Assembly (NCBI RefSeq): GCF_000715015.1
Contig: NZ_JMIW01000007.1
Location: 1-64,000, forward strand
DNA: 64,000 nucleotides
Direction of reading: 5' to 3'
DNA from: Erythrobacter longus
GTDB lineage: Bacteria > Pseudomonadota > Alphaproteobacteria > Sphingomonadales > Sphingomonadaceae
The notes under the pieces: model-generated
What the model saw: only the letters and a program-made list of their open reading frames with translations
Databases searched by the model: none
Told to the model about the DNA's origin: nothing
Part shown: positions 1 to 64,000 of the stretch, one piece after another
How positions within the stretch are numbered: position 1 is the stretch's first letter
Layout of the letters: each line of letters opens with the position of its first letter
Made by a program: the position numbers and the translations under genes

Positions 1-68
1 CGCGCTTTCGCCCGATATGTTCGTCATTCCGGCGCCTCGATGGAGGGATTAATAGGTCCTGAGCCTAG
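1..68 (+). mobile_element. MITE-like element, right end (cut by window edge)
   Basis: This 68-bp stretch matches bases 1546-1613 over its whole length with one mismatch, so it is the right part of the same element seen complete at 1432-1613. It ends in GGTCCTGAGCCTAG, the inverted terminal sequence of the family. The left part lies outside the window. No transposase is encoded, so the copy is non-autonomous. It sits just upstream of the motA gene. Confidence 0.85.
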
Positions 69-90
69 CTGCCCAAATGCCGCCCCGCGC

Positions 91-117
91 TTAAACCAAA
101 GCGGCAATGACCGTCCT
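91..117 (+). promoter_or_regulatory. putative sigma-28 (FliA) promoter of motAB
   Basis: TTAAAC, 13 nt, then ACCGTCCT. The flgM upstream region has TTAAAC, 13 nt, GCCGTCTT (3602-3628), so two flagellar transcription units share the motif and spacing. It resembles the enterobacterial FliA pattern TAAA-N15-GCCGATAA but is about 1 bp shorter. The fliA gene is in the same window. Inference from pattern only. Confidence 0.4.
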
Positions 118-200
118 TGATCCTGCCACCATTTCACCGTGCGCAAGGTCCATCAAAGGCCCTCCAATGGCGCACAATAATCCGGGAGAACGCAGCCGCT

Positions 201-881
201 ATGAACGAGGCAACCGGCCTTCTGGACCCGCTTGCACTCGGGATAGTGCTCATCGGGACAGTGTTTGCCACGCTTGCGCGCGAAGGCTGGCAGGATATGG
301 CGACTGCGATCGCACGTGCATTCAGGCTGACCCGCAAAGGGTTTGATGCAGCCGCTGCCAGATCGGCGCTCGCGCGCACGGTGAGGGAGATCAGGCAGCG
401 CGGCCATTTGGGCGCAAGGGCCGTTGATCCGCCCGATGAACCCACCAGCCAATTGCTGGGCACCTACATCCGCAGCGGCTCTATCGATGCGATGATGAAA
501 CTTGCGCGCACACAAAGGTTGGAGCGCGACATAACCAATGTCGCTGCCGTGCGCGTGTTTGAGGCGGCGGGCGAGCTCGCCCCTGTCTTTGGCCTTGTCG
601 GAACGCTGTTTTCGATCACCCAGCTTATGCCGGATATCGAGACAAGCTCTACCGACATCGTGATGGCATCCGTTGCAGGCGCGGTTCTTTCCTCGCTTTA
701 CGGCGTGCTTAGCGCCAACCTCGTGTTCTTTCCTTTCGCCCGCGCGATTGAACGGCGCGGCGACAAGGAAGAGGCCGAACGCAGCCTTTTGCTGGAATGG
801 TTCGAAGGCGAATTGATGGACACTCGCAACGCTCCAACAAAGATGCCGCGCACAATAACCAGCGTTGCAGGTGCCACGTGA
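201..881 (+). CDS. motA: MotA/TolQ/ExbB-type flagellar motor stator protein (short MotA)
   Basis: Inner-membrane proton-channel subunit of the flagellar stator, 226 aa. Predicted membrane segments lie at about residues 10-28, 125-142 and 155-180. The segment around residues 119-142 (FEAAGELAPVFGLVGTLFSI) and the following A/S-rich helix are typical of the MotA/ExbB proton-channel domain. The start at 201 is chosen over an upstream in-frame ATG (117) because GGGAGA lies 11 nt before it and the upstream extension lacks membrane character. It is shorter than classical MotA (250-290 aa). The stop overlaps the next gene as GTGA, so the pair is translationally coupled. Flagellar rather than TolQ/ExbB identity rests on the neighbouring flg, flh and fli genes. 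Confidence 0.75.
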   Translation: MNEATGLLDPLALGIVLIGTVFATLAREGWQDMATAIARAFRLTRKGFDAAAARSALARTVREIRQRGHLGARAVDPPDEPTSQLLGTYIRSGSIDAMMKLARTQRLERDITNVAAVRVFEAAGELAPVFGLVGTLFSITQLMPDIETSSTDIVMASVAGAVLSSLYGVLSANLVFFPFARAIERRGDKEEAERSLLLEWFEGELMDTRNAPTKMPRTITSVAGAT

Positions 882-1348
882 TCACGCGTGTCAGACTTGG
901 CCCAAAGCTTGGCGCAAGCCAAAGCTGGCAATTGGTACTGGCTGACCTTGCCTTGATCTTGTTCCTTGTGACGCTGACAGCCTTGGTGAATAAAAGCAGT
1001 GATGCCGGTAAAAGCCCGGTGCGCGCTGAAGATACCCCATCATCACATATTGCATCTTCACATATTGCATCTTCGCATATTGCATCGTCTCAGGCGCTCT
1101 TCCGCTCGACCCCGCGCGGTCCCACCCTTGCGCAATGGCTTGCCGAACAACCCGCCGACCCGCGCGCATCGCTGACCATCATCGCGCAGCATCATGGTGC
1201 CGACAAAGCGCTCATGTGGGACAAAGCCAAAGCGATGGCGCAAAGCGTGGAACAATCGGGCGTATCGGTCCGAGTGATCATCACGCAAGGCAAACAAAGC
1301 GAGCTTTACGCAAGCCTCGCCTATGATGACCCAGACGCGGCACAATAA
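878..1348 (+). CDS. MotB/ExbD-like stator partner, lacking an obvious OmpA domain
   Basis: 156-aa protein starting at a GTG that overlaps the motA stop. One N-terminal membrane helix (about 19-37) contains an aspartate at residue 23, the expected position of the proton-binding Asp of MotB/ExbD. A low-complexity linker with three SSHIA repeats (about 55-71) follows, then a periplasmic domain of about 80 residues. That domain shows none of the usual peptidoglycan-binding OmpA-like motifs of MotB and is far shorter than a standard MotB (250 aa or more). Partnership with motA is inferred from coupling. It could act with a separate peptidoglycan-binding protein or be ExbD-like. The motAB pair is bracketed by two MITE copies. 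Confidence 0.6.
   Translation: MITRVRLGPKLGASQSWQLVLADLALILFLVTLTALVNKSSDAGKSPVRAEDTPSSHIASSHIASSHIASSQALFRSTPRGPTLAQWLAEQPADPRASLTIIAQHHGADKALMWDKAKAMAQSVEQSGVSVRVIITQGKQSELYASLAYDDPDAAQ
1043..1087 (+). repeat. 15-bp tandem repeat, three copies, inside the motB-like gene
   Basis: TCACATATTGCATCT is repeated twice exactly and once with two changes. The unit is a multiple of three, so copy number can change without a frameshift. It lengthens the linker between the membrane helix and the periplasmic domain. Confidence 0.9.
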
Positions 1349-1431
1349 GCGCTCCCGATCAAAAATTAAGCGCATGGAACAAGGACAGTCCCATGCGCTC
1401 TAATTCTGCTCGCAAATGAGAGGTGCGCGAT

Positions 1432-1613
1432 CTAGGCTCAGGACCTATTAATCCCACCTTCGAGGTTTGAAGCAAAATGGCCTTGTGCAAGGAGTAAACA
1501 TCTCGAACAAAAACACGCTTGGAAAGGCAGACAGCCTTCCCGGCGCGCGCTTTCGCCCGATATGTTAGTCATTCCGGCGCCTCGATGGAGGGATTAATAG
1601 GTCCTGAGCCTAG
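1432..1613 (+). mobile_element. MITE-like element, complete copy (182 bp)
   Basis: The element begins CTAGGCTCAGGACCTATTAA and ends with the inverse of this sequence. The inverted repeats extend about 34 bp with a few mismatches. CTAG at both ends may be a 4-bp target duplication. Relative to the copy at 59122-59278 (opposite orientation) it carries about 25 extra bases in the middle. It has no ORF. Its last CTA (1610-1612) reads on the minus strand as the TAG stop of the diguanylate cyclase gene. Confidence 0.88.
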
Positions 1614-2728
1614 CCGATGAGCACCTGATTGCGGCCTGATTGTTTGGCTTCGTATAAAGCGGCATCCGCCCGGGACAATGCGCCGCGCCTGTCGTCGATG
1701 TTTTGCACCTCGCTCACCCCGGCAGAAAAAGTGATCCGCCCGAATGACTTGCCATTTTCGCGGTTGACCATCTGGCGCGAGGACAATTCAACGCGGATCT
1801 GATCGAGGCGGTCGGACGCTTCTTTCGCTTTGAGCCCGGGGAACAGGACAACAAATTCCTCCCCCCCGTGGCGCGCGGCAAACAGATGCTTGCCTGCGTG
1901 TTTCTTAAGGGTGTTGGCAATGGCCACAAGGACCCGGTCGCCTGCATCGTGCCCGTGATTGTCATTGATCGACTTGAAGTGATCGACATCGCAAAAACCA
2001 AGCGACAGCGCCTGCCCCTTTTCATCTGCGCTCTTCGCCGCCACTTCGAGCTGGCGCTCAAACGCGCGGCGATTGGGAAGCCGGGTGAGGTGATCGACGT
2101 CTGCTTGCGCACGCGCTTCGGCAAGGTTTTCCTTAAGCTCAGCGGTTTCTTCCTGGCTTTTCTTCATCGCCTCTTCGACTTGAACGATCCGTTCAAGCAT
2201 GACGCGCGACAAACCCACAAGACGCTCGACACCATCTTCAGAGGCAGCCGTGTGAGCGCTCTGTTCCAATTCAGTGATCTGCGCATCAATCGCGCCGCGA
2301 TGCTCGCTGGTTTGTGAATGCGCGGACTGGGTGGTTTTGGCAAAGCTCGCAATTGATGCCTCGACCCGGTCGAGCAGGTTTTCAAGAGCACCGGCACGAT
2401 CATTTTCGCGCGAACGCATCTTGCCCACGTCATCAAGCCAGCGTTGTGAAATCGGCTCGCCGGAAATTTCCTGAGACGCAAAAATCCGCGCAAGACCGCC
2501 ATCGGAACCGGAAAGGCCCGCGACAATTGTCGCAAGGTTGGGACCGGTCAGCGGCACGTCGTGTTTCATCACAAACTGCGTGACCCGCAGCATCAATTCC
2601 TCGCGCCCCTCTCTGGCCCGGTTGCGCCCTTCTGGCCCAGCTTGATTGCCGGAAGATGCGTTTGATTGTGTCTGATTTACCGCCTCATTCTGGTCTTTTT
2701 TCTCAGGCGACGCTGCGCGAATTCCCAT
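1610..2728 (-). CDS. soluble GGDEF diguanylate cyclase
   Basis: Makes cyclic di-GMP from two GTP and probably acts on motility, given its place in the flagellar cluster. The 372-aa protein has no membrane segment. Its N-terminal half is hydrophilic with coiled-coil stretches (about 90-215). The C-terminal GGDEF domain has the active-site motif GGEEF at about 288-292, preceded by the usual DHLTRLPNRRAF start. The RxxD inhibitory site expected just before GGEEF is absent, so product feedback is unlikely. The start at 2728 follows a GAGG box; a longer frame to 2914 looks non-coding. The stop codon lies inside the MITE end, so the native C-terminus may have been altered by the insertion. It faces away from flgA. 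Confidence 0.88.
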   Translation of the reverse strand: MGIRAASPEKKDQNEAVNQTQSNASSGNQAGPEGRNRAREGREELMLRVTQFVMKHDVPLTGPNLATIVAGLSGSDGGLARIFASQEISGEPISQRWLDDVGKMRSRENDRAGALENLLDRVEASIASFAKTTQSAHSQTSEHRGAIDAQITELEQSAHTAASEDGVERLVGLSRVMLERIVQVEEAMKKSQEETAELKENLAEARAQADVDHLTRLPNRRAFERQLEVAAKSADEKGQALSLGFCDVDHFKSINDNHGHDAGDRVLVAIANTLKKHAGKHLFAARHGGEEFVVLFPGLKAKEASDRLDQIRVELSSRQMVNRENGKSFGRITFSAGVSEVQNIDDRRGALSRADAALYEAKQSGRNQVLIG

Positions 2729-2885
2729 GTATCCTCGTCCGGCTTTATATTCGATGGCCCGAAGGAATACCGCTGCGGGTTTAAGGTGGACCTCAAGCAA
2801 GTACTTCGGCTTTCCCTTAGCTTGATCACGGATGCGGGCGCGGACGAGCGGCGATAAATCTCTACGTCTTTGCACGAGGGCCATT

Positions 2886-2901
2886 TGGCACAGCCTTTGC
2901 A
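2886..2901 (+). promoter_or_regulatory. sigma-54 promoter of flgA
   Basis: TGGCACA-GCCT-TTGCA fits the sigma-54 consensus TGGCAYR-N4-TTGCW at every position. The GG and GC doublets are 12 nt apart, start to start, as required. Transcription would begin near 2912, about 50 nt before the flgA start. Confidence 0.75.
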
Positions 2902-2959
2902 GACACAGAGCCACTGGAAAGCGGGAGTTCGAAACTCCTATGCCAACTGGAAGGAAACA

Positions 2960-3526
2960 ATGATGAATAGCAAAATTAACCCGCAGCGGCTTGAAATACG
3001 GCTGATGGCGACCGCCCTTGTGATTGCCAGCCTGCCGCTTTTTGCCGCTCTGGCTTCAGCTCGGGAAGGCGGTGCACGAGGGTTTACCGACCCGGTAGAA
3101 ATCGACCGCGCGGTTGAAGAGTTCACCGGGCGAGGCATTGGCGAAGTGGGCGGCGCACGCCTTCCTGCCGACCGCCGCCTAAAGCTTGCCGCCTGCGATG
3201 CACCGCTGGGGGTGAAGTGGCACGGCCGTGCGCAAACGATCGTAAGGGTCGATTGCTCCAGCCCGCGCAATGGCTCTGACAGCTGGCGCGTTTTTATCGC
3301 CACCAGCTCTGTGAAACCTGCACAAGCAATTGCCAAAGTGGTAGCGCGAGGCGATCCGATTACCGTGATTGTACGAGGGCGCGGTTTTACCGTTCAGCAA
3401 AGCGGCGAAGCGATGGAAGCGGGCGCAATTGGTGACTGGATTGCGGTGCGCACACAGGCCCGCGCCGATGCCATTCGCGCTCGCATTGAACGGCCTGGAC
3501 TTGCCGTCATTCCAGTAGGCTCGTGA
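2960..3526 (+). CDS. flgA: flagellar basal body P-ring formation protein FlgA
   Basis: Periplasmic chaperone for P-ring (FlgI) assembly. The 189-aa precursor has a Sec signal peptide (hydrophobic core about 14-32, ending LASA), then an SAF-type domain with the LKLAACDAPLGVKW and WRVFIATSSVKP segments characteristic of FlgA and a C-terminal 'GDWIAVRT' strand. The start at 2960 (or the adjacent ATG at 2963) follows AAGGAA. It stands alone behind a strong sigma-54 site, and flgM begins about 130 nt downstream with its own candidate promoter. It is somewhat shorter than enterobacterial FlgA. Confidence 0.88.
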   Translation: MMNSKINPQRLEIRLMATALVIASLPLFAALASAREGGARGFTDPVEIDRAVEEFTGRGIGEVGGARLPADRRLKLAACDAPLGVKWHGRAQTIVRVDCSSPRNGSDSWRVFIATSSVKPAQAIAKVVARGDPITVIVRGRGFTVQQSGEAMEAGAIGDWIAVRTQARADAIRARIERPGLAVIPVGS

Positions 3527-3601
3527 TGCGCTCGTGATGCGCTCACAATACCCTGGGAAACGCCCCAGCCAGCTTTCGCGAAAAAATTCGCACATCCCCG
3601 C

Positions 3602-3628
3602 TTAAACTTCCCGCACAAGGGCCGTCTT
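3602..3628 (+). promoter_or_regulatory. putative sigma-28 (FliA) promoter of flgM-flgN
   Basis: TTAAAC, 13 nt, GCCGTCTT, about 30 nt before the flgM start. It has the same layout as the site before motA (91-117) and carries the GCCG core of FliA promoters. Control of flgM by the sigma factor it inhibits would be a standard feedback loop. Confidence 0.4.
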
Positions 3629-3658
3629 AAGCGACGTAGAACCACCGGGAGACGCATC

Positions 3659-3970
3659 ATGTCCTCTTTCGAATTAAACAGATTGCAGACGATATCGGGC
3701 GTTAGCCCGGCCTCTGCTGCTGACCGTGCCAAGGCTCGGCCCTCATCTGATGCAGGTGTGCCAAGTGCTGGCCGCAGCGCAGCGGGCTCATCCAATGGCG
3801 CAGGGGTAGCAGTGGAAATCACAGCGCCTGCGCAAAACGGTCCGCCGGTCGACACCGACCGCGTGGCAGAAATCCGCAGCGCCCTGCGCGAAGGAACCTA
3901 TCCGCTCGTGCCTGCAAAGATTGCAGATGCGATGATCGCTGCGCAATACAAGTTTGAGATCCAGCAATGA
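3659..3970 (+). CDS. flgM: anti-sigma-28 factor FlgM
   Basis: Binds and inhibits FliA until it is exported through the completed hook-basal body. The 103-aa protein has a disordered Ala/Ser/Gly-rich N-terminal half and the conserved C-terminal FlgM segment (about 65-95: VDTDRVAEIRSALREGTYPL followed by KIADAMI), which contacts sigma-28. The stop overlaps the flgN start as ATGA. Its target fliA is encoded about 4 kb downstream in the same orientation. Confidence 0.88.
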   Translation: MSSFELNRLQTISGVSPASAADRAKARPSSDAGVPSAGRSAAGSSNGAGVAVEITAPAQNGPPVDTDRVAEIRSALREGTYPLVPAKIADAMIAAQYKFEIQQ

Positions 3971-4320
3971 CCACGCAAACGCCGGACCGCACGCTTACCG
4001 ATGCAGACATCGCCCGGCAAAGTCTCCATGGCGATTTGCGGCAAATGATTGCCGTCCTGCAACAAGAACGGCAAGCTCTTGCCACCTTGGAAGCCGATAC
4101 GCTCAACGCTGTCACGCGCGAAAAGGATGATCTGTGCAGTCGCCTCGCAACGATTGGTGCAGGCGCGATTGATCCCGAGGCAAGGGCTTTGGTGGAAACG
4201 GCCAAGTCGTTGAACGACGTCAATCGCCGGGTGCGCAACCTGCTGGCAGCGAATGTGTCGGGCCGTTTGGATGCACTGGGGGCAGACCGTACTGAGCGCC
4301 ACGCCTACACCGCCGGATAA
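3967..4320 (+). CDS. flgN: FlgN-like flagellar export chaperone
   Basis: 117-aa, Leu/Ala/Glu-rich helical protein overlapping the flgM stop by ATGA. Size, predicted long amphipathic helices (about 15-60 and 75-105) and its place directly after flgM fit FlgN, the cytoplasmic chaperone for hook-filament junction proteins FlgK and FlgL. Sequence motifs in FlgN are weak, so the name rests mainly on context. Confidence 0.72.
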   Translation: MTTQTPDRTLTDADIARQSLHGDLRQMIAVLQQERQALATLEADTLNAVTREKDDLCSRLATIGAGAIDPEARALVETAKSLNDVNRRVRNLLAANVSGRLDALGADRTERHAYTAG

Positions 4321-4401
4321 ATAGGCGGCTAACACCGCTCACAAAAATCCGTGCCCCCTTCGGTACTGCACTGTGCCCCTCGTACTGCCCTCATCTCTGC
4401 A

Positions 4402-4445
4402 CCCATCTCTGGCCCCGTTTCGTTCCCCATCTCTGGCCCCGTTTC
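4402..4445 (+). repeat. 24-bp tandem repeat, two copies
   Basis: CCCATCTCTGGCCCCGTTTC occurs at 4402-4421 and 4426-4445, separated by GTTC. It lies directly upstream of the sigma-54 site at 4446, whose TGG continues from the second copy. A slipped-strand duplication is the simplest origin. Confidence 0.85.
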
Positions 4446-4461
4446 TGGCACGATGCTTGCT
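4446..4461 (+). promoter_or_regulatory. sigma-54 promoter of the transglycosylase-flhA-fliA operon
   Basis: TGGCACG-ATGC-TTGCT matches the sigma-54 consensus at all conserved positions with correct spacing. Transcription would begin near 4472, 40 nt before the start of the lytic transglycosylase gene. The downstream flhA and fliA genes overlap in sequence, so the promoter probably drives all three. Confidence 0.78.
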
Positions 4462-4511
4462 CTACTCTTCTGGACGTTAACCATACCAGAAAGAGCGAAA
4501 GGGCGGTCCCC

Positions 4512-5624
4512 GTGTCCAAACCCGTTTCAAATCCTGTGTCTCAGGTACCTATTCCTCGATCCGCAATCAGGCCAGCGTTCGAGACGGCGCAGCGCAGTTT
4601 TGAGGGGCGCAGCTTGGAAAACGGGGCCTCGCGTCAAATCCCGCAGGCGGCTGTATCGTCGAGTTCTGGCGCAAACGGTCCAATCACGGTCGAGCGCGCC
4701 ATTGCCAGCGCAGCGCAGCAAACGGGCATCGACTTCGACTTTCTGATCGCTCAGGCTCAGGTCGAAAGCGCGATGGACCCGGCGGCCAAGGCGCGCACGT
4801 CTTCTGCGACGGGCCTGTACCAATTTATTGAAAGCACATGGTTAGAGACAATGCAGCGCCACGGGGACCGCTTTGGCCTTGGCAATGTCTCTGCGCAAAT
4901 CCGGTCATCTGGTGACGGCGCGGCGTATGTGCCCGACCCTGCTGCGCGCGAAGCGATCCTTGACCTTCGTAATGATCCGCAAATCGCCTCGCTTATGGCC
5001 GCTGGCCTTGCCGAAGATAACCGCGCGCATCTTGCCCCCATCCTTGGCCGTCAGCCCGATCATAGCGAGCTTTACCTTGCCCACTTCCTTGGCGCAGGCG
5101 GGGCGGGGCGGTTTCTGTCAGCCCTGGAGGATAATCCGGGCGCCAACGCCTCCCAGCTTTTCCGCAGGCCAGCGGCGGCCAATCGCCCGGTCTTTTATGA
5201 GCCGAATGGTAGTCCGCGCTCTTTGCAAGGGGTGATGGATTTTCTCTCTACCAAGCTTGAGCGCGCGCGCGCCAATGCGCCGCAAATGGGCCCCGACACC
5301 TATGCAATAGCCGCATTGACCCCACCCCAAATCGCCAGTTCCGTTGGTGGCTCTTTTGGGGCAGGATCTGCGCAGCAACGCCCCCCTTATCTCATCGCAG
5401 ACGAGCGCGTGTTCGAACCGCAATCCCCGCCCGTCATCACTGGCCAAGGTCGCCCAACCATAGCGGCAAGCCCTGCGCTCACTCTGGCTCAGCCGGGGTC
5501 GCAAACCTCCATGTCCAATATGTTGCGCGGGGCCTTCACCGAGGCTGGCGGGGCGCAATCGAGCAAAGCGACACAGGACCAGGTCGCGCGCGCCTATGAA
5601 CAATTGAAAGCGCTTGGATTTTGA
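4512..5624 (+). CDS. flagellar-cluster lytic transglycosylase (SLT domain)
   Basis: 370-aa protein that probably opens the peptidoglycan for the flagellar rod. The SLT lysozyme-like domain spans about residues 58-200. The catalytic glutamate is E85 in QVESAMDP, followed by the SATGLYQFIESTW motif. The C-terminal 150 residues are Pro/Ala/Ser-rich and end in a short helix with 'VARAYEQLKALG'. It starts at GTG 4512, and no classical signal peptide is seen, so export may use the flagellar apparatus as for FlgJ. The stop overlaps the flhA start (TTGA). Confidence 0.82.
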   Translation: MSKPVSNPVSQVPIPRSAIRPAFETAQRSFEGRSLENGASRQIPQAAVSSSSGANGPITVERAIASAAQQTGIDFDFLIAQAQVESAMDPAAKARTSSATGLYQFIESTWLETMQRHGDRFGLGNVSAQIRSSGDGAAYVPDPAAREAILDLRNDPQIASLMAAGLAEDNRAHLAPILGRQPDHSELYLAHFLGAGGAGRFLSALEDNPGANASQLFRRPAAANRPVFYEPNGSPRSLQGVMDFLSTKLERARANAPQMGPDTYAIAALTPPQIASSVGGSFGAGSAQQRPPYLIADERVFEPQSPPVITGQGRPTIAASPALTLAQPGSQTSMSNMLRGAFTEAGGAQSSKATQDQVARAYEQLKALGF

Positions 5625-7795
5625 TCTTGGAACCCTTCTCTAGAACCTCGTGGATCGAGCGCTTGCGATCAGCCCCTGCGGCGATGGCATTGCCGGTGGG
5701 CATTTTCGGGCTGTTTGTGCTTTTGGTGCTGCCGATCCCGCCGCTGCTGCTCGACATCTTCTTTGTGTTCAACATCGCGATTGCGGTGGCGGTGTTGATG
5801 GTGGCCCTGAACGCGCGCGCGCCGCTCGATTTCTCGTCCTTCCCGACCGTCCTGTTGTTCGCAACGCTTCTGCGGCTCGCGCTCAACGTCGCCTCCACCC
5901 GGATTGTGCTGGTCAATGGGCACGAAGGAGGCGCGGCCGCTGGCGAGATTATCCAGAGCTTTGGCCAGTTTCTTGTCGGCGGCAATTTTGCGGTTGGCCT
6001 GTTCGTGTTCTGCATCCTTCTGATCATCAATATGATCGTCATCACCAAAGGCGCAGGCCGCGTGTCAGAGGTCTCCGCAAGGTTTGTTCTCGACGCTTTG
6101 CCGGGCAAGCAAATGGCGATTGATGCCGATATCGCTGCTGGCCTTATCACCGCCGATGATGCCCGCGAACGCCGGCGCGAGGTCACGATTGAGGCCGATT
6201 TCTACGGTTCGATGGATGGCGCGTCGAAATTCGTAAAAGGCGATGCCATCGCCGCGCTTCTCATCCTTGGGGTCAACATCATCGCAGGCTTTGCCCTTGG
6301 CATGATCAGCCACGGGCTTTCCGCATCCGAGGCAGGCGAGCTTTATATCACTTTGGCCGTGGGCGATGCCTTGGTGGCGCAGGTGCCAGGGCTGCTCTTG
6401 TCGATTGCCGCTGCCGCCATCGTCACCCGCGTTGCCGATAAACGCGACCTGTCAGGCCAGATCGGCGGACAGTTTGCCGACCCGAAGGGCTGGCTCCCGG
6501 TCGCCGCAATTCTTGCCGCCATCGGGACAGTGCCTGCTATGCCTCAACTGATCTTCCTGCCAGCCGCAGCGATTGCGGGCGGATTATGGTGGAGCCTTTA
6601 CAAAAAGGCGAACGCTCCGATCGTCGAGGAAAAGGTGGTCGAAAAGCCCAATCCCGACAAGATCGATATCACCGAAGTGTCCGATCAGACGCTGGTCACG
6701 CTGGAGCTGGGATATGGGCTTGTCCACCTCGTCGATGAGGCAAAGGACGCGCCGCTCCTCAAACGCATCACCGGCATTCGCAAACAACTCTCACGCGAGC
6801 TTGGCTTTGTCCTGCCCCAGTTTCGTATCCGCGACACTCTGGAAGCGGGCGCGAATGATTATGCGGTGAGGCTGGGCGGGCTGGTGATTGCAAGCGGCTC
6901 TGTCAGGGCGGGCAAACTCCTTGCCATCGACACAGGCGAGGTGCGCGCAAAGCCGCCCTATTCGGGGCTGGGCATAAACGGCGAATACACACGCGATCCC
7001 AGCTTTGATTGCCCCGCCCTGTGGATCGACCCGTCTGCCCGCGATCTTGCCACGGCCGAAGGGTTCATGTGCGTTGACGCCAGTACGGTTGTCGCCACCC
7101 ACGCCAATCAGGAATTGCTCACCCAAAGCTATCAACTGCTCGGTCCATCCGAAGTCAGCGCGATCATCGAAGACCTGAAAGCCCGCGCCCCTGCCCTTAT
7201 TGATGCGGTTCACCCCGACCCGCTCACTCTGGCGGCCCTCACCCGTATCCTTCGTGCGCTTATTGCCGATGGGATTGGGCTTAATCATCCGCAGCCGCTG
7301 TTCACCAGCCTCGCTCTGGCGCTTCAGACGACGCAGGAATTTAACGCAGTGATTGATGCGGTGCGCGCTGACCTTGGTGCACGGCTTGTGGCGCGGGTCG
7401 CGGGGCCGCAAGAACGCCTTAAAGTGGTCACCCTCGAAGCCGGATTAGAAAGCGCGATTATCGGCGGGATGATCGACCCATCGACCGGGCAACCCATGAT
7501 CGAACCCGATTGCGCAGGACTGATCGTGGAGCGGGTGAACGCCGCGATCAAGGACGCGGGCGGTCCGATTGCCATGATCGTCCAACCCCCTGCCCGCCGC
7601 GCGGTAGCAGGGCTCCTCAAACAACGCGCAGCGCGGGCGCTGGTCCTCTCGATCAATGAACTGCCGCCGACCCAGCCGGTCGAGGTTGTGGGCGTGATCG
7701 GCAATGACACCGCGCCGCCCGCGCCTAGGGGACTTCCCGCACCTCCCTCTGAAACCGATGCTAGCCAAGGCATGGCACAAGGCGTCTCAGCATGA
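5621..7795 (+). CDS. flhA: flagellar type III export apparatus protein FlhA
   Basis: Main membrane component of the flagellar export gate, which binds chaperone-substrate complexes and uses the proton motive force. It is 724 aa, slightly longer than usual (about 690-700). About eight membrane helices span residues 20-320, with the FHIPEP-family signature around 145-205 (RVSEVSARFVLDALPGKQM and DGASKFVKGDAIA). The cytoplasmic domain covers about 350-700. The start is a TTG overlapping the previous stop. The last four bases overlap the fliA start (ATGA), so expression of flhA and fliA is tightly coupled. Confidence 0.95.
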   Translation: MILEPFSRTSWIERLRSAPAAMALPVGIFGLFVLLVLPIPPLLLDIFFVFNIAIAVAVLMVALNARAPLDFSSFPTVLLFATLLRLALNVASTRIVLVNGHEGGAAAGEIIQSFGQFLVGGNFAVGLFVFCILLIINMIVITKGAGRVSEVSARFVLDALPGKQMAIDADIAAGLITADDARERRREVTIEADFYGSMDGASKFVKGDAIAALLILGVNIIAGFALGMISHGLSASEAGELYITLAVGDALVAQVPGLLLSIAAAAIVTRVADKRDLSGQIGGQFADPKGWLPVAAILAAIGTVPAMPQLIFLPAAAIAGGLWWSLYKKANAPIVEEKVVEKPNPDKIDITEVSDQTLVTLELGYGLVHLVDEAKDAPLLKRITGIRKQLSRELGFVLPQFRIRDTLEAGANDYAVRLGGLVIASGSVRAGKLLAIDTGEVRAKPPYSGLGINGEYTRDPSFDCPALWIDPSARDLATAEGFMCVDASTVVATHANQELLTQSYQLLGPSEVSAIIEDLKARAPALIDAVHPDPLTLAALTRILRALIADGIGLNHPQPLFTSLALALQTTQEFNAVIDAVRADLGARLVARVAGPQERLKVVTLEAGLESAIIGGMIDPSTGQPMIEPDCAGLIVERVNAAIKDAGGPIAMIVQPPARRAVAGLLKQRAARALVLSINELPPTQPVEVVGVIGNDTAPPAPRGLPAPPSETDASQGMAQGVSA

Positions 7796-8526
7796 AGCAC
7801 GACGTATCTGGATTTGGCCCTCAAGCCTATGAAGCGGTGACCTATGCCGCGACCAGCCGCGAGGAGGTGGATGACCGGGTGCGCCGGTTCCTGCCCCTCG
7901 TCCACCGCGCAGCCTGGCACATCTATGGCTCTGGCCGCGACGGGATGGAGGTCGAGGACCTTGTCCAATCCGGCATTGTCGCTCTCACCGAATGCGCGCG
8001 GCGCCACGATGGGCCAACCGAGGATGGCTTTGCCGCCTATGCCAAGATCCGCGTGCGCGGCGCGATGTTCGATCTTCTCCGCAAGCAGATGCACGACACC
8101 CGCACAGCGAGGAAGAAGCGCGCGCGGCTGAATGACGTGGTCGAGGAATTCAAAGCGCTCAACGGCATAGAGCCCACCCGCGAGGCTGTCGCCAAGGCGC
8201 TTGGCATCAGCGATACAGAGCTGCTTGAGATCGAGGCGAGCGCCGTCACCCTCACCTCGATCAGCGACGCCTATGACGAAAGCAACGCCGCCTTCGCAAG
8301 CGCAGACCCCGACCCTTTCGACATACTCTCAGGCCAGGAAGACCGCGAACGACTGATCGCTGCAATGAGGCAGTTGCCAGAGCGGTTGATGCTGGTCTTG
8401 CAATTGTTCTTTGTCGAGGAGCTGAACCTGACGGAGATCGCCGAAGTGCTGGAGGTATCCGTGCCAAGGGTCCACCAATTGCGGGCCAAGGGGCTCAAGG
8501 ATTTGCGGAGGATTTTGGAGGGGTAG
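7792..8526 (+). CDS. fliA: RNA polymerase sigma-28 factor FliA
   Basis: Sigma factor for late flagellar genes, 244 aa. Region 2 lies around residues 20-100 (RRFLPLVHRAAWHIYG, then EDLVQSGIVALTECAR), region 3 around 105-160, and region 4 around 185-240 with the helix-turn-helix LTEIAEVLEVSVPRVHQLR. It overlaps flhA by ATGA. Its antagonist flgM is upstream. TTAAAC-N13-RCCGTCYT sites before motA and flgM are candidate targets. Confidence 0.93.
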   Translation: MKHDVSGFGPQAYEAVTYAATSREEVDDRVRRFLPLVHRAAWHIYGSGRDGMEVEDLVQSGIVALTECARRHDGPTEDGFAAYAKIRVRGAMFDLLRKQMHDTRTARKKRARLNDVVEEFKALNGIEPTREAVAKALGISDTELLEIEASAVTLTSISDAYDESNAAFASADPDPFDILSGQEDRERLIAAMRQLPERLMLVLQLFFVEELNLTEIAEVLEVSVPRVHQLRAKGLKDLRRILEG

Positions 8527-8541
8527 GCCTTCTCACAATTC

Positions 8542-8627
8542 CGTCGTCCCAGCGAAAGCTGGGATCTCAGGCTGCGAGCGCCGTGCTCTCCCGCTCTAGA
8601 CCCCAGCTTCCGCTGGGGCGACGACTG
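8542..8627. repeat. dispersed inverted repeat (CCCAGC..GCTGGG family)
   Basis: Two inverted arms, each with its own small palindrome (CCCAGCGAAAGCTGGG and CCCCAGCTTCCGCTGGGG), flank about 30 bp. GTCGTC at the left edge pairs with GACGAC at the right. The same layout recurs at 10627-10710 and 39634-39723. It lies between fliA and a convergent gene, where it could fold in RNA, but no T-run follows. Confidence 0.85.
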
Positions 8628-8663
8628 AGGTATTGCAAATCTCGAGCATGACAAACCGGCGGT

Positions 8664-9410
8664 TCATCGGATTAGACCCTTCGAAAAATCATAGCTCGAA
8701 AGGGAGTTGGCTAAGGGGTTTTCTGCCTTGATCGTGTTGTTGCGGCGTCCGTCTAACATTCCTTCTCGCTGGCCCGGAATCCACCCCAACCGCTCTTCAA
8801 TCCCGGTAGTCACCGGATCATCGGTCGCCTGAACGGTGATCCGCTTAAGGCTCACTCCCTCGCCAAATGTGGCTGCAAGATTTAGCGGATCGACCTTCTC
8901 TACGCTCATTGGGTCGGCTTCATCGCCAAATGTGACCAGCATCGGCCTGCCGTCGCGCCGCATCGCTCCGCCGCCAACCGGGATAACCATCGGCAGTTCA
9001 CGCACACCTTTATGACGCCTGATCGCATAGACCGTGCGCTCATACCCATCGTCGCCCCGATACTTTCGAGACAAGAGGAACATGATGTTGGCGGCCCAAT
9101 CGATTTCATTTTCGGATCGCAGCAATGCAAAGAGTGTCTGCCCATCCGGCAAATCGACCGCGACTGCCTCCCCTCGAACACTCTTGCGGGTTCGCCCGTT
9201 GACCACCACGGTTCCAGCTCCAGCAACCGTTGCGCCAACCTCAATCACGCTAGACCCGGTTTTGAGCCCCTCAGGCGTCTCAACTTCAACACTCAAACGG
9301 TAGCGATAACTGGGAACCTCGCTCTCAAAACACCCGCCTATCAGCAAAGCGCCTGCCAACACGGCGACCATCCGAAGCCCAAACCGGTGTAACCCAAGCT
9401 GCCTTAACAT
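8664..9410 (-). CDS. uncharacterised lipoprotein
   Basis: 248-aa protein that I do not recognise as a named family. It has a lipoprotein signal peptide with lipobox LIGGC, so Cys27 would be lipidated. The mature part looks like a beta-rich extracytoplasmic domain with a tract 'SSVIEVGATVAGAGTVVVNG' and no catalytic motif I can name. The start at 9410 follows a GGAAGGGA purine run. The frame runs on to 9608, but that extension reads through GC-rich repeats and is probably not translated. It is convergent with fliA. Confidence 0.7.
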   Translation of the reverse strand: MLRQLGLHRFGLRMVAVLAGALLIGGCFESEVPSYRYRLSVEVETPEGLKTGSSVIEVGATVAGAGTVVVNGRTRKSVRGEAVAVDLPDGQTLFALLRSENEIDWAANIMFLLSRKYRGDDGYERTVYAIRRHKGVRELPMVIPVGGGAMRRDGRPMLVTFGDEADPMSVEKVDPLNLAATFGEGVSLKRITVQATDDPVTTGIEERLGWIPGQREGMLDGRRNNTIKAENPLANSLSSYDFSKGLIR

Positions 9411-9498
9411 CGCGTCCCTTCCCTCTGATCGCCTCGCCCAAACGAGTAGCGCCAAGACGTTGAGGCGGGGTAAATTGGTGAGCTTTGCGCTGCAAATC

Positions 9499-9582
9499 GC
9501 CCACCCCCAACCCCTCCCGCGAGCGGGAGGGGAGCGAGACTTGCCGAACCGTAGGTAAGGCTTAGTCGCAGCGGGGTGGGCC
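9499..9582. repeat. GC-rich palindromic repeat (CCTCCCGC..GCGGGAGG family)
   Basis: Runs from GCCCACCC through the palindrome CCCCTCCCGCGAGCGGGAGG to TAGTCGCAGCGGGGTGGGC. The two edges are inverse complements (GCCCACCC and GGGTGGGC). The same family is clustered around the DUF559 gene at 39.9-40.7 kb. Confidence 0.8.
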
Positions 9583-9605
9583 TGCGCAACAAGTAAGGCG
9601 AGCTT

Positions 9606-9640
9606 CACACTAGCTTTCGCTGGGGTGACGGTGAGACTTG
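9606..9640. repeat. single arm of the CCCAGC..GCTGGG repeat
   Basis: CTAGCTTTCGCTGGGGTGAC matches the right arm of the dispersed inverted repeats at 8542 and 10627. No partner arm is found within 100 bp. It lies 16-50 nt upstream of the BASS transporter start and may form part of its leader. Confidence 0.6.
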
Positions 9641-9655
9641 GGCTAGTGGACCTCT

Positions 9656-10618
9656 ATGCTCGCCAAACTCACCAACAACTTTGCCCTGCTCACTCTGATC
9701 GGTGTCGCTTTGGCTTGGGTTTACCCGCCGTCCATGACGTGGATGACCGATGGTTCGATCCGCATCGCGGGACAGCCGCTTTTGTCGGTTGCGCTGGGGC
9801 TCATCATGCTCGCAATGGGCCTGACGCTAAGTTTTGAGGATTACAGGTGGCTGACTGAGCTTCCGAAAGCGCTGATCGCGGGGGTCGCCTTGCAATTTGC
9901 AGTGATGCCGCTGGCGGGGTTCGGGATCGCTTGGGGACTGGGGCTGGAAGAAGGGCTTGCGGTCGGCCTTATCCTTGTCGCCTGTTGCCCGGGCGGGACG
10001 GCGTCCAACATCGTCGCTTACCTTGCACGCGGCAATGTCGCTTTGTCGGTGGCGATGACCATGGTTTCGACCTTTGCCGCGATTGCGCTCACCCCGCTGC
10101 TTACCGGAGAACTGGCGGGCACCTATGTCGAGATCGACCGTTGGAATTTGCTCAGGAACATGGTCGCGATTGTATTGGTGCCCGTGCTCTTGGGGAGCCT
10201 CCTCAACCGACTGTTCCCAAGCGTTGCCGAGCGGGTGAGCACGTTTCTGCCATTGATCGCAGTGGTCCTGGTGATCCTGATTGTCGGAGGCATTGTCGGC
10301 GGGGCAAAGGCCCAGATTGCCGAGCATGCGGGCGTCCTTTTGCTCGCGACCTTGATGCTCCATGCGATTGGATTTGCGCTTGGCTATGCTTTGGCGCGGG
10401 CGTTGGGATTGGGCGTTCAAGAGGCGCGCACCATTTCTATCGAAGTGGGGATGCAGAATTCGGGTCTCGGCTCTGGCCTTGCCAAAACCCCCGCCTTCCA
10501 AGCGCAATTTGCCAGCGCCACTCAGGCCGCATTAGCGCCCGTGCCAGCCGCGATTTCGGCAGTGTGGCATGTGTTGATCGGGAGCATTCTGGCGAGCTGG
10601 TGGCGGCGCAAGGGTTAG
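9656..10618 (+). CDS. bile acid:sodium symporter (BASS) family transporter
   Basis: 320-aa integral membrane protein with about nine or ten hydrophobic helices. The family signature is clear: 'VACCPGGTASNIVAYLARGN' in the first discontinuous helix region and SIEVGMQNSGLGSGLA in the second, which form the sodium-binding crossover of BASS proteins. The substrate is unknown; bacterial members carry organic anions such as pantoate or other carboxylates. No enzyme next to it suggests a substrate. Confidence 0.88.
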   Translation: MLAKLTNNFALLTLIGVALAWVYPPSMTWMTDGSIRIAGQPLLSVALGLIMLAMGLTLSFEDYRWLTELPKALIAGVALQFAVMPLAGFGIAWGLGLEEGLAVGLILVACCPGGTASNIVAYLARGNVALSVAMTMVSTFAAIALTPLLTGELAGTYVEIDRWNLLRNMVAIVLVPVLLGSLLNRLFPSVAERVSTFLPLIAVVLVILIVGGIVGGAKAQIAEHAGVLLLATLMLHAIGFALGYALARALGLGVQEARTISIEVGMQNSGLGSGLAKTPAFQAQFASATQAALAPVPAAISAVWHVLIGSILASWWRRKG

Positions 10619-10626
10619 GCTCTCTT

Positions 10627-10710
10627 CGTCATCCCAGCGAAGGCTGGGATCTAGGGCCAAAAGCTCCGTGCCCCGACGCTCTAGAACCCAGCTTTCGCTG
10701 GGGTGACGGA
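10627..10710. repeat. dispersed inverted repeat (CCCAGC..GCTGGG family)
   Basis: The left arm CGTCATCCCAGCGAAGGCTG and the right arm CAGCTTTCGCTGGGGTGACG face each other across about 40 bp. The right arm is read on the minus strand as the last codons and stop of the neighbouring phosphotransferase (tail VTPAKAGF). Confidence 0.88.
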
Positions 10711-12057
10711 CTTGGTCCAACGCTCTCGTGCAGCGGTAAGGGCAGGGTATTTGGGACTGTCAATCTCAACTTTCTTGAGCAAAAATCTCTTCATTCTCGT
10801 CACGTCGAAATCTTCGAGGGTCAATTCACCTTTGAGGATGGATTTCGAGTCGTCTTCGCTGAAGAACAGGTCCCAACCGTAATTCCATTGCGCCCGCTTC
10901 GCAATTCCCAGAGCATTTCGAGCTACGGCGAGCTGGAACCGGTCATGTCCCTCAATCTTGCCCTTGAGGGTTTCCAGCCACTCAGAGACCGCAACCAGAA
11001 TTTCCCAATCAATCGCCTCGCCATCCTCCTGGGATTCCTCCAGTGGGAAATACTCGAATTTCTTCCCGCGCTCGCTGGCAGAAAGATCCTCCTCAAGCAG
11101 CATCAACAGGTCCAATTCCTGCTCGCTGGTCCGGCGCGAGATCACGACGCGCTCCAGCATTCGGTCTTCGCCAGAACGCCAGATTTTGGCCATGCGCAGG
11201 CAGCCGAGTGCCCACCACACGGTGCGATGGATCAGCCAGTAACGGAAACGCTTGGCGTCCACTTTTCGCCCGCCGTTGACTTGATAGGCATCGAAGTAAG
11301 TTTCCAAGTCAGAAAGCCCCAGAGCGGGCCGGTCATATCGGTGAAATCGCCATACAGCCATGCAGCCAAAGGCGAGATCTTCATGGTAATCGCCCAAATG
11401 CGCAAGCTCCCAATCGAGGACGCCGGTGAGCCAGCCTTCCTGATCCACTAGCAGATTGCCCATGCGATAATCGCCATGGATCAGGACAGGTTCGATAGGA
11501 TCGGGGCAATTGTCCTCCATCCATTTCAGGCCCAGCGCGATGATCGGACGGTCGCCGCCTGCTTCCTCGAACTGTGATTTCAGCTCTGCGATAGCTCCGC
11601 GGTAATCCATCACCGGCACTTCATCAGGCACATCCTCAACGCAAAGCGTGTGAATTTTCGCGAGATTTGCCGCGCATTCAGCGATCAGCCGATCAGGGTC
11701 GGGGCCTTCCAGGATTTCCTTGGGATTGGGCGTGCCGGAAAGCGCCTCCATCACAAAGCCAGAGCCGATGCCGTCCTCGGGCCGTAGCTCGGCCACAACC
11801 ACAGGGGCCGTCACGCCGGCAGCTTTTGCCGCGCGGATCACCGCCGCCTCGACATCGTGGCCAAAGGGGCGGCCTTCCATGAATTCAAGGCTGGGCGCGC
11901 GGCGCAAGACATAGGCGCCCGCGCCTGCTTCAAAGCGCCAGCTTTCCATGGTGGCACCGCCCGTCAGCCGCGTCAGGCCGGCCGGTGTATCAAGCCCCGC
12001 TCGGGCGCAAACCCGGGCGAGGCCTTCGAGCAGTTGATCGGTTGATGTGTCGCCCAT
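10681..12057 (-). CDS. APH-family phosphotransferase with C-terminal DUF6285-like region
   Basis: 458-aa protein. Residues about 20-330 form an aminoglycoside-phosphotransferase/choline-kinase-like fold, with the catalytic loop VLIHGDYRMGNLL (HGDxxxxN) and the metal-binding 'GVLDWELAHLGD'. The last 110 residues resemble the small helical domain often found next to or fused with such kinases in acyl-CoA-degrading gene sets. The phosphate acceptor is unknown. In related bacteria these genes accompany acyl-CoA dehydrogenases, but none is adjacent here. The tail VTPAKAGF is encoded by the dispersed repeat at 10627-10710, so the original C-terminus has been replaced or extended. Confidence 0.82.
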   Translation of the reverse strand: MGDTSTDQLLEGLARVCARAGLDTPAGLTRLTGGATMESWRFEAGAGAYVLRRAPSLEFMEGRPFGHDVEAAVIRAAKAAGVTAPVVVAELRPEDGIGSGFVMEALSGTPNPKEILEGPDPDRLIAECAANLAKIHTLCVEDVPDEVPVMDYRGAIAELKSQFEEAGGDRPIIALGLKWMEDNCPDPIEPVLIHGDYRMGNLLVDQEGWLTGVLDWELAHLGDYHEDLAFGCMAVWRFHRYDRPALGLSDLETYFDAYQVNGGRKVDAKRFRYWLIHRTVWWALGCLRMAKIWRSGEDRMLERVVISRRTSEQELDLLMLLEEDLSASERGKKFEYFPLEESQEDGEAIDWEILVAVSEWLETLKGKIEGHDRFQLAVARNALGIAKRAQWNYGWDLFFSEDDSKSILKGELTLEDFDVTRMKRFLLKKVEIDSPKYPALTAARERWTKSVTPAKAGF

Positions 12058-12085
12058 TTTGGGCTCTTAACGCGTCAAACGCAGC

Positions 12086-12883
12086 CTAGTCGAGCTTCTT
12101 GCGCATCCGCTTGGCGCGCTCCTTCGGACTTGGGTGGGTGCTGGTCCATGCGGCAAGTCCGCCGCCACCGCTGCCACCGCTCATCGCCTCGAGCTTTTCG
12201 AGCGCGGTCACGCAGGCCTGCGCGTCGTAACCTTTGTCCTGCATGAATTCGAGCGCATAATCGTCCGCTTCGCGTTCGTGCTTCTGGCTGTGCTGCGCGC
12301 TGATAACGTCGCCGAAAAACTTACCGATTTCGGAATTTGCAAGCGCGCCGATCTTGCTGTCGGCGGTGCCTGCCACGCTCATCGCTGCTTCTTTCTGAAG
12401 CGCGCCTTGCATGCGTTTCTTGGTGTGCTCGCGCTGGACGTGGCCGATTTCGTGGCCGATCACATAGCGCACTTCGTCATCGGTAAACTGGTCCATGAGC
12501 CCTGCAAAAATGCGGATCGTGCCGTTCGCCATCGCAAAGGCGTTCACATCGCTAACGAGGTAGGCTTTGATGTCGAGGTCGAGCCCATCATAGCTTTCGA
12601 GCCCCTGAGACAGAGCGGCCAAACGTTGACCATAGGGGTCATTCGGGCCTGCAACGGGGTTTTTGCCGTCCATTTCGGTGCTCATCTGATCGAAGAAGAC
12701 TTTCATCTCTGCATCAGAATAACTGGCCGCTTCGACCACTTTCTTCGCAGAACCCATGATGTCGCCAAAGCTTTGCGCGCTGGCAGGGCCGGCAAGGCTT
12801 ACGCCGCCCAAAAGAGCCGCAATCGCGGTAAAATCACGCCTGGAAATCGTTTTGGGCGAAATTGTGGGGTCGGAACGGTCCAT
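12086..12883 (-). CDS. M48-family zinc metalloprotease
   Basis: 265-aa exported protease. The N-terminus has a twin-arginine-like SRRDF motif (residues 15-19), a hydrophobic core and cleavage near ASAQ (about 37). The HEXXH zinc motif is HEIGH at 144-148 and the third ligand is probably E203 in EREADD. The C-terminus ends in the STHPSPKERAKRM motif typical of the LoiP/BepA-like M48 group. The start at 12883 is set by AGGAGAG 7-8 nt upstream. A role in outer-membrane or periplasmic protein quality control is likely from the family. Confidence 0.88.
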   Translation of the reverse strand: MDRSDPTISPKTISRRDFTAIAALLGGVSLAGPASAQSFGDIMGSAKKVVEAASYSDAEMKVFFDQMSTEMDGKNPVAGPNDPYGQRLAALSQGLESYDGLDLDIKAYLVSDVNAFAMANGTIRIFAGLMDQFTDDEVRYVIGHEIGHVQREHTKKRMQGALQKEAAMSVAGTADSKIGALANSEIGKFFGDVISAQHSQKHEREADDYALEFMQDKGYDAQACVTALEKLEAMSGGSGGGGLAAWTSTHPSPKERAKRMRKKLD

Positions 12884-12916
12884 GCTGTGTCTCTCCTGCA
12901 CACGAAATCAGATTTG

Positions 12917-12958
12917 AATAAAAAGAGACGAGGCCTAGGTCGCGCTAGACCCCGTCTC
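12917..12958 (-). terminator. Rho-independent terminator of the aldehyde dehydrogenase gene
   Basis: On the minus strand GAGACGGGGTCTAG and CTAGGCCTCGTCTC form an imperfect 14-bp stem with a short loop, followed by TTTTTATT. It lies 35 nt beyond the stop of the aldehyde dehydrogenase gene. Confidence 0.75.
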
Positions 12959-12992
12959 CGGAAACGTAGTATAGGTCAAATTGCGCTAAAGA

Positions 12993-14420
12993 TTAAGCGA
13001 CAACATTGTCTTTCTTAATCGTGATGACTTGAGGATAGGTAAATTCCTTCATGCCATCGAGACCATATTCAGCGCCAAAGCCCGATTGTTTGTGCCCGCC
13101 AAAAGGCGCAAACGGCGATAGGTGCATGAATTCATTGACCCATACTGTGCCTGTTTCAAGCTTCTCGGCGATCTCGACGCCCTTATTCGTGTCCGCCGTC
13201 CAAACAGCGCCAGCAAGGCCATACTCTGAGTTATTGGCGCGCTCGATCACTTCTTCTTCGGTGGAAAACTTCATCAAAGGCATGACCGGACCAAACTGTT
13301 CTTCGGCAACGATGCGCGCGTCTTCTGGTGGATTGTCGAGGATCGTGATCGGCACATAGTAGCCCGTGCCCGATGGGTCCTTGTCCCCGCCGGTCAGGAA
13401 CTTGTAGCCATTGTCCTTGGCATCTTCGATCAGCTCGAGCACGCGCTCATACTGTTTCTTGTTCTGGATGGGGCCAACGCCGGTCCCTTGTTCAGAGCCA
13501 TCACCCACCTTCACATTCCTGGCATATTCCGCGATTGCCTGCGAAAGCTCATCATAGATGTCTTCGTGGATGTAAACGCGCTTTGCCGCGATGCAGACCT
13601 GGCCTGCGTTCTGGAAAGATGACCAGAAAAGCTGCTCGGCCACCTTCTTGGGATCAGCGTCAGGCATAACGATAGAGGCGTCATTGCCGCCAAGTTCGAG
13701 CGTGATGCGTTTGAGGTCTGCCGACGCGCCTTCCATGATTTTCTTGCCCGTCTCGGTCGATCCGGTGAAGGTGATCTTGTCGATGCCAGGGTGGCTGGTG
13801 ATCATCGGACCAAGCGCATCTTCGCCGGTGATGATGTTGACCGTTCCAGCCGGCACCTTGTCCGCGATAAGCTCTGCGACGCGAAGGGTGGTAAGCGGGG
13901 TGAAGGGCGAGGGCTTCAACACAATCGTGCAGCCGCTCATCAGCGCAGGCACAATCTTCTGGATCGCCATCATCAATGGGAAGTTCCACGGCACAATGCC
14001 GCCCACAACGCCAACCGGCACGCGGCGGGTGCGCGAAAGGCGCTGGTCTGAATCTTCGTTGATCACATCTTCGAGTTTGAGCGTCGATTGCGCTTTGGAA
14101 ATGCCAGCCGCGCCAAAGATCTCGCCTTGCGCCTGAGCATGAGGCTTACCCTGCTCAGCGGTCAGGAGGCGGAACAGCTCATCGGAATTGTCCTTGATCG
14201 CAGCCGAAATCGCCATGCACGCGGCTGCACGTTCCTCATGCGAAGTGTTTTTCCATGTTTTGAACGCGGCGCGCGCTGCGGCGACCGCACGGTCGAGCTC
14301 TTCTGCGCCGCACGCAGGAACCTGGCCGATAACCTGTTCATTGGCAGGGTTCACAACATCCAGCCATTCGCCATTTTCGACCATCTCACCATTGATGAGG
14401 TTCTTGTATTGGGTGACCAT
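12993..14420 (-). CDS. NAD(P)-dependent aldehyde dehydrogenase
   Basis: 475-aa soluble enzyme oxidising an aldehyde to the acid. Typical ALDH elements are present in order: 'VVGGIVPWNFPLMMAIQKIV' (cofactor region), 'ITFTGSTETGKKIM', the catalytic Glu in LELGGNDASIV and the catalytic Cys in NAGQVCIAAKRVY. The start at 14420 follows GGAGAG; an in-frame ATG at 14435 is less likely. A terminator follows the gene and it appears to be a single transcription unit. The substrate cannot be told from sequence; it is close to succinate-semialdehyde or betaine-aldehyde type enzymes. Confidence 0.9.
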   Translation of the reverse strand: MVTQYKNLINGEMVENGEWLDVVNPANEQVIGQVPACGAEELDRAVAAARAAFKTWKNTSHEERAAACMAISAAIKDNSDELFRLLTAEQGKPHAQAQGEIFGAAGISKAQSTLKLEDVINEDSDQRLSRTRRVPVGVVGGIVPWNFPLMMAIQKIVPALMSGCTIVLKPSPFTPLTTLRVAELIADKVPAGTVNIITGEDALGPMITSHPGIDKITFTGSTETGKKIMEGASADLKRITLELGGNDASIVMPDADPKKVAEQLFWSSFQNAGQVCIAAKRVYIHEDIYDELSQAIAEYARNVKVGDGSEQGTGVGPIQNKKQYERVLELIEDAKDNGYKFLTGGDKDPSGTGYYVPITILDNPPEDARIVAEEQFGPVMPLMKFSTEEEVIERANNSEYGLAGAVWTADTNKGVEIAEKLETGTVWVNEFMHLSPFAPFGGHKQSGFGAEYGLDGMKEFTYPQVITIKKDNVVA

Positions 14421-14619
14421 TTCTCTCTCCGTCATGCAGACTCAGTTTTCGTGTTGTCCAACAAGGTGGACCATTGCCCGCAAAAATCAATTGCGAATTG
14501 CAATCGAAGGGGCGGGAAGGGAGCGGGACGGAAGCGTACAAGCGATGAAAAGCGTGAAGTGAGCGTTGCACCGTGGCAAGCCTTGGTTATGTGTGGCGCG
14601 AAAATATGGAGATTTTGTG

Positions 14620-15336
14620 ATGACCGATGGACCAGGCGAAACTGCACACGACCTTGTAATCTATGGCAGCCCCGTCTCGCCTTTTGCGCGCAAGGCAATG
14701 GCGGTCTGCATCGAAAAGGGTGCCGGGTTCGATTTTGAAGCGGTGGGTATCATGCCCATGCCTGACTGGTTCAAGGCAATTTCCCCCATGCGTCGCATCC
14801 CTGTTTTGCGTGATCGCTCTATTTCAGCAGAGGGCGAGGCAGGCACGATCGCCGATAGCTCCGCCATGTGCGCCTATATTGATCGCAAGCATCCAGAGCC
14901 CACGCTTTACGGCGCAACCGCCTATGGTCATGGCCGCGCGCTGATGATTGAGGAATATGCCGATACGACGCTGGCGATGGCGGGCGGTCTTGGCATTTTC
15001 AGGCCGGTGTTCTTTTCGATCGTTCAAGGCAAAGAACCCGATGTCGCCAAAGCGCGTGAGACATGGGCCAATGAATTTCCGCCGATCCTTGCCTATTTGA
15101 ACGGTCAGCTTGGCGATGCTGACTTCTTTATCGAAGACACGCTTTCCATTGCCGATATCGCGGTAACGGCGTGCATGATGCAGGTCGCGCTCGTCGCAGA
15201 TATGCCGCTTGGCGATTACCCGGCCTTGGCCAAGCATTATGCGCATATGACGGCCCGCCCTTCCATCGCGGGCCCGTTTGCAAAGGCAGAAGGCATTGTT
15301 CGCAAAGCCTTGCCCGAGCGTATCCAACTGACCTAA
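14620..15336 (+). CDS. glutathione S-transferase family protein
   Basis: 238-aa two-domain GST. The N-terminal thioredoxin-like domain (about 10-95) begins LVIYGSPVSPFARKAM, where a serine in SPVS may be the catalytic residue, and contains the cis-proline RRIPVL motif and the glutathione-binding DSSAMCAYI. The C-terminal all-helical domain has the N-capping LSIADIAVTA motif. The start at 14620 follows GGAG. The function is probably conjugation or detoxification. It precedes mtnP by 41 nt on the same strand. Confidence 0.88.
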   Translation: MTDGPGETAHDLVIYGSPVSPFARKAMAVCIEKGAGFDFEAVGIMPMPDWFKAISPMRRIPVLRDRSISAEGEAGTIADSSAMCAYIDRKHPEPTLYGATAYGHGRALMIEEYADTTLAMAGGLGIFRPVFFSIVQGKEPDVAKARETWANEFPPILAYLNGQLGDADFFIEDTLSIADIAVTACMMQVALVADMPLGDYPALAKHYAHMTARPSIAGPFAKAEGIVRKALPERIQLT

Positions 15337-15377
15337 GGGTTGCACAAAGGGACGCAGAAGGGACACGCCCAAACACT

Positions 15378-16253
15378 ATGGCCAAAAACTGGTGCATCGG
15401 GATCATCGGAGGCTCTGGCCTTTACGATATTGAGGGGATCGAGGATGAGCAGTGGCTTGCGCTCGAAACCCCTTGGGGCGATCCGTCTGATGAAATCCTG
15501 TTCGGGCGCATTGATGATGTGCAAGTGCGCTTTCTCCCGCGCCATGGCCGGGGGCATCCGATCTCTCCCAGCGGGCTGAATTCACGGGCGAACATCGACG
15601 CGTTAAAGCGCGCAGGATGCACCGACATTCTGGCCATAAGCGCGGTCGGTTCCCTTCGCGAAGAAATCGAACCGGGCCGCTTTGCGATTGCCGAGCAGTT
15701 TATTGATAACACGCGGGGGAGAGCCTCCAGCTTCTTCACCAGCGGATGCGTGGCGCATGTCTCCATGGCCGATCCGGTCTGCCCGCGCCTGTCCGAAATG
15801 GCGGCGAAGGCAGTGACCGCGGCCAAGGGCAAAGTGGCAACCGGCGCGACCTATCTCGCGATGGAAGGCCCGCAATTTTCCACGCGCGCTGAAAGCCATA
15901 TGTACCGGGCCTGGGGCGCCGACATCATCGGCATGACCGCCATGCCAGAGGCAAAACTGGCGCGCGAGGCAGAGCTTCCCTACGCGCTGATCGGCATGGC
16001 TACCGATTACGATTGCTGGCATGAGGAAGAAGAGGCGGTCGACGTCGCCGCAGTGCTCAAGCAGATGAAAGCCAATGGCGCTTTGGCCCGCAAGGCGGTG
16101 CTGAATTTCATCAAGGCCCTGCCCAAAACGCGCAAAGCTTCCCCCATCGATACCTGCCTCGACGAGAGCATCATCACCGCCCCCAACGAGCGCGATCCAG
16201 CGCTTTTGGCAAAGCTTGATGCGGTGGCAGGGCGAGTGCTCAAATCAAAATAG
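15378..16253 (+). CDS. mtnP: S-methyl-5'-thioadenosine phosphorylase
   Basis: Cleaves methylthioadenosine with phosphate to adenine and methylthioribose-1-phosphate in methionine salvage and polyamine metabolism. The 291-aa protein has the family landmarks IGIIGGSGLYDIEG at the N-terminus, NSRANIDALKRAGC and ISAVGSL (substrate and phosphate site), and TYLAMEGPQFSTRAE (ribose and base site). The start at 15378 is the first codon giving the canonical N-terminus. No other mtn genes are nearby. Confidence 0.93.
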   Translation: MAKNWCIGIIGGSGLYDIEGIEDEQWLALETPWGDPSDEILFGRIDDVQVRFLPRHGRGHPISPSGLNSRANIDALKRAGCTDILAISAVGSLREEIEPGRFAIAEQFIDNTRGRASSFFTSGCVAHVSMADPVCPRLSEMAAKAVTAAKGKVATGATYLAMEGPQFSTRAESHMYRAWGADIIGMTAMPEAKLAREAELPYALIGMATDYDCWHEEEEAVDVAAVLKQMKANGALARKAVLNFIKALPKTRKASPIDTCLDESIITAPNERDPALLAKLDAVAGRVLKSK

Positions 16254-16263
16254 GAAATCGGTT

Positions 16264-17523
16264 ATGACGACCCGGCGTGACATTTTGCAATATGGAGCGC
16301 TGGGTGTTGCAGCGGGTGCTGTGCCTTATGGCGTGGCGGGCACGGCGAAGGCTGCGAGCGATTCCCCTGCCCCCGGTGCCATCACCATTCCGCCACCGAT
16401 CACCAATGAAGAACGCGCCGCGCGCATTTCGGCGGCGCAAGGCATGATGCAGGCCCATAACATGGCCGGAATTGTCGTCGAGGCTGGCACTTCGATGATG
16501 TATTTCTCGGGCCTTGGCTGGGGGCGCGGCAGCAGGCTAACCGCGCTGGTAATACCCGCAGACAGCGACCCTGTCGTCATCACCCCGGCGTTCGAAGCGA
16601 GCAAATTGGCAGAGCTTATGGTCATGCCAATGGAAGTGCGCACATGGGACGAGCATGAAAGCCCAACCGCCCTCATCGCCAGCGTGTTCGAAGGTCAGCC
16701 AAGCGAGCGTTCCATCGGGCTTGAGCGTACGGTGCGGCACTTTGTTGCAGATGGCCTGAAAAAAGACGGCGGCGGGCGCGAGGTCGTTTCGGCAACCCCG
16801 ATTGTCGCCAGCCTTCGCCAGATCAAAAGCGCCCAGGAAATCGCGCTCATGCAAGCGGCGAACGACATCACCATGGCTGCCTATCGCGAGGTTTACCCTC
16901 AGGTGCAGGCGGGCATGGTCGGCAGTGAAATCGGCGCGATGATGAATGAGGTGACCCTTGCACTTGGCGCACAGCCAACCTTCTCCTCTGCGCAAGTAGG
17001 AGAGGCGAGCGCTTATCCCCATGGCTCGAAGAAAGTCTATGAAGTGGCGAGAGGCGAAGTCATCCTGATGGACTGCGGCTGTGATGTGCATGGCTATAAA
17101 TCCGACATCTCGCGCACGTGGGTGCATGGCGAGGCCAATGCCGAGCAAACCCGCGTCTGGAACATTGTGCGCAAAGGCCAGGATATCGTTATGGAAATGG
17201 CGCAGGTCGGCGGATCATTTGGCGCAATCGACGATGCGGTGCGTGCTTACTACGAAAGCGAAGGCTTTGGCCCGGATTACAAAACCCCCGGCCTATCCCA
17301 CCGCACCGGCCACGGGATCGGGATGGACATTCACGAAGACCAGTTTGTGGTGCGCGGTAACGAGACCCCGATTGCCGCTGGCATGTGTTTCTCGAACGAG
17401 CCGGGTATCTATCTGCCGGGCAAATTCGGCGTGCGATCAGAGGATTGCATCTACATGACCGACGCGGGACCAAAGCTGTTTTCCGAGCGCTCGATCTCTA
17501 TCGAGAACCCCATGAACCTGTAG
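16264..17523 (+). CDS. M24-family (Xaa-Pro dipeptidase-like) metallopeptidase, Tat-exported
   Basis: 419-aa protein with a twin-arginine leader (TTRRDILQYGALGVAAGAV, then a KAAS cleavage region near residue 35). A creatinase/prolidase N-domain is followed by the pita-bread catalytic domain with metal ligands in 'LMDCGCDVHGYKSDISRTW', GHGIGMDIHED, SNEPGIYLPGKFG and RSEDCIYMT. It probably hydrolyses N-terminal X-Pro bonds in the periplasm. It starts 11 nt after mtnP and may be co-transcribed with it. Confidence 0.88.
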   Translation: MTTRRDILQYGALGVAAGAVPYGVAGTAKAASDSPAPGAITIPPPITNEERAARISAAQGMMQAHNMAGIVVEAGTSMMYFSGLGWGRGSRLTALVIPADSDPVVITPAFEASKLAELMVMPMEVRTWDEHESPTALIASVFEGQPSERSIGLERTVRHFVADGLKKDGGGREVVSATPIVASLRQIKSAQEIALMQAANDITMAAYREVYPQVQAGMVGSEIGAMMNEVTLALGAQPTFSSAQVGEASAYPHGSKKVYEVARGEVILMDCGCDVHGYKSDISRTWVHGEANAEQTRVWNIVRKGQDIVMEMAQVGGSFGAIDDAVRAYYESEGFGPDYKTPGLSHRTGHGIGMDIHEDQFVVRGNETPIAAGMCFSNEPGIYLPGKFGVRSEDCIYMTDAGPKLFSERSISIENPMNL

Positions 17524-17526
17524 GCC

Positions 17527-17820
17527 TTACCGGTCTTTCCAGCGGCCCTTCACAGGCTCAAACTTGTCGACCCGGATCGACTGCCACACGCCGCCGGTGA
17601 CATAGGGATCATCATTGACCATCGCGCGCGCGGATGTCTCATCCTCGGCCTCGATAATCAGCAGCGAACCCACAAATTCGCCCTGCTTGTTGGTAAGCGG
17701 TCCAGCGGCAAGATAGTTTTCGGAATGCTCCGCCATATGCTTGCGCTGCTCTTTCAAATGAAGGGCGCGCAAGGTTTCGCTGTCTTCGCCATCGCGGCAA
17801 TAAAAGCAGAACAAGGCCAT
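17527..17820 (-). CDS. YciI-like (YCII) family protein
   Basis: 97-aa small alpha/beta protein of the dimeric YCII fold. The conserved LKEQRKHMAEHSENYLAAGPL (H-bearing helix) and the end 'FEPVKGRW' are typical. The biochemical role is unsettled; the family includes a cis-acting dehydrochlorinase and many proteins of unknown function. It is convergent with the M24 peptidase gene, with only 3 nt between the two stops. Confidence 0.85.
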   Translation of the reverse strand: MALFCFYCRDGEDSETLRALHLKEQRKHMAEHSENYLAAGPLTNKQGEFVGSLLIIEAEDETSARAMVNDDPYVTGGVWQSIRVDKFEPVKGRWKDR

Positions 17821-18037
17821 GCGTGTCTCTCCAGCTGGGTGTGGGCGTTCTCACGCCATTATCACACACATCACCGCCTTCAAGTAGGGGCGATCAAGGA
17901 TAGTTTTTCACCAGCGAGAGCGGGGTCCGCAAAAGGGGCCGGCAATCGACTTCGCTTGATTGTCAAAGGCGACGGGGGCACAGGCGATTTAAAGGGCGCA
18001 AGACGCCCCGACTCAACTCGGATGCTCTTACAAACAT

Positions 18038-21000
18038 ATGGCCACGACCGATCTGACCAAACCCTCCTTTCAATCGCTCGATCGAAGCGATCTGCGCCTT
18101 GCGTACCGCGCAGAAGAAGAAGCGTGCATTCGCGAACGGTTGAAACAGGCAGCCCCTGCGCGAAAAGTCACAGACGAGGCAGCGGGCCTTGCGGTCAAAT
18201 TGATCGAAGGCGCCCGCGCTCACAAAGCCAGCGGGATCGACGCATTCCTTCAGCAATACGGCCTCGATACAGAAGAAGGCATTGCGCTGATGTGTTTGGC
18301 AGAAGCGCTCCTTCGTGTGCCCGACAATGCGACCGCTGATGCGCTTATTCGCGACAAGATCGGCGATATCGATTGGGGTGAGCATCTGGGCGAAAGCTCG
18401 TCCACCTTTGTGAACGCTGCGACCTTTTCGCTGATGATGACGGGCGAAGTGTTGGAGCAACCCGAAGCGCAGCAGCGCGGCATGGGCTCCACCTTGAAGC
18501 GCGCTGTCAATCGTCTGGGTGAACCTGTGGTCCGCACCGCCACCTTGCAGGCGATGCGCATTTTGGGCGGTCAATTCGTGTTTGGCCGCGATATGAATGA
18601 GGCGCTCAAACGCGCCGCGCCTGAACGCGCCAAAGGCATCACCCACAGCTTTGATATGCTGGGCGAGGCGGCGATGACCTTCGATGATGCGGAGAAATAC
18701 CGCGCATCGTACGAACGCGCGATTGAGCGGCTTTCGACAGAGGCTTCGGGCAATATCAGCACATCACCGGGCATTTCGGTCAAGCTTTCGGCATTGCACC
18801 CCAAATACAGCTATCTCCATGCTGATCAGGCCCGCCGTGACATTGTGCCGATTGTCCGCGATCTGGCGGTAAAGGCGCGTGATGCCAACATCCATTTCAC
18901 CATTGATGCAGAAGAGGCCGAACGCCTTGAGCTTTCCCTTGATATTATCGAGGAGCTGATCGCGGATGATGATCTCTTCCGGCGCGCGGATGGCACCGCA
19001 TGGGAAGGCTTTGGTCTTGCAATACAGGCCTATCAAAAACGCGGCGTTCCCTTGTGCGACTGGATCGCCAAACTGGCCCGCCGCCATGGCCGCAAACTGT
19101 TCGTGCGCCTTGTCAAAGGGGCCTATTGGGACGCGGAGATAAAGCTCAGCCAGGTTGGCGGGTTTACCGACTATCCGGTCTTTACCCGTAAGGTTGCAAC
19201 CGATGTGTCCTACCTCGCCTGCGCGGTGCGATTGTTTGAACATGACGATGTGATCTACCCCGCCTTTGCGACGCACAACGCCAATTCTGTTGCGGTGGTG
19301 AAGGAGCTTGCTCGCATCCCGGCCTCAAGTAGCGAAGCGGTAGGCCAACCAAAATACAAACCGTTCGAATTTCAACGCCTCCACGGCATGGGCGAAGAGC
19401 TGTATCAGGCGCTTTCCAAATTAGAGGGCAATAACCCCACGCCGGTTCGGATTTATGCCCCTGTAGGCGGGCATAAGGAACTGCTCGCATACCTCGTTCG
19501 GCGGTTGCTTGAGAACGGGGCAAACACCAGCTTTGTGAACCGTATGGGCGATGCCGAATTTGCCGCCGAAGATCTGGTGCGCGATCCGATGGAGGAGCTG
19601 GAGCGGCGCTCAACCTTGCGCAATCCTGTGATATTGCTGCCCGAAGATATTCTGGGCGCAAGGCTGAATAGCGCTGGGGTCGATCTGTCCGATCCTCTGG
19701 TGCTTGCCCCCTTGCAGGCACAGCTCAAAGAGCTTGAGCAATTGAGCTGGCACGCAGAGCCGACTTTTCCCGCTGATGATGCGGGCGAAATCGCGCCGAT
19801 CACCATGCCGCATGACCTGTCAGTAGAGGTCGGCACGAGGCGCGACAGTACGGCCGAAGAGGTGGATGCCGCCTTTGCGCGGGCTGTCGAAATTCAACCG
19901 GGTTGGGATGCGCTAGGCGGGGACAAGCGCGCGCTTCTCCTGGAAGAAGCGGCCGATCTGTTCGAAGCGCACACGCCCGAATTCCTCTCGCTGTGTCAGC
20001 GCGAAGCGGGCAAGACGCTGCTTGATGGGGTCGCCGAACTGCGCGAGGCGGTCGATTTCCTGCGCTATTACGCAGGCGAAGCGCGGCGGCAGTTCGAAAC
20101 CCCGATCCAGCTTCCCGGACCAACGGGTGAGGACAACGTCTTAAGCCTTCACGGGCGCGGCGTGTTTGCAACGATTTCGCCGTGGAATTTCCCGCTCGCC
20201 ATCTTCATCGGCATGGCCTCGGCAGCGCTGGCCGCTGGTAATGCGGTGATCGCAAAGCCTGCTGAACAAACGCCGCTGATCGCGGCCCTTGCGGTGAAAC
20301 TGTGCCATGAGGCGGGCATCCCGCCAGAGGCGCTGCAATTGCTTCCGGGCGCAGGCGATGTCGGGCAAATGATTACCAGCGATCCCCGGCTTGCGGGCGT
20401 TGCGTTTACAGGGTCAACCGAAACCGCCCAGGCGATCAACCGCACGCTGGCATCGCGCGATGGACCGATTGCGACCCTGATCGCAGAGACAGGCGGACAA
20501 AACGCGATGATCGTCGATTCATCCGCACTGCCAGAACAGGTGGTGCGCGATGTGCTTGCCTCGTCCTTCCAGAGCGCGGGACAGCGGTGTTCGGCGCTTC
20601 GCGTGCTGTATCTTCAGGACGATATCGCCGATGACATGATCACAATGATCCGGGGCGGGTTTGATGCGCTGACCATTGGCGATCCGGCGGACCTCTCCAC
20701 CGACGTGGGTCCAGTGATTGACCGCGACGCGCAGGCCGCGCTGGAACGCCACATCGCCCGGCGCGAATCTTCGGGCGTGACAGTGTGGAAGCGTGAATTG
20801 GGCGAATTTGCCGCCAAGGGATGCTTTGTTGCGCCCGCAATCATGGAAATCGGTTCTATCCTTGATTTGAAACGCGAGAATTTTGGCCCCATCCTCCACA
20901 TCGTGCGGTTCAAGGGGAAGGATTTGCCCCGCGTTATTCAGGACATCAACGCGACCGGATACGGCCTCACCCTTGGCCTCCACAGCCGGATCGAGGCCAC

Positions 21001-21223
21001 CCATCGCTTTGTTCAGGCCCATGCGCGGGTCGGCAATATGTATATCAACCGCAACCAGATCGGCGCGATTGTCGAAAGCCAGCCATTTGGCGGAGAGGGC
21101 CTGTCGGGCACTGGGCCCAAGGCAGGTGGGCCGCATTATCTGGCGCGCTTTGCGACAGAGCGGGTGACCTGCACCGACACAACGGCGGCAGGCGGAAACG
21201 CGACCCTTTTGGCAAGCTTGTAA
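18038..21223 (+). CDS. putA: bifunctional proline dehydrogenase / L-glutamate gamma-semialdehyde dehydrogenase PutA
   Basis: Oxidises proline to glutamate in two steps: FAD-dependent proline dehydrogenase, then NAD-dependent P5C dehydrogenase. In the 1061-aa protein the PRODH barrel covers about 150-470 ('KLFVRLVKGAYWDAEIK', 'FATHNANSV'). The ALDH part covers about 540-1040, with the catalytic Glu near 817 in LIAETGGQNAM and Cys near 851 in SAGQRCSALRV. There is no N-terminal ribbon-helix-helix domain, so unlike the E. coli protein it should not repress its own gene. No Lrp-type regulator is adjacent. Confidence 0.96.
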   Translation: MATTDLTKPSFQSLDRSDLRLAYRAEEEACIRERLKQAAPARKVTDEAAGLAVKLIEGARAHKASGIDAFLQQYGLDTEEGIALMCLAEALLRVPDNATADALIRDKIGDIDWGEHLGESSSTFVNAATFSLMMTGEVLEQPEAQQRGMGSTLKRAVNRLGEPVVRTATLQAMRILGGQFVFGRDMNEALKRAAPERAKGITHSFDMLGEAAMTFDDAEKYRASYERAIERLSTEASGNISTSPGISVKLSALHPKYSYLHADQARRDIVPIVRDLAVKARDANIHFTIDAEEAERLELSLDIIEELIADDDLFRRADGTAWEGFGLAIQAYQKRGVPLCDWIAKLARRHGRKLFVRLVKGAYWDAEIKLSQVGGFTDYPVFTRKVATDVSYLACAVRLFEHDDVIYPAFATHNANSVAVVKELARIPASSSEAVGQPKYKPFEFQRLHGMGEELYQALSKLEGNNPTPVRIYAPVGGHKELLAYLVRRLLENGANTSFVNRMGDAEFAAEDLVRDPMEELERRSTLRNPVILLPEDILGARLNSAGVDLSDPLVLAPLQAQLKELEQLSWHAEPTFPADDAGEIAPITMPHDLSVEVGTRRDSTAEEVDAAFARAVEIQPGWDALGGDKRALLLEEAADLFEAHTPEFLSLCQREAGKTLLDGVAELREAVDFLRYYAGEARRQFETPIQLPGPTGEDNVLSLHGRGVFATISPWNFPLAIFIGMASAALAAGNAVIAKPAEQTPLIAALAVKLCHEAGIPPEALQLLPGAGDVGQMITSDPRLAGVAFTGSTETAQAINRTLASRDGPIATLIAETGGQNAMIVDSSALPEQVVRDVLASSFQSAGQRCSALRVLYLQDDIADDMITMIRGGFDALTIGDPADLSTDVGPVIDRDAQAALERHIARRESSGVTVWKRELGEFAAKGCFVAPAIMEIGSILDLKRENFGPILHIVRFKGKDLPRVIQDINATGYGLTLGLHSRIEATHRFVQAHARVGNMYINRNQIGAIVESQPFGGEGLSGTGPKAGGPHYLARFATERVTCTDTTAAGGNATLLASL

Positions 21224-21268
21224 ACCCGTCTTGCAAGGGGTCGAATTTATGGCGATAAAAGGCGGATT

Positions 21269-21808
21269 ATGACGCGCGCTCTTACCCGGCTTATCGCCCC
21301 GCTTCTTGCTCTTTTCGCTCTTCTTTCAGGCCCTGCTGCCATGGCCGCGGTGGAAATTCATTTCCACTCCTTCAACGGCTCTGTTTTCGGGCGGTATCCG
21401 CACACCTTTATCGTGCTCGACGGAACGCTGGAGGCTGATGGCAGGGTGATCGAGGAGAACTATGGCTTTTCTGCTCAAAGCTCGACCGCGGCCGTTTTGG
21501 GTGGGTGGGCAGCGCATATGGTTTATGTCGAGAAGGATGAATACATCCGCAAAACCAACCGCCATTTCTCGCTCAAGCTTAGCGATAAGCAGTATTTCCA
21601 GATCGTCGAAGAAGTACGCAAATGGAAGAATGAGCCGGGCAAACGCTACAGCCTTGGGTCGCGCAATTGCATCCATTTCGTGGGCGAAATGGCAAAAATT
21701 CTGGGGCTGAAGGTCGAATATCCCAGCAATATGCTGCGCCGCCCGAAGAGATGGCTGAACCATGTCACCGGGCTTAATCCAGAACTCGGTGCTGCGCGGA
21801 TCAAGTAG
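21269..21808 (+). CDS. secreted protein, possible permuted papain-fold (NlpC/P60- or PPPDE-like)
   Basis: 179-aa protein with a Sec signal peptide (cleavage near AMAAV, about residue 27). A conserved-looking His in YPHTFIVLDG is followed 85 residues later by Cys in SRNCIHFVGEMAKILG, and a Ser/Tyr-rich GKRYSLGS stretch precedes the Cys. His-before-Cys order is that of circularly permuted papain-like folds, so it could be a peptidase or amidase. This is inference; I do not recognise a named family. It lies 45 nt after putA on the same strand. Confidence 0.7.
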   Translation: MTRALTRLIAPLLALFALLSGPAAMAAVEIHFHSFNGSVFGRYPHTFIVLDGTLEADGRVIEENYGFSAQSSTAAVLGGWAAHMVYVEKDEYIRKTNRHFSLKLSDKQYFQIVEEVRKWKNEPGKRYSLGSRNCIHFVGEMAKILGLKVEYPSNMLRRPKRWLNHVTGLNPELGAARIK

Positions 21809-21837
21809 GCTCTAAGCTGCCCTCCAGCCCCGCAGCC

Positions 21838-22476
21838 TCAAGCTGCCTTCCAACCCCACGTGAGGTTGTTGGGAGGCATATTTGCCCACATCACCTTTGT
21901 GTCGATCCGGTCAAACACAGCTTCGGTCAAACGGCGCGCGATCAGGCGGTATTGATAGGTCAAAAACCCGCCGCCCGGTTTGAGCACGCGGTAACTTGCC
22001 TCGACAATGGATTTTGCCAGGGGTTCAGGCAGGCCAGAGAACGGCAATCCCGATATAACAATGTCCGCCTTGCCAAATCCGGCCGCGCCCACAATCGCCT
22101 CTACATCAGCAGCAGACCCCAAAACCGCTTTGAAGCGTGGGTCGCGGATCGTGTCTTTGAGATGATCGATAAAGTGGGCGTTGGTATCAATCGCGATAAG
22201 CCGCGCATCTGCTGGCAAAAGCTCGAGAATGGGCCGCGTAAAAGTGCCGATGCCCGGCCCATATTCGACAACAACTTTGCAACCCTTCCAATCAACCAAT
22301 TGCAGCATGCCTTGAACCGTCGCTTTGGAAGAAGGGAAAAGAGCGCCCACCATTCCGGGGTTTTCAATCGCGCCCTGCAAAAACACGCCAAAGGATCCAA
22401 GCAGCTTGCCAGTAAGCCGCGCAGTGCCGCGCCGCGTACCGCGAGCGACCGATTTTGCGCTGATATTGCCAGTCAT
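21838..22476 (-). CDS. phospholipid N-methyltransferase-like SAM methyltransferase (COG3963 type)
   Basis: 212-aa class I methyltransferase. The SAM motif [11 protein letters not shown] follows a '[15 protein letters not shown]' segment typical of the PmtA/COG3963 group. Motif II/III is '[13 protein letters not shown]' and the post-motif is '[14 protein letters not shown]'. Such enzymes methylate phosphatidylethanolamine towards phosphatidylcholine, although some members are dimethyladenosine-transferase-like. The start at 22476 is preferred because the upstream frame is unconserved-looking and overlaps the dcd region. It is divergent from dcd with about 210 nt between. Confidence 0.78.
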
Positions 22477-22684
22477 GCCTTGTGTGTATCCTTGTCGATT
22501 TTGGGCCCCGCCAAGCGGTAGCACCTGTGTCTTGGACCGTGCAATGGACTGTAAAAAAGCGCCTGTGAAGGTGCAATCGACCGCACATCCGACAGGCCGC
22601 TGCCTGCACCCGTCCAACAGACTCATCCGGATAAGTGCGCTGCCCGCCTTGCCGTGTCCGCCGCCTTCCGGAATCAATCCATGC

Positions 22685-23239
22685 ATGGCAATTTTATCAG
22701 ACAAATGGATTCGCGAACAAGCGCAGCAACACGGCATGATCGAGCCGTTCGTCGAAGCGCAACGCCGCGAGGGTGTGATTTCTTACGGGCTTAGCTCGTT
22801 TGGCTATGACGCGCGGGTCGCGCCCGAATTCAAGATTTTCACCAATGTGAACTCGGCAACGGTCGATCCCAAAAGCTTTGACGCTGAAAGCCTGGTCGAC
22901 CGGGAAACCGATGTCTGTATCATCCCGCCCAACTCCTTTGCCTTGGCACGGACGGTCGAATATTTCCGCATCCCCGAAGACGTGCTGGTCATCTGCCTTG
23001 GCAAGAGCACCTATGCGCGCTGCGGGATTATCGTGAATGTGACCCCGCTTGAGCCGGGCTGGGAAGGTCATGTGACGCTGGAATTTTCGAACACGACGCC
23101 GCTGCCTGCGAAAATCTACGCCAACGAAGGCGCGTGCCAGTTCCTGTTCCTTAAAGGCAACGAACGGCCGGAGGTCACCTATGCCGACAGGGCAGGCAAA
23201 TATATGGGTCAGCGCGGCGTGACGCTGCCGCGGCTGTAG
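22685..23239 (+). CDS. dcd: dCTP deaminase
   Basis: Deaminates dCTP to dUTP, feeding dTMP synthesis. The 184-aa protein starts [13 protein letters not shown] and has the Dcd landmarks SSFGYDAR, the catalytic segment '[11 protein letters not shown]', the Glu-bearing '[17 protein letters not shown]' and the C-terminal '[19 protein letters not shown]'. The length is standard. The start is set by this canonical N-terminus; no strong ribosome site is seen. Confidence 0.95.
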
Positions 23240-23255
23240 GGCCAAGGTTGTAGGG

Positions 23256-24041
23256 GTGTCGGCGGGCTTTCCATTCTGGCGTGTTGTGCCCTCCGACAGC
23301 GGGCGGGAAGGGGCATACACTTTGCCCGTCATGCCGCCTGCGACCGTCGGGCCAGAAGGCGCGCCGCATATCATGGGCGGGGTCGCATTGGCGGCAATCA
23401 TCGATGCGATGGAGCTGGCAAGCGGACAGCCGATCCTTTGGGCCAATATCCAGTTTTTAAGCCCCACCCAGCACGCCGAAGAGCTGCATATCACAGCCTC
23501 ACAATGCGGCGGCGGGCAATCGGTCGGGCAATGGATGGCAGATGCGCACGTCAATGGACGCCCAACCCACCGGGTAAGCGCAAGTCTGGGCGCGCGCGAA
23601 CCGAGCGAAAAGCACATATTTGCCAAGATGCCCGATGTGCCACGACCTGACGAATGCGAGCCCATGGGCGGCCCTGCGTGGGGCGCGCCGGGCGCGTTGC
23701 ACGATCAGGTTGAAATGCGACTCGCTGCGCAAGACTTTGACACAGGCGATATCTGCGTCTGGAGCCGCAACGCCTCAGGATTCGAAAACAGCGCAGGCTG
23801 GCTGGCGATTGTCTCCGATTTCTTCCTTGGCGGTCACCCGAAAACGGCAGGCGGTTCAAGCCTGGATGCAACCTTCCGTTTCGTCCAGTCCGCGCCTCCC
23901 GGATGGGTGTTGTCCGTAACCGATTATGCAGCCTTTGATCGTGGCGTGGTGCATGGCAGCGCGCGGTACTTTGGCGAGGATGGACAGCTGCTCGCCCTCT
24001 CCAGCCAGACCGGCGTTTTGCCGCGCATCCCTCGCGCGTAG
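23256..24041 (+). CDS. acyl-CoA thioesterase-like double hot-dog protein
   Basis: 261-aa protein starting at GTG 23256, 16 nt after dcd. Two hot-dog-like halves are suggested: 'GGVALAAIIDAMELASGQPI' in the first and 'FFLGGHPKTAGGSSLDATFRF' with GVVHGSARYF in the second, as in TesB-like/4HBT_3 thioesterases. It probably hydrolyses an acyl-CoA of unknown chain. The stop codon TAG is the first part of a GGGTCAGGACCC palindrome. Confidence 0.78.
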   Translation: MSAGFPFWRVVPSDSGREGAYTLPVMPPATVGPEGAPHIMGGVALAAIIDAMELASGQPILWANIQFLSPTQHAEELHITASQCGGGQSVGQWMADAHVNGRPTHRVSASLGAREPSEKHIFAKMPDVPRPDECEPMGGPAWGAPGALHDQVEMRLAAQDFDTGDICVWSRNASGFENSAGWLAIVSDFFLGGHPKTAGGSSLDATFRFVQSAPPGWVLSVTDYAAFDRGVVHGSARYFGEDGQLLALSSQTGVLPRIPRA

Positions 24042-24052
24042 GGTCAGGACCC
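24039..24052. repeat. short palindromic motif TAGGGTCAGGACCC
   Basis: A 12-bp near-palindrome GGGTCAGGACCC overlapping the thioesterase stop. The same motif occurs at 35467-35478 and 45146-45157, and as GGGTCATGACCC at 45716-45727. It resembles the tip of the MITE-like element (CTAGGCTCAGGACC). Confidence 0.75.
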
Positions 24053-24140
24053 CGGAACATTTTCCTACACCGCCTTGCGGCGTTAAACCTGCCTGCGGCG
24101 CTCGTGCACCGATCTTCGGGCGTCAAATTTTTATGGCAAA

Positions 24141-24233
24141 GTGTCTCATAGGGTTAAGAGGTTAAGGCTATTAATATCAATGATTTAGAGAATTTCGCAT
24201 CGATCCTATGAGACACATGTGTCTAATAGGATC
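24141..24233 (+). promoter_or_regulatory. inverted-repeat operator candidate upstream of the saccharopine-dehydrogenase-like gene
   Basis: A 32-bp palindrome (24202-24233) has arms GATCCTATGAGACACA and TGTGTCTAATAGGATC with one mismatch. An extra half-site GTGTCTCATAGG lies at 24141-24152, an exact inverse of CCTATGAGACAC within the palindrome. The region is unusually AT-rich (TTAATATCAATGATTTAG) and lies 110-200 nt before the next start, so a regulator-binding site is plausible. No regulator gene is adjacent. Confidence 0.5.
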
Positions 24234-24343
24234 CATGGGGCACCAATCGCAAAACCGGCTCATCCGGCAAAAAACGCGCCTGTAAAAGGTGGCAAATCGA
24301 GCACAACCGCCTAGGTGATGAAACAAATTCAAGGAGAACCCAC

Positions 24344-25519
24344 ATGAGCGATACCGAGTTTGACATCATCGTCTATGGCGCAACCGGATACACCGGACGC
24401 TTGGTCGCCGAATATCTCGACCAACACTACGGCAGCCGCGATGACGCGCCCAAATGGGCGATGGCGGGCCGTTCACAGGACAAGCTCGAGGCGGTGCGCG
24501 ACGAAATCGGAGCGCCTGCCGATACGCCTTTGGTGGTTGCTAATGCCGATGACCCTGCTGACCTTGAAGCGATGTGCAAGCGCACCAAAGTCGTCCTCAC
24601 CACCGTTGGCCCATACCAGATGTATGGCGACAAGCTGGTCGCGGCCTGTGTGAAAACCGGCACCGATTACGCCGACCTTTGCGGAGAGCCTGCGTGGATG
24701 GCCGAAAAGATCGCCGAGCATGGCGAAGCGGCCAAGGCGTCGGGTGCGCGCATCTGTTTCTCAAGCGGGTTCGATTCCATCCCCTTCGACCTCGGCGTTT
24801 TGATGACGCAGAAGGTCGCCAAGGAACGCTTTGGCGCACCTGCCAAGAAAATTCGCGGGCGTGTGCGGGCGATGGCGGGCACATTCTCTGGCGGGACTGC
24901 GGCAAGCCTTGGCGCAACGATGAAAGCGGCGGCCAAAAACCCCGGCGTCATCAACGTGCTGCGCGATCCGTTTGCCTTGGCAGAAGGGTTCAAGGGGGCA
25001 AGCCAGCCCACCGGCATGGTGCCGATGTATGAGGCGGACCTCGACAAATGGGCGGCGCCTTTTGTCATGGCCCCGATCAACACAAAGAACGTGCACCGCA
25101 CCAACTTTCTGTTGGGGCACCCTTATGGCGAAGACTTCCAGTACGATGAAATGATGCTGACCAGCCCCGGCGAAGCGGGCAAGAAGATGGCCGAGGCCGC
25201 GGTTGAGATGATGAAAAACCCGTTCGGCGCAAAACCGCCTAAACCGGGCGAAGGGCCAAGCGCGGAAGAGCGCGAGAACGGTTTTTACAATGTGCTGTTC
25301 GTGGCAGAGGGCCCAGCTGGCGAAAACCTGCACTTTGGCGTCAAAGGCAAGTATGATCCAGGCTACGGCTCAACCAGCCGGATGCTGGCCGAAACCGGCA
25401 TTGCGCTGCTTCACAGCGATGCAAAAGGCGGCATTGGCACACCGGGCTCGTTCCTGGGCGAAGCGCTCGTCGATCGCCTGCAAGAACACGCAGAGATCCA
25501 GTTTGCTGCCGAGAATTAA
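24344..25519 (+). CDS. saccharopine dehydrogenase-like / trans-acting enoyl reductase family oxidoreductase
   Basis: 391-aa NAD(P)-binding protein. The Rossmann motif IIVYGATGYTGRLVAEYL starts at residue 8, followed by VVLTTVGPYQMYG and 'YADLCGEPAWM', hallmarks of the family that includes the mycobacterial trans-acting enoyl reductase. True lysine-pathway activity is unlikely; a lipid-related reductase is more probable by family. The start follows AAGGAGAA. Two tandem terminators follow the stop. Confidence 0.85.
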   Translation: MSDTEFDIIVYGATGYTGRLVAEYLDQHYGSRDDAPKWAMAGRSQDKLEAVRDEIGAPADTPLVVANADDPADLEAMCKRTKVVLTTVGPYQMYGDKLVAACVKTGTDYADLCGEPAWMAEKIAEHGEAAKASGARICFSSGFDSIPFDLGVLMTQKVAKERFGAPAKKIRGRVRAMAGTFSGGTAASLGATMKAAAKNPGVINVLRDPFALAEGFKGASQPTGMVPMYEADLDKWAAPFVMAPINTKNVHRTNFLLGHPYGEDFQYDEMMLTSPGEAGKKMAEAAVEMMKNPFGAKPPKPGEGPSAEERENGFYNVLFVAEGPAGENLHFGVKGKYDPGYGSTSRMLAETGIALLHSDAKGGIGTPGSFLGEALVDRLQEHAEIQFAAEN

Positions 25520-25552
25520 CTGGCGAATTGATCTAGGCATTTAAGACAAAGC

Positions 25553-25630
25553 AAAAGGGGCCCGCCGATCGGATCGGCAGGGCCCCTTTTTAAAGGGGGC
25601 CCGCCGATCGGATCGGCAGGCCCCTTTTTT
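25553..25630. terminator. duplicated bidirectional Rho-independent terminator
   Basis: Two almost identical hairpins stand head to tail (25553-25591 and 25592-25630). Each has an A-run, a GGGGCCC stem, the inner CCGATCGGATCGG and a T-run. A-run and T-run on both sides let each act in both directions, serving the two convergent genes. The copies differ by only a few bases, so the duplication is recent. Confidence 0.9.
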
Positions 25631-25660
25631 CGTATGCGCTTGGCTTTCCTACAGGGCGGC

Positions 25661-27814
25661 TTAGAAGCTAACCCGTGCACTCAACCGGATATTGCGGCCC
25701 GGAAGCGTGACAAAATCCTTGGTAAAGCTGGAATGGCGACGACCGGTTGCATCAAACAGGTTCTCGCCCGCGAGTTGCAGGACGACGTTCTGATTGTTCT
25801 CTAGCGGACGCCACGAGAGGTAGAGATTAACGAAAGTGAAATTGTCAGTCGCTGTTTCAAGACCCTCGGTGCCTGACTTGCCGTCGGTATATTGCACTTC
25901 GCCGCGCACGTTGAAGGCGTCCACATCCGCCTCAAGCGCGCCAAGGAGGCTCAATGGCGGAATACGCGGAACATCCCCGCCGCGTGTCCCGGAAAGGTTT
26001 GCTTTGACGTAAGAGGCACGAAGGTCAGCCGACAGATCAAAGCCATCGCTTTCCACCAGAGGAACGGTCGCATCCGCCTCAAAACCGTAAAACTGGGCAT
26101 CAGACTGGAGGAACTCGAACACAGGCAGATCATCCTCTTCTTCGCCCGTTGGATTGAGGAAGATGTAGTCGTCAAACTTTTGATAGAAGGCAGCCAGATT
26201 AATCGCAGCACCGCCCACGTTGATGCGGGTGAACGCCTCAAGGCCCCATGCGCTTTCAATGCCCAGGTTTGGATCGCCAATCTCGAAGGCTTGCGTTGCG
26301 ATATGCGGGCCATTGGCAAACAGCTCTTCGCCCGCAGGCGCACGCTCGGAACGCGACAAGGTGACACCAATCCGGCCCAGATCATCCTGGAGTTCGGAGA
26401 CAACCGAAACCGCTCCGGAAAACAGGTTAAAGTCGCGCTCTACGCCAACGGTATCAGAATTGACATCAACCCGCTCATACCGGCCCGCCGCCTCGATCTG
26501 AACGCCGCCAAGGTCGATTTCCTGCACAGTGAAAAGCGCAAGCTGCGTCGTTTCATTGGGCGCAACAAACGCCTCTTCGCCCACCGCTTCAAAATCACGC
26601 GAGGTAAATTGAACGCCGATCACACCCCCGCCCGACTGGATAAGCTCAGCGCGCGCTTCGAAGGTTTCGGTCTCGAAAACCGTGCCAACTTCGCTGCCCT
26701 CAAATTCGGTGTGGGTGTAGTCGGAATAGCCCGCGCGCACCTTCAACCGTTCCGCGAACCCGCCGCCAAGAGCGATGTCGCCTCTGAAGTCAAAGCGCCA
26801 TTGCTCAAGACCGATGGAAACCGTCTCTTCCTCCTCGCCCTCTTCTTCTGCGCCGCCCTCGCCTTCTTCACCATGGTGATGGCCGCCTTCAGGGTTGCCA
26901 ACGATGCCATAGAAGGTGTCGTAATATCCGGCCGACGCGCCAAAAGTTGTATCGCCAAGGATCACGCCAATGCCGCCATTAAAGGTGTAGGTTTCGGTTG
27001 CGCTGTTGGGGAGGAACCCTTCCTGAGCCGCCGCCTCGCGAAGCTCTGCCGCTTCTTCCAATTCGCCTTCTTCCTCTTCTTCAGCCGCATCGGCAAGAAG
27101 GTCAGCGCGCAAATCATCGGTGAGCTGAAAGCCCGGGATCTCAAGATCATCAGTCTCACGATAGGAGCCATCGACGTGAACCACGAACATGTCGCCAAGG
27201 GCCACATCAAGCGAGGCACCGCCGCTGCGAAGGTTGCTCACCGTGTCAAACGCGGTCAGCGCGTCGAGCCGCAGGCCGTCTTCGGGGACTTCGGTTGGAA
27301 TGCGGCGGTCCTGCACATTGACGACGCCGCCCAATGCCTGACTGCCGTAAAGCAAAGCTGCGGGTCCGCGCAGAACTTCGATGCGCTTGACCGTCAGGGG
27401 GTCAATCGAGGTTGCGTGGTCAGCCGACGTATTCGCCACATCAGCCGTGCCAAGCCCGTCGACCATAACCCGAACGCGCTCGCCATCCTGCCCGCGCAGG
27501 ATCGGGCGAGAGGCACCGGGCGTAAAACTGGTGGCCGATACACCGGGGAGCTTGTCGAGCAATTCACCAATTTGCCCGTCGAGATTTTCCTGAATGTCCT
27601 CCTCTTCAAGAACGTCCTGCCCGGCAATAAAGTCGAGCTCTTCAAGCCCTTCGGCTGAGACGATGATATTGCTGCCAATATTGATAATAGCAGGCGAAAG
27701 CGGACGATTGGTCGCAGCTTCGCCCTCGCCACTAGTTTCCGCGAGCGCAGGCGCGGCGGTCAAAGCGAATGAGAGGACAGTTGCAACCGCGAGGGGAGAG
27801 GTCAGGGTCTTCAT
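25661..27814 (-). CDS. TonB-dependent outer-membrane receptor, probable zinc receptor (ZnuD-like)
   Basis: 717-aa beta-barrel receptor with a Sec signal (cleavage near ALAE), a plug domain (about 50-160, with 'VSATSFTPGASRPILRGQDG') and a barrel ending in a terminal Phe (LSARVSF). Extracellular-loop segments are rich in Glu and contain GGHHHGEEGEGG, as in ZnuD-type zinc receptors; another loop has a DAAEEEEEGELEEAAE run. A site resembling a Zur box lies 23-45 nt upstream. The start at 27814 (ATG) is preferred to a TTG at 27835, though no strong ribosome site precedes either. Zinc as substrate is inferred from the His/Glu loops and the Zur-like site. Confidence 0.88.
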   Translation of the reverse strand: MKTLTSPLAVATVLSFALTAAPALAETSGEGEAATNRPLSPAIINIGSNIIVSAEGLEELDFIAGQDVLEEEDIQENLDGQIGELLDKLPGVSATSFTPGASRPILRGQDGERVRVMVDGLGTADVANTSADHATSIDPLTVKRIEVLRGPAALLYGSQALGGVVNVQDRRIPTEVPEDGLRLDALTAFDTVSNLRSGGASLDVALGDMFVVHVDGSYRETDDLEIPGFQLTDDLRADLLADAAEEEEEGELEEAAELREAAAQEGFLPNSATETYTFNGGIGVILGDTTFGASAGYYDTFYGIVGNPEGGHHHGEEGEGGAEEEGEEEETVSIGLEQWRFDFRGDIALGGGFAERLKVRAGYSDYTHTEFEGSEVGTVFETETFEARAELIQSGGGVIGVQFTSRDFEAVGEEAFVAPNETTQLALFTVQEIDLGGVQIEAAGRYERVDVNSDTVGVERDFNLFSGAVSVVSELQDDLGRIGVTLSRSERAPAGEELFANGPHIATQAFEIGDPNLGIESAWGLEAFTRINVGGAAINLAAFYQKFDDYIFLNPTGEEEDDLPVFEFLQSDAQFYGFEADATVPLVESDGFDLSADLRASYVKANLSGTRGGDVPRIPPLSLLGALEADVDAFNVRGEVQYTDGKSGTEGLETATDNFTFVNLYLSWRPLENNQNVVLQLAGENLFDATGRRHSSFTKDFVTLPGRNIRLSARVSF

Positions 27815-27836
27815 GGGGGTCGTATCAGCCTTCAAT

Positions 27837-27859
27837 GAGATGTTACACTATATCATTGG
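27837..27859. promoter_or_regulatory. Zur-box-like operator
   Basis: The 23-bp site beginning GAGATGTTACAC and ending TATATCATTGG agrees with the commonly cited proteobacterial Zur pattern (GAAATGTTATA, N, TATAACATTTC) at 17 of 22 defined positions. It lies directly upstream of the His/Glu-rich TonB receptor and would block its promoter when zinc is ample. It is a manual alignment, not a scored match. Confidence 0.55.
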
Positions 27860-28014
27860 CAGCGTTAATGGCGGCATCGCCGCGCCGCGTCCAGCCCAAA
27901 ATGTTCTGAATGCTTATGATTTGGGAAGGATTTTTAGTGTGCGGCAAAATGGACACGCCGATTGGCAGCAGCAAAAGCGCTGCACGCAAAACTCGGGTCC
28001 GTTTTTTGAAATAA

Positions 28015-28089
28015 TGGAGCGGGCGAGGCGATTCGAACGCCCGACCCCAACCTTGGCAAGGTTGTGCTCTACCCCTGAGCTACGCCCGC
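28015..28089 (-). tRNA. tRNA-Gly (GCC)
   Basis: On the minus strand a complete 75-nt cloverleaf: a 7-bp acceptor stem GCGGGCG/CGCCCGC, D arm GCTC/GAGC, anticodon arm CAACC-TTGCCAA-GGTTG with anticodon GCC, a short variable loop, T arm with TTCGAAT, discriminator T and encoded CCA. It lies between the TonB receptor and the thioredoxin gene. Confidence 0.97.
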
Positions 28090-28337
28090 TCACTGACGCT
28101 TCAACAGGAAGTTGTGAAACCACACTTCTCTGTCGGGGTGGCGGGGCGATTAGCAGCGGGCGTACAACCCCGCAACCCTAAAAACGCGCAAAATTGCACT
28201 CTTATTCGCTCACCCGTCTAGCCAGAGACGCTCGCAATCTTCACAAGACCGCAAAACACCCCACATGGGGGAGAAGAATCACTCAGCCCGCGCCTCTGGT
28301 ACGCCCAGGGCCGGCATTGCAAAACAGGAGCCTCCCC

Positions 28338-29273
28338 TTGGCCAGCATGGGACTCAACATCGAAGAACAAAAAGCCGTCGACCGTTTCCGCAAGGAAGTG
28401 GTCGAGCCCAGTATGACGAAACTCGTCATTGTCGATTTCTGGGCAGAATGGTGCGGACCGTGCAAGGCACTCACCCCGGTGATCGAAAAGGTCGCAGCTG
28501 ACTATGCTGACAAGGGCGTGGTGCTTGCCAAGATCAATGTCGATGAAGAACAGTTCATCGCCGCTCAGTTCCAGGTGAAGTCGATCCCAACCGTCTATGC
28601 CCTGTTCCAAGGGCAACCGGTCGCCGACCTCACACAGGCCCGCACGCAAAGCCAGCTTTCGCAAATGATCGACCAATTGCTGGGCCAATTGCCGATTGAA
28701 GCAGGAGCAGGTGATGGCGCACCAAAAGGCCCATCGCCCGAAGAGATCGCACAGTTCATTGGCTTGGGCGAAGCAGCGCTTGCAGAGGGCGATGCCCAGC
28801 GCGCAGCTGGCATTTTCTCGCAAGTCGCAGAATTTGCGAGCGACAATCCAGCAGCGCCTGCCGGGCTTATCAAGGCGCTCATCGCAATGGGGCAAACGGA
28901 CGAGGCAGGCCAAGTGCTGGCCTCGGTTGAAGCCGACCCTGCATTTGCCAACGACCCTGTGATTGCCGCTGCAAAAAGCGCTTTGGAGCTTGCGCAGAGT
29001 TCGGTCGATGATGGTGAGCTTGCAAACCTTCGCGAAGCCGCAAGCGCAAACCCTGACGATATGAACGCACAGCTCGCCTTTGCGGAAGGCGCCTTTGCCG
29101 CTGGCGCACGCGATGATGCGGCGGACACGCTTCTTTCCATGGTCGAGAAAGACCGCGAATGGAACGAGGGCGCAGCGCGCGAAAAACTGCTCAAAATCTT
29201 TGAGGCCGTAGGTCTTGAAGACGAATGGGTGGTGGCTACCCGTCGGCGACTTTCCAAGATCCTGTTCGGCTAA
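28338..29273 (+). CDS. thioredoxin-TPR protein (CnoX/YbbN-like co-chaperone)
   Basis: 311-aa protein. The N-terminal thioredoxin domain (about 20-120) has the active site WAEWCGPCK, both cysteines present (39 and 42), unlike E. coli YbbN, which lacks a CxxC. The C-terminal 170 residues are Ala-rich helical TPR-like repeats. CnoX-type proteins protect clients from overoxidation and pass them to GroEL/DnaK. The start is the TTG at 28338, set by AGGAG 7 nt upstream; the ATG at 28347 is too far from it. The next gene follows after 6 nt. Confidence 0.87.
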   Translation: MASMGLNIEEQKAVDRFRKEVVEPSMTKLVIVDFWAEWCGPCKALTPVIEKVAADYADKGVVLAKINVDEEQFIAAQFQVKSIPTVYALFQGQPVADLTQARTQSQLSQMIDQLLGQLPIEAGAGDGAPKGPSPEEIAQFIGLGEAALAEGDAQRAAGIFSQVAEFASDNPAAPAGLIKALIAMGQTDEAGQVLASVEADPAFANDPVIAAAKSALELAQSSVDDGELANLREAASANPDDMNAQLAFAEGAFAAGARDDAADTLLSMVEKDREWNEGAAREKLLKIFEAVGLEDEWVVATRRRLSKILFG

Positions 29274-29279
29274 AGCATA

Positions 29280-29891
29280 ATGTCGATACGCCTCTCCATC
29301 TTTCCCCTCACGGGCGCAGTCCTTTTCCCGGGCCTGCAATTGCCGCTCCATATTTTTGAACCGCGATACCGCGCGCTTATTGGCGATGCTTTGGTGCGCG
29401 ACCGCCGTATTGGCATGATCCAACCCCAACGCCCGGTAGACGGCGCGCCGCTTTACTCGGTCGGTTGTATCGGGCGAATCGGAGAAATCGAGGCGATGGA
29501 TGATGGCCGCTACAACGTCATCCTCGAGGGGCAATCACGTTTCAGAGTCGTACACGAAATGGATGTTGCGACCGCTTTTCGTCAGGTTGAAGCCGAGCTG
29601 ATCGAAGACGACGAAGACGAAACGCTAAGCTTTGCGCAGCGCGGCGGGTTCGAACAGGAAGCCCGCGAATTTGCCGCAGTGCAAGGATACAGCGTGGATT
29701 GGGAATCGGTAAAACGCTTGGACGATCACTCGCTCATCAACGGTGTATCGCAAATCGCACCATTTGATCCGGCCTCAAAACAAGCCTTGCTGGAAGCGCC
29801 TTCCCTTGGTGAGCGGTGCGAGCTTTTGGTCCAATTGATGCAATTCTTTGGCCGCAGCGACGGCAGCGAAGAAATTACGACGCTGCAATAA
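29280..29891 (+). CDS. LON-domain (Lon protease N-terminal domain) protein
   Basis: 203 aa. Begins with the classic Lon substrate-binding motif FPLTGAVLFPGLQLPLHIFE followed by RYRALI and a 'GRYNVILEGQSRFRV' strand. The AAA+ and protease domains of Lon are absent, so it is a stand-alone LON-domain protein of unknown role, perhaps protein binding. It is probably co-transcribed with the thioredoxin-TPR gene 6 nt upstream, which supports a protein-quality-control role. Confidence 0.88.
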   Translation: MSIRLSIFPLTGAVLFPGLQLPLHIFEPRYRALIGDALVRDRRIGMIQPQRPVDGAPLYSVGCIGRIGEIEAMDDGRYNVILEGQSRFRVVHEMDVATAFRQVEAELIEDDEDETLSFAQRGGFEQEAREFAAVQGYSVDWESVKRLDDHSLINGVSQIAPFDPASKQALLEAPSLGERCELLVQLMQFFGRSDGSEEITTLQ

Positions 29892-29899
29892 GCAGCCGC

Positions 29900-30529
29900 T
29901 TATATGATGCCGAAATTGCCTTTGATCCCGTCGATCACATATTGAGCGGCAAGCGCGGCGAGCAGGACGCCCAAAAGGCGGGTAATAACCGCCTCCACCT
30001 TGTCTCCCAAAAGCCGGATCAGTGGCCCTGCGGCGACAAGAGCGAGCGCTGTGAGAACAAGCACAGCGCCAAGTGCTGCGAACACCTCAAGCGTTTCAGC
30101 GGTCGTGTCTGCCTCGTTCATCAACAGCATAATCGCCGCGATTGCTCCGGGGCCAGCGAGCATGGGCATAGCCATTGGGAAGACAGACACATCTTCCACT
30201 TCGGGATTGGCGTTGATTTTGTCTGCACGTTCCTCGCGGCGCTGCGTGCGTTTCTCGAACACCATCTCAAACGCGATCCAGAACAGCATCAGCCCGCCTG
30301 CAATCCGGAAGCTATCAAGCTCGATATGAAGCGCGCCAAGCAAGCCTTCGCCAAAGAAGGCAAAGATCAAAAGGATCACAGCTGCGATCATCGTCGCGCG
30401 CAAGGCCATGTTGCGCGCCTGTGCTGGCGTCGCTCTTTTCGTGAGGCCCGCATAAATCGGCGCGCAGCCGGGCGGATCGATCACTACAAAGAGCGTGATA
30501 AAGGCGGAGACGAAGAGTTCAGGCAGCAT
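29900..30529 (-). CDS. MarC-family membrane protein
   Basis: 209-aa inner-membrane protein with about six hydrophobic helices. The family motifs 'VVIDPPGCAPIYAGLT' near the N-terminus and 'PMAMPMLAGPGAIAAIM' in the middle are clear. The physiological role is unknown despite the historic link to multiple antibiotic resistance. It is the last gene of the leftward argB-yggT-folD-lipoprotein-marC series. Confidence 0.9.
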   Translation of the reverse strand: MLPELFVSAFITLFVVIDPPGCAPIYAGLTKRATPAQARNMALRATMIAAVILLIFAFFGEGLLGALHIELDSFRIAGGLMLFWIAFEMVFEKRTQRREERADKINANPEVEDVSVFPMAMPMLAGPGAIAAIMLLMNEADTTAETLEVFAALGAVLVLTALALVAAGPLIRLLGDKVEAVITRLLGVLLAALAAQYVIDGIKGNFGII

Positions 30530-30541
30530 TGGCGCCCCTCA

Positions 30542-31309
30542 TCATTCATTGGGCGCAGATGCAAGCGTTTCTTCTATAGCTGTCACCCATTCGCCTTCGA
30601 AAAAGTATTGCGCTGTCACATATTTCATATCGCCTTCGCGGTGTTCCCAGCGCCAACGCAAGGTGCCATCGCGCGACACTTGCATAGCAGAGGCCCCGCC
30701 CGTTCCCTCAGGCACCGGGGGCGCAGGCGGTACGGTTTCGCCCGCACGCGGGCACGTTGCGACAAGCCCTTCAACCAGATCAAGAGCGGTCACGACAATA
30801 TCGCCGTCCTCGAAAACTCGGCGTTTCGGCGGCTGCGGGTCATCAAGACCGGCTGCATCATAGGTCCATTTGAAATCGCCATCGCTCTGGCGCGCCCAGG
30901 TGGTCACATAATTGCCAACCCTACCCTCGCCATCGACAAAGCGTCCCTGGCTCATCGCGAGCGACCCATCGCAGCTTTGGACAACAACACGCGGCCCCCA
31001 TTGGGTTTGAACGCCCGCCTCTTCCAATGCGGGCGCAATCGCCTGAATGGGGGCAACACCACTGCGAAGGTGAATTTGCGCGCCCGGAGCCGCAAAGGCC
31101 AAAGCCGCGCCAGCAAAACCTTGCTCCTGAGCAGCGCGCGCATACGCGATCTCGGTTGAGACAATCGTGCTGGGCTGCGCTTCGCCGGGTGCCTTTGCCA
31201 GAACGCGTTCAATAACCTTGTTGCTAGGTCCACGCGGCGCACTTGAAGTGCAGGCGGATAAGGAAACCGCCGCAACGCCGATAAGGCCATAAGTCAAAAC
31301 GCGTTTCAT
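30542..31309 (-). CDS. uncharacterised lipoprotein
   Basis: 255-aa protein with signal peptide and lipobox SLSAC (Cys at about 20). The mature part contains 'FAAPGAQIHLRSGVAPIQAI' and 'VGNYVTTWARQSDGDFKWTYD', suggesting a nuclear-transport-factor-2/SnoaL-like cone fold; that is inference. The start at 31309 follows GGAGT. It lies 29 nt after folD and 12 nt before marC. Confidence 0.75.
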   Translation of the reverse strand: MKRVLTYGLIGVAAVSLSACTSSAPRGPSNKVIERVLAKAPGEAQPSTIVSTEIAYARAAQEQGFAGAALAFAAPGAQIHLRSGVAPIQAIAPALEEAGVQTQWGPRVVVQSCDGSLAMSQGRFVDGEGRVGNYVTTWARQSDGDFKWTYDAAGLDDPQPPKRRVFEDGDIVVTALDLVEGLVATCPRAGETVPPAPPVPEGTGGASAMQVSRDGTLRWRWEHREGDMKYVTAQYFFEGEWVTAIEETLASAPNE

Positions 31310-31338
31310 GCAGGGTACTCCAATCGTTTTTGGGCAGA

Positions 31339-32232
31339 TCAAATGCCTTCTGGCACTTCGAGCCCGGCATTGCGATGTGCCGCGACCAGTGTGTTGCGCA
31401 ACAGAACCGCAATCGTCATCGGTCCAACTCCGCCAGGAACAGGCGTGATCGCGCCAGCAACCTCGCTTGCCTCGTCATAGGCGACGTCGCCGACAAGCTG
31501 GCCCTTGTCCTTGCCCGGTTCAGGGGGAAGGCGGTTGATGCCAACATCAATGACGGTTGCACCGGGTTTAAGCCAGTCTTTGCGAACCATATTGGGACGG
31601 CCCACTGCGGCCACGACAATGTCTGCGCGCTTGACGACGCTGGCCAAATCCTTGGTCCGGCTGTGCGCGATGGTGACAGTCGCGTTTGCATCCAGCAAAA
31701 GCTGAGCCATAGGCTTCCCGACAATGTTGGAACGGCCAATCACCACCGCATCAAGGCCCGAAAGATCGCCCAGACGATCGGTCAAAAGCATCATACAGCC
31801 AAGCGGGGTGCAAGGCACAAAACCCGATTGGCCAACGCTCAAGCGCCCTGCGTTGATGACATGGAAGCCATCGACATCCTTGTCCGGGCTGATTGATGCG
31901 ATGATGGATTGTTCATCCAAATGCGCAGGCAGTGGCAATTGCACCAGAATACCGTCAACCCGCTCATCGTTGTTGAGCTGGTCGATGAGCGCTAAAAGCG
32001 TCTCTTCGCTGGTGTCATCGGGCAAGCGATGCTCAAAGCTCTCCATATTGGCAGCCACTGTGGCTTTGCCTTTGGAGCCCACATACACCTGGCTTGCGGG
32101 ATCATCGCCGACCAGAACCACCGCAAGACCGGGTTTGCGCCCTGCCGCCTTTGCAAAACCAAGCGCATGGCCGCCGACCCGTTCGCGCAAAGTGGCAGCG
32201 AAGGCTTTTCCGTCAATTCGTGTAGCGCTCAT
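31339..32232 (-). CDS. folD: bifunctional 5,10-methylenetetrahydrofolate dehydrogenase / methenyl-THF cyclohydrolase
   Basis: Interconverts 5,10-methylene- and 10-formyl-tetrahydrofolate with NADP. The 297-aa protein has the substrate-site segment '[17 protein letters not shown]' (catalytic Lys and Tyr region), QLPLP, the '[12 protein letters not shown]' motif, PCTPLG and the Rossmann motif [15 protein letters not shown]. Length and order are standard. The gene for a YggT protein ends 4 nt upstream. Confidence 0.95.
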
Positions 32233-32236
32233 GGCA

Positions 32237-32524
32237 TTAACGCAGCGAATTGAGAACGATGAGGACGATTTGCGCGCCCACGATCACAACAAGCGGCGAC
32301 AGATCGAGCGCGCCGGTCTGAGGCATGATGTTGCGCACTGGTCGCAAGATCGGGTCCATCAAACGGTTCACCGATTCGTAGATTTGCATCAAAAACTGGT
32401 TCGAATTGTTCACCACATTGAAGGCAAACAAAAGCCCGATCACGAATTGCACGATCACGAGCATGACAAAAACATTCACCAGCAACGAAACGATCTGGAT
32501 AAGCGTATCAATAAGTGTGGGCAT
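32237..32524 (-). CDS. YggT-family membrane protein
   Basis: 95-aa protein with two hydrophobic helices (about 8-35 and 70-92) around the conserved loop '[20 protein letters not shown]'. YggT proteins are linked to cell-division/septum positioning and osmotic tolerance in some bacteria. It is close-packed with folD downstream, so co-expression is likely. Confidence 0.9.
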
Positions 32525-32675
32525 GGGGTTTTTTCATTACCTTGTCGTTTGGCGGTCAAGCAGCGCAAAAATGCCGCCTGGCCTCCAGTGTGAGTCCCTT
32601 TCAAAGCGTATTACCCGACTAATACGCCTTTTGCCAGCCTAGAGCTGTTCCCTTCAGGCCGCTTTAGCCGGTGGA

Positions 32676-33593
32676 TCATGCATGCACCAGTGTACCTGCG
32701 CCCCTTGCAGTGAAGAATTCCAACAGCATCGCATGCGCAACCCGGCCATCGAGCACAACTGCGGCCTCGCAGCCAGAATTGACCGCCGTGACGCAGGTTT
32801 CAAGCTTTGGCACCATGCCGCCTTTGATCACGCCCTTTTCGCGAAGAAGGGCGATGTCGGCAGGGGTCAGGTCGGTCAAAAGGTCACCGTTTTCGTCCAA
32901 CACACCGGGCACATCGGTAAGCAGGAACAAGCGTGCCGCCCCCAAAGCTGCGGCGATTGCGCCTGCCATTGTGTCAGCGTTGATATTGTAAGTTGCGCCG
33001 TCCTTGCCCGCTGCGATGGGAGCAATCACCGGGATCATCCCTGCGGCAACCGCAGTGTCGATGACCGATGTGTCGACGTGATCGGGTTCCCCTACAAATC
33101 CAAGGTCGACCACCTTTTCAATCAGGCTTTCAGGGTCTTTGGCCGTGCGGCTGACTTTTCGTGCAGAAACAAGGCCACCGTCCTTGCCAGAGATACCAAT
33201 CGCCTTGCCGCCGGCATTGCTGAGCCATCCAACAAGCTCTTTGTTGATCGCGCCCGACAAGACCATTTCGGCGATCTTCGCAGTGGCTTCATCGGTCACG
33301 CGAAGGCCATCGACAAATGTGCTTTCCACCCCGAGCCGGGCAAGCATATCGCCAATTTGCGGACCCCCGCCATGGACCACCACCGGATTGATCCCAACGG
33401 CCTTCAGCAGCACGATGTCTTCGGCAAAATCGCGCGCCGCTTGAGGCTCTCCCATGGCGTGCCCGCCATATTTGACCACAAATGTACGGCCAGCATAGCG
33501 CTGAAAGTAAGGCAGCGCCTCGATCAGCACTTCAGCTTTTGCAAGGTCAGGAGCCGCACCAGATTTGTCAGCGGCGCCATTGGAATTGACCAT
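32676..33593 (-). CDS. argB: acetylglutamate kinase
   Basis: Phosphorylates N-acetylglutamate in arginine synthesis. The 305-aa amino-acid-kinase-fold protein has '[11 protein letters not shown]' (phosphate-binding Lys), '[14 protein letters not shown]', '[15 protein letters not shown]' and '[12 protein letters not shown]'. The N-terminal extension of about 25 residues and its overall type fit the arginine-sensitive hexameric class, though the kinked N-terminal helix cannot be judged by eye. It is the first gene of the leftward series. Confidence 0.95.
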
Positions 33594-33822
33594 GATGTAA
33601 GTCTCGCTTTTCTACGTGAGGACAGGGTCTGTCTCGTGCAGCGCTTAGCGGCTAAGTCCGCTCTAGGAAAGAAGGCGGTAGAGCGTTTCTTTTACAAGGT
33701 CGGCGCGCAACCTTTATGAAATTTTCCCTTCCCTTTGTAACCGAATGCTGTTTCCATGATAACCAGGGAATGAACAGGGGTTCCAGAACGCGCCCTGTTT
33801 TGAATGTGGATGGAGGAATTTA

Positions 33823-34170
33823 ATGAATACTAGTCGTCTAAATGGTTCGATCGCTCTTGCAGCGGCCGCAGGTCTTGCCGCTGCGTGCTCGGGCGCAGCT
33901 GAAGCTCCAGAGACAGCTGAGGCAGGCGCCTCAAACACTGAAGAGGCAGCACTTGCAGACGCAGGCGCTGGTGAGAAAGAGAAATGCTTTGGTATTTCGC
34001 TTGCCGGCAAGAACGGCTGTGCAGCAGGTCCGGGCACAAGCTGTGCAGGCACTTCGGTCATCGACTATCAGGGCAATGCATGGACCTATGTCGACAAGGG
34101 CACTTGCGAGACCACGGAACGTCCCGATGGTACATTTGGCTCACTCGAAGAGACCACCAACATCGGCTAA
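33823..34170 (+). CDS. DUF2282 bufferin-precursor-like (BufA1-type) small lipoprotein, orphan
   Basis: 115-aa protein. The signal region ends in AAAC|S, so Cys22 looks like a lipobox cysteine. An acidic Ala-rich spacer follows, then the DUF2282 core (about 52-96) with four cysteines at 55, 66, 74 and 95 in the contexts [19 protein letters not shown] and KGTCE. DUF2282 proteins are the precursor family of bufferins, copper-binding ribosomal peptides whose cysteines are modified by a DUF692 (MNIO) enzyme with a DUF2063 partner. Neither enzyme is encoded in this window, and the gene is monocistronic with its own terminator. It may be unmodified, modified in trans, or serve another metal or redox role. 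Confidence 0.8.
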
Positions 34171-34226
34171 TCGCCGCAATCACGCGAGTTTGGGGCCGCT
34201 CGGTTTCAAACTGCAGGATTTCAAGA

Positions 34227-34259
34227 AAGCCGCCAGGGTCAAACCTTGGCGGCTTTTTT
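34227..34259 (+). terminator. Rho-independent terminator of the DUF2282 gene
   Basis: AAGCCGCCAGG and CCTTGGCGGCTT form a GC-rich stem around a short loop, followed by six T. It lies 57 nt after the stop. Confidence 0.9.
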
Positions 34260-34279
34260 GCGCTCGTATTGGCCCCAGA

Positions 34280-34318
34280 GACTGGATATTGAGACTGGGT
34301 ATTGAGACTGGATATTGA
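34280..34318 (+). repeat. 13-bp tandem repeat, three copies
   Basis: GACTGGATATTGA is repeated three times (the middle copy with G for A), followed by a partial fourth. It lies between the DUF2282 terminator and the SNase-like gene, in the likely leader of the latter. Confidence 0.9.
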
Positions 34319-34364
34319 GACCGGCTCTTTCTTTGGCGCGTCGTAATGCTAGTTTAATGCGCGA

Positions 34365-34973
34365 ATGCCCCGCCGACCATCTCGCCCCCGATTTCGCACC
34401 CGATTTCGCCGCCGATTTCGCCGCCGATCCGGACGCCAGCGCCGCCTCCGATCCCGGCGCGGCGGACTGTTCAACAATGCGCTCTGGTGGCGAGCGCCCC
34501 TTGTTGTCTTCATCTTGGTGGGGGTGTGGTGGTTCGCCTCCCAATCTACCGAGGCTGAGCAAGGGTGGACCAAAGTTACCACACATTTTGCCCTTTGCGG
34601 TGTCGGCCCTCGCGAAGAAGGGTGCGTCGTCGACGGGGACACTGTGTTGATCGGTGTGTTGATTGGCGCAGGGCCACAGAAGCGGCGCATTCGCTTAACC
34701 GGATTTGACACGCCAGAACTCGATGGTGCCTGCGATGCGGAAAGGAAACTTGCAAGGACTGCCAAAGCACGCCTCCACCGATGGCTTGGCCAAGGCCCCT
34801 TTGAATGGGACGGCGGCGACAATCCTCCGCGCGATCAGTATGGACGAGAGCTTCGAGCGGCCCGCCGCATTGCCGATGATGGCTCTGAGGAAACACTGGC
34901 CGAATATATGATTGCAAGCGGCCTTGCCGCTAACAATGGATGGGGACAGACGCCCGGGGACTGGTGCACATAA
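34365..34973 (+). CDS. SNase-like (thermonuclease) domain protein with membrane anchor
   Basis: 202 aa. The first 33 residues are almost all Arg/Pro/Phe and are encoded by short near-repeats (34381-34434, units like CGATTTCGCCGC). Then comes one membrane helix (about 45-60, 'APLVVFILVGVWWFAS') and an SNase domain with CVVDGDTVLIG, 'RIRLTGFDTPELDGAC' and DQYGRELR, covering the Asp, Arg and Glu expected in the active site. The true start may lie after the Arg-rich part, for example near the membrane helix, but no in-frame ATG is there. The substrate is unknown. Confidence 0.75.
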   Translation: MPRRPSRPRFRTRFRRRFRRRSGRQRRLRSRRGGLFNNALWWRAPLVVFILVGVWWFASQSTEAEQGWTKVTTHFALCGVGPREEGCVVDGDTVLIGVLIGAGPQKRRIRLTGFDTPELDGACDAERKLARTAKARLHRWLGQGPFEWDGGDNPPRDQYGRELRAARRIADDGSEETLAEYMIASGLAANNGWGQTPGDWCT

Positions 34974-35080
34974 CGGGTGCACGTTAGCCGCCTCGCCCCC
35001 TGATTGAGGAAAGGCTTGCCCTCCACGGTACAATGCGTAGTCTCGCAGGGTTAAAACACGGCCATTAAGGGGGATCTTCC

Positions 35081-35452
35081 ATGACCGAGCCAACCACGAC
35101 AGACACCAATCGCGAGGTCGGCCCCAGCGGCGGTTTCGACTTCAACCAACCATCGATCATCTCGCTGTGCTATCTCGCCAGCTTTGTGACCGGGATCAGC
35201 GGCCTCGTCGGCATTGTGCTTGCTCATGTCTGGGCTGGCGACAATCAAGCGGAATGGGCCAAATCACACTTCTCTTATCTGATCCGCACATTCTGGATTG
35301 GTTTGGTGGTCTCGGTCGTTTTGACCATCACCGTAATTGGCATGATCCTGCTCCCGCTTCCCGCGATTTGGGTCGGCGTGCGCAGTGTTCTCAGCCTTAT
35401 CAAGGCGCAGAAACAAGAGCCTATGCCTGATCCCAAGACGCTTCTGTTTTAA
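35081..35452 (+). CDS. small DUF4870-like membrane protein
   Basis: 123-aa protein with a soluble N-terminus, a 'SLCYLASFVTGISGLVGIVLAHV' first helix and two more helices (about 70-105). Layout resembles DUF4870/TM2-like proteins, including an acidic/Trp segment WAGDNQAEWAKSHFSYLIRT after helix one. Function unknown. The start follows GGGGGATC. Confidence 0.78.
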   Translation: MTEPTTTDTNREVGPSGGFDFNQPSIISLCYLASFVTGISGLVGIVLAHVWAGDNQAEWAKSHFSYLIRTFWIGLVVSVVLTITVIGMILLPLPAIWVGVRSVLSLIKAQKQEPMPDPKTLLF

Positions 35453-35466
35453 GCGGGCCAGCTCTT

Positions 35467-35478
35467 GGGTCAGGACCC
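35467..35478. repeat. short palindromic motif GGGTCAGGACCC
   Basis: Second copy of the 12-bp motif seen at 24041 and 45146, 15 nt after a stop codon. The right flank TAATC resembles the continuation of the MITE terminus (TATTAATC). Confidence 0.7.
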
Positions 35479-35518
35479 TAATCTGGCGCTTTGGAAAAGC
35501 ACCTGCATTTTGGGTGAA

Positions 35519-35570
35519 AGTGACGCCCCGTTTTAGACGTCGCCTCGTTTCAAAACGAATGGGCGTCACT
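35519..35570. terminator. long hairpin between convergent genes
   Basis: AGTGACGCCC-CGTTTT at 35519-35534 pairs with AAAACG-AAT-GGGCGTCACT at 35552-35570, giving 16 bp with a 3-nt bulge and a 17-nt loop. It lies between two convergent stops and may end transcription from both sides; no long T-run follows, so its efficiency is uncertain. Confidence 0.5.
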
Positions 35571-35587
35571 CTCATAGAGCCCCACTT

Positions 35588-35953
35588 CTACGAGCTTGGC
35601 TCCATCTGCTTGTCCATCTGTACGCCGTTTTGTAGCTCATCGCCCTGCGCCCACTTGCGCTCAGCTATCTCAACGATCAGCGCAATATCATCCAGCAGCG
35701 CCAGCCGCTGTTTCTTCAGCTGCGTCACATAGGCATCCGATGTGGTCTCCACCTGCGCCTCGATCCGGTGGATAGACCGGTTAAGCGCGTGATAGCGCTC
35801 GGACAGGCTGCAAAAGTGGTTATCGGTAAGCTTGAGCCGGGTGAGCGTGCCTGCATCATGCGGAAACTCTTCGGCAAGCGTAGGTGCGCTCAAATGCTTT
35901 GACGGGAGGCGACCGAAAAACTCATGCAGCTCGTGCGGCGTATGGGCAGACAT
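35588..35953 (-). CDS. DUF465 (YdcH-like) coiled-coil protein
   Basis: 121 aa. The core 'LKLTDNHFCSLSERYHALNRSIHRIEA' with a following helix 'QLKKQRLALLDDIALIVE' is the DUF465/YdcH pattern of a short antiparallel coiled coil. The N-terminus SAHTPHELHEFFGR is shared with the smaller paralogue at 37162-37416. The start at 35953 is set by CAGGAG 8 nt upstream. Function unknown. Confidence 0.85.
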   Translation of the reverse strand: MSAHTPHELHEFFGRLPSKHLSAPTLAEEFPHDAGTLTRLKLTDNHFCSLSERYHALNRSIHRIEAQVETTSDAYVTQLKKQRLALLDDIALIVEIAERKWAQGDELQNGVQMDKQMEPSS

Positions 35954-36108
35954 GGTGAAAGGCTCCTGTTTGCATATCTTGGCGACAATATGCGTCAACA
36001 AAGCCGCCTTCACATTGACTTCGATCAAGCGCCCGGAACACGGTCCGGATGAGAAGCCTCGAGGAAAGAGCCGCGACATTGAAGCGCGCAGGCGCTAGCG
36101 TGCCGCGA

Positions 36109-36801
36109 ATGAAAGACATCTCCAAAAGCTTCGCCTCTATTTTTGCCCCTGTGCTCTTGCTCGTCGCTTGCTCGCCCGACGCGCCGCAAGCAGACGCGCA
36201 AGAGAGCCCGCAAGACGCCTTTTTCACTGCGCTATCAACGCATTGCGGCAAGGCTTACGCGGGGCAGTTGGTGAGCGAGGACGAGGCCGACGCAGACTTT
36301 GTCGGCGCCCCCATGGTCATGTATGTCGCCGACTGCTCAAAGACCCGCATCGCTGTACCTTTCCACGTAGAGATAAACGGCGAGTGGGACCGCTCGCGCA
36401 CATGGCTGATCACTCGCCAATCGGTGCCCCATATGAGCGGTCAAGGTGAAACGCAGCTGGGCCTGCGCCTTAAGCATGATCACCGCCACAAGGACGGCGA
36501 GAGTGACGCGCTCACCATGTATGGCGGCGACACCGCCGATGAAGGCACCGCAACCATGCAGAGCTTTCCAGTCGATCAGTTCAGCGTGGATATGTTCAAG
36601 GCCCAAGGCTACGACGCCTCAGTCACCAATGTGTGGTCGGTCGAGGTACAGCCAGCGGGCAGCGAGAACGCAAGGTTCGTCTATCAGCTCAAACGCACCC
36701 TCGAAGGCGGAGCCACTGAGCCGCGCCTGTTCCGGGTGGAGTTTGATTTGAGCGCAGAGGTGGAAGCGCCCCCGCCCGCTTGGGGTCACGAGGGCGGGTA
36801 A
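36109..36801 (+). CDS. uncharacterised lipoprotein
   Basis: 230-aa protein with signal peptide and lipobox LLVAC (about residue 21). The mature domain contains 'YVADCSKTRIAVPFHVEINGEWDRSRTWLITR' like segments and two further His-rich spots (LKHDHRHKDGE). I do not recognise a family. The start at 36109 gives a compact signal peptide; an upstream ATG at 36049 is in frame but overlaps the divergent gene's leader. Confidence 0.72.
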   Translation: MKDISKSFASIFAPVLLLVACSPDAPQADAQESPQDAFFTALSTHCGKAYAGQLVSEDEADADFVGAPMVMYVADCSKTRIAVPFHVEINGEWDRSRTWLITRQSVPHMSGQGETQLGLRLKHDHRHKDGESDALTMYGGDTADEGTATMQSFPVDQFSVDMFKAQGYDASVTNVWSVEVQPAGSENARFVYQLKRTLEGGATEPRLFRVEFDLSAEVEAPPPAWGHEGG

Positions 36802-36822
36802 CCCCCATGGCCATGACAGCGA

Positions 36823-37113
36823 CTATTCCGGCGCTTCCTCGGCTTCCGCTTCCCCAGCTTCAGCTTCCCCAGCTTCCCCTTCCGCGCCATCCTGCGTTTG
36901 CGCAGGGACATTCTTCATCGGGGTTTGGGGCAGGTTGACCTCAACCTCGCCGGGCTTGGGATCGGCAACCTGCAATTCGCCGCCGCTCACATCTTCAACG
37001 CCGACCTCGTAGGATTTCTCCTCTTCCTCCTGCGCGCAAGCAGCCAGAGCGAGCGTAGAAATTGCGAGGGTGGAGATTGCAAGAGCGGGCATGGTAGCTT
37101 TCAATAAGGACAT
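36823..37113 (-). CDS. small acidic lipoprotein
   Basis: 96 aa. Signal peptide with an internal repeat (AISTLAISTLALAAC) and a lipobox cysteine at about 26. The mature part is strongly acidic and ends in Glu/Ala repeats (GEAGEAEAGEAEAEEAPE) encoded by near-tandem 15-18-bp units. It could bind cations or be a spacer protein; no family recognised. It is convergent with the lipoprotein gene at 36109. Confidence 0.7.
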   Translation of the reverse strand: MSLLKATMPALAISTLAISTLALAACAQEEEEKSYEVGVEDVSGGELQVADPKPGEVEVNLPQTPMKNVPAQTQDGAEGEAGEAEAGEAEAEEAPE

Positions 37114-37161
37114 GGGGGTTCTCCTGAACGGTCTGTGTGATGGGTGGCACCGCGAGGGGGC

Positions 37162-37416
37162 TCAAGCCGCCGGGCGCGCTGCGCTCACGATTGCGGTGAG
37201 CTGGTCGAGGAGCGAGAGGCGCTGTTTCTTGAGCGTTTCAAACCGCTCGTCGCTCGCCGCCTCTGCTTCGGCCTCGATCCGGTGCACCTGCCGGTTCACC
37301 TCATGATACTCATCCGCCAACCGTGCAAAGTGGCCATCGGTGCCTTTAAGCTGGGTGACAAGATCACGGTCGCGCTTGAAGATTTCGGTCAATTCGTTGG
37401 GTGTATGCTGTGACAT
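37162..37416 (-). CDS. DUF465 (YdcH-like) protein, paralogue
   Basis: 84-aa short coiled-coil protein. It shares with the 35588-35953 gene product the N-terminus HTPNEL, the central 'FARLADEYHEVNRQVHRIEAE' and 'LKKQRLSLLDQLTAIV'. The upstream purine-rich GGGAGACGCC fits a ribosome site. Two paralogues within 2 kb suggest a local duplication. Confidence 0.87.
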   Translation of the reverse strand: MSQHTPNELTEIFKRDRDLVTQLKGTDGHFARLADEYHEVNRQVHRIEAEAEAASDERFETLKKQRLSLLDQLTAIVSAARPAA

Positions 37417-37499
37417 TTGAGGCGTCTCCCTTGAGGTTGTGGGAGTGGTCTAGGCCCAAAGGCGAGACGGCGAATTGATGTGGGTCAAACTTTGCCCGC

Positions 37500-37796
37500 T
37501 CACCACAAAAAGATGGTGAGGAAGACCGCTGCGAACAATTGCAACAAAGCGACTGTGTGCAAATGCCTGCTAAAAGGCTGTTTGCGGGTTTTATGGCGGA
37601 ACAATGCACGTCCGGCATAGGCACCAACAATCCCGCCAAACAAAGCAAGGTTCAACAACGCTGCCTCTGACACGCGCCGCTTGCCATTTTCTGCCGCAGC
37701 CTTGTCCCAGCCAAATGCCGCAAAGGCTGCAAAGCTCATGACGCAAATCACCGTCACAAAATTCGCCAGTTCAAACAGCCATCCAATGTCATTCAT
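37500..37796 (-). CDS. DUF1294 membrane protein, copy 1
   Basis: 98-aa protein with three hydrophobic helices. The conserved DUF1294 pattern is AAFGWDKAAA, 'RRVSEAALLNLALFGGIVGA' and FRHKTRKQPF. The start at 37796 (MNDIGW) gives the normal length; the frame extends to 37889 without support. Its paralogue is at 39212-39508. Function unknown. Confidence 0.85.
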   Translation of the reverse strand: MNDIGWLFELANFVTVICVMSFAAFAAFGWDKAAAENGKRRVSEAALLNLALFGGIVGAYAGRALFRHKTRKQPFSRHLHTVALLQLFAAVFLTIFLW

Positions 37797-37915
37797 ACTT
37801 GTCGAATACTCTCCAAAATTAAGCGAATTGTGAAGAGTTCCTTGACCTGAAGCATAAATCCGAGCGTTTTCGCCAACTCCATGATACAATATCCAAAGTT
37901 ATGGGGGCAATGGAC

Positions 37916-38893
37916 ATGCGAATTTCGGCGTTACTTTTAGCGGGTGCAACCGCCTTTGTGGGCTTGGCCAGCCTTTCTGCACAATCAGGTCTCGGCGCAG
38001 GCAGCCTTAAGGTGGACGGCCTCAACTATGAAAGCGAAGTCCAGGCCATCTACCTTGGCGATTTTGCAAACGCGCGGTTGCAGCCAGAGGGCAACGCCTA
38101 TGCCTTCCTGCTTGATAAGTACATTGGCGCCTATTCGCGCACCTGCGCCGCCCATCTGCCCAGCAATAAGGTCGAGATCATGGCATCGCGATGTGTCAGG
38201 GAAACCGTCACGCGAAACGGGTTTGGGGTTGAGACGAACCGCTATTGTTCGCAATCGGAAACTTACGGAACGGGACGGTTTGCCGACCCTGACCTGCTCG
38301 CGCTTTCAAAGCGGCTTGAGAGCCGGCAGGCGGGCGAAATCCTTGGCAGCATTCTGCCCACCCAAGGCCAGGCACCGGGCGCCAGTTCGCGCCGCATGGT
38401 GGATCAGGCATTGGCGGCCGATGGGGACATGGAAAGACTGCTATCGCAAAACGGCTGCACCAGCCCGGCGCTCAAACGGTTTCAGGCCAATTTTGAACGG
38501 TTCGGAACAGGCGCCGCGCCGTTGAAGCTGGCCAATGGAGCCACGTTAAGCTCGACGCGGGGCGGCGGAAACGGGGCTGCTTACGTGCCGTCCAATTACG
38601 GCAAAATGGTCGATGCTCTGATCCGCGAAAACGCGCGCGGGTGGATGATGAACCGCTATATGCAAGGCAGCGTGTCAAACGTCGCAGTCACCCGCAAAGA
38701 CGCATCAGGCCGCCCCCTATCGATCAGCGCGCGCTACCGCTTTAACCAGCTGGGCACGCTCACCAATGGCTCTGTCACAGTGGAATACCGCGATGGACGC
38801 CCCGTGTGCCTCTACTTCTTCGACGCGCCAAACACCTGCCGAGTGCCCAGCCCGGGCGTCGTCACCGCCTATGAGAAGGGTGAGTACCGATAA
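37916..38893 (+). CDS. uncharacterised secreted protein
   Basis: About 325 aa with a Sec signal peptide (MRISALLLAGATAFVGLASL, then SAQ). Four or more cysteines are spread through the mature protein (for example RTCAAHL, ASRCVRET, NRYCSQS, NTCRVPS), suggesting disulphides. The C-terminal segment 'ISARYRFNQLGTLTNGSVTVEYRDGRPVCLYF' looks like a small beta-sheet. I do not recognise the family. The start at 37916 is chosen because GGGGGC lies 7 nt upstream; ATGs at 37901 and 37910 are alternatives. Confidence 0.75.
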   Translation: MRISALLLAGATAFVGLASLSAQSGLGAGSLKVDGLNYESEVQAIYLGDFANARLQPEGNAYAFLLDKYIGAYSRTCAAHLPSNKVEIMASRCVRETVTRNGFGVETNRYCSQSETYGTGRFADPDLLALSKRLESRQAGEILGSILPTQGQAPGASSRRMVDQALAADGDMERLLSQNGCTSPALKRFQANFERFGTGAAPLKLANGATLSSTRGGGNGAAYVPSNYGKMVDALIRENARGWMMNRYMQGSVSNVAVTRKDASGRPLSISARYRFNQLGTLTNGSVTVEYRDGRPVCLYFFDAPNTCRVPSPGVVTAYEKGEYR

Positions 38894-39211
38894 GCGTCTT
38901 GTAAAAGGCACCCTGAGTGTACGCTGCGATTTATGAGGCGTCTCCTTTGATCTGGCGGGACCAAACTCTGATCGGTTTACCTTTAGGGAAGGCATTTGCG
39001 CCAACCCCATGAAAACCAATGCATAAACGAGGGTTTCGACACAACTGACACACTGTTCAGGGGCAAAAAACCTTTGCCACCTGATGTGTCCGTTCGAGGG
39101 GGCAAAAGCCATGAGTTAAGGGACCACGTCATGCCGCGAGGTCTAGCGCGCACGGGGGCCTGTAGGAAAGGCCGGTGGGATGTGGGCGAGTGCCCCGTTC
39201 CTTGTGCTTTC
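38894..39211. other. 318-bp region without a supported gene
   Basis: Between a rightward stop and a leftward stop. Short frames on both strands have no recognisable motif or ribosome site. No hairpin with a T-run was found. Confidence 0.6.
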
Positions 39212-39508
39212 TTACCAAAAGGCGATGAGAGCAAAGACGAGCGCGCACAGCTGGACAGCCGCGACCATGTGTAATTGGTTGGAGAAGGATGCCTTGCGCG
39301 TCTTGTGCCGAAACACTTCGCGCCCGGCATAGGCACCGCCAATCCCGCCGAAAAATGCAAGGTTGAGAAGAGCGGCTTCGGAAATTCGCCGCGCTCGCTT
39401 TTCAGCCAGCGCCTTGTCGATGCCGAAAGCGGCGAAGCTTGAGAAGTTCATGACGATAAGCGCGGTGATGATGTTGGCCGGTGTGAGAATGTCAGCGAGC
39501 GGGTTCAT
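39212..39508 (-). CDS. DUF1294 membrane protein, copy 2
   Basis: 98 aa, the same length as the paralogue at 37500-37796 and very similar: AAFGIDKALAEKRARRISEA, 'LLNLAFFGGIGGAYAGREVF' and RHKTRKASF. Both copies lie on the minus strand, about 1.7 kb apart, separated by the secreted-protein gene. Function unknown. Confidence 0.87.
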   Translation of the reverse strand: MNPLADILTPANIITALIVMNFSSFAAFGIDKALAEKRARRISEAALLNLAFFGGIGGAYAGREVFRHKTRKASFSNQLHMVAAVQLCALVFALIAFW

Positions 39509-39595
39509 AGCCGAGGGTTACGCGAACAGGGCTTGAGGAAGCGTTGAAGGCGTACGAGTGCTTAGGCCCGCCTGAGTGGCTCTCGCTGCCTTCTT

Positions 39596-39723
39596 TGTCA
39601 TCCCCGCTCCCCCTCGTCATCCCCGCTCCCCCTCGTCATCCCGGCGAAGGCCGGGATCCATTGCAAGGCAAAGCGCGGATTGAAGAGGAAGAATCTGGAC
39701 CCCGGCCTACGCCGGGGTGACGG
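39596..39723. repeat. dispersed inverted repeat with an 18-bp direct duplication at its left
   Basis: The inverted repeat (39634-39723) has arms CATCCCGGCGAAGGCCGGGA and CCCCGGCCTACGCCGGGGTG, the same layout as 8542 and 10627 but with CGGC in place of CAGC. To its left GTCATCCCCGCTCCCCCT is present twice (39598-39633). No coding support. Confidence 0.85.
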
Positions 39724-39894
39724 ATTTGGTTTGTAGAACAAAGGCCCTGTGGGAAGCGGCTCATAGGGTTTGAAATTGGGCTTCCCGCCTTGGGCCGCGA
39801 TGCCCAAACCAGCGCCAAACCCAGCGATAGAGGTCGCTTGCGTGATTATGGGAGGAGTGTAGCGCTTGGGGGAGCGGGTGGTCTAGTCTCGCCA

Positions 39895-39966
39895 ATTCTC
39901 CCCTCCCGCTTGCGAAAGGACGCAGCCTTTACTCCCCTCCCGCCTGCGGGAGGGGGTGGGGGTGGG
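39895..39966. repeat. GC-rich palindromic repeats upstream of the DUF559 gene
   Basis: CTCCCCTCCCGCTTGCGAAA followed by CTCCCCTCCCGCCTGCGGGA and GGGGGTGGGGGTGGGC. Members of the CCTCCCGC..GCGGGAGG family also found at 9499 and downstream of the nuclease gene. The last unit ends 32 nt before the DUF559 ATG. Confidence 0.85.
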
Positions 39967-39997
39967 CAAACCCAAACCATTGCGGCAATATCCCGAA

Positions 39998-40351
39998 ATG
40001 CCCAACTGGCAACCCAGAAACACAAACCGCGCCCGCACCTTACGCCGCGAAGCCACCCCGGCAGAGCGCGCTTTGTGGGAGCACCTCTCCCGCGGCCAAC
40101 AAGGCGCAAAGTTCAGCCGCCAAATGCCGATCGGACAGTTCTATGCCGATTTCCTCTGCCGGGAGTTGAAGCTCGTGATCGAACTCGACGGCCACAGCCA
40201 CGATATTGCGCCCGAGAGGGATGCGGTTCGCGACAAGTGGATGCGGACCGAAGGCTACACCGTGCTGCGCTTTACCAACGCGCAAGTGCATGAGAACATC
40301 GAAGGCGTAGTCACAGCAATCCGCCTGAAGATTGAGGAGTTGCGCCGGTAG
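39998..40351 (+). CDS. DUF559 (Vsr-like PD-(D/E)xK) endonuclease-domain protein
   Basis: 117 aa. The N-terminal TNRARTLRREATPAERALWE is the standard DUF559 opening. The core 'FSRQMPIGQFYADF' then KLVIELDGHSHD has the Asp and Glu-x-Asp of a restriction-endonuclease-like site, and 'GYTVLRFTNAQVHENIEGV' closes the fold. The family is related to very-short-patch-repair nucleases; its cellular role is unknown. The frame is open from a GTG at 39956 within the upstream repeat, but the ATG at 39998 gives the family N-terminus. GC-rich palindromes lie on both sides, one set 32 nt before and four units starting 8 nt after the stop. Confidence 0.87.
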   Translation: MPNWQPRNTNRARTLRREATPAERALWEHLSRGQQGAKFSRQMPIGQFYADFLCRELKLVIELDGHSHDIAPERDAVRDKWMRTEGYTVLRFTNAQVHENIEGVVTAIRLKIEELRR

Positions 40352-40358
40352 CAAAAAA

Positions 40359-40657
40359 CCTCCCGCTTGCGGGAGCCTAGCTGCAGCGGGGTGGGTAGCC
40401 TTCTTGATCTCTCCCGCCTGCGGGAGGGACAGCGAGACTTGGGGACCCCGGACTTGATCCGGGGGAGCCTAGTCGCAGCAGGGTGGGCACTCCCTCTTTC
40501 ACCCCTCCCGCTTGCGGGAGGGGCAGTGAGACTTGCGAGCTTGCTCGCTAGTCGCAGCGGGGTGGGCAATCCATCGCTTGCAGTAAGGTAGGCAATTTCC
40601 CGACATCTCCGACCAAGCCAAGCCCACCCCTAGCCCCTCCCGCAAGCGGGAGGGGGA
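40359..40657. repeat. array of four GC-rich palindromic repeats downstream of the DUF559 gene
   Basis: Units at about 40359-40396, 40411-40488, 40502-40567 and 40621-40657. Typical unit: CTCCCGCTTGCGGGAG, a variable middle with GAGACTTG, then CTAGTCGCAGCGGGGTGGGC. The last unit is in the opposite orientation. Together with 39895-39966 the array frames the nuclease gene. The unit at 9499 is a distant relative in the same window. Confidence 0.88.
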
Positions 40658-40667
40658 TTTGATCTCG

Positions 40668-41603
40668 CTAGCTCTGCCCTGTCGCGAGGCCAGCAATTAG
40701 GGCTATCTTGGCAGCGCATAGATGGAGCGCATACTCTGCGATAGGCCTTGGCACTTGGCGCTGTGTCGCCCCTTGTCCGTGTGCTCCCTCATTATTACGC
40801 AATTGAGGAAGGCCGGACGCCAAAGTAGCGATAAGCTGATCAAAGGACTTGTCTAGATGGTTAGGTATCAACTCGTTACGCCTGATAATTTTGATCAAGT
40901 CAGACGCTCGATCGCCCTTCTCGTATTCCCAACCCTTAATGTCACAGACACTCTTTAGAGCGCTCTCGAACGCCTTGCCGCACTCAACCACTGCCAGTGA
41001 GTGCTTGCCCTCCCGGTACAGACTGTGTGCTCTAAAAAACTCATCACGAGGTCCTGAAAACCCTTCGGCATGAAGGAATCGAATTGCCGGTTTGACGACC
41101 TCTTTGTGTACGAACTCATCATCAACTCGAAAGATGGCACCATTTTCATACTGGTAGCCGAATGAGGCCTGACGCAAGCGGTAGTTGACCTCGTCCAACG
41201 CCTCTTCTGGTTTCATCTTTATCGAATAGTTTTCTAGTCGATATTGCGGGATGCCCGAGACGACCTCACCAATGTAGCGACAGGCAACTTCTAATGCGTC
41301 GATGAATTCTTCAACCTTGCAGTCACCGATAAATCGCAAGAACTCCTCGGCAGGGTTGTCCGCACCCCGAAGGTAGTGGACGCCATACTCTCGCCGAAGG
41401 ATGGAGACTATCATTTCCCAACCGTCGTTGTTGTTATCTGGGGTACTAAGATCATGGTACCCAAATACGTAGAACCGGCCTATTGCGTCAGCCAAAATTT
41501 GCTGGATTTGAACGCGTAGCTTGTCCGTTACTTTATCGTATTGATAAACATCATCGGCCCCGCTCTCCTCTTTCTTTCGCTCTGAGAAGAGTTTGAAGAT
41601 CAT
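40668..41603 (-). CDS. abortive-infection/HEPN-type protein (STM4504/CBY_0614-like)
   Basis: 311 aa. The N-terminal half (MIFKLFSERKKEE, then DVYQYDKVTDKLRVQI and REYGVHYL) matches my memory of the AbiJ-type NTD4 domain. The C-terminal half 'EFFRAHSLYREGKHSLAVVECGKAFESALKSVCD' and LRNNEGAHGQG forms an Abi/HEPN-like helical domain; R-x5-H in RNNEGAH fits the HEPN RNase motif. Such proteins are suspected anti-phage RNases. Base composition is visibly lower in GC than both neighbours, suggesting transfer. It starts 3 nt after the nrdB stop, with GAGG inside the end of nrdB, so it is probably translated from the nrdB message. Its stop lies at the edge of the GC-rich repeat array. Confidence 0.78.
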   Translation of the reverse strand: MIFKLFSERKKEESGADDVYQYDKVTDKLRVQIQQILADAIGRFYVFGYHDLSTPDNNNDGWEMIVSILRREYGVHYLRGADNPAEEFLRFIGDCKVEEFIDALEVACRYIGEVVSGIPQYRLENYSIKMKPEEALDEVNYRLRQASFGYQYENGAIFRVDDEFVHKEVVKPAIRFLHAEGFSGPRDEFFRAHSLYREGKHSLAVVECGKAFESALKSVCDIKGWEYEKGDRASDLIKIIRRNELIPNHLDKSFDQLIATLASGLPQLRNNEGAHGQGATQRQVPRPIAEYALHLCAAKIALIAGLATGQS

Positions 41604-41606
41604 TCC

Positions 41607-42647
41607 TCACTCCGCCGCTTCGAACATATCCGGGCCGTCGCTGACAACCTCTTCCTCGTTCACCGCTTTTGCCTTTTGGCGCTTGTCGAAGCTGGACCAT
41701 ACGGTGTTCCAGTCGCCTTTGGTTGCGCCTTTGGAATATTCGGTTGCGCGCGCTTCGAAGAAGTTGGCGTGCTCGACACCGTTCAAAAGCGGGCTGAGCC
41801 AGGGAAGCGGATGCTCGTCGATCATGTAGATCGGCTGCAGCTTCAATTGGCCCAGACGCCAGTCGGCGATGTAGCGGATGTACTTCTTGATGTCTTTCGC
41901 GGTCATGCCCTCGACCGGGCCCATTTCGAAGGCGAGATCGATAAACGCATCTTCGAGGCGCACCGTCTTTTGACAGATGTCGATGATGTCTTCTTTCACC
42001 GCTTTGGTCAGGCAATCGCGCTCTTCACAGAAGGTGTGGAACATCTTGATGATGCCTTCGCAGTGAAGCGTCTCATCGCGGACCGACCAGGAAACGATTT
42101 GGCCCATGCCTTTCATCTTGTTGTGGCGCGGGAAGTTCATCAGCATGGCGAATGACGCAAACAGCTGAAGCCCCTCGGTGAACCCGCCGAACATGGCGAG
42201 CGTGCGCGCAATGTCCTCGTCGGTGTCGACGCTGAACTGGTTCATGTAATTGTGCTTGTCGGCCATTTCCTCATAATCGAGGAAGGCGCTGTATTCGCTT
42301 TCCGGCATGCCGATGGTGTCGAGCAGGTGGGAATAGGCGGCGATGTGGACGGTTTCCATGTTGGAAAACGCGGCCAGCATCATCTTGATCTCGGTCGGCT
42401 TGAACACGCGGCCATATTTGTCGTGGTAGCAATCCTGCACTTCGACGTCGGCCTGCGTGAAGAAGCGGAAGATTTGGGTGAGCAGATTGCGCTCATGCTC
42501 GGTGATGTTCTGCGCCCAGTCGCGGCAGTCTTCACCAAGAGGCACTTCTTCGGGCATCCAGTGGATCTGTTGTTGACGTTTCCAGAACTCGTAGGCCCAT
42601 GGGTATTGGAACGGCTTGTAGGTGTTACGGGCTTCGAGCAACGACAT
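41607..42647 (-). CDS. nrdB: class Ia ribonucleotide reductase, beta subunit
   Basis: Holds the di-iron/tyrosyl radical cofactor for NrdA. The 346-aa protein has the ligand pattern: Asp in TQADVEVQD, 'METVHIAAYSHLL' (Glu, His and the radical Tyr), Glu in 'GGFTEGLQLF' and 'SVRDETLHCEGI' (Glu and His). The C-terminus is acidic (DGPDMFEAAE). There is no N-terminal ATP-cone. nrdA lies 4.3 kb upstream on the same strand, with rightward genes between them, so the two are not one operon. A 12-bp perfect palindrome lies 30-41 nt upstream. Confidence 0.95.
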   Translation of the reverse strand: MSLLEARNTYKPFQYPWAYEFWKRQQQIHWMPEEVPLGEDCRDWAQNITEHERNLLTQIFRFFTQADVEVQDCYHDKYGRVFKPTEIKMMLAAFSNMETVHIAAYSHLLDTIGMPESEYSAFLDYEEMADKHNYMNQFSVDTDEDIARTLAMFGGFTEGLQLFASFAMLMNFPRHNKMKGMGQIVSWSVRDETLHCEGIIKMFHTFCEERDCLTKAVKEDIIDICQKTVRLEDAFIDLAFEMGPVEGMTAKDIKKYIRYIADWRLGQLKLQPIYMIDEHPLPWLSPLLNGVEHANFFEARATEYSKGATKGDWNTVWSSFDKRQKAKAVNEEEVVSDGPDMFEAAE

Positions 42648-42676
42648 GTTGTGTGATCCTGTTTTCGAGTTGGCTT

Positions 42677-42688
42677 ACCTATATAGGT
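42677..42688. promoter_or_regulatory. palindrome ACCTATATAGGT upstream of nrdB
   Basis: Perfect 12-bp palindrome 30-41 nt before the nrdB start. It could include a -10 element (TATATA) or be an operator. NrdR boxes are similar in size but differ in sequence, and no matching site was found before nrdA. Confidence 0.35.
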
Positions 42689-42868
42689 GAACCAGCTTCG
42701 TTCCGACAGGCAAGGGTAGATGATTCGGTGGGGATAAACCGTGCAAATTCTGAGTCGAGCCGAGTCGCACCGGGGGTAGGCCGAGGGACTTTACGTAGAA
42801 ATTTCTTGGCGGTGTCCCAGCAGGAGCCTAGCTTGGCCTCTTACGGGAAGAGCAGGGATCGCACTTAA

Positions 42869-43561
42869 ATGACACAAGAAACGCCGCAAGAAGCGGTGAA
42901 GAACAGGCGGCCATTGGCCACTCGCAGTGCAGGGTGGGCCAAGGGGCTGGCCAAAGGGTTGGCAGCAACCGGGCTGACACCCAACGCCATTTCGGTGATC
43001 GGGATTGTGTTCGCAGCGGCAGGGGCCTGGGCTTTTGCAAGCGCGCCTTACGGGAGCCAATGGCTGTGGCTTGGCGGGGCGCTCGGGATACAGCTGCGGC
43101 TGCTGGCCAATATGCTCGATGGATTGGTGGCCGTGGAGGAAGGCAAGTCCTCTGCGACCGGGGCGCTGTACAATGAGGCCCCAGACCGGGCCGAAGATGC
43201 GCTCTTGCTGATCGGGGCAGGATACGCTGTCGGACTGCCGGAACTGGGATATGGCGCAACCATTCTGGCGTTCGGGACGGCATACATCAGAGCGCTTGGC
43301 GGGGCCTTGGGCTTTGAACAGGACTTTGTCGGCCCCATGGCGAAACAACATCGCATGTTTGTGCTCACCTTGGCGGCCATCATCACCTTCTTCTGGCCAT
43401 CCAGCGTCGTCGCAGACTTCGTGCTCACCGGCCCTGCTGCCATGATCGCTGCCTTGTGGGTTATCGTGGCAGGAGCAGCGCTTACCTGCGCCATCCGGCT
43501 TGTCCGCATCGCCGGGCTGTTAAAAACCAAGGATGCCAGCAGAAGGGGAACGGGCGAATGA
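42869..43561 (+). CDS. CDP-alcohol phosphatidyltransferase family protein
   Basis: 230-aa membrane enzyme expected to transfer a phosphatidyl group from a CDP-activated lipid to an alcohol. The CDP-OH-P signature DGxxARx8Gx3Dx3D is present in altered form: D-G-L-V-A-V ... G-A-L-Y-N-E-A-P-D, so the Arg is Val and the third Asp is Asn. These changes in a metal-binding motif may mean altered substrate or weak activity. About six hydrophobic helices. It overlaps the PlsC-like gene by ATGA, which in turn overlaps cdsA; the trio resembles the E. coli ynbA-ynbB pairing in gene content. Confidence 0.8.
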   Translation: MTQETPQEAVKNRRPLATRSAGWAKGLAKGLAATGLTPNAISVIGIVFAAAGAWAFASAPYGSQWLWLGGALGIQLRLLANMLDGLVAVEEGKSSATGALYNEAPDRAEDALLLIGAGYAVGLPELGYGATILAFGTAYIRALGGALGFEQDFVGPMAKQHRMFVLTLAAIITFFWPSSVVADFVLTGPAAMIAALWVIVAGAALTCAIRLVRIAGLLKTKDASRRGTGE

Positions 43562-44184
43562 TCGCCAAACTTGTCGGGGAAGCATTGTTCGCAGCGGCGC
43601 GCTTCCTTGTTGGTGGCCAGGCGCGCTGGAGAGGGTGCGAGCCTGCGACCACACAGCGCATCTATTTCGCCAACCATGCCAGCCACATGGACACGATCAT
43701 CATGTGCGGCGCGCTGCCGGGATATTTGCGCACAACCACGCACCCTGTCGCAGCAGCAGATTATTGGGGTAGCGGACCGGTGCAGCGATTTGTCGCGCTC
43801 AAAGTCCTGAACGCCGTGCTGGTCGAACGCGGCGGCGCAAAGGACCCGCTTGCGCCATTGCGAGAGGTGCTGGAGCAGGGCGAGTCGCTGATCATCTTTC
43901 CCGAAGGGACCCGGCGTGCAGAAAGCCTTCCGGGCGCCTTCAAAGCGGGGCTCTATCACCTCGCCAAAGATTTTCCTGAGGCCGAGCTTGTGCCCGTGTA
44001 CCTCACCAATTTGGCGCGTGCTTACCCCAAGGGCGCGATCCTGCCTGCCCCGATCAGCTCGGCTGCCCATTTCGGCGCGCCGATCCAGCTGGAGGACAGC
44101 GAGGACAAGGCTGCGTTTCTAGCCCGCGCACAAGCATCTATCATCGCGCTTTCGGGCGAAGAATTGCCAGGGGAGAACGCATAA
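43558..44184 (+). CDS. 1-acyl-glycerol-3-phosphate acyltransferase-like (PlsC family)
   Basis: 208 aa. The acyltransferase HX4D motif is NHASHMD (His40, Asp45). The second block is 'LIIFPEGTRRAESLPGAFKAG', and the third is VPVYLTNL. Makes or remodels phosphatidic acid by acyl transfer. The start at 43558 overlaps the preceding stop. The gene product would supply the substrate of the downstream CdsA-like enzyme. Confidence 0.87.
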   Translation: MIAKLVGEALFAAARFLVGGQARWRGCEPATTQRIYFANHASHMDTIIMCGALPGYLRTTTHPVAAADYWGSGPVQRFVALKVLNAVLVERGGAKDPLAPLREVLEQGESLIIFPEGTRRAESLPGAFKAGLYHLAKDFPEAELVPVYLTNLARAYPKGAILPAPISSAAHFGAPIQLEDSEDKAAFLARAQASIIALSGEELPGENA

Positions 44185-45140
44185 TGCCCGATCTAAACCT
44201 CACGATCGAGCCGGTAATGGCGACGCTTTTTGGCGGCGTCTTTGCGCTGCTTTTGGTGGCATCCTCCATCGGCTTTGTCCTGTCAAAGCGGGTGACGAGC
44301 GAAGGCGGCATTGCGACGGTTGCCAACCTTAACCAGCGCATCAAAGCCTGGTGGTTGATGATCGCAATCTTCGCGGTCGCATTCGTGTTTGGCAAAGGTG
44401 TGACCGTGGTTTTGTTTGCGCTCACCAGCTTTTTTGTGCTGCGCGAATTTCTCTCCATCACGCCCACCCGCGCCGAAGATCACACCGCGACAATTGCCGC
44501 CTTTTACCTGTTTATCCCATTGCAATATTGGCTGATTTACAGCGACTGGCAGTCGCTTTTCTCAATCCTTATCCCGGTTTGGGCGTTTCTGCTTTTGCCG
44601 CTTCTCGCGGTGTTGAAAGGCGAGACGACAGACTTCCTCGCGCGTTCTGCCAAGATCCAGTGGGGCATGATGCTGGGCGTTTATTGCATCAGCCACGCGC
44701 CTGCGCTGCTGCTGCTTGATATCCCGGGCTACAGCGACAATTTCCTGCTGCTCTTCTTCCTCATCACTGTCGTGCAGCTTTCCGATGTCTTGCAATATGT
44801 CTTCGGCAAGCTCTTTGGCAAACACAAGGTCGCGCCGCGCGTAAGCCCTGCGAAAACATGGGAAGGGTTGATTGGCGGAGGGTTTTCCGCCGCTGCCATT
44901 GGCGCTGCGCTTTTCTGGATCACGCCCTTTGCGCCTTGGGAAGCCGCGCTTCTGGCGCTGACAATCGTGTTGGCCGGATTTGCCGGTGGTCTGGTTTTAT
45001 CAGCGGTTAAGCGGTCGCTGGGAGCAAAGGATTGGGGCACGATGATAGAGGGGCACGGCGGCGCACTTGACCGGATGGATTCGGTCAGCTTTTCCGCGCC
45101 CGTCTTCTTCCATCTGGTGAATTACTTCTTTGTTCTCTAA
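44184..45140 (+). CDS. phosphatidate cytidylyltransferase (CdsA-like)
   Basis: 318-aa polytopic enzyme making CDP-diacylglycerol from phosphatidate and CTP. The C-terminal signature 'SPAKTWEGLIGG' followed by the 'KDWGTMIEGHGGALDRMDSVSF' region is typical. The start ATG overlaps the previous TAA (TAATG). Whether this is the only cdsA of the cell or a second copy serving this operon cannot be told from the window; its place with a CDP-alcohol transferase suggests a dedicated lipid pathway. Confidence 0.9.
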   Translation: MPDLNLTIEPVMATLFGGVFALLLVASSIGFVLSKRVTSEGGIATVANLNQRIKAWWLMIAIFAVAFVFGKGVTVVLFALTSFFVLREFLSITPTRAEDHTATIAAFYLFIPLQYWLIYSDWQSLFSILIPVWAFLLLPLLAVLKGETTDFLARSAKIQWGMMLGVYCISHAPALLLLDIPGYSDNFLLLFFLITVVQLSDVLQYVFGKLFGKHKVAPRVSPAKTWEGLIGGGFSAAAIGAALFWITPFAPWEAALLALTIVLAGFAGGLVLSAVKRSLGAKDWGTMIEGHGGALDRMDSVSFSAPVFFHLVNYFFVL

Positions 45141-45142
45141 TA

Positions 45143-45157
45143 CTAGGGTCAGGACCC
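45143..45157. repeat. short palindromic motif CTAGGGTCAGGACCC
   Basis: Third copy of the 12-bp motif, here with the CTA prefix that the MITE terminus also has. It lies 3 nt after the cdsA stop and 8 nt before the next start. Confidence 0.75.
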
Positions 45158-45164
45158 ATCCCCC

Positions 45165-45716
45165 GTGCTTCTTATCATTGCCCTTTGGGCGCTCGCTGAG
45201 GCGATTGCCTTTTTCATTGTCGCCGATGTCGCGGTCATGGCGCTTGGCGTAAAATCTGGCACAAGAAAGGCGCTGACAGGCGCCGGTGTAGCGGCGCTGT
45301 TTGCGAGCATTGGCGGATGCATCGTCTATTGTGCAGCCAGTATCGCACCAAGCGGCGTGCATGACTTCCTCGTCATGCTTCCCGCTATCGATGCAGATCT
45401 CATGGATGAAGTCCGCCTCGATTGGCAGACCAATGGTGCACTCGGAATGTTTGTAGGCAGCTTTTCAGGCGTCCCATACAAACTCTACGCCTATGGAGCG
45501 GGAACAGGCTCATCTTTGCAAAGCACAGGGATGCTGGCGTGGTTCGCCTTTGCCTCATTCCTTGCAAGATTGCCGCGATTTGTTCTGGTGGCCGTGATCG
45601 CAGGAGAAATTGGCCCGCGTATGATCGAACGCTTTGGCAAACGGCGTGTGTGGATCGCATTTGCGGCCGGTTGGGCCGGGTTTTACGCGGCCTATTGGAG
45701 CGTGATGGGGTTCTAG
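45165..45716 (+). CDS. small membrane protein, VTT/YqaA-like
   Basis: 183 aa starting at GTG 45165. Four or five hydrophobic helices. 'GMFVGSFSGVPYKLYAYGAG' followed by 'FASFLARLPRFVLVAVIAG' resembles the G-x-P-x-K and R-x-x-R-F motifs of DedA/VTT-like YqaA proteins, which are linked to lipid scrambling or transport. That would suit its place after the phospholipid genes. The gene is bracketed by two GGGTCAKGACCC palindromes, and its TAG stop lies in the second. Confidence 0.68.
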   Translation: MLLIIALWALAEAIAFFIVADVAVMALGVKSGTRKALTGAGVAALFASIGGCIVYCAASIAPSGVHDFLVMLPAIDADLMDEVRLDWQTNGALGMFVGSFSGVPYKLYAYGAGTGSSLQSTGMLAWFAFASFLARLPRFVLVAVIAGEIGPRMIERFGKRRVWIAFAAGWAGFYAAYWSVMGF

Positions 45717-45730
45717 GGTCATGACCCTAG
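45713..45730. repeat. perfect palindrome CTAGGGTCATGACCCTAG
   Basis: 18-bp perfect palindrome with CTAG at both ends. Variant (CAT for CAG at the centre) of the motif at 24041, 35467 and 45146. It contains the stop codon of the preceding gene. Confidence 0.8.
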
Positions 45731-45738
45731 TGCCGCTC

Positions 45739-46050
45739 CTAATCTTTGCGGCTTTTCGATCCGAAGAAGCTTCCGCCGCCCAGAACTGTGACGCCGAGGA
45801 AGAACCCAAAGTCGTACCAGCCGCCTTTGTTAGGAACCGCATAAACGGCGATATCCGGGCTGAAGAGCGAACCGATAAAGCTCCACGGGAAGATAAACCC
45901 GTGCCACAAGCCCCACAGGAAGCCGGGCGTGTCTGGTTCGGCGCTGACCCCTGCATCGATCTGGCTGGCGCAAGCTGAAACAGCGAAGGCGAGCGTTAAA
46001 GCTAGAAGAATACGGCGGGTTTTGGTGGAGGTGTCCACGGAGAGGCTCAC
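45739..46050 (-). CDS. small lipoprotein-like membrane protein
   Basis: 103 aa, starting at a GTG that overlaps the upstream TGA (GTGA). The signal peptide ends AVSAC, a lipobox at about residue 31. The mature part has a hydrophobic segment 'FLWGLWHGFIFPWSFIGSLF' and a short Gly/Phe-rich end. Seen repeatedly in related bacteria as a protein of unknown function; no activity can be inferred. Coupled with the 64-aa gene upstream. Confidence 0.72.
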   Translation of the reverse strand: MSLSVDTSTKTRRILLALTLAFAVSACASQIDAGVSAEPDTPGFLWGLWHGFIFPWSFIGSLFSPDIAVYAVPNKGGWYDFGFFLGVTVLGGGSFFGSKSRKD

Positions 46051-46241
46051 ATATTGGCCGCAGCGACCACCGCGAGCCATATAAAGGGCAGCGCAACTCC
46101 GCCCATCACCATGTGTAGCCGGCCTGCATTCGCAGCGTGGCCTTCTGGCCCGCGAGACAAGCGCACTCCGTTGACAATAAAGCCCAAGATGAGGGCGCTG
46201 CCCGCAATCCCGACCCAAATCTCGACTGGCACTGATCCCAT
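46047..46241 (-). CDS. small hydrophobic membrane protein
   Basis: 64-aa protein with two membrane segments ('IWVGIAGSALILGFIVNGV' and 'MGGVALPFIWLAVVAAANM'). The start at 46241 is set by AAGGAGAG 8 nt upstream. It overlaps the next gene by four bases. No family recognised. Confidence 0.72.
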   Translation of the reverse strand: MGSVPVEIWVGIAGSALILGFIVNGVRLSRGPEGHAANAGRLHMVMGGVALPFIWLAVVAAANM

Positions 46242-46371
46242 CGATCTCTCTCCTTTGACAAGCCTATGCCTAAACAGAATGACACATTTCGCCGTCAAGT
46301 GCGAGAGGGAAGCGCTGATCGAGGCGCAGTTTCGAGCGCTGCTGATGGCGCTTTTGAGCGCTGACCTGCGG

Positions 46372-46743
46372 TTAAATCATCCGGCGAACAGGAAGGCCTG
46401 TGCTGTCGGTAGCGTGCGCATGATTGGCCAGTTCCCATTCTTCGGCGGCCAAGTGTTTGAAAACGCGCGGCGGAAGGGGGCGCAGGAATTCCAGTCCGAC
46501 CCGGTCGCCCTGTCGCCATGCGACTTCGGCCTTGTGCGGTCCTGTGCCCGCGATCGCCAGACTGACATAACTTCCAAGGGCCAATTTTATGTCCGGGTCA
46601 TCTACCCGGCACCCGCCGTTGGAGAGGTCCTCGAAGGACACCTCCCATTCAACACCCCCATCGGTCTTGCATGAACCAATGGCAGTCGTCGGCACGCGTT
46701 GAGACGCGCGGGTGACGATCTCTTTCTTGATCAAGCTTCGCAT
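46372..46743 (-). CDS. PilZ-domain protein
   Basis: 123-aa single-domain protein. 'RASQRVPT' supplies the RxxxR-like N-terminal motif and 'EDLSNGGCRVDD' the D/NxSxxG motif that together bind cyclic di-GMP, followed by 'KAEVAWRQGDRVGLEFLRPL'. The N-terminal motif is close to but not a perfect RxxxR (RASQR). It may respond to the diguanylate cyclase product, though the two genes are 44 kb apart. The start follows AAAGGTG. Confidence 0.8.
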   Translation of the reverse strand: MRSLIKKEIVTRASQRVPTTAIGSCKTDGGVEWEVSFEDLSNGGCRVDDPDIKLALGSYVSLAIAGTGPHKAEVAWRQGDRVGLEFLRPLPPRVFKHLAAEEWELANHAHATDSTGLPVRRMI

Positions 46744-46825
46744 CTTTGACACCTTTGTTTGGGCAAACACTACAATAGAGTTGTTAATACAAGTTTGCCG
46801 CAAGGCCGATGTAAGTTCTGTAAAA

Positions 46826-46866
46826 GAAAAACCCCCGTAAAGGCCTGAAAGCCAATGCGGGGGTTC
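46826..46866 (-). terminator. Rho-independent terminator of nrdA
   Basis: On the minus strand AACCCCCG and CGGGGGTT form the outer stem with an inner GGCTTTCAGGCC hairpin, followed by TTTTC. It lies about 55 nt after the nrdA stop. Confidence 0.85.
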
Positions 46867-46921
46867 TTGAATGTTAGCGGCAATTGGCTCGCAAGCTTGC
46901 TTGCCTCGCCGGACGTTTAAC

Positions 46922-48931
46922 TTACTGACAACTGAGGCATTCCTCGTAATCGGTTTGCTCTGCGGAGAGTTCAAACTTGGCAGCATCTGCCGTGTTATCC
47001 GCTTCAACGCCGCCGGCAAAACCAGCGCGCTGGACCGACTTCGAGCGGAGATAATAGAGCGACTTGATGCCTTTCTCCCACGCCTGGAAGTGGAGCATCA
47101 TGAGGTCCCACTTGTCGACATCTGCCGGGATGAAGAGGTTCAGCGACTGCGCCTGATCAATGTAAGGTGAACGGTCCGCTGCAAATTCAAGCAGCCAACG
47201 CTGATCAATTTCAAAGCTGGTTTTAAAGCTCGCCTTTTCTTCTTCGCTAAGGAAGTCGAGGTGCTGAACGCTGCCACCTTTTTCAAGGATCGAGTTCCAC
47301 ACATTGGATGAATTCTTGCTCTTCTTGTCGAGCAATTTCTCCAGATATGGGTTCTTGACGATGAAGGAGCCCGAAAGCGTCTTGTGGGTGTAAATGTTGG
47401 CGGGGATTGGCTCGATACAAGCGCTGGTGCCGCCACAAATGATCGAAATCGACGCAGTTGGCGCGATTGCCATTTTGCAGGAGAATCGCTCCATCGCGCC
47501 CATGTCGGCTGCATCCGGGCAAGGTCCACGCTCTTGCGCAAGAAGCATAGAGGCTTCGGACGCCTTGGCTTGGATGTGCTTGAACATTTTGAGGTTCATG
47601 GCTTTCGCCATCGCGCTCTCAAAACCCAGACCTTTTTGTTGCAAGAAGGAGTGGAAGCCCATCACGCCAAGCCCAACCGAACGCTCACGCTCAGCCGAAT
47701 AGCGCGCACGTGCCATTTCATCGGGTGCACGGTCGATGTAGTCCTGCAGAACATTGTCGAGGAAGCGCATCACATCCTCGATGAACTGCTTGTCGCCGCT
47801 CCACTCATCCCATTTTTCAAGGTTCAATGAGGAGAGGCAGCACACGGCCGTGCGGTCATTGCCAAGGTGGTCAATGCCGGTTGGCAGAGTGATTTCAGAA
47901 CACAGGTTCGAGGTCGATACTTTCAGGCCCAGATCGCGGTGGTGCTTTGGCATCATGCGGTTCACCGTGTCGTTGAACACGATGTAGGGTTCACCAGTAG
48001 CCAAGCGGGTTTCCACCAGCTTCTGGAACAGCGAACGCGCATCGACCTTGCCGCGCACTTCGCCAGTCTTTGGTGATTTCAATTCAAATTCAGAGCCATC
48101 ACGCACCGCTTCCATGAACTCATCGGTGAGCAGGACGCCGTGGTGAAGGTTCAATGCCTTGCGGTTGAAGTCGCCAGAGGGTTTGCGGATCTCAAGGAAT
48201 TCCTCAATCTCGGGGTGCGACACATCCAGATAACACGCAGCCGACCCACGGCGCAGCGACCCTTGCGAAATCGCGAGGGTGAGGCTGTCCATAACGCGCA
48301 CAAACGGGATGATGCCGCTGGTCTTGCCGTTGAGGCCCACCGGCTCGCCAATACCGCGCACATTGCCCCAATAGGTGCCAATGCCGCCGCCTTTGGAGGC
48401 AAGCCAGACGTTCTCGTTCCAAGTCCCGACAATCCCATCAAGGCTGTCTGAGACAGAGTTCAAATAGCAAGAGATCGGCAGACCGCGCGACGTGCCGCCG
48501 TTTGAAAGAACCGGCGTTGCGGGCATGAACCACAGGTTCGAGATGTAATCATACAGTCGCTGCGCGTGCTCTGCGTCATCGGCATAGGCATCGGCGACGC
48601 GCGCGAACAGGTCTTGATACTTTTCACCCGGCAGCAAATAGCGATCCGTCAGCGTCTCTTTGCCGAACTCGGTCAAGTTTGCATCGCGGCTTTCATCGAT
48701 CTGCACGTCGAAACGGCGATCGTTCACCTTCTTGCTGTCGACGTCAGCTGCAGACTTTGCAGCAGCGGCCACTGCACTGCCCAGCGCCTCTGCGCTCTTC
48801 TCTGCGATGAGAGCGTCGCTGCCTTTGTCTGCCTTTTCCATTGTCACTGCCTTTTGCGCTTTTTCTTCGGTGCCTGTGATATCACCTGTGTCGGTGTCGC
48901 TGAGCACGTCTTCGCCTGCTTTAAATTCCAT
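46922..48931 (-). CDS. nrdA: class Ia ribonucleotide reductase, alpha (catalytic) subunit
   Basis: Reduces ribonucleoside diphosphates. The 669-aa protein has an Ala/Glu-rich N-terminal 70 residues with no resemblance to an ATP-cone. The catalytic core has Cys in 'LPISCYLNS', the N-x-C-x-E active site in STSNLCSEI, the paired Tyr in KSLYYLRSK and the redox-relay tail CLSCQ. With no ATP-cone here or in NrdB, dATP feedback through that domain is not possible. A terminator follows. The distance to nrdB means separate transcription. Confidence 0.95.
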   Translation of the reverse strand: MEFKAGEDVLSDTDTGDITGTEEKAQKAVTMEKADKGSDALIAEKSAEALGSAVAAAAKSAADVDSKKVNDRRFDVQIDESRDANLTEFGKETLTDRYLLPGEKYQDLFARVADAYADDAEHAQRLYDYISNLWFMPATPVLSNGGTSRGLPISCYLNSVSDSLDGIVGTWNENVWLASKGGGIGTYWGNVRGIGEPVGLNGKTSGIIPFVRVMDSLTLAISQGSLRRGSAACYLDVSHPEIEEFLEIRKPSGDFNRKALNLHHGVLLTDEFMEAVRDGSEFELKSPKTGEVRGKVDARSLFQKLVETRLATGEPYIVFNDTVNRMMPKHHRDLGLKVSTSNLCSEITLPTGIDHLGNDRTAVCCLSSLNLEKWDEWSGDKQFIEDVMRFLDNVLQDYIDRAPDEMARARYSAERERSVGLGVMGFHSFLQQKGLGFESAMAKAMNLKMFKHIQAKASEASMLLAQERGPCPDAADMGAMERFSCKMAIAPTASISIICGGTSACIEPIPANIYTHKTLSGSFIVKNPYLEKLLDKKSKNSSNVWNSILEKGGSVQHLDFLSEEEKASFKTSFEIDQRWLLEFAADRSPYIDQAQSLNLFIPADVDKWDLMMLHFQAWEKGIKSLYYLRSKSVQRAGFAGGVEADNTADAAKFELSAEQTDYEECLSCQ

Positions 48932-49640
48932 TATCGCCCCATCTTACGTCACTTCGAATCAAGTGGCCCTGCCGCAAGGACAATAGCACCGTTGTTCCGA
49001 TTCTGTTCCAAACTTATTCATCGACAGCTTTTGCCCGTTTTTTCAGCGAAGATACGCACAGGGCTTAGCACCAATATTTCCTACCAATCCGGCATAGGGC
49101 CCTCAGTTTGAGCGAATCCTTCCCCAGTTCGCCCTTCACCCTTGGCGAAGCGCTGAAAGAAGTCACACAACAGTTTGGGGGTCCAATGCGAACCGAACCG
49201 CTATATGATGAATCAGGACGCTGATTGGGTCAACGGGGAATTAACCATGTTTCTGCGCCGGAACCGACAAAATGTTTATGTTGCAGTGCAGCGACGCGTG
49301 CTCAAAGCTTGGGTTGTCGGTTGCGCAAGCCCCAAATTGAATCTGTGAAGAAAAATATGGTGATTGTTAGGTGTGAATCAATTCTTGAATCTTTTACTCA
49401 ACGGCTTGCAATATTGTTGCGGCGCTAAATCGGGGTTCAAGCAATTGGCCCGATACTGACCAAGTCAATCGAACAGGGTGAGCCGCGTGCGCGCACGGCC
49501 GGCATGCCGCGCCCCGGATCGGGCGTGGTCATATGATTCGCTGACCTGATTCGCTGGCCTGATTCGCTGGCGTGACCCGCGGTTGCTTGCGGCACAGCTA
49601 CTGGCAAATCAGGGCCAAGGATAAAACAGGACATAGGCGT
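48932..49640. other. 709-bp intergenic region
   Basis: Between the nrdA start and a leftward hydrolase stop. It should hold the nrdA promoter. No supported gene: short frames (for example 49225-49428) have neither motif nor ribosome site. A 13-bp tandem repeat, TGATTCGCTGRCC in three copies, lies at 49534-49572. No hairpin terminator was found. Confidence 0.6.
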
Positions 49641-50570
49641 TTAAGCCGGAAGCGGCGTCTTCTCACTCATCGCACTGCCTCTGGCCGAGCGGGCATGGTC
49701 CGCCACATGCCCTGCCAAAAGGTCAACCAGTTCCAGCGGCAGATCATGACCCCAGCCCGGGATCGTCACCAGCTTGGCGCCGGGAATATGCTTGGCTGTA
49801 TCCTCACCGCCTTCAAGTTTTACCAATGGATCGCCTTCGCCGTGGAGCACAAGAGTGGGCGCGTTCACATTGGCAAGGCGTGATCGCCTGCATCCATCAT
49901 CGATGATCGCCGCCAATTGGCGCGGCAAGCCGGGGGGATAGACGCTGCGACGGATGGATTTGAGTGTGCGTTCACGCACGCGCTCTGGATCGGACGGATA
50001 GCCCGGCGACCCAGTGCTGCGCGCAATGTTAAGACCGTGCGCCACCAGATCCTCTTCATCCAAGGATTTGAGCGGTGCAACCAGTGCTTCCATTGCCGAC
50101 TTATCTGCCATGGGCAGCGAGCCATTGCCGGTTGTCGACATGATCGAGGTCAGCGAATGCAGCCTTTCAGGGTGATTGACGCCCACAAGCTGCGCGATCA
50201 TTCCGCCCATGCTTGCGCCCACCACATGCGCTTTTTCGATTTCCAACGCGCTTAGAAGGCCCGCTGCATCATCGGCCATGTCAGCCAGCGTGTAGGGAAC
50301 TCTTGCCGGCCAACCGATCTTCTTGCGGATGACTTGCCAAGCGGGTTTGGGCGCTCTTGCCCCTTCGAACTTTTGGCTAAGGCCGATGTCGCGATTGTCA
50401 TAGCGAATAACACGAAAGCCGTGCCCCACAAGCGCCTCGACCAGCTCATCGGGCCACAAGGTCATCTGCGCGCCCAGACCCATGACCAGAAGGATCGTCT
50501 CGTGCGAGGGATCGCCATGGTCTTCGAAAAAGAGTTCGATACCGGTGTTGGGCGTGGTGATTGTGGGCAT
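49641..50570 (-). CDS. alpha/beta hydrolase
   Basis: 309-aa esterase/hydrolase-fold protein. Nucleophile elbow GASMGG, oxyanion segment VMGLGAQMTLW, acid residue in 'LVLHGEGDPLV' and the catalytic His in GWGHDLP. The substrate is unknown; similar proteins are carboxylesterases or lactone hydrolases. Single gene with no close partner. Confidence 0.88.
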   Translation of the reverse strand: MPTITTPNTGIELFFEDHGDPSHETILLVMGLGAQMTLWPDELVEALVGHGFRVIRYDNRDIGLSQKFEGARAPKPAWQVIRKKIGWPARVPYTLADMADDAAGLLSALEIEKAHVVGASMGGMIAQLVGVNHPERLHSLTSIMSTTGNGSLPMADKSAMEALVAPLKSLDEEDLVAHGLNIARSTGSPGYPSDPERVRERTLKSIRRSVYPPGLPRQLAAIIDDGCRRSRLANVNAPTLVLHGEGDPLVKLEGGEDTAKHIPGAKLVTIPGWGHDLPLELVDLLAGHVADHARSARGSAMSEKTPLPA

Positions 50571-50648
50571 GGGCGAGCGAATTCCTTAGGTTGTTTTCGA
50601 GGACCTACATTGCAGACCGGGTGCAGACAAGCGCGGCAAGGGCAGGGT

Positions 50649-51638
50649 CTAGCCTTCGGGCGGCGCCGCATCAGCTTTGGGACGCCAGTCGGGGCCTCCG
50701 ATCAGGAAGTCCCGAGCCTCAAGTTGATCGAGCACGCCGTCCTGCTCTGCCAGTACGCGCAAAGGGACCACGGCCAATGTAACGCCGGTCTGCTCAGAGG
50801 CGTCGGAAATCATACTGACCCATTGGCTGCGGATTTCATCGCCCAGTTCATCGTCTGCCCAAGGCCAACAGGTGCCAAGCGCGATTTCAAGCGGGTTTTC
50901 CATGACGGCCGGAATATCAAAGCTGCGCCAGTCATCGCCGCGCTTTTCGATGATGGTTTGGCCCGCCTCAGTCGCGCCCATTGCCGCCTCAAGGCACGCA
51001 ATGTGGCTTTGCGGGGGCGCTTCGGCGAGATTATCGAGCAGGTCCTCGCCCCGGAACCGCTCTGGCCGGGTGATCGGCACGTCCGCCCTGTCCGCTGCCT
51101 TTTTCACGATGTCGGTCGCATCCTTGACCGTGTCGTCATCAAAATCGAGCCGCCGGGCAAGCAGGTCAAAGCTGGTCATCAGGAAAGAGCGTCGGTCGTA
51201 GTCGATGTCATATTCGGTTTCGAGCGCTGCCAGCCGGGCGCGCTGTTCTGCGCTGAGATATTCAGCAGCGACGGTCTTATCAGGCAATTTGGTGAACTTG
51301 CCCCCGCTGAAAATCAGCCGGAAGGCATCGCCGGGCGAAAACTTAGGTGCCGCGCGCAGGATCACACGGTCCGCTTCTTTTGTGGCTTCTTCCAACCGGT
51401 CAGGAAACCACGGCGTCGATTTGGGCACAGCGCGGATTTCTCCGACAAGGATGACGGTGCCGGTATCGGTATGAATCGTCCACATCGGCGCGCCGGAGCG
51501 CTGCGCTGTGACGACGATAGAGTTTGTAGCCACGCTTTGGGAGGCGTCTTGGGCAAGCCCTGCCTCATCCTGAGCCGAGATCGTAGCGGAGCAAGGCAGG
51601 CACAGCGCAATGCCGAAAGTGAGAGTGAGCCGGTTCAT
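50649..51638 (-). CDS. TraB/GumN-family secreted protein
   Basis: 329 aa with a Sec signal peptide (cleavage near ISAQ). 'PMWTIHTDTGTVILVGEIRAVP' is the opening of the TraB/GumN fold (Tiki-like), which in other members carries metal-binding GxxH/ExxxH residues; here the His expected after VGE(I)R is not obvious, so catalytic activity is doubtful. The start at 51638 (ATG) follows AGGGG; a GTG at 51644 is the alternative. Confidence 0.78.
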   Translation of the reverse strand: MNRLTLTFGIALCLPCSATISAQDEAGLAQDASQSVATNSIVVTAQRSGAPMWTIHTDTGTVILVGEIRAVPKSTPWFPDRLEEATKEADRVILRAAPKFSPGDAFRLIFSGGKFTKLPDKTVAAEYLSAEQRARLAALETEYDIDYDRRSFLMTSFDLLARRLDFDDDTVKDATDIVKKAADRADVPITRPERFRGEDLLDNLAEAPPQSHIACLEAAMGATEAGQTIIEKRGDDWRSFDIPAVMENPLEIALGTCWPWADDELGDEIRSQWVSMISDASEQTGVTLAVVPLRVLAEQDGVLDQLEARDFLIGGPDWRPKADAAPPEG

Positions 51639-51726
51639 AAGCACGCCCCTAGCGTAAGACCGCTGGCTCGCAGGTGAACAGGGCTTGTGGGCTGGGCCAG
51701 TGGACAGGACACGTAGATGTGGCCAC

Positions 51727-52470
51727 TTACCGCTCGACCGCGGGCAGCCTCATCACAACCGAGGTTGTCTCGCTATCCTCATCATAGGCGCAGTGGACCC
51801 GCAGCAAATGCGGACGGTTCCTCTGGCCAAGCATCCAATAGTCCAGCAATTCGGCAGAATGGCAATGCGCAGCGGTCACCTCGCGACCTTCAAAATGCTG
51901 TTTTGTGGTCATGGATGAAGAGCGAGGGTGATCGGCCACATTCTCCGCCATAAATTGCCCCACGCGGCTCAGTTTTGCCTGAATGGCGTCGCGCGAAAGG
52001 CGAAGCGGCGTGTCGCCGCCAATCTGCACTTCGACCGCCTGTTCGCCCATCGTTATGTTGACCAGCGGTTCAAAACCCATCGGCCGATGGATCGCCACCC
52101 ATGGCAAAGCACCGCGCGCCCGAAGGACACTGGCAGGGTCAACGGGTTCAATTCCGGCGTCGCGCTTGATCGAATAGCCGGTAAGCTTGCCATCATCGGA
52201 ATAATCCGATGAATGCACGAACTTGTCGATGACAATCACCTCTTCCTCGCCCGATTGAAGGTCCTGAACAATCAGGAATATCTCGGCGCGCAACGCTTCG
52301 TAATAGCCAAGGTTATCGGTGGACGTACGCAAGAGAAACAGGTGCGTTGTGCTCATCCCGACGGGTTCTTCGTGAATATCGATGAAGCTATCGGGCGATG
52401 CGTTTGCAGGGCTGGCCAATGCCAGAACGCTGGCACAAAACGCCGCAAAAAGGGCTTTTATCAGGTTCAC
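51727..52470 (-). CDS. uncharacterised secreted protein
   Basis: 247 aa starting at a GTG that overlaps the nadB stop (GTGA). Sec signal peptide (cleavage near ANAS). No named family recognised; the mature sequence contains 'SGEEEVIVIDKFVHSSDYSDDGK' like acidic strands and a C-terminal 'LRVHCAYDEDSETTSVVMRL'. Translational coupling to nadB is clear, although no metabolic link can be seen. Confidence 0.72.
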   Translation of the reverse strand: MNLIKALFAAFCASVLALASPANASPDSFIDIHEEPVGMSTTHLFLLRTSTDNLGYYEALRAEIFLIVQDLQSGEEEVIVIDKFVHSSDYSDDGKLTGYSIKRDAGIEPVDPASVLRARGALPWVAIHRPMGFEPLVNITMGEQAVEVQIGGDTPLRLSRDAIQAKLSRVGQFMAENVADHPRSSSMTTKQHFEGREVTAAHCHSAELLDYWMLGQRNRPHLLRVHCAYDEDSETTSVVMRLPAVER

Positions 52471-54080
52471 GGCACCAACACCGTATCGCGCACCACCTCC
52501 CCGGTTTCAGGATAATCGAGCGTATAATGCAGGCCCCGGCTCTCTTTGCGTTCTAACGCTGAGCGCACGATCAATTCCGCTGATTGGAGCAGGTTGCGCA
52601 GTTCAATGAGGTCGGTCGTGACGACAAAGCTGCCGTAATATTCCTCCACCTCCTGGCGAAGCAAAGCGATGCGGTTGGCGGCGCGTTCCAGCCGTTTGGT
52701 GGTGCGCACAATCCCGACATAGTTCCACATAAAGCGGCGGATCTCGGTCCAGTTCTGCTTGATCACCACCTGTTCGTCCGAATCCGACACGCGGCTTTCA
52801 TCCCACGGCAGGATGGAGGGCGGATCGGGCAATTGGTCCCACATGGTGAGAATGTCAGAGGCCGCCGCTTCGCCAAAGACAAAGCATTCCAGCAGGCTGT
52901 TGGAGGCAAGGCGGTTGGCGCCGTGAAGGCCGCTTTCAGTGCATTCACCCGCAGCCCAAAGGCCCGGCAGATCGGTGCGCGCGTGCAAATCCACCACAAT
53001 CCCGCCGCAGGTATAGTGCTGGGCCGGAACCACGGGGATCGGATCTTTGGTCATATCGATGCCAAGACCCATCAGCTTTTCATGGATGGTCGGGAAATGT
53101 TCGCGCACGAATTCAGGCGGCTGGTGGCTGATATCGAGATGGACGTAGTCGAGGCCAAAGCGCTTGATCTGGTCATCGATCGCGCGCGCCACGACATCGC
53201 GCGGGGCCAGCTCCATTCGTTCTGCGTCGTAATCGGTCATAAAGCGGTGCCCGGTTTCCGGGTGCTTCAAATGCCCGCCTTCGCCGCGCACAGCCTCTGT
53301 GATGAGGAAGTTTTTGACTTCGAGATTATACAGGCAGGTGGGGTGGAACTGCATCATCTCCATATTGGAAACGCGCGCGCCGGCCCGCCAAGCCATGGCG
53401 ATGCCATCACCCGTGGCGCCGCGCGGCGCGGTGGAGAATTGGTACACCCGGCCCGCGCCGCCTGCGGCAAGGATTGTTGCCCGCGCGACATGGCGTTCAA
53501 CCTGTCCGGTCTCTTCGTTGAGAGCATATACGCCCCAGACATGGCCAGCGCCCGAATATTGGTCACGGTGGCGGTCAGTGATGAGATCAATCGCGGTGCG
53601 CCCGCCAAGCATGGTTATGTTGGGATTGGCGTCCGCTGCTCTTAAAAGCGCCTCTTGCACAGCCCAGCCGGTTGCATCGTCAACATGAACAATGCGCCTG
53701 TGTGAATGCCCGCCTTCGCGCGTTAAGTGCAGATCGCCTGAATCCTTGTTGAAAGGAACGCCAAGCTCGACCAGCCGGTCAATGCTTTCAGGCGCGCGCT
53801 CAATCACGAATTCAACCGCTTCCCGGTCGTTGAGCCCAGCGCCCGCCACCATCGTATCACGCACGTGATTTTCAAACGTATCGCCAGCATCCAGTACCGC
53901 TGCGATGCCCCCTTGCGCCCAGGCCGTTGACCCTCCGGTAAGAGAGCCCTTGGCCAGAACAAGTACCCGCAGCCGCGTCGCAAGCTCGAGCGCGGCGGTA
54001 AGACCGGCTGCGCCCGACCCGATGATGATGACGTCATACGCACTTGTCGGCGCATCTTGTGTGTCGCTGTGATCTGCCAT
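52467..54080 (-). CDS. nadB: L-aspartate oxidase
   Basis: FAD enzyme oxidising aspartate to iminoaspartate for quinolinate and NAD synthesis. The 537-aa protein has the FAD motif VIIIGSGAAGLTAALELA, 'GGSTAWAQGGIAAV', the 'HSHRRIVHVDDATGWAV' active-site segment, 'MMQFHPTCLY' and 'HYTCGGIVVDLHARTDLPGL'. It is shorter at the C-terminus than fumarate reductase subunits and is of NadB type. nadA and nadC are not nearby. The start at 54080 is chosen as the first ATG. Confidence 0.94.
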   Translation of the reverse strand: MADHSDTQDAPTSAYDVIIIGSGAAGLTAALELATRLRVLVLAKGSLTGGSTAWAQGGIAAVLDAGDTFENHVRDTMVAGAGLNDREAVEFVIERAPESIDRLVELGVPFNKDSGDLHLTREGGHSHRRIVHVDDATGWAVQEALLRAADANPNITMLGGRTAIDLITDRHRDQYSGAGHVWGVYALNEETGQVERHVARATILAAGGAGRVYQFSTAPRGATGDGIAMAWRAGARVSNMEMMQFHPTCLYNLEVKNFLITEAVRGEGGHLKHPETGHRFMTDYDAERMELAPRDVVARAIDDQIKRFGLDYVHLDISHQPPEFVREHFPTIHEKLMGLGIDMTKDPIPVVPAQHYTCGGIVVDLHARTDLPGLWAAGECTESGLHGANRLASNSLLECFVFGEAAASDILTMWDQLPDPPSILPWDESRVSDSDEQVVIKQNWTEIRRFMWNYVGIVRTTKRLERAANRIALLRQEVEEYYGSFVVTTDLIELRNLLQSAELIVRSALERKESRGLHYTLDYPETGEVVRDTVLVP

Positions 54081-54131
54081 GGAGAAACGCAATGGCGCGA
54101 AGGGGAATGTGTGGCAAGAGTTTCGCGCGCG

Positions 54132-54195
54132 CTGGAAAGAGCCACAGGCGCTCTGAAAAGAGCCGCAGGCGCTCTGAAAAGAGCCACAGGCGTCC
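54132..54195 (+). repeat. 21-bp tandem repeat, three copies
   Basis: GAAAAGAGCCRCAGGCGCTC repeated three times with few changes, between the nadB start and the stop of the next leftward gene. It would lie in the nadB leader. Confidence 0.88.
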
Positions 54196-55202
54196 TAAAG
54201 CGCGTAGCAATGCAGATCGTCCGCGATCCACACCGGCCCGTCATAATGCTTTGCTATGGCTGTAAGGCCCTCTTCCAGTCGTTTAAGCGAGCGCTGCATA
54301 TTGTGGGTCAGCACTAAATTCTCAGGAGCCAGAGCTGACGCCAGTTCTCCGATCTGTTCTGGCGTCCGGTGAAGCCCGCGCGGCTGCCCCTCTTCGCCGT
54401 TGATGACATGGTGCGCGAACAAAATGGTGGGCGCGCTGTCGGAAAGGTCGGCAAGGAACCGCTCGCTCAAAAAGCTTTGATCGCCTGTGATCACTACGCT
54501 CTTGTCGCCGATTTCAATGGCAAAGCCCAAGGATGGGACCGGGCCGTGGTGCACGGGATGCGCCATGACCGAATAGTCGTTGGAGACATCAAGGCCAGCG
54601 GGATCGCCTGCCCCTTCGCCGGTGGCGATATCGCGGGCCTCGATCAGCGGCTTGTTCTCTGTCCCGTCAAGAAATCCGCCATTGTACGCAAACGCACCCT
54701 CTTCCTTTGACATAAGGCGCGCAAGAAATTCCCTGGTTCCGGGAAAACGCGGCGCGGCATCAGGCCCGATAACGGGAAGTGCCTGCGTGCGCCCTTCAAA
54801 CCCGCCCGAATTCAGTATGTCGATCAAATCGCCTGCGTGATCGGCGTGAAGGTGGGTGAGGACGACCGCGTCCAATGTCGCAATCGAACCACCCGCCTGC
54901 GCAAAGCGAAGGAAGCTGCCTGATCCTGCGTCGATCAAAAGCCGCGCTTCGCCATCAATCCAGAGGAGATAGGATGTCCCCGCACGCGCCGCCGCCCCGC
55001 CTTCCGCGATTGGCCCGCCGCTTCCCAGAACCTGAAGCGCAGCGCCTTCAGTGGGGCAGTCCCGAAGCTGTCCACCGCGAGGCACAGAGCTATTAAAGAC
55101 ATTACTAGAAGCCCCAGTTTTACCCGGAGTTTCACCCGTACTCTCGTCAGCGCCACAGCCGACAAGGGCAATCAATACCAATGCCATCAATGGTCCGCGC
55201 AT
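54195..55202 (-). CDS. metallo-beta-lactamase-fold hydrolase, lipoprotein
   Basis: 335 aa. Signal peptide with lipobox LVGC (Cys16). The MBL motif is HLHADHAGD, then HxD/His ligands in HPVHHGPVP, Asp in VITGDQSFLS and the final His in 'FAHHVI' or LTHNMQ. The RNase Z/arylsulfatase-like subclass is likeliest. It would act outside the cytoplasmic membrane on an unknown ester or phosphodiester. It lies 11 nt after the ABC ATPase gene and may share its transcript. Confidence 0.85.
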   Translation of the reverse strand: MRGPLMALVLIALVGCGADESTGETPGKTGASSNVFNSSVPRGGQLRDCPTEGAALQVLGSGGPIAEGGAAARAGTSYLLWIDGEARLLIDAGSGSFLRFAQAGGSIATLDAVVLTHLHADHAGDLIDILNSGGFEGRTQALPVIGPDAAPRFPGTREFLARLMSKEEGAFAYNGGFLDGTENKPLIEARDIATGEGAGDPAGLDVSNDYSVMAHPVHHGPVPSLGFAIEIGDKSVVITGDQSFLSERFLADLSDSAPTILFAHHVINGEEGQPRGLHRTPEQIGELASALAPENLVLTHNMQRSLKRLEEGLTAIAKHYDGPVWIADDLHCYAL

Positions 55203-55213
55203 CGCTTTACCTC

Positions 55214-56164
55214 TTAATTGCCAGACCCGGTCAACTGCACGAACACATCTTCAAGGTCCGCCTCTCTCGTGGTCACATCTTCAACTGTTAGGCCCTGTTC
55301 CTGCAAAATGCCCAGAACCTGGCCTGCATTGAGTTTGTCTTTGTCATAGGTCACCTCGACCCCGCGCTCGCCCGCCAGTTCGACCTTGCTGAACGCCTCG
55401 TGGCGTGGCGCCTGCACAAGATCATCGGCAAGGGTCACCGCAACGATTTTCTCACGCGCCATATTGATCAGGTCGGCGGTGGGTTTGTGCGCGATCAATT
55501 CACCGTGGTTGATGATCGCAATTTCATCGCACAGCTCCTCGGCTTCCTCGAGATAGTGCGTGGTCAGCACAATGGTGACGCCCTCGCGGTTCAGCTCCGT
55601 CACCAAATCCCACAATTGTCGGCGCAGTTCCACATCGACCCCGGCGGTCGGTTCATCGAGCACCAGAATAGGCGGCGAATGCACCATCGCTTTGGCCACC
55701 AGCAAGCGCCGCTTCATGCCCCCGGACAACGTGCGCGCATAGGCGTTTCGTTTGTCACCCAGTCGCACCGCTTCGAGCAATTCCTCGCTGCGGCGATCCT
55801 TTGCGCCAATGCCATAAAATCCGCCCTGGTTTTCCAGCACCTCGTAAGGGGTAAAGAACGGATCGAAGACGATTTCTTGCGGGACAATGCCGATTGCGCG
55901 GCTCGCATTGCGGCGCTGGGTGTCGATATCAAAGCCCCATATCTCGGCGCTGCCACTGGTCTTGTTAACGAGACCGGCGAGAATATTGATAAGGGTCGAT
56001 TTGCCCGCACCATTGGGACCAAGAAGCCCGAAGATCGAGCCTTGGGGCACGTCAAAGCTGACGCCTTTGAGCGCCAGTTTTCCTTCTGCATCCGGCCCGC
56101 TTGCGCCTTTGGGCGGTGCATAACGTTTGGCGATATTGTCGATACGAATAGCAGGCGGTGTCAT
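55214..56164 (-). CDS. ABC transporter ATP-binding protein (ABC-2/drug type)
   Basis: 316-aa ATPase. Walker A GPNGAGKST (49-57), signature LSGGMKRRLLVAKA, Walker B ILVLDEPTAGVD, switch His in TTHYLEEAEE, and a C-terminal DUF4162-like extension ending 'DLEDVFVQLTG'. This type normally works with an ABC-2 permease encoded next to it, but the next gene on the strand is a hydrolase and no permease is in reach. The start at 56164 is the first ATG before the conserved N-terminus. Confidence 0.9.
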   Translation of the reverse strand: MTPPAIRIDNIAKRYAPPKGASGPDAEGKLALKGVSFDVPQGSIFGLLGPNGAGKSTLINILAGLVNKTSGSAEIWGFDIDTQRRNASRAIGIVPQEIVFDPFFTPYEVLENQGGFYGIGAKDRRSEELLEAVRLGDKRNAYARTLSGGMKRRLLVAKAMVHSPPILVLDEPTAGVDVELRRQLWDLVTELNREGVTIVLTTHYLEEAEELCDEIAIINHGELIAHKPTADLINMAREKIVAVTLADDLVQAPRHEAFSKVELAGERGVEVTYDKDKLNAGQVLGILQEQGLTVEDVTTREADLEDVFVQLTGSGN

Positions 56165-56311
56165 GGGGGTCAGCCATAGCCGCAAGGCACGCGGACGCAA
56201 GTGGGCAGTCGCTGCGCGGGTCCTGATTCTTCCCGAAGCTCTAAATATGAAGCGCGCGTTAAGGGTATTTGGTCAGCACCTCGACACACAAGCGGCCTAA
56301 ACGCCATCATC

Positions 56312-56893
56312 GTGAAAACAGGGAATGACCATATACACGAGGGCTTCAACGCCCTTTCCCCGATCAAGCTATTCGCGGCGCTGTGCGCTGTGTGGCTTTT
56401 GGGAAGCCCTGCCCATGCCCAATCCACCAGCAATGTCGATACGCGCACGGTTCTTCTGGATCCGCTATCGCTGGCGAAGCTGTCGGATATGGATTTTGGC
56501 GATCTGATCGTGACGACCGGGGGCACAGTTGTTCTGTCAGCAGATCCTGTGACGACCTGCGTTACGACAGGCGGCGTGGTGCACACTCAGGAGTGCCAGC
56601 CCGCGACCTTTGCCGGATTGGGACAGCCCAACCAACGCATTCGCGTAAGGCGGCCTATCGGACGCACGATCACGTTGACCGGGCCGGGCGCTGATATGAC
56701 AGTGACCGACCTCACCATTGATGGCGGGGCAACGCTCAACCGGGTGAACTCCAACCCCAACTGGGAACGCTTCAGGATCAACACCTTTGACGGCGTTTTC
56801 ATCTTCCGGGTCGGAGGCACGCTCAACGTTAACGCCAACCAACAACCAGGCGTTTACACCGGGACTTTCGACATCCGGATCGACTACCAATAA
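56312..56893 (+). CDS. secreted DUF4402 protein, copy 1
   Basis: About 193 aa. Signal peptide core 'IKLFAALCAVWLLGSPAHA' followed by a beta-rich DUF4402 domain: 'SLAKLSDMDFGDLIVTTGG' near the start and 'GTLNVNANQQPGVYTGTFDI' at the end, the conserved P-G-x-Y-x-G-x-F. Such domains resemble fimbrial or spore-coat-U-like Ig folds. The start is uncertain: a GTG at 56312 is the nearest sensible codon, without a ribosome site. A paralogue is at 57342. Confidence 0.75.
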   Translation: MKTGNDHIHEGFNALSPIKLFAALCAVWLLGSPAHAQSTSNVDTRTVLLDPLSLAKLSDMDFGDLIVTTGGTVVLSADPVTTCVTTGGVVHTQECQPATFAGLGQPNQRIRVRRPIGRTITLTGPGADMTVTDLTIDGGATLNRVNSNPNWERFRINTFDGVFIFRVGGTLNVNANQQPGVYTGTFDIRIDYQ

Positions 56894-56929
56894 TCTACTG
56901 GCAATAATCTACTGGCAATAATCCGCTGG
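56888..56929 (+). repeat. 14-bp tandem repeat, three copies
   Basis: CAATAATCTACTGG repeated three times (the third with CGC). The first copy contains the stop codon of the DUF4402 gene, so slippage here duplicates the stop region. Confidence 0.9.
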
Positions 56930-57012
56930 GTGAGCCTTTTGCGTCTCGTTTTTGCCAATTCCGATGCGAACGCAGTTGAATTTGCGCAAGGGGCCGATTA
57001 CCCGGTCTTTCC

Positions 57013-57231
57013 ATGAGCAACACGGCAAAAGAAATGATTCCGGAAACCATCAAGGTCGATACCCGCCGCGTCAGCTGTGACGGGGCAAGCTCTATTCGCG
57101 GCGGCAAGGATTATCGCCCGGCCGCACTTGGCCATCCGCGCGTGTATATGCAGATCGATGACAGCGGCTTTGTCGATTGTGGCTATTGCGATCGCCGCTT
57201 TGTTCTGCGCGGCGGCCCTGCTGACGACTAA
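57013..57231 (+). CDS. zf-CHCC zinc-finger protein
   Basis: 72 aa. 'VSCDGASSIRGGKDYRPAALGHPRVYMQI' followed by VDCGYCDRRFVL gives the Cys-His-Cys-Cys zinc-site pattern also found in mitochondrial complex I subunit NDUFS6. In bacteria the protein is a small soluble factor of unknown role. It lies between two DUF4402 genes in the same direction. Confidence 0.87.
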   Translation: MSNTAKEMIPETIKVDTRRVSCDGASSIRGGKDYRPAALGHPRVYMQIDDSGFVDCGYCDRRFVLRGGPADD

Positions 57232-57341
57232 GAAATTGGTTTGAAACCTAAATCGTCAGACAAAACGTCGATTATGACGGCAAAATGGCGGCATCATCCG
57301 GCTGCAAATTTCAAAGAAAATTAAGGGTCCTTGGTTAAAGC

Positions 57342-57917
57342 ATGACCGTTAAAGCGGTTAGGCAGAAATTGATGTACCACTTGAAGAAAATGATAGCGCT
57401 TATGGGCGCGGTGCTCAGCATCTGGCTTGTGCCAGCGAGCGCTGCTGCACAACAGGCCGAGCCTTCCGATGCGCAGGCATTTTTGGTCACACCACTCAGC
57501 TTTGTGAAGCAACTCGATCTTGACTTTGGCGATATCGTTCCGGGCGATACACCGGGCGTCATCACGATGGATTCAGCCGGAAATGTCTCGGTCACCGGCG
57601 GCGTCATCCACCTTGAAGGCACCCAGCAACCAGCCCGCTTCGCCGGGTTTGGCGCCTTTCGCCAGACCGTGCTTATCAATGTCGATGCAAACTCTTACAT
57701 TTTGACACGCAATGGCGGGACGGAAACCATGGTGATGGATACGCTCCTCATCGGAAGTCAGCCCCCCATCATCATCAACACCAACCCGCGCCGGTTCCGC
57801 ATCATCAATCCTGATGGCTTTTTCTTCTTTACTATCGCTGGCCGCTTGCAGGTGCCTGCAAACGCTGTGCCTGGCACTTATGAAGGCGAATTTGCGGTCA
57901 CTCTCGAATATGAGTGA
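57342..57917 (+). CDS. secreted DUF4402 protein, copy 2
   Basis: 191 aa with a signal peptide ending SAAAQQ. The domain parallels copy 1: 'LDLDFGDIVPGDTPGVITMD', then 'RFAGFGAFRQTVLINV' and the end 'LQVPANAVPGTYEGEFAVTL'. Overall identity with copy 1 looks modest, so the duplication is old. Possibly a surface or pilus-like subunit; no chaperone or usher gene is near. Confidence 0.8.
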   Translation: MTVKAVRQKLMYHLKKMIALMGAVLSIWLVPASAAAQQAEPSDAQAFLVTPLSFVKQLDLDFGDIVPGDTPGVITMDSAGNVSVTGGVIHLEGTQQPARFAGFGAFRQTVLINVDANSYILTRNGGTETMVMDTLLIGSQPPIIINTNPRRFRIINPDGFFFFTIAGRLQVPANAVPGTYEGEFAVTLEYE

Positions 57918-58033
57918 ACACCTTTAGACAGGCTCGAACACCGCAATCATTCGGCCTGCCCTCAGCCTACCTTGGTCATGCACCGTTCAGTGACACTGCT
58001 GCATGGTGTATATGAGGGTCCAAGGAGTTCATT

Positions 58034-58528
58034 ATGATTCGGAAAATATCACCGCATTTGATCCTTTCATCCGCAATTGCCGCGCTTGCCCTGATGTGTG
58101 CGTCGCCGGTCTTTGCCGATGACGCCCCCGAAGATAACGGTAGCGAAGATAACGCCCCCGAAAATAACGGTAGCGACCAACCTTCTGAAGAGATGACCAA
58201 AGGCGAGGAAAAGCTTGCCCGTCTGCTGGAAGGACGCGTCGCAGGCGAACCGCGCGATTGCATCAACGACTTTCGCAGCACCCGCATGCAAACCATCGAT
58301 GAAACCGCCTATGTTTATGGCAGGGGCAAAACGATCTACGTTCAACGCACCCGCGATCCAGGCGATATTGATCGAGATGACGTCCTCGTAATTCAGCGGT
58401 TTGGAAGCACTCAGCTGTGCCGTTTGGACTTTATCACCACGGTTGACCGTTTTAGCGGCTTTTTCACCGGCGGTGTCCAGTTCGACCAGTTCGTGCCTTA
58501 CACCCGCGTCGACGAAGAACAGCTTTAA
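58034..58528 (+). CDS. uncharacterised secreted protein with duplicated acidic segment
   Basis: 164 aa. Sec signal peptide (cleavage near VFADD). The mature N-terminus holds a 10-residue repeat D-D/N-A-P-E-D/N-N-G-S-E/D in two copies, encoded by an almost exact 30-bp duplication (58119-58148 and 58149-58178). The rest has two cysteines (RDCIND, QLCRLD) and 'GRGKTIYVQRTRDPGDIDRDD'. No family recognised. It follows AAGGAG. Confidence 0.75.
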   Translation: MIRKISPHLILSSAIAALALMCASPVFADDAPEDNGSEDNAPENNGSDQPSEEMTKGEEKLARLLEGRVAGEPRDCINDFRSTRMQTIDETAYVYGRGKTIYVQRTRDPGDIDRDDVLVIQRFGSTQLCRLDFITTVDRFSGFFTGGVQFDQFVPYTRVDEEQL

Positions 58529-59037
58529 TCGAGCCCCCTATGAGGGCCGTGTTCGGGTCTAATATTGGGCGAGGAGTAATGTGTTTCCGGCCCGCGACGC
58601 AGCCCTGCGACTTCATGGTTTCCCCATGAAGTAATAGGCGCACCAGCAGACCATGATCCCACCCGGATCACTCGCGCTTTTGCCAGAAACTCCCATGTCT
58701 CAGGGCTATTCTTCAGGCTCTTTGCATCCCAGACGTTCTCGGAGTTGAGGATGGATTTCGCCTGGGCCCTTACCGTTTCCACAGGCGGCATGTCGTCAAA
58801 AACATGGGGGCGCGCTTTGGCTGCGCTCTTTGTCTGATGGCGGACGTCGGATGCGTGTGCGACACTCACCCCCATTGAAGACGCGAGAGGAGCTGCGCGC
58901 GCTTTCGCCAAACCGCCCGCTTCAATCTGACCCGCAATATTGCCCAAACCCCGCGCATGCCGACCGAGAAACCAGCCAGCGGCAACCGCCACGAAAACGG
59001 ATAAAAACCAAAACCCACTCAGTGCAAAGTCCGTCAC
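58525..59037 (-). CDS. hypothetical membrane-anchored protein
   Basis: 170 aa with one N-terminal helix ('FWFLSVFVAVAAGWFLG') and a hydrophilic remainder. The segment SWSAGAPITSWGNHEVAGLR near the end looks ordered; no motif is recognised. Its stop overlaps the convergent gene's stop by 3 bases. The MITE copy begins 85 nt upstream of its start. Confidence 0.6.
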   Translation of the reverse strand: MTDFALSGFWFLSVFVAVAAGWFLGRHARGLGNIAGQIEAGGLAKARAAPLASSMGVSVAHASDVRHQTKSAAKARPHVFDDMPPVETVRAQAKSILNSENVWDAKSLKNSPETWEFLAKARVIRVGSWSAGAPITSWGNHEVAGLRRGPETHYSSPNIRPEHGPHRGLD

Positions 59038-59121
59038 AACAACGTCTCCCGTCCAGCCGTTACTGATCTCTCGCCGCGGCCAAATACACCAGCTTCTTGC
59101 GCAGCGAATCAGGAGAGCTAC

Positions 59122-59278
59122 CTAGGCTCAGGACCTATTAACCCCTCCATCGAGGCGCCGGAATGACGAACATATCGGGCGAAAGCGCGCGCCGGGAAGG
59201 CTTTTTGCCTCTTTACTCCTTGCACAAGGCCATTTTGCTTCAAACCTCGAAGGTGGGATTAATAGGTCCTGAGCCTAG
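59122..59278 (-). mobile_element. MITE-like element, complete copy (157 bp), inverted
   Basis: Reverse orientation relative to the copy at 1432-1613 and almost identical outside a roughly 25-bp internal deletion. Ends CTAGGCTCAGGACCTATTAA and its inverse; CTAG flanks both sides. No ORF. Confidence 0.88.
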
Positions 59279-59447
59279 TATCGCTGCGAGGGAGCAGCCG
59301 ATTGTGGATAGCAGCGGGCAGTCATCACAATTGTGAAAGAAATTGGGGCAGGCCGCAGCAGTAAAGACACGCCGCTCAGCGACGCGCCAATTACTGACCA
59401 AGGGCCTGCCCGCTCAAGCGCGCTTTGTTCGCGCGCGCAGTTTGCGG

Positions 59448-60422
59448 TTATGCCGCCTGCATCGCGTTCATCCGGGCAAGGATCTTTTCGGCATCGCTCA
59501 TAATGCCGTCGATCAATTCTTTGCAGGTTGGAATATCGTTGATGAGGCCAGCAACCATGCCGCAGCTCCACGCGCCTTTGTCCATGTCGCCTTCCTGCAT
59601 GATTGATGGGTAAACTCCTGCAACCTCTGGCAAAATGTCCTGAATGGTCAGAGCGTCGCCCAATTCCTTCTCTTTCTCCAAGAGCCGCTCTACCGCTGCA
59701 TTGTTCATCACACGCTCTGTGTTGCGTAGCGGGCGCATGACAAGGCGCGTGTCCAATTCGCTTGCCTCAACGATCGCCTTTTTCACGTTTTCGTGCACCG
59801 GTGCCTCTTTGGTAGCGATAAAGCGGGTACCCATGTTCATCCCCTGCGCGCCCATCGCAAGGCTTGCCACAAGGCTTCGCCCATCGGCCATGCCCCCCGA
59901 CGAAACGAATGGGATTTCAAGCTCATCAGCGGCCCGAGGCAAAAGGATGAAGTTTGGAATGTCGTCTTCGCCGGGGTGACCGCCGCACTCAAAGCCATCA
60001 ACCGAAACCGCATCACAGCCGATGGATTGGGCTTTCAAAGAGTGACGCACGCTGGTGCATTTGTGGATCACCTTGATCCCTGCATCCTTAAGCGGACCGA
60101 TAAGCTCAACCGGATTGCGCCCGGCGGTCTCGACCACTTTCACGCCGCCTTCGATCACGGCTTTCACAATGCCGGGATAATCAGGCGGGGTCAGCGTTGG
60201 CAGAATGGTGATGTTCACGCCAAATGGCTTGTCCGTCATATCCTTGCAGCGTGCGATTTCATTGGCGAGATCGGCGGGTGTTTTCTGCGTAAGCCCGGTG
60301 ATGATGCCAAGCCCGCCCGCATTGGACACAGCCGCTGCCATTTCAGCAAATCCGACATAGTGCATGCCGCCTTGGATAATCGGGTGCTCGATGCCGAACA
60401 TTTCGGTGATGGCGGTTTTCAT
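59448..60422 (-). CDS. nitronate monooxygenase-like flavoprotein (2-nitropropane dioxygenase family)
   Basis: 324-aa FMN-dependent TIM-barrel protein. 'HPIIQGGMHYVGFAEMAAAVSNAGGLGIITG' opens the barrel; 'CGGHPGEDD' and 'VSSGGMADGRSLVASLAMGAQGMNMGTRFI' form the FMN phosphate site. The enoyl-reductase FabK belongs to the same superfamily, so the substrate is open. The start at 60422 follows AGAGG; an in-frame codon at 60449 is less likely. It is divergent from the SDR gene. Confidence 0.88.
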   Translation of the reverse strand: MKTAITEMFGIEHPIIQGGMHYVGFAEMAAAVSNAGGLGIITGLTQKTPADLANEIARCKDMTDKPFGVNITILPTLTPPDYPGIVKAVIEGGVKVVETAGRNPVELIGPLKDAGIKVIHKCTSVRHSLKAQSIGCDAVSVDGFECGGHPGEDDIPNFILLPRAADELEIPFVSSGGMADGRSLVASLAMGAQGMNMGTRFIATKEAPVHENVKKAIVEASELDTRLVMRPLRNTERVMNNAAVERLLEKEKELGDALTIQDILPEVAGVYPSIMQEGDMDKGAWSCGMVAGLINDIPTCKELIDGIMSDAEKILARMNAMQAA

Positions 60423-60597
60423 GGTCGCATTCCTCTCATTTGGTTTCAATTTGAGATGGAACCAAGCCTAATATGACCGCGCGCGCAAGAGGGCGTTTGG
60501 TCAGTTCGCAAATCGTTTGCACCAAGGCTTTGAGCGCCGTAGCGTCAGCCGGGAGTTGCGTAGTTTTGTGCAGCTTCCCCAAGTTTGAGAGAGACAC

Positions 60598-61578
60598 ATG
60601 CCTTCACCAAATTCCCCCAGCGATCAGTCCCCTATCGACTCGCCCTTTGGCTATCGCTCGACCGCGCGCGAGGTGGTGGAGGGCATCAACCTCACGGGCA
60701 AACGCGTGTTGGTCACAGGAGGCTATTCCGGGATCGGGACCGAGACCGTACGCGCCATTGCCGGGGCTGGCGCTGATGTGATCGTAGGGGCACGGCGACC
60801 GGAGCAGGCGCAAGAGGTGCTGGCCGAGATGGACGGGTCTATCACAATCCTGCCGCTCGATCTTTCCGATCCTGCTTCGATTGATGCTTTCGCCGAAGCC
60901 GTGGCGAAGGAGTGGGCCAGCCTCGACATCCTCATCAACAACGCCGCGATCATGGCCAGCCCGCTGATGCGTGATGCGCGCGGGTTCGAGATGCAGTTTG
61001 CGACCAATCATTTGGGCCATTTTCATCTCACCGCCCGGCTTTGGCCCCTGCTTGTCGCAGCAGATAGCGCGCGGGTGGTGTGCCTGTCCTCCATCGGTCA
61101 CCGCTTGAATGGCCTTGATCTTGACGATCTCAATTGGGAAGCCCGCGAATACGAGAAATGGCCCGCCTATGGGGCCGCGAAAAGCGCAAATGCACTGTTT
61201 GCGCTCCATCTGGACAAGTTGGGCGAACCCCATAGCGTGCGCGCTTTTGCGGTGCACCCCGGTGGGATCGCAACGCCGCTGCAACGCCACCTCACCATGG
61301 AGGAGCAACGCGCGATGGGTTGGTATGATGATGAAGGCAATACCCATGAGGCCTTCAAATCAACCGAAGAAGGCGCATCGACCAGTGTGTGGTGTGCCGT
61401 CTCTCCGCTGCTAGACGGGATGGGCGGCGTTTACTGCGAGAATTGCAATATCGGGGCGATGGCGGACGAAGATACGCCAGCTGGCTCAGGCGTGTATCCG
61501 CATATCCGCGATGAGGCGTTGGCAGATAAGCTCTGGCGCAAAACCGAAGAGCTTACCGGCGTGTCATTCTCAGGCTAA
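60598..61578 (+). CDS. short-chain dehydrogenase/reductase
   Basis: 326 aa. Cofactor motif TGGYSGIG at 40-47, LPLDLSDP, NNAAIM and the catalytic Tyr-x3-Lys in YGAAKSANAL, with Ser in CLSSIG. The protein belongs to the retinol-dehydrogenase/WW-oxidoreductase-like SDR group. The start follows GAGAGA. Next gene (glyoxalase) is 33 nt downstream, so they may form an operon. Confidence 0.9.
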   Translation: MPSPNSPSDQSPIDSPFGYRSTAREVVEGINLTGKRVLVTGGYSGIGTETVRAIAGAGADVIVGARRPEQAQEVLAEMDGSITILPLDLSDPASIDAFAEAVAKEWASLDILINNAAIMASPLMRDARGFEMQFATNHLGHFHLTARLWPLLVAADSARVVCLSSIGHRLNGLDLDDLNWEAREYEKWPAYGAAKSANALFALHLDKLGEPHSVRAFAVHPGGIATPLQRHLTMEEQRAMGWYDDEGNTHEAFKSTEEGASTSVWCAVSPLLDGMGGVYCENCNIGAMADEDTPAGSGVYPHIRDEALADKLWRKTEELTGVSFSG

Positions 61579-61611
61579 GCGCCGCCTCACCCCAATTACC
61601 AAGGATCAAAA

Positions 61612-62100
61612 ATGACCTCCAACCCCCACGGTTTTACCCTCAATCACACCATGTTGCGGATCAAGGACCCGGATGCGAGCCTTGCGTTTTATTGCGGCGT
61701 CTTGGGCATGACGCTCCTTCGCAAAGTGGACGTGGAGATGGGCGAGTTTTCGCTCTATTTCCTCGGCTTTACGCAAGATGAAGACGAGGTGCCGCAAGAC
61801 CCCAAAGAGGCCATGCAATATGTCTTTTCGCGCCAGGGCGTCCTCGAACTCACCCACAATTGGGGCACAGAAGAGGACGAGGGCGCGGTCTATCACGACG
61901 GCAATTCAGAGCCGCGCGGCTTTGGCCACATTGCCCTCGACGTGCCGGACTTTGACGCAGCCATCGCGCATTTTGATGCAAACAATGTCGAATACCAGAA
62001 ACGCCCGGAAGACGGCGCCATGAAGCACATCGCTTTCATCAAAGACCCCGATGGTTACTGGGTCGAAATCCTCAGCGCAAAGATGATGGCGGGGCTCTGA
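61612..62100 (+). CDS. gloA: lactoylglutathione lyase (glyoxalase I)
   Basis: Isomerises the hemithioacetal of methylglyoxal and glutathione. In the 162-aa VOC-fold protein, metal ligands are His12 (LNHTMLRIKD), Glu79 (VLELTHN), His106 (GFGHIALDV) and Glu152 (WVEIL). The residue set and length are those of GloA. The insert 'FTQDEDEVPQDPKEAMQYV' resembles the longer, eukaryote-like or Zn-type class. The start follows AAGGATC. Confidence 0.92.
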   Translation: MTSNPHGFTLNHTMLRIKDPDASLAFYCGVLGMTLLRKVDVEMGEFSLYFLGFTQDEDEVPQDPKEAMQYVFSRQGVLELTHNWGTEEDEGAVYHDGNSEPRGFGHIALDVPDFDAAIAHFDANNVEYQKRPEDGAMKHIAFIKDPDGYWVEILSAKMMAGL

Positions 62101-62115
62101 AGCCCGAACGTCTGC

Positions 62116-63828
62116 CTAGCCGGCGGTTTGCGCCTTCAGGTACGCAAGAGCCCCCTCCAGCTGTTCATCGCGGCCAGCCACTATTGCGGCAATCGTTGGC
62201 TTGACCATGACATCAGGCACGATCCCGACCCGTTGAGTTGGGGTAAGGTCAGGGTAGTACACCCCGATCCCTGAAAACCGCATCCCTGCACCATCGGGCA
62301 AGGGGTAACTCGACACATTTCCATCCGCGCCAGCAGTGGTGCTGCCCACGATTGTTACACCACCAGCCCGGTAAGCCATCGCATGATACTCAGGCGAGCT
62401 TACTGTTGCAGCATTAACGATCGCGACGACTGGCACGGTTAGGCGCTGGCCATCGGGATCGGGATTGAGCGTCATTGTCTGCCCCCAGACAAACTGACCC
62501 GGCGTCGCCACGTCAGCGCGTGTGAAAACCGCAAATTCGGTGGGTTCATCAACCAGATATTGACCCAGCGCAAAGACCAGAAAATCACTCACATAACCGC
62601 GCATATCCAGCACCAGCCCTGTGCCAGCATTGGCAGCTTCAACCAGTTCAGGCAGCTGGTCACGCTTTAGCTGGTCGAACTTCACATAAGTGACCGTGTC
62701 CTCAAGCTTTTGAATTGTCTCGCCTGCGCGGCCAAAATCGGGGCTGGCGGAGGCCCCTTGCGCGGTCCAGTCAACTGCGACATCGAATGCCTCTTCCCCA
62801 CGCGTGGCCGTAATCTGGCGAGTTGCGCAAACACCGCGAGCCAATGTTGCGGCCAGCATTCGCTCGCGCCACGCAGAGTTTGAGGCAGCGATCATTGCGC
62901 CGTACTCTTGCGCCAGATCCACGACTTCGACGCCATCAAGCTTTGTCACGACATCACCGGGGCGCAGCTGTTCGTGACCCTCAATGCCTCGGCCGTCGAG
63001 CACCAGCTTCCCTTCGACAAATTGCCAGCCGTGAGGTGACATACATTCACCTATCGGCGAGCCAGCCTTTCGATACGCTGCAATATTGACGTGGCCATCG
63101 TCGGACTCGGCGGCAAAGCGCAGCCGGGCACGTTGCCTGTCTTCGGGGGTTTCTGCGGTCAAGAACTCATCAAGCGCTCCCTCCAGCAAGGCGTGCGGAT
63201 CGGTGTCCATCACATCGCGATAGGGGAACCAATAGCGCAGCAAATTCCACTGCCGTGCAAGCGTCAAAAGGTGCATCGCCTCATCGTCCACACGGCTGGT
63301 GTTCGAATAATCCGGCTCGTTAGAGAATAGAGGGTTGCCAATGACCGGCGCCGTTTGGACGAAGAAATTCCCTGCCGCAGCGCTGCGGTTATTGAAGACT
63401 GCCTTTACCCGAAGAGCGAGGGCTTCTGGAAGGGTTGCGATCCAGGCGTTGGTCGGCCGAACAATGGCGATCTGGTCCGCACTCGGCATGGCATCATCGG
63501 CGCAAGGGTCGCATGGCTCCCCGTAACCAATCGCATCCAGCCAGGCCGCGATCACTGCGTCAGCGTCTTCCAGAGATCCAGCGCTTGCCACTTGAGGGTA
63601 AAGCTCAAAGAAGGCCTTATCCATCGGCATGAGGCCATCGCGCGCATCGTTGTGATGGTATTTCACAAAACCCCAGACCGCGATCAGGCGCGCAATCGCT
63701 TCCGCGTTTCGAGGCTCCTGATCCGCGCTGTGCGATGTCCCGGCATCCTTAGCCAATACCGTGGCAGGAGCGACCAGAACCGCCACAGCTGCCGCCAGAC
63801 TACCGGCCAGTTTCAAATGTGATTTCAT
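62116..63828 (-). CDS. S41-family (C-terminal processing-like) peptidase
   Basis: 570 aa. Sec signal peptide (cleavage near VLAK). An N-terminal helical region with a CDPCADD segment, a PDZ-like part ('LRPGDVVTKLDGVEV') and the S41 core 'TGLVLDMRGY' plus 'VAIVNAATVSSPEYHAMAYR', where a Ser of SSPEY is the likely nucleophile, followed by 'GSTTAGADGNVSSYPLPDG'. The protein is probably a periplasmic tail-specific-type protease. The start at 63828 follows GGAG; a GTG at 63837 is the alternative. Confidence 0.87.
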   Translation of the reverse strand: MKSHLKLAGSLAAAVAVLVAPATVLAKDAGTSHSADQEPRNAEAIARLIAVWGFVKYHHNDARDGLMPMDKAFFELYPQVASAGSLEDADAVIAAWLDAIGYGEPCDPCADDAMPSADQIAIVRPTNAWIATLPEALALRVKAVFNNRSAAAGNFFVQTAPVIGNPLFSNEPDYSNTSRVDDEAMHLLTLARQWNLLRYWFPYRDVMDTDPHALLEGALDEFLTAETPEDRQRARLRFAAESDDGHVNIAAYRKAGSPIGECMSPHGWQFVEGKLVLDGRGIEGHEQLRPGDVVTKLDGVEVVDLAQEYGAMIAASNSAWRERMLAATLARGVCATRQITATRGEEAFDVAVDWTAQGASASPDFGRAGETIQKLEDTVTYVKFDQLKRDQLPELVEAANAGTGLVLDMRGYVSDFLVFALGQYLVDEPTEFAVFTRADVATPGQFVWGQTMTLNPDPDGQRLTVPVVAIVNAATVSSPEYHAMAYRAGGVTIVGSTTAGADGNVSSYPLPDGAGMRFSGIGVYYPDLTPTQRVGIVPDVMVKPTIAAIVAGRDEQLEGALAYLKAQTAG

Positions 63829-64000
63829 CGCGTTCACTCCACCATTTCCCGCTTTGATCGGGTGAGGCTAGGCCTCGCAGATGAACCTTAGCTGTCTTGT
63901 GATTGGCCTGTCTGACAGTCACCGCGAACCGGGCATCCCTCGCCCAAGGAACAGCGCAGCGCTCGCGGTCGGCAATAAGTCTGACCCAGTTTTTTGAGCA

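Follow-up and report, generated by a model that had tools for sequence, protein, structure and literature searches.

A DUF559 nuclease as putative partner of clade-specific C/T-arm REP palindromes in Erythrobacter longus and other bacteria

REPs are common bacterial repeats, and those served by RAYT (TnpA-REP) transposases, known as REP/REPIN systems or REPtrons, combine clade-specific repeats, inverted flanks around the transposase gene, gene-free dimers and vertical inheritance. According to a 2013 survey, REPs fall into a GTAG group linked to RAYTs and a large CGTC group, which takes in dRS3 of Neisseria and RPE-4 and RPE-6 of Rickettsia, is defined by a CGTC tag and a stem starting with AT, and remained without a dedicated enzyme after a look among transposases (PMC3733652). 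The same survey describes REPs within replication and repair genes (PMC3733652), and palindromic elements inserted in frame have been described in Rickettsia (PMC10969869). In Caulobacter, the DUF559 protein VsrA is reported to be required for a methylase mutant to mount its SOS response, and a role in mismatch repair is argued for it (PMC12907096). In the open-licence literature we found no paper linking DUF559 to palindromes or REPs, an absence there being no proof.

The DUF559 locus of Erythrobacter longus

The window, by which we mean the whole 64,000-nucleotide stretch analysed, holds a 117-aa DUF559 gene (39998-40351) enclosed by five near-intact and one decayed C/T-arm palindrome. The intact cores, of the form CTCCCGC..GCGGGAG, lie at 39937-39952, 40360-40375, 40411-40426, 40505-40520 and 40637-40652, and the decayed copy at 39902-39919. 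The features of the cluster, together with the one isolated hairpin elsewhere in the window, are as follows.

9513..9530, + strand: isolated hairpin 1 of the type found at the DUF559 cluster, followed by a hairpin-2 stretch and a tail (pattern search)
39902..39919, + strand: decayed hairpin unit (CCTCCCGCTTGCGAAAGG), outer upstream copy; over 17 nt 88% identical to the reference copy
39934..39967, + strand: upstream proximal unit, hairpin CCCCTCCCGC-CT-GCGGGAGGGG (39934-39955) with G-rich tail GTGGGGGTGGGC towards the gene; inverted pair with 40622-40655
39998..40351, + strand: DUF559 (PF04480) gene for a predicted Vsr-fold nuclease, 117 aa from the clade-common ATG (Pfam match, AlphaFold2 model, structural matches)
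40359..40395, + strand: downstream unit, hairpin CCTCCCGCTTGCGGGAG (40359-40375) and tail GCAGCGGGGTGGG (40383-40395) (repeat/core search)
40410..40488, + strand: second downstream unit, hairpin 1 (40410-40427), long hairpin 2 with CCCCGGACTTGATCCGGGG core (40446-40464) and tail GCAGCAGGGTGGGC (40475-40488)
40502..40567, + strand: third downstream unit, complete, hairpin 1 (40502-40523), hairpin 2 GACT..AGTC (40530-40553) and tail GCAGCGGGGTGGGC (40554-40567) (hairpin 2 compensation)
40622..40655, - strand: outer downstream unit, inverted, tail GCCCACCCC.. then hairpin CCCCTCCCGC-AA-GCGGGAGGGG (inverted-repeat search)

The outermost intact units form a 34-nt inverted repeat that is 91% complementary. 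Translation is taken to start at ATG 39998, which by eye is common to the clade members read (MPxWxPR); the start chosen mechanically, GTG 39956, falls within the repeat tail. A preliminary description of this DNA had placed several palindrome units on both sides of the gene, as is borne out here, with the nearest within 32 nt upstream and 8 nt downstream. The downstream hairpin does begin 8 nt past the stop codon, but on the upstream side the distance from the end of the nearest hairpin to the start is 42 nt. That description was also right that the 64 kb contain a single further core, although this lies at 9513-9530 and not at 9499.

The gapped pattern CCTCCCGC-N2-20-GCGGGAGG matches four times in the window, three times at the cluster and once at 9513, and on average 0.00 times in 100 dinucleotide shuffles. 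Across the whole genome (3,602,162 bases in 14 contigs) there are 31 cores and no match to a reversed-pattern control, and the Poisson probability of finding at least five of 31 random sites in one given kilobase is approximately 4e-13. From coordinates read by hand, the 26 cores outside the cluster comprise 13 in five pairs and one triplet (44-142 nt apart), two that are 409 nt apart, and 11 single copies.

Where its length can be read, a full unit spans approximately 0.45-0.5 kb, with a single nuclease gene enclosed by two ends in inverted orientation. An end presents hairpin 1, in which the C/T arm precedes the G/A arm, in many cases a hairpin 2 whose stem is free to vary, and a G-rich tail; in the window this order, with a short spacer between the hairpins, is clearest at 40502-40567. 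Among the 264 palindromes of the two locus sets termed “small” and “named” below, the latter drawn from the 80 best among at least 553 relatives, the pyrimidine arm is the 5' arm in 263. Over 137 loci the proximal units face each other at 32, face outward at three and point the same way at three; at all but two of the other 99, one side or both had no palindrome or no tail that could be called. Of 63 proximal pairs with loops of equal length, 45 have loops closer to inverted and 10 closer to direct copies. The inner part of hairpin 2 varies between constant borders, the distinct segments numbering 16 for type A and 23 for type D, and it varies by compensation: mean folding energies are -11.7 (type A) and -9.8 (type D) kcal/mol vs -6.9 and -5.5 for half-swapped chimeras, and in neither type did any of 500 chimera sets equal the real value. 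Compensation of this kind is compatible with folding as single-stranded DNA or as RNA.

The encoded protein matches DUF559 (PF04480) with an E value of 2.4e-34 and 117.9 bits, against a gathering cut-off of 20.6. Its AlphaFold2 model (pLDDT 84) predicts a Vsr-type fold, with structural matches to the DUF559 structure NGO0050 (3hrl; Z 15.5, rmsd 1.4 over 93), to the homing endonuclease I-Bth0305I (3r3p; Z 12.5, rmsd 2.2 over 94) and to Vsr itself (1cw0; Z 9.6, rmsd 2.4 over 98); profile matches to unrelated PDB chains at E values near 0.5 were disregarded as chance. The acidic/His motif positions are common to all of these, and among DUF559 proteins they are kept almost without exception (D in 164/164, E in 164/164, D in 163/164 and H in 162/164); these are the putative catalytic residues. 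Vsr acts as a nuclease in mismatch repair and I-Bth0305I is encoded in an intron, and we met no description of flanking repeats for either. Within the genus, each nuclease clade is present in at most one copy per genome (44 loci) and is under purifying selection, with median dN/dS values per clade of 0.07-0.27 for unsaturated pairs, few of which exist in some clades. Most members of a clade occupy one site, and the nuclease locus is thus mostly vertically inherited.

How does this arrangement compare with the described systems? The likeness to RAYT-REP partnerships (described in part in PMC3733652), which the preliminary description proposed, covers the single-copy gene, the inverted palindromic flanks, the dispersal of units as nuclease-free dimers, the clade-specific repeat and the mostly vertical inheritance. 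The differences lie in the enzyme, which has a predicted Vsr fold rather than that of a Y1/HUH transposase; in the stems, which are accompanied by no GTAG tag, GGGGCAGTGAGACT or GGGGGTGGGGGTGGGC adjoining the complete stems in the window; and in the tail, GGGTGGGC or GGGTGAGGG. A profile search for the RAYT-type Y1 transposase (PF01797) returned nothing in the window's own genome (G000), and the family is absent from 57 of 61 genus genomes (G002, G007, G013 and G037 being the exceptions) and present in 11 of 39 genomes of the order, draft assemblies being liable to hide copies. A RAYT acting in trans was rejected for the window's genome, the search having found no Y1 gene in G000.

The CGTC REPs resemble the DUF559 units in being alphaproteobacterial palindromes that are associated with no known transposase, occur mostly as inverted dimers and also lie inside genes (PMC3733652). 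They differ in tag, arm and tail: the stems of DUF559 units are C/T runs such as CCCCTCCCGC, CCCTCTCCC and CCTCCCCG, and few start with AT (ATCTCCCCC, at L223, L232 and L233). The window also contains a CGTC-like REP inverted pair (CGTCATCCCGG...) at 39634-39660 and 39696-39722, approximately 275 nt upstream of the DUF559 gene, which is a separate type; hairpin 2 of the unit at 40410 is built on a similar core (40446-40464). Like MITEs with an autonomous partner, short nuclease-free elements share their terminal inverted ends with a gene-bearing unit, yet here that unit encodes a nuclease alone and lacks a transposase of the DDE, HUH or any other known kind. With the palindromic elements of Rickettsia the DUF559 units have in common a mode of insertion, in frame within protein genes (PMC10969869).

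A gene at 40668-41603 (- strand) with AbiJ_NTD4 and DUF7014 domains begins 3 nt past the nrdB stop codon, and the region downstream of nrdB, which varies among the few relatives read, resembles a defence-gene site. An empty site for the window copy was sought via nrdB, but this region proved too variable, the nrdB end being found in 4 of the 22 loci looked at (30 fetched).

Flanking palindromes beyond the window

The generality of the flanking was assessed in four sets of loci with two detectors, a strict one demanding perfect arms and a second one allowing one mismatch, both of which were run on controls as well. Loci with less than 250 nt of flank and one duplicate (L087) were excluded from the flank counts. 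The counts below give loci with a C/T-arm palindrome within 250 nt of the domain, loci with palindromes on both sides, windows of the same size 1.2 kb away that contain a palindrome, and loci scored by the strict detector alone and by a longer-arm variant, for which the 8-bp stems of type D count as misses.

“Small” set, 58 DUF559 loci of at least 75 bits from 100 related genomes: 54/55; both sides 45; distant windows 1/101; strict 48/55; longer arm 43/55
“Named” set, 79 loci found by scanning named genomes for protein similarity (the top 80 out of at least 553 relatives of five repeat-flanked proteins): 71/73; both sides 56; distant windows 6/139; strict 67/74; longer arm 69/74
“Phylum sample”, 38 usable loci from DUF559 matches in 150 phylum genomes: 37/38; both sides 28; distant windows 4/76; strict 35/38; longer arm 37/38
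“Core” set, 12 hand-picked loci of a lower-scoring DUF559 paralogue (approximately 50-63 bits) present in most genomes of the genus: 0/12; both sides 0; distant windows 1/24

The phylum sample is made up of the best match of 32 of the 49 genomes having one, plus six further usable matches; the 17 genomes omitted are G000, G019 and those with a best match below 63 bits. Distant windows of the three higher-scoring sets contain a palindrome in 11 of 316 cases overall, and palindrome density falls from 5.3-6.7 per kb over the nearest 150 nt to 0-0.10 per kb at 2-6 kb. Chance or base composition was rejected as an explanation. With the strict detector, shuffled 250-nt flanks yielded on average 0.30 loci upstream and 0.30 downstream for the small set (55 loci) and 0.20 and 0.25 for the named set (74 loci); with the final detector, dinucleotide-shuffled flanks yielded 1.4 and 3.6 of 55, 3.6 and 1.8 of 73, and 2.0 and 2.2 of 38 for the small set, the named set and the phylum sample; and with neither detector were both sides ever matched. 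Higher-scoring DUF559 genes thus stand far above three controls, and the statement of the preliminary description that DUF559 genes elsewhere lie beside similar palindromes is borne out; a lack of enrichment, which would have refuted its proposal, was not what the counts gave.

The strict detector missed 14 loci, seven in the small and seven in the named set; when 12 of these, all but L067 and L074, were read by eye together with two loci at contig edges, decayed or wobble stems were seen in nearly all. The final count leaves four misses (L067, L091, L118 and L255), of which L067 and L118 have decayed or interrupted copies by eye. Flanking also extends past the phylum: ten loci of the named set, a non-random selection limited to the 80 top matches among at least 553 relatives, come from MAGs of other phyla (Phycisphaeraceae, two Gastranaerophilales, Marinimicrobia, Rokuibacteriota, Daviesbacteria, Nitrospira, two Dehalococcoidia and Omnitrophota), and all ten have a palindrome on at least one side.

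By the comparisons made, palindrome sequence tracks the nuclease clade and not the genome, which is the covariation that the preliminary description had proposed to test. In ten genomes with several high-scoring DUF559 genes, the palindromes were more like those of the nearest homologue elsewhere than those of the other gene in the same genome in 32 comparisons, with no losses and one tie, although comparisons within a genome are not independent and many homologues share a site. Since many nearest homologues sit at the same site, syntenic pairs, defined by a shared flank within approximately 1.5 kb by blastn or tblastx, were removed for a correlation test. On the 6,287 remaining pairs from different genomes, nuclease and repeat similarity correlate with a rho of 0.41, which none of 300 permutations reached, although chaining of neighbours places some clade A pairs scored as non-syntenic (L001 with L037 and L042) in a single site group. 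In a phylogeny of 148 proteins, which has few columns and many open forks, the arm type changes label 33 times vs 71.4 times when shuffled (0/200), with five of the seven arm labels clustering; CTTCTCC and “other” do not cluster.

Dispersed units, junctions and in-frame insertions

Repeat copy number follows the presence of the nuclease, as the preliminary description expected, in comparisons among genomes of one genus that are not independent of one another: the three repeat types summed have a median of 8.5 in 30 genus genomes with a high-scoring DUF559 gene vs 0 in 31 without (p 4e-6), and each type follows its matching clade. Type C (CCCTTCCC) is present at 2-18 copies in all five clade C genomes vs any copies in 8 of 56 others, with a maximum of four (p 3e-7). 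Type D (CCTCCCCG) is present in 12 of 13 genomes with the clades vs 8 of 48 without (p 1e-7), a test first applied to one sub-clade of three genomes (p 0.003) and then to both clades with CCTCCCCG ends; G100, with zero copies and outside the DUF559 search, was excluded from the type C and type D counts. Type A is the weakest case: it is present in 10 of 11 genomes with the clade vs 22 of 50 without, at means of 11.5 vs 4.3 (p 6e-4). Genomes lacking any high-scoring DUF559 gene can hold many type A copies (27 in G034, a 77%-complete assembly, 14 in G028 and 10 in G029), as can genomes with nucleases of other clades only (46 in G025, 23 in G032, and 22 each in G016 and G023), so that the repeats either outlive the nuclease or have another mover.

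Ten type D nuclease-free pairs were fetched, with 103-112 nt separating the starts of the two palindromes. Compared with the nearest of 22 DUF559-unit ends, the 20 ends of these pairs have a median identity of 85% (70-100%), and beyond hairpin 1 the median is 78% vs 59% when shuffled. All ten pairs (L166-L175) join one end of the GGGACC/GGAACC clade D form to another of the GGTGGCAG..CTGACGG form, which also flanks another nuclease (L074); having ends of two forms, the pairs are not simple deletion products.

At two gene junctions the DUF559 unit is absent as a whole in related genomes. Among 30 junctions between a gene X and a LOG-family gene, fetched from 59 genomes matched, five carry a unit (e.g. 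G001, with 555 nt between landmarks) and eight are bare at 77 nt with stop and start codons overlapping, among them G052, whose LOG is 98% identical to that of G001; of the rest, two measure 80 and 89 nt, 13 hold other sequence, one is unreadable and G010 has the left end only. For the trpB-trpA junction (30 fetched of 53 matched), G018 has 487 nt vs 47 nt in G021 and four others and 50 nt in one, with other sequence in 22 and one locus unreadable. Both junctions hold unrelated inserts in many genomes, and the direction of change is unproved at them, the in-frame cases being clearer. At each junction the split of the stop/start overlap leaves both copies, which fits a duplication of 3-4 nt, although selection for both signals would look alike.

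Several smaller features were noted at these sites. The type D left end at the LOG junction of G010 (L187) runs directly into an unrelated reading frame with no nuclease. At L186, L188 and L209 the right end of the unit (GGGGAGGAT or GGGGAGGAC) lies a few nucleotides before the LOG start codon and could act as a Shine-Dalgarno sequence, in either orientation because the arm order is C/T then G/A. In the upstream flank of L028 (G036), the first approximately 30 nt of trpA seem to be duplicated beyond the DUF559 unit.

At four loci a DUF559 unit interrupts a host protein in frame: PriA at L089, Mfd at L098 (from a Rickettsiales isolate), IspE at L107 and HsdS at L155. In PriA, Mfd and HsdS, host sequence can be identified to either side of the insert; for IspE it is recognised by search on the N-terminal side and by eye on the C-terminal side, the portion after the insert matching no Pfam family. 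For PriA and Mfd the insertion is taken as derived because the matched PDB relatives have no such insert.

A nuclease-centred interpretation and its rivals

From these comparisons it is close to certain that DUF559 nucleases and a family of C/T-arm REPs form a partnership. What the nuclease does within it is a separate question, and our reading, which we consider probable, is that this is a REP system in which a dedicated DUF559 nuclease of predicted Vsr/I-Bth0305I fold takes the place of the RAYT, and in which its cutting would move the repeats. The nuclease would recognise the repeat of its own clade by the folded end, formed in DNA that is single-stranded or extruded, and would cut that end both in cis and in trans; the unit, or a pair of ends with no nuclease between them, might then be copied or inserted elsewhere by host repair, in many cases at a gene junction and occasionally in frame within a gene. 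A role for host repair is required here, since a lone nuclease has no strand-transfer function.

The nuclease might instead be a passenger, either cargo or a domesticated gene of benefit to the host (e.g. in Vsr-like repair), lying between two repeats whose palindromic ends are moved by another host enzyme. Repeats in genomes without a matching nuclease and the mostly vertical inheritance of the nuclease loci fit such an account, as does the argument in the VsrA report that this Caulobacter DUF559 protein is a mismatch-repair endonuclease (PMC12907096). We nevertheless consider it unlikely, as the ends usually lie within approximately 150 nt of the nuclease domain and leave no space for another gene in the unit, they match the nuclease clade even where no shared flank is detected, the Y1 enzyme that usually moves REPs is missing from 57 of 61 genus genomes including the window's, and the lower-scoring DUF559 paralogue of the genus is free of repeats (0/12).

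A more selfish role can also be envisaged, in which the nuclease gene is a homing parasite that takes the repeats as its target and copies itself into repeat pairs via double-strand-break repair. The closest characterised fold to that of the model, after a DUF559 structure, is that of a homing endonuclease (I-Bth0305I), the gene stands at the position expected for a repeat-pair spacer, and whole units are present or absent at the junctions; yet homing should fill the many nuclease-free pairs, which stay unoccupied while each clade keeps to at most one copy per genome (44 loci), and we judge this account very improbable. Least credible to us, and scarcely to be entertained, is a purely regulatory account, in which the palindromes would serve the nuclease gene as terminators, insulators or mRNA-stability elements and have no part in mobility. 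Their closeness on both sides of the gene and the compensation in their stems, which also fits an RNA role, are what such an account would predict, but not that nuclease-bearing units lie in frame within host proteins, nor that the palindromes match the nuclease clade in sequence rather than forming any stable hairpin; terminators as the main account were rejected because the same palindromic units are dispersed where no such gene is present.

The associations suggest that a large class of bacterial repeats may owe its spread to the DUF559 nuclease, as the enzyme hitherto missing, and with it a candidate enzyme, from a family of unknown function, can now be named for another large repeat group. 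A wider proposal, which we put forward only tentatively, is that a third REP superfamily, very widespread in Pseudomonadota and beyond and marked by a C/T-arm stem and a GGGTG(A/G)GG tail, might be moved autonomously by DUF559 nucleases, through clade-specific hairpin cutting and host repair. Its members would be mobile elements free of any transposase that can insert at operon junctions and, in frame, within essential genes, and sister nuclease clades may serve the CGTC REPs. The clade-matched pairs of enzyme and substrate are ready for in vitro testing. DUF559-REP units may also account for palindromic inserts within repair genes, and their existence raises the question of whether a Vsr-like repair label fits all DUF559 proteins.

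One further genome of the same family, G124, contains ten DUF559 matches, some of them in reading frames of 390-750 aa, which possibly represent further in-frame insertions.
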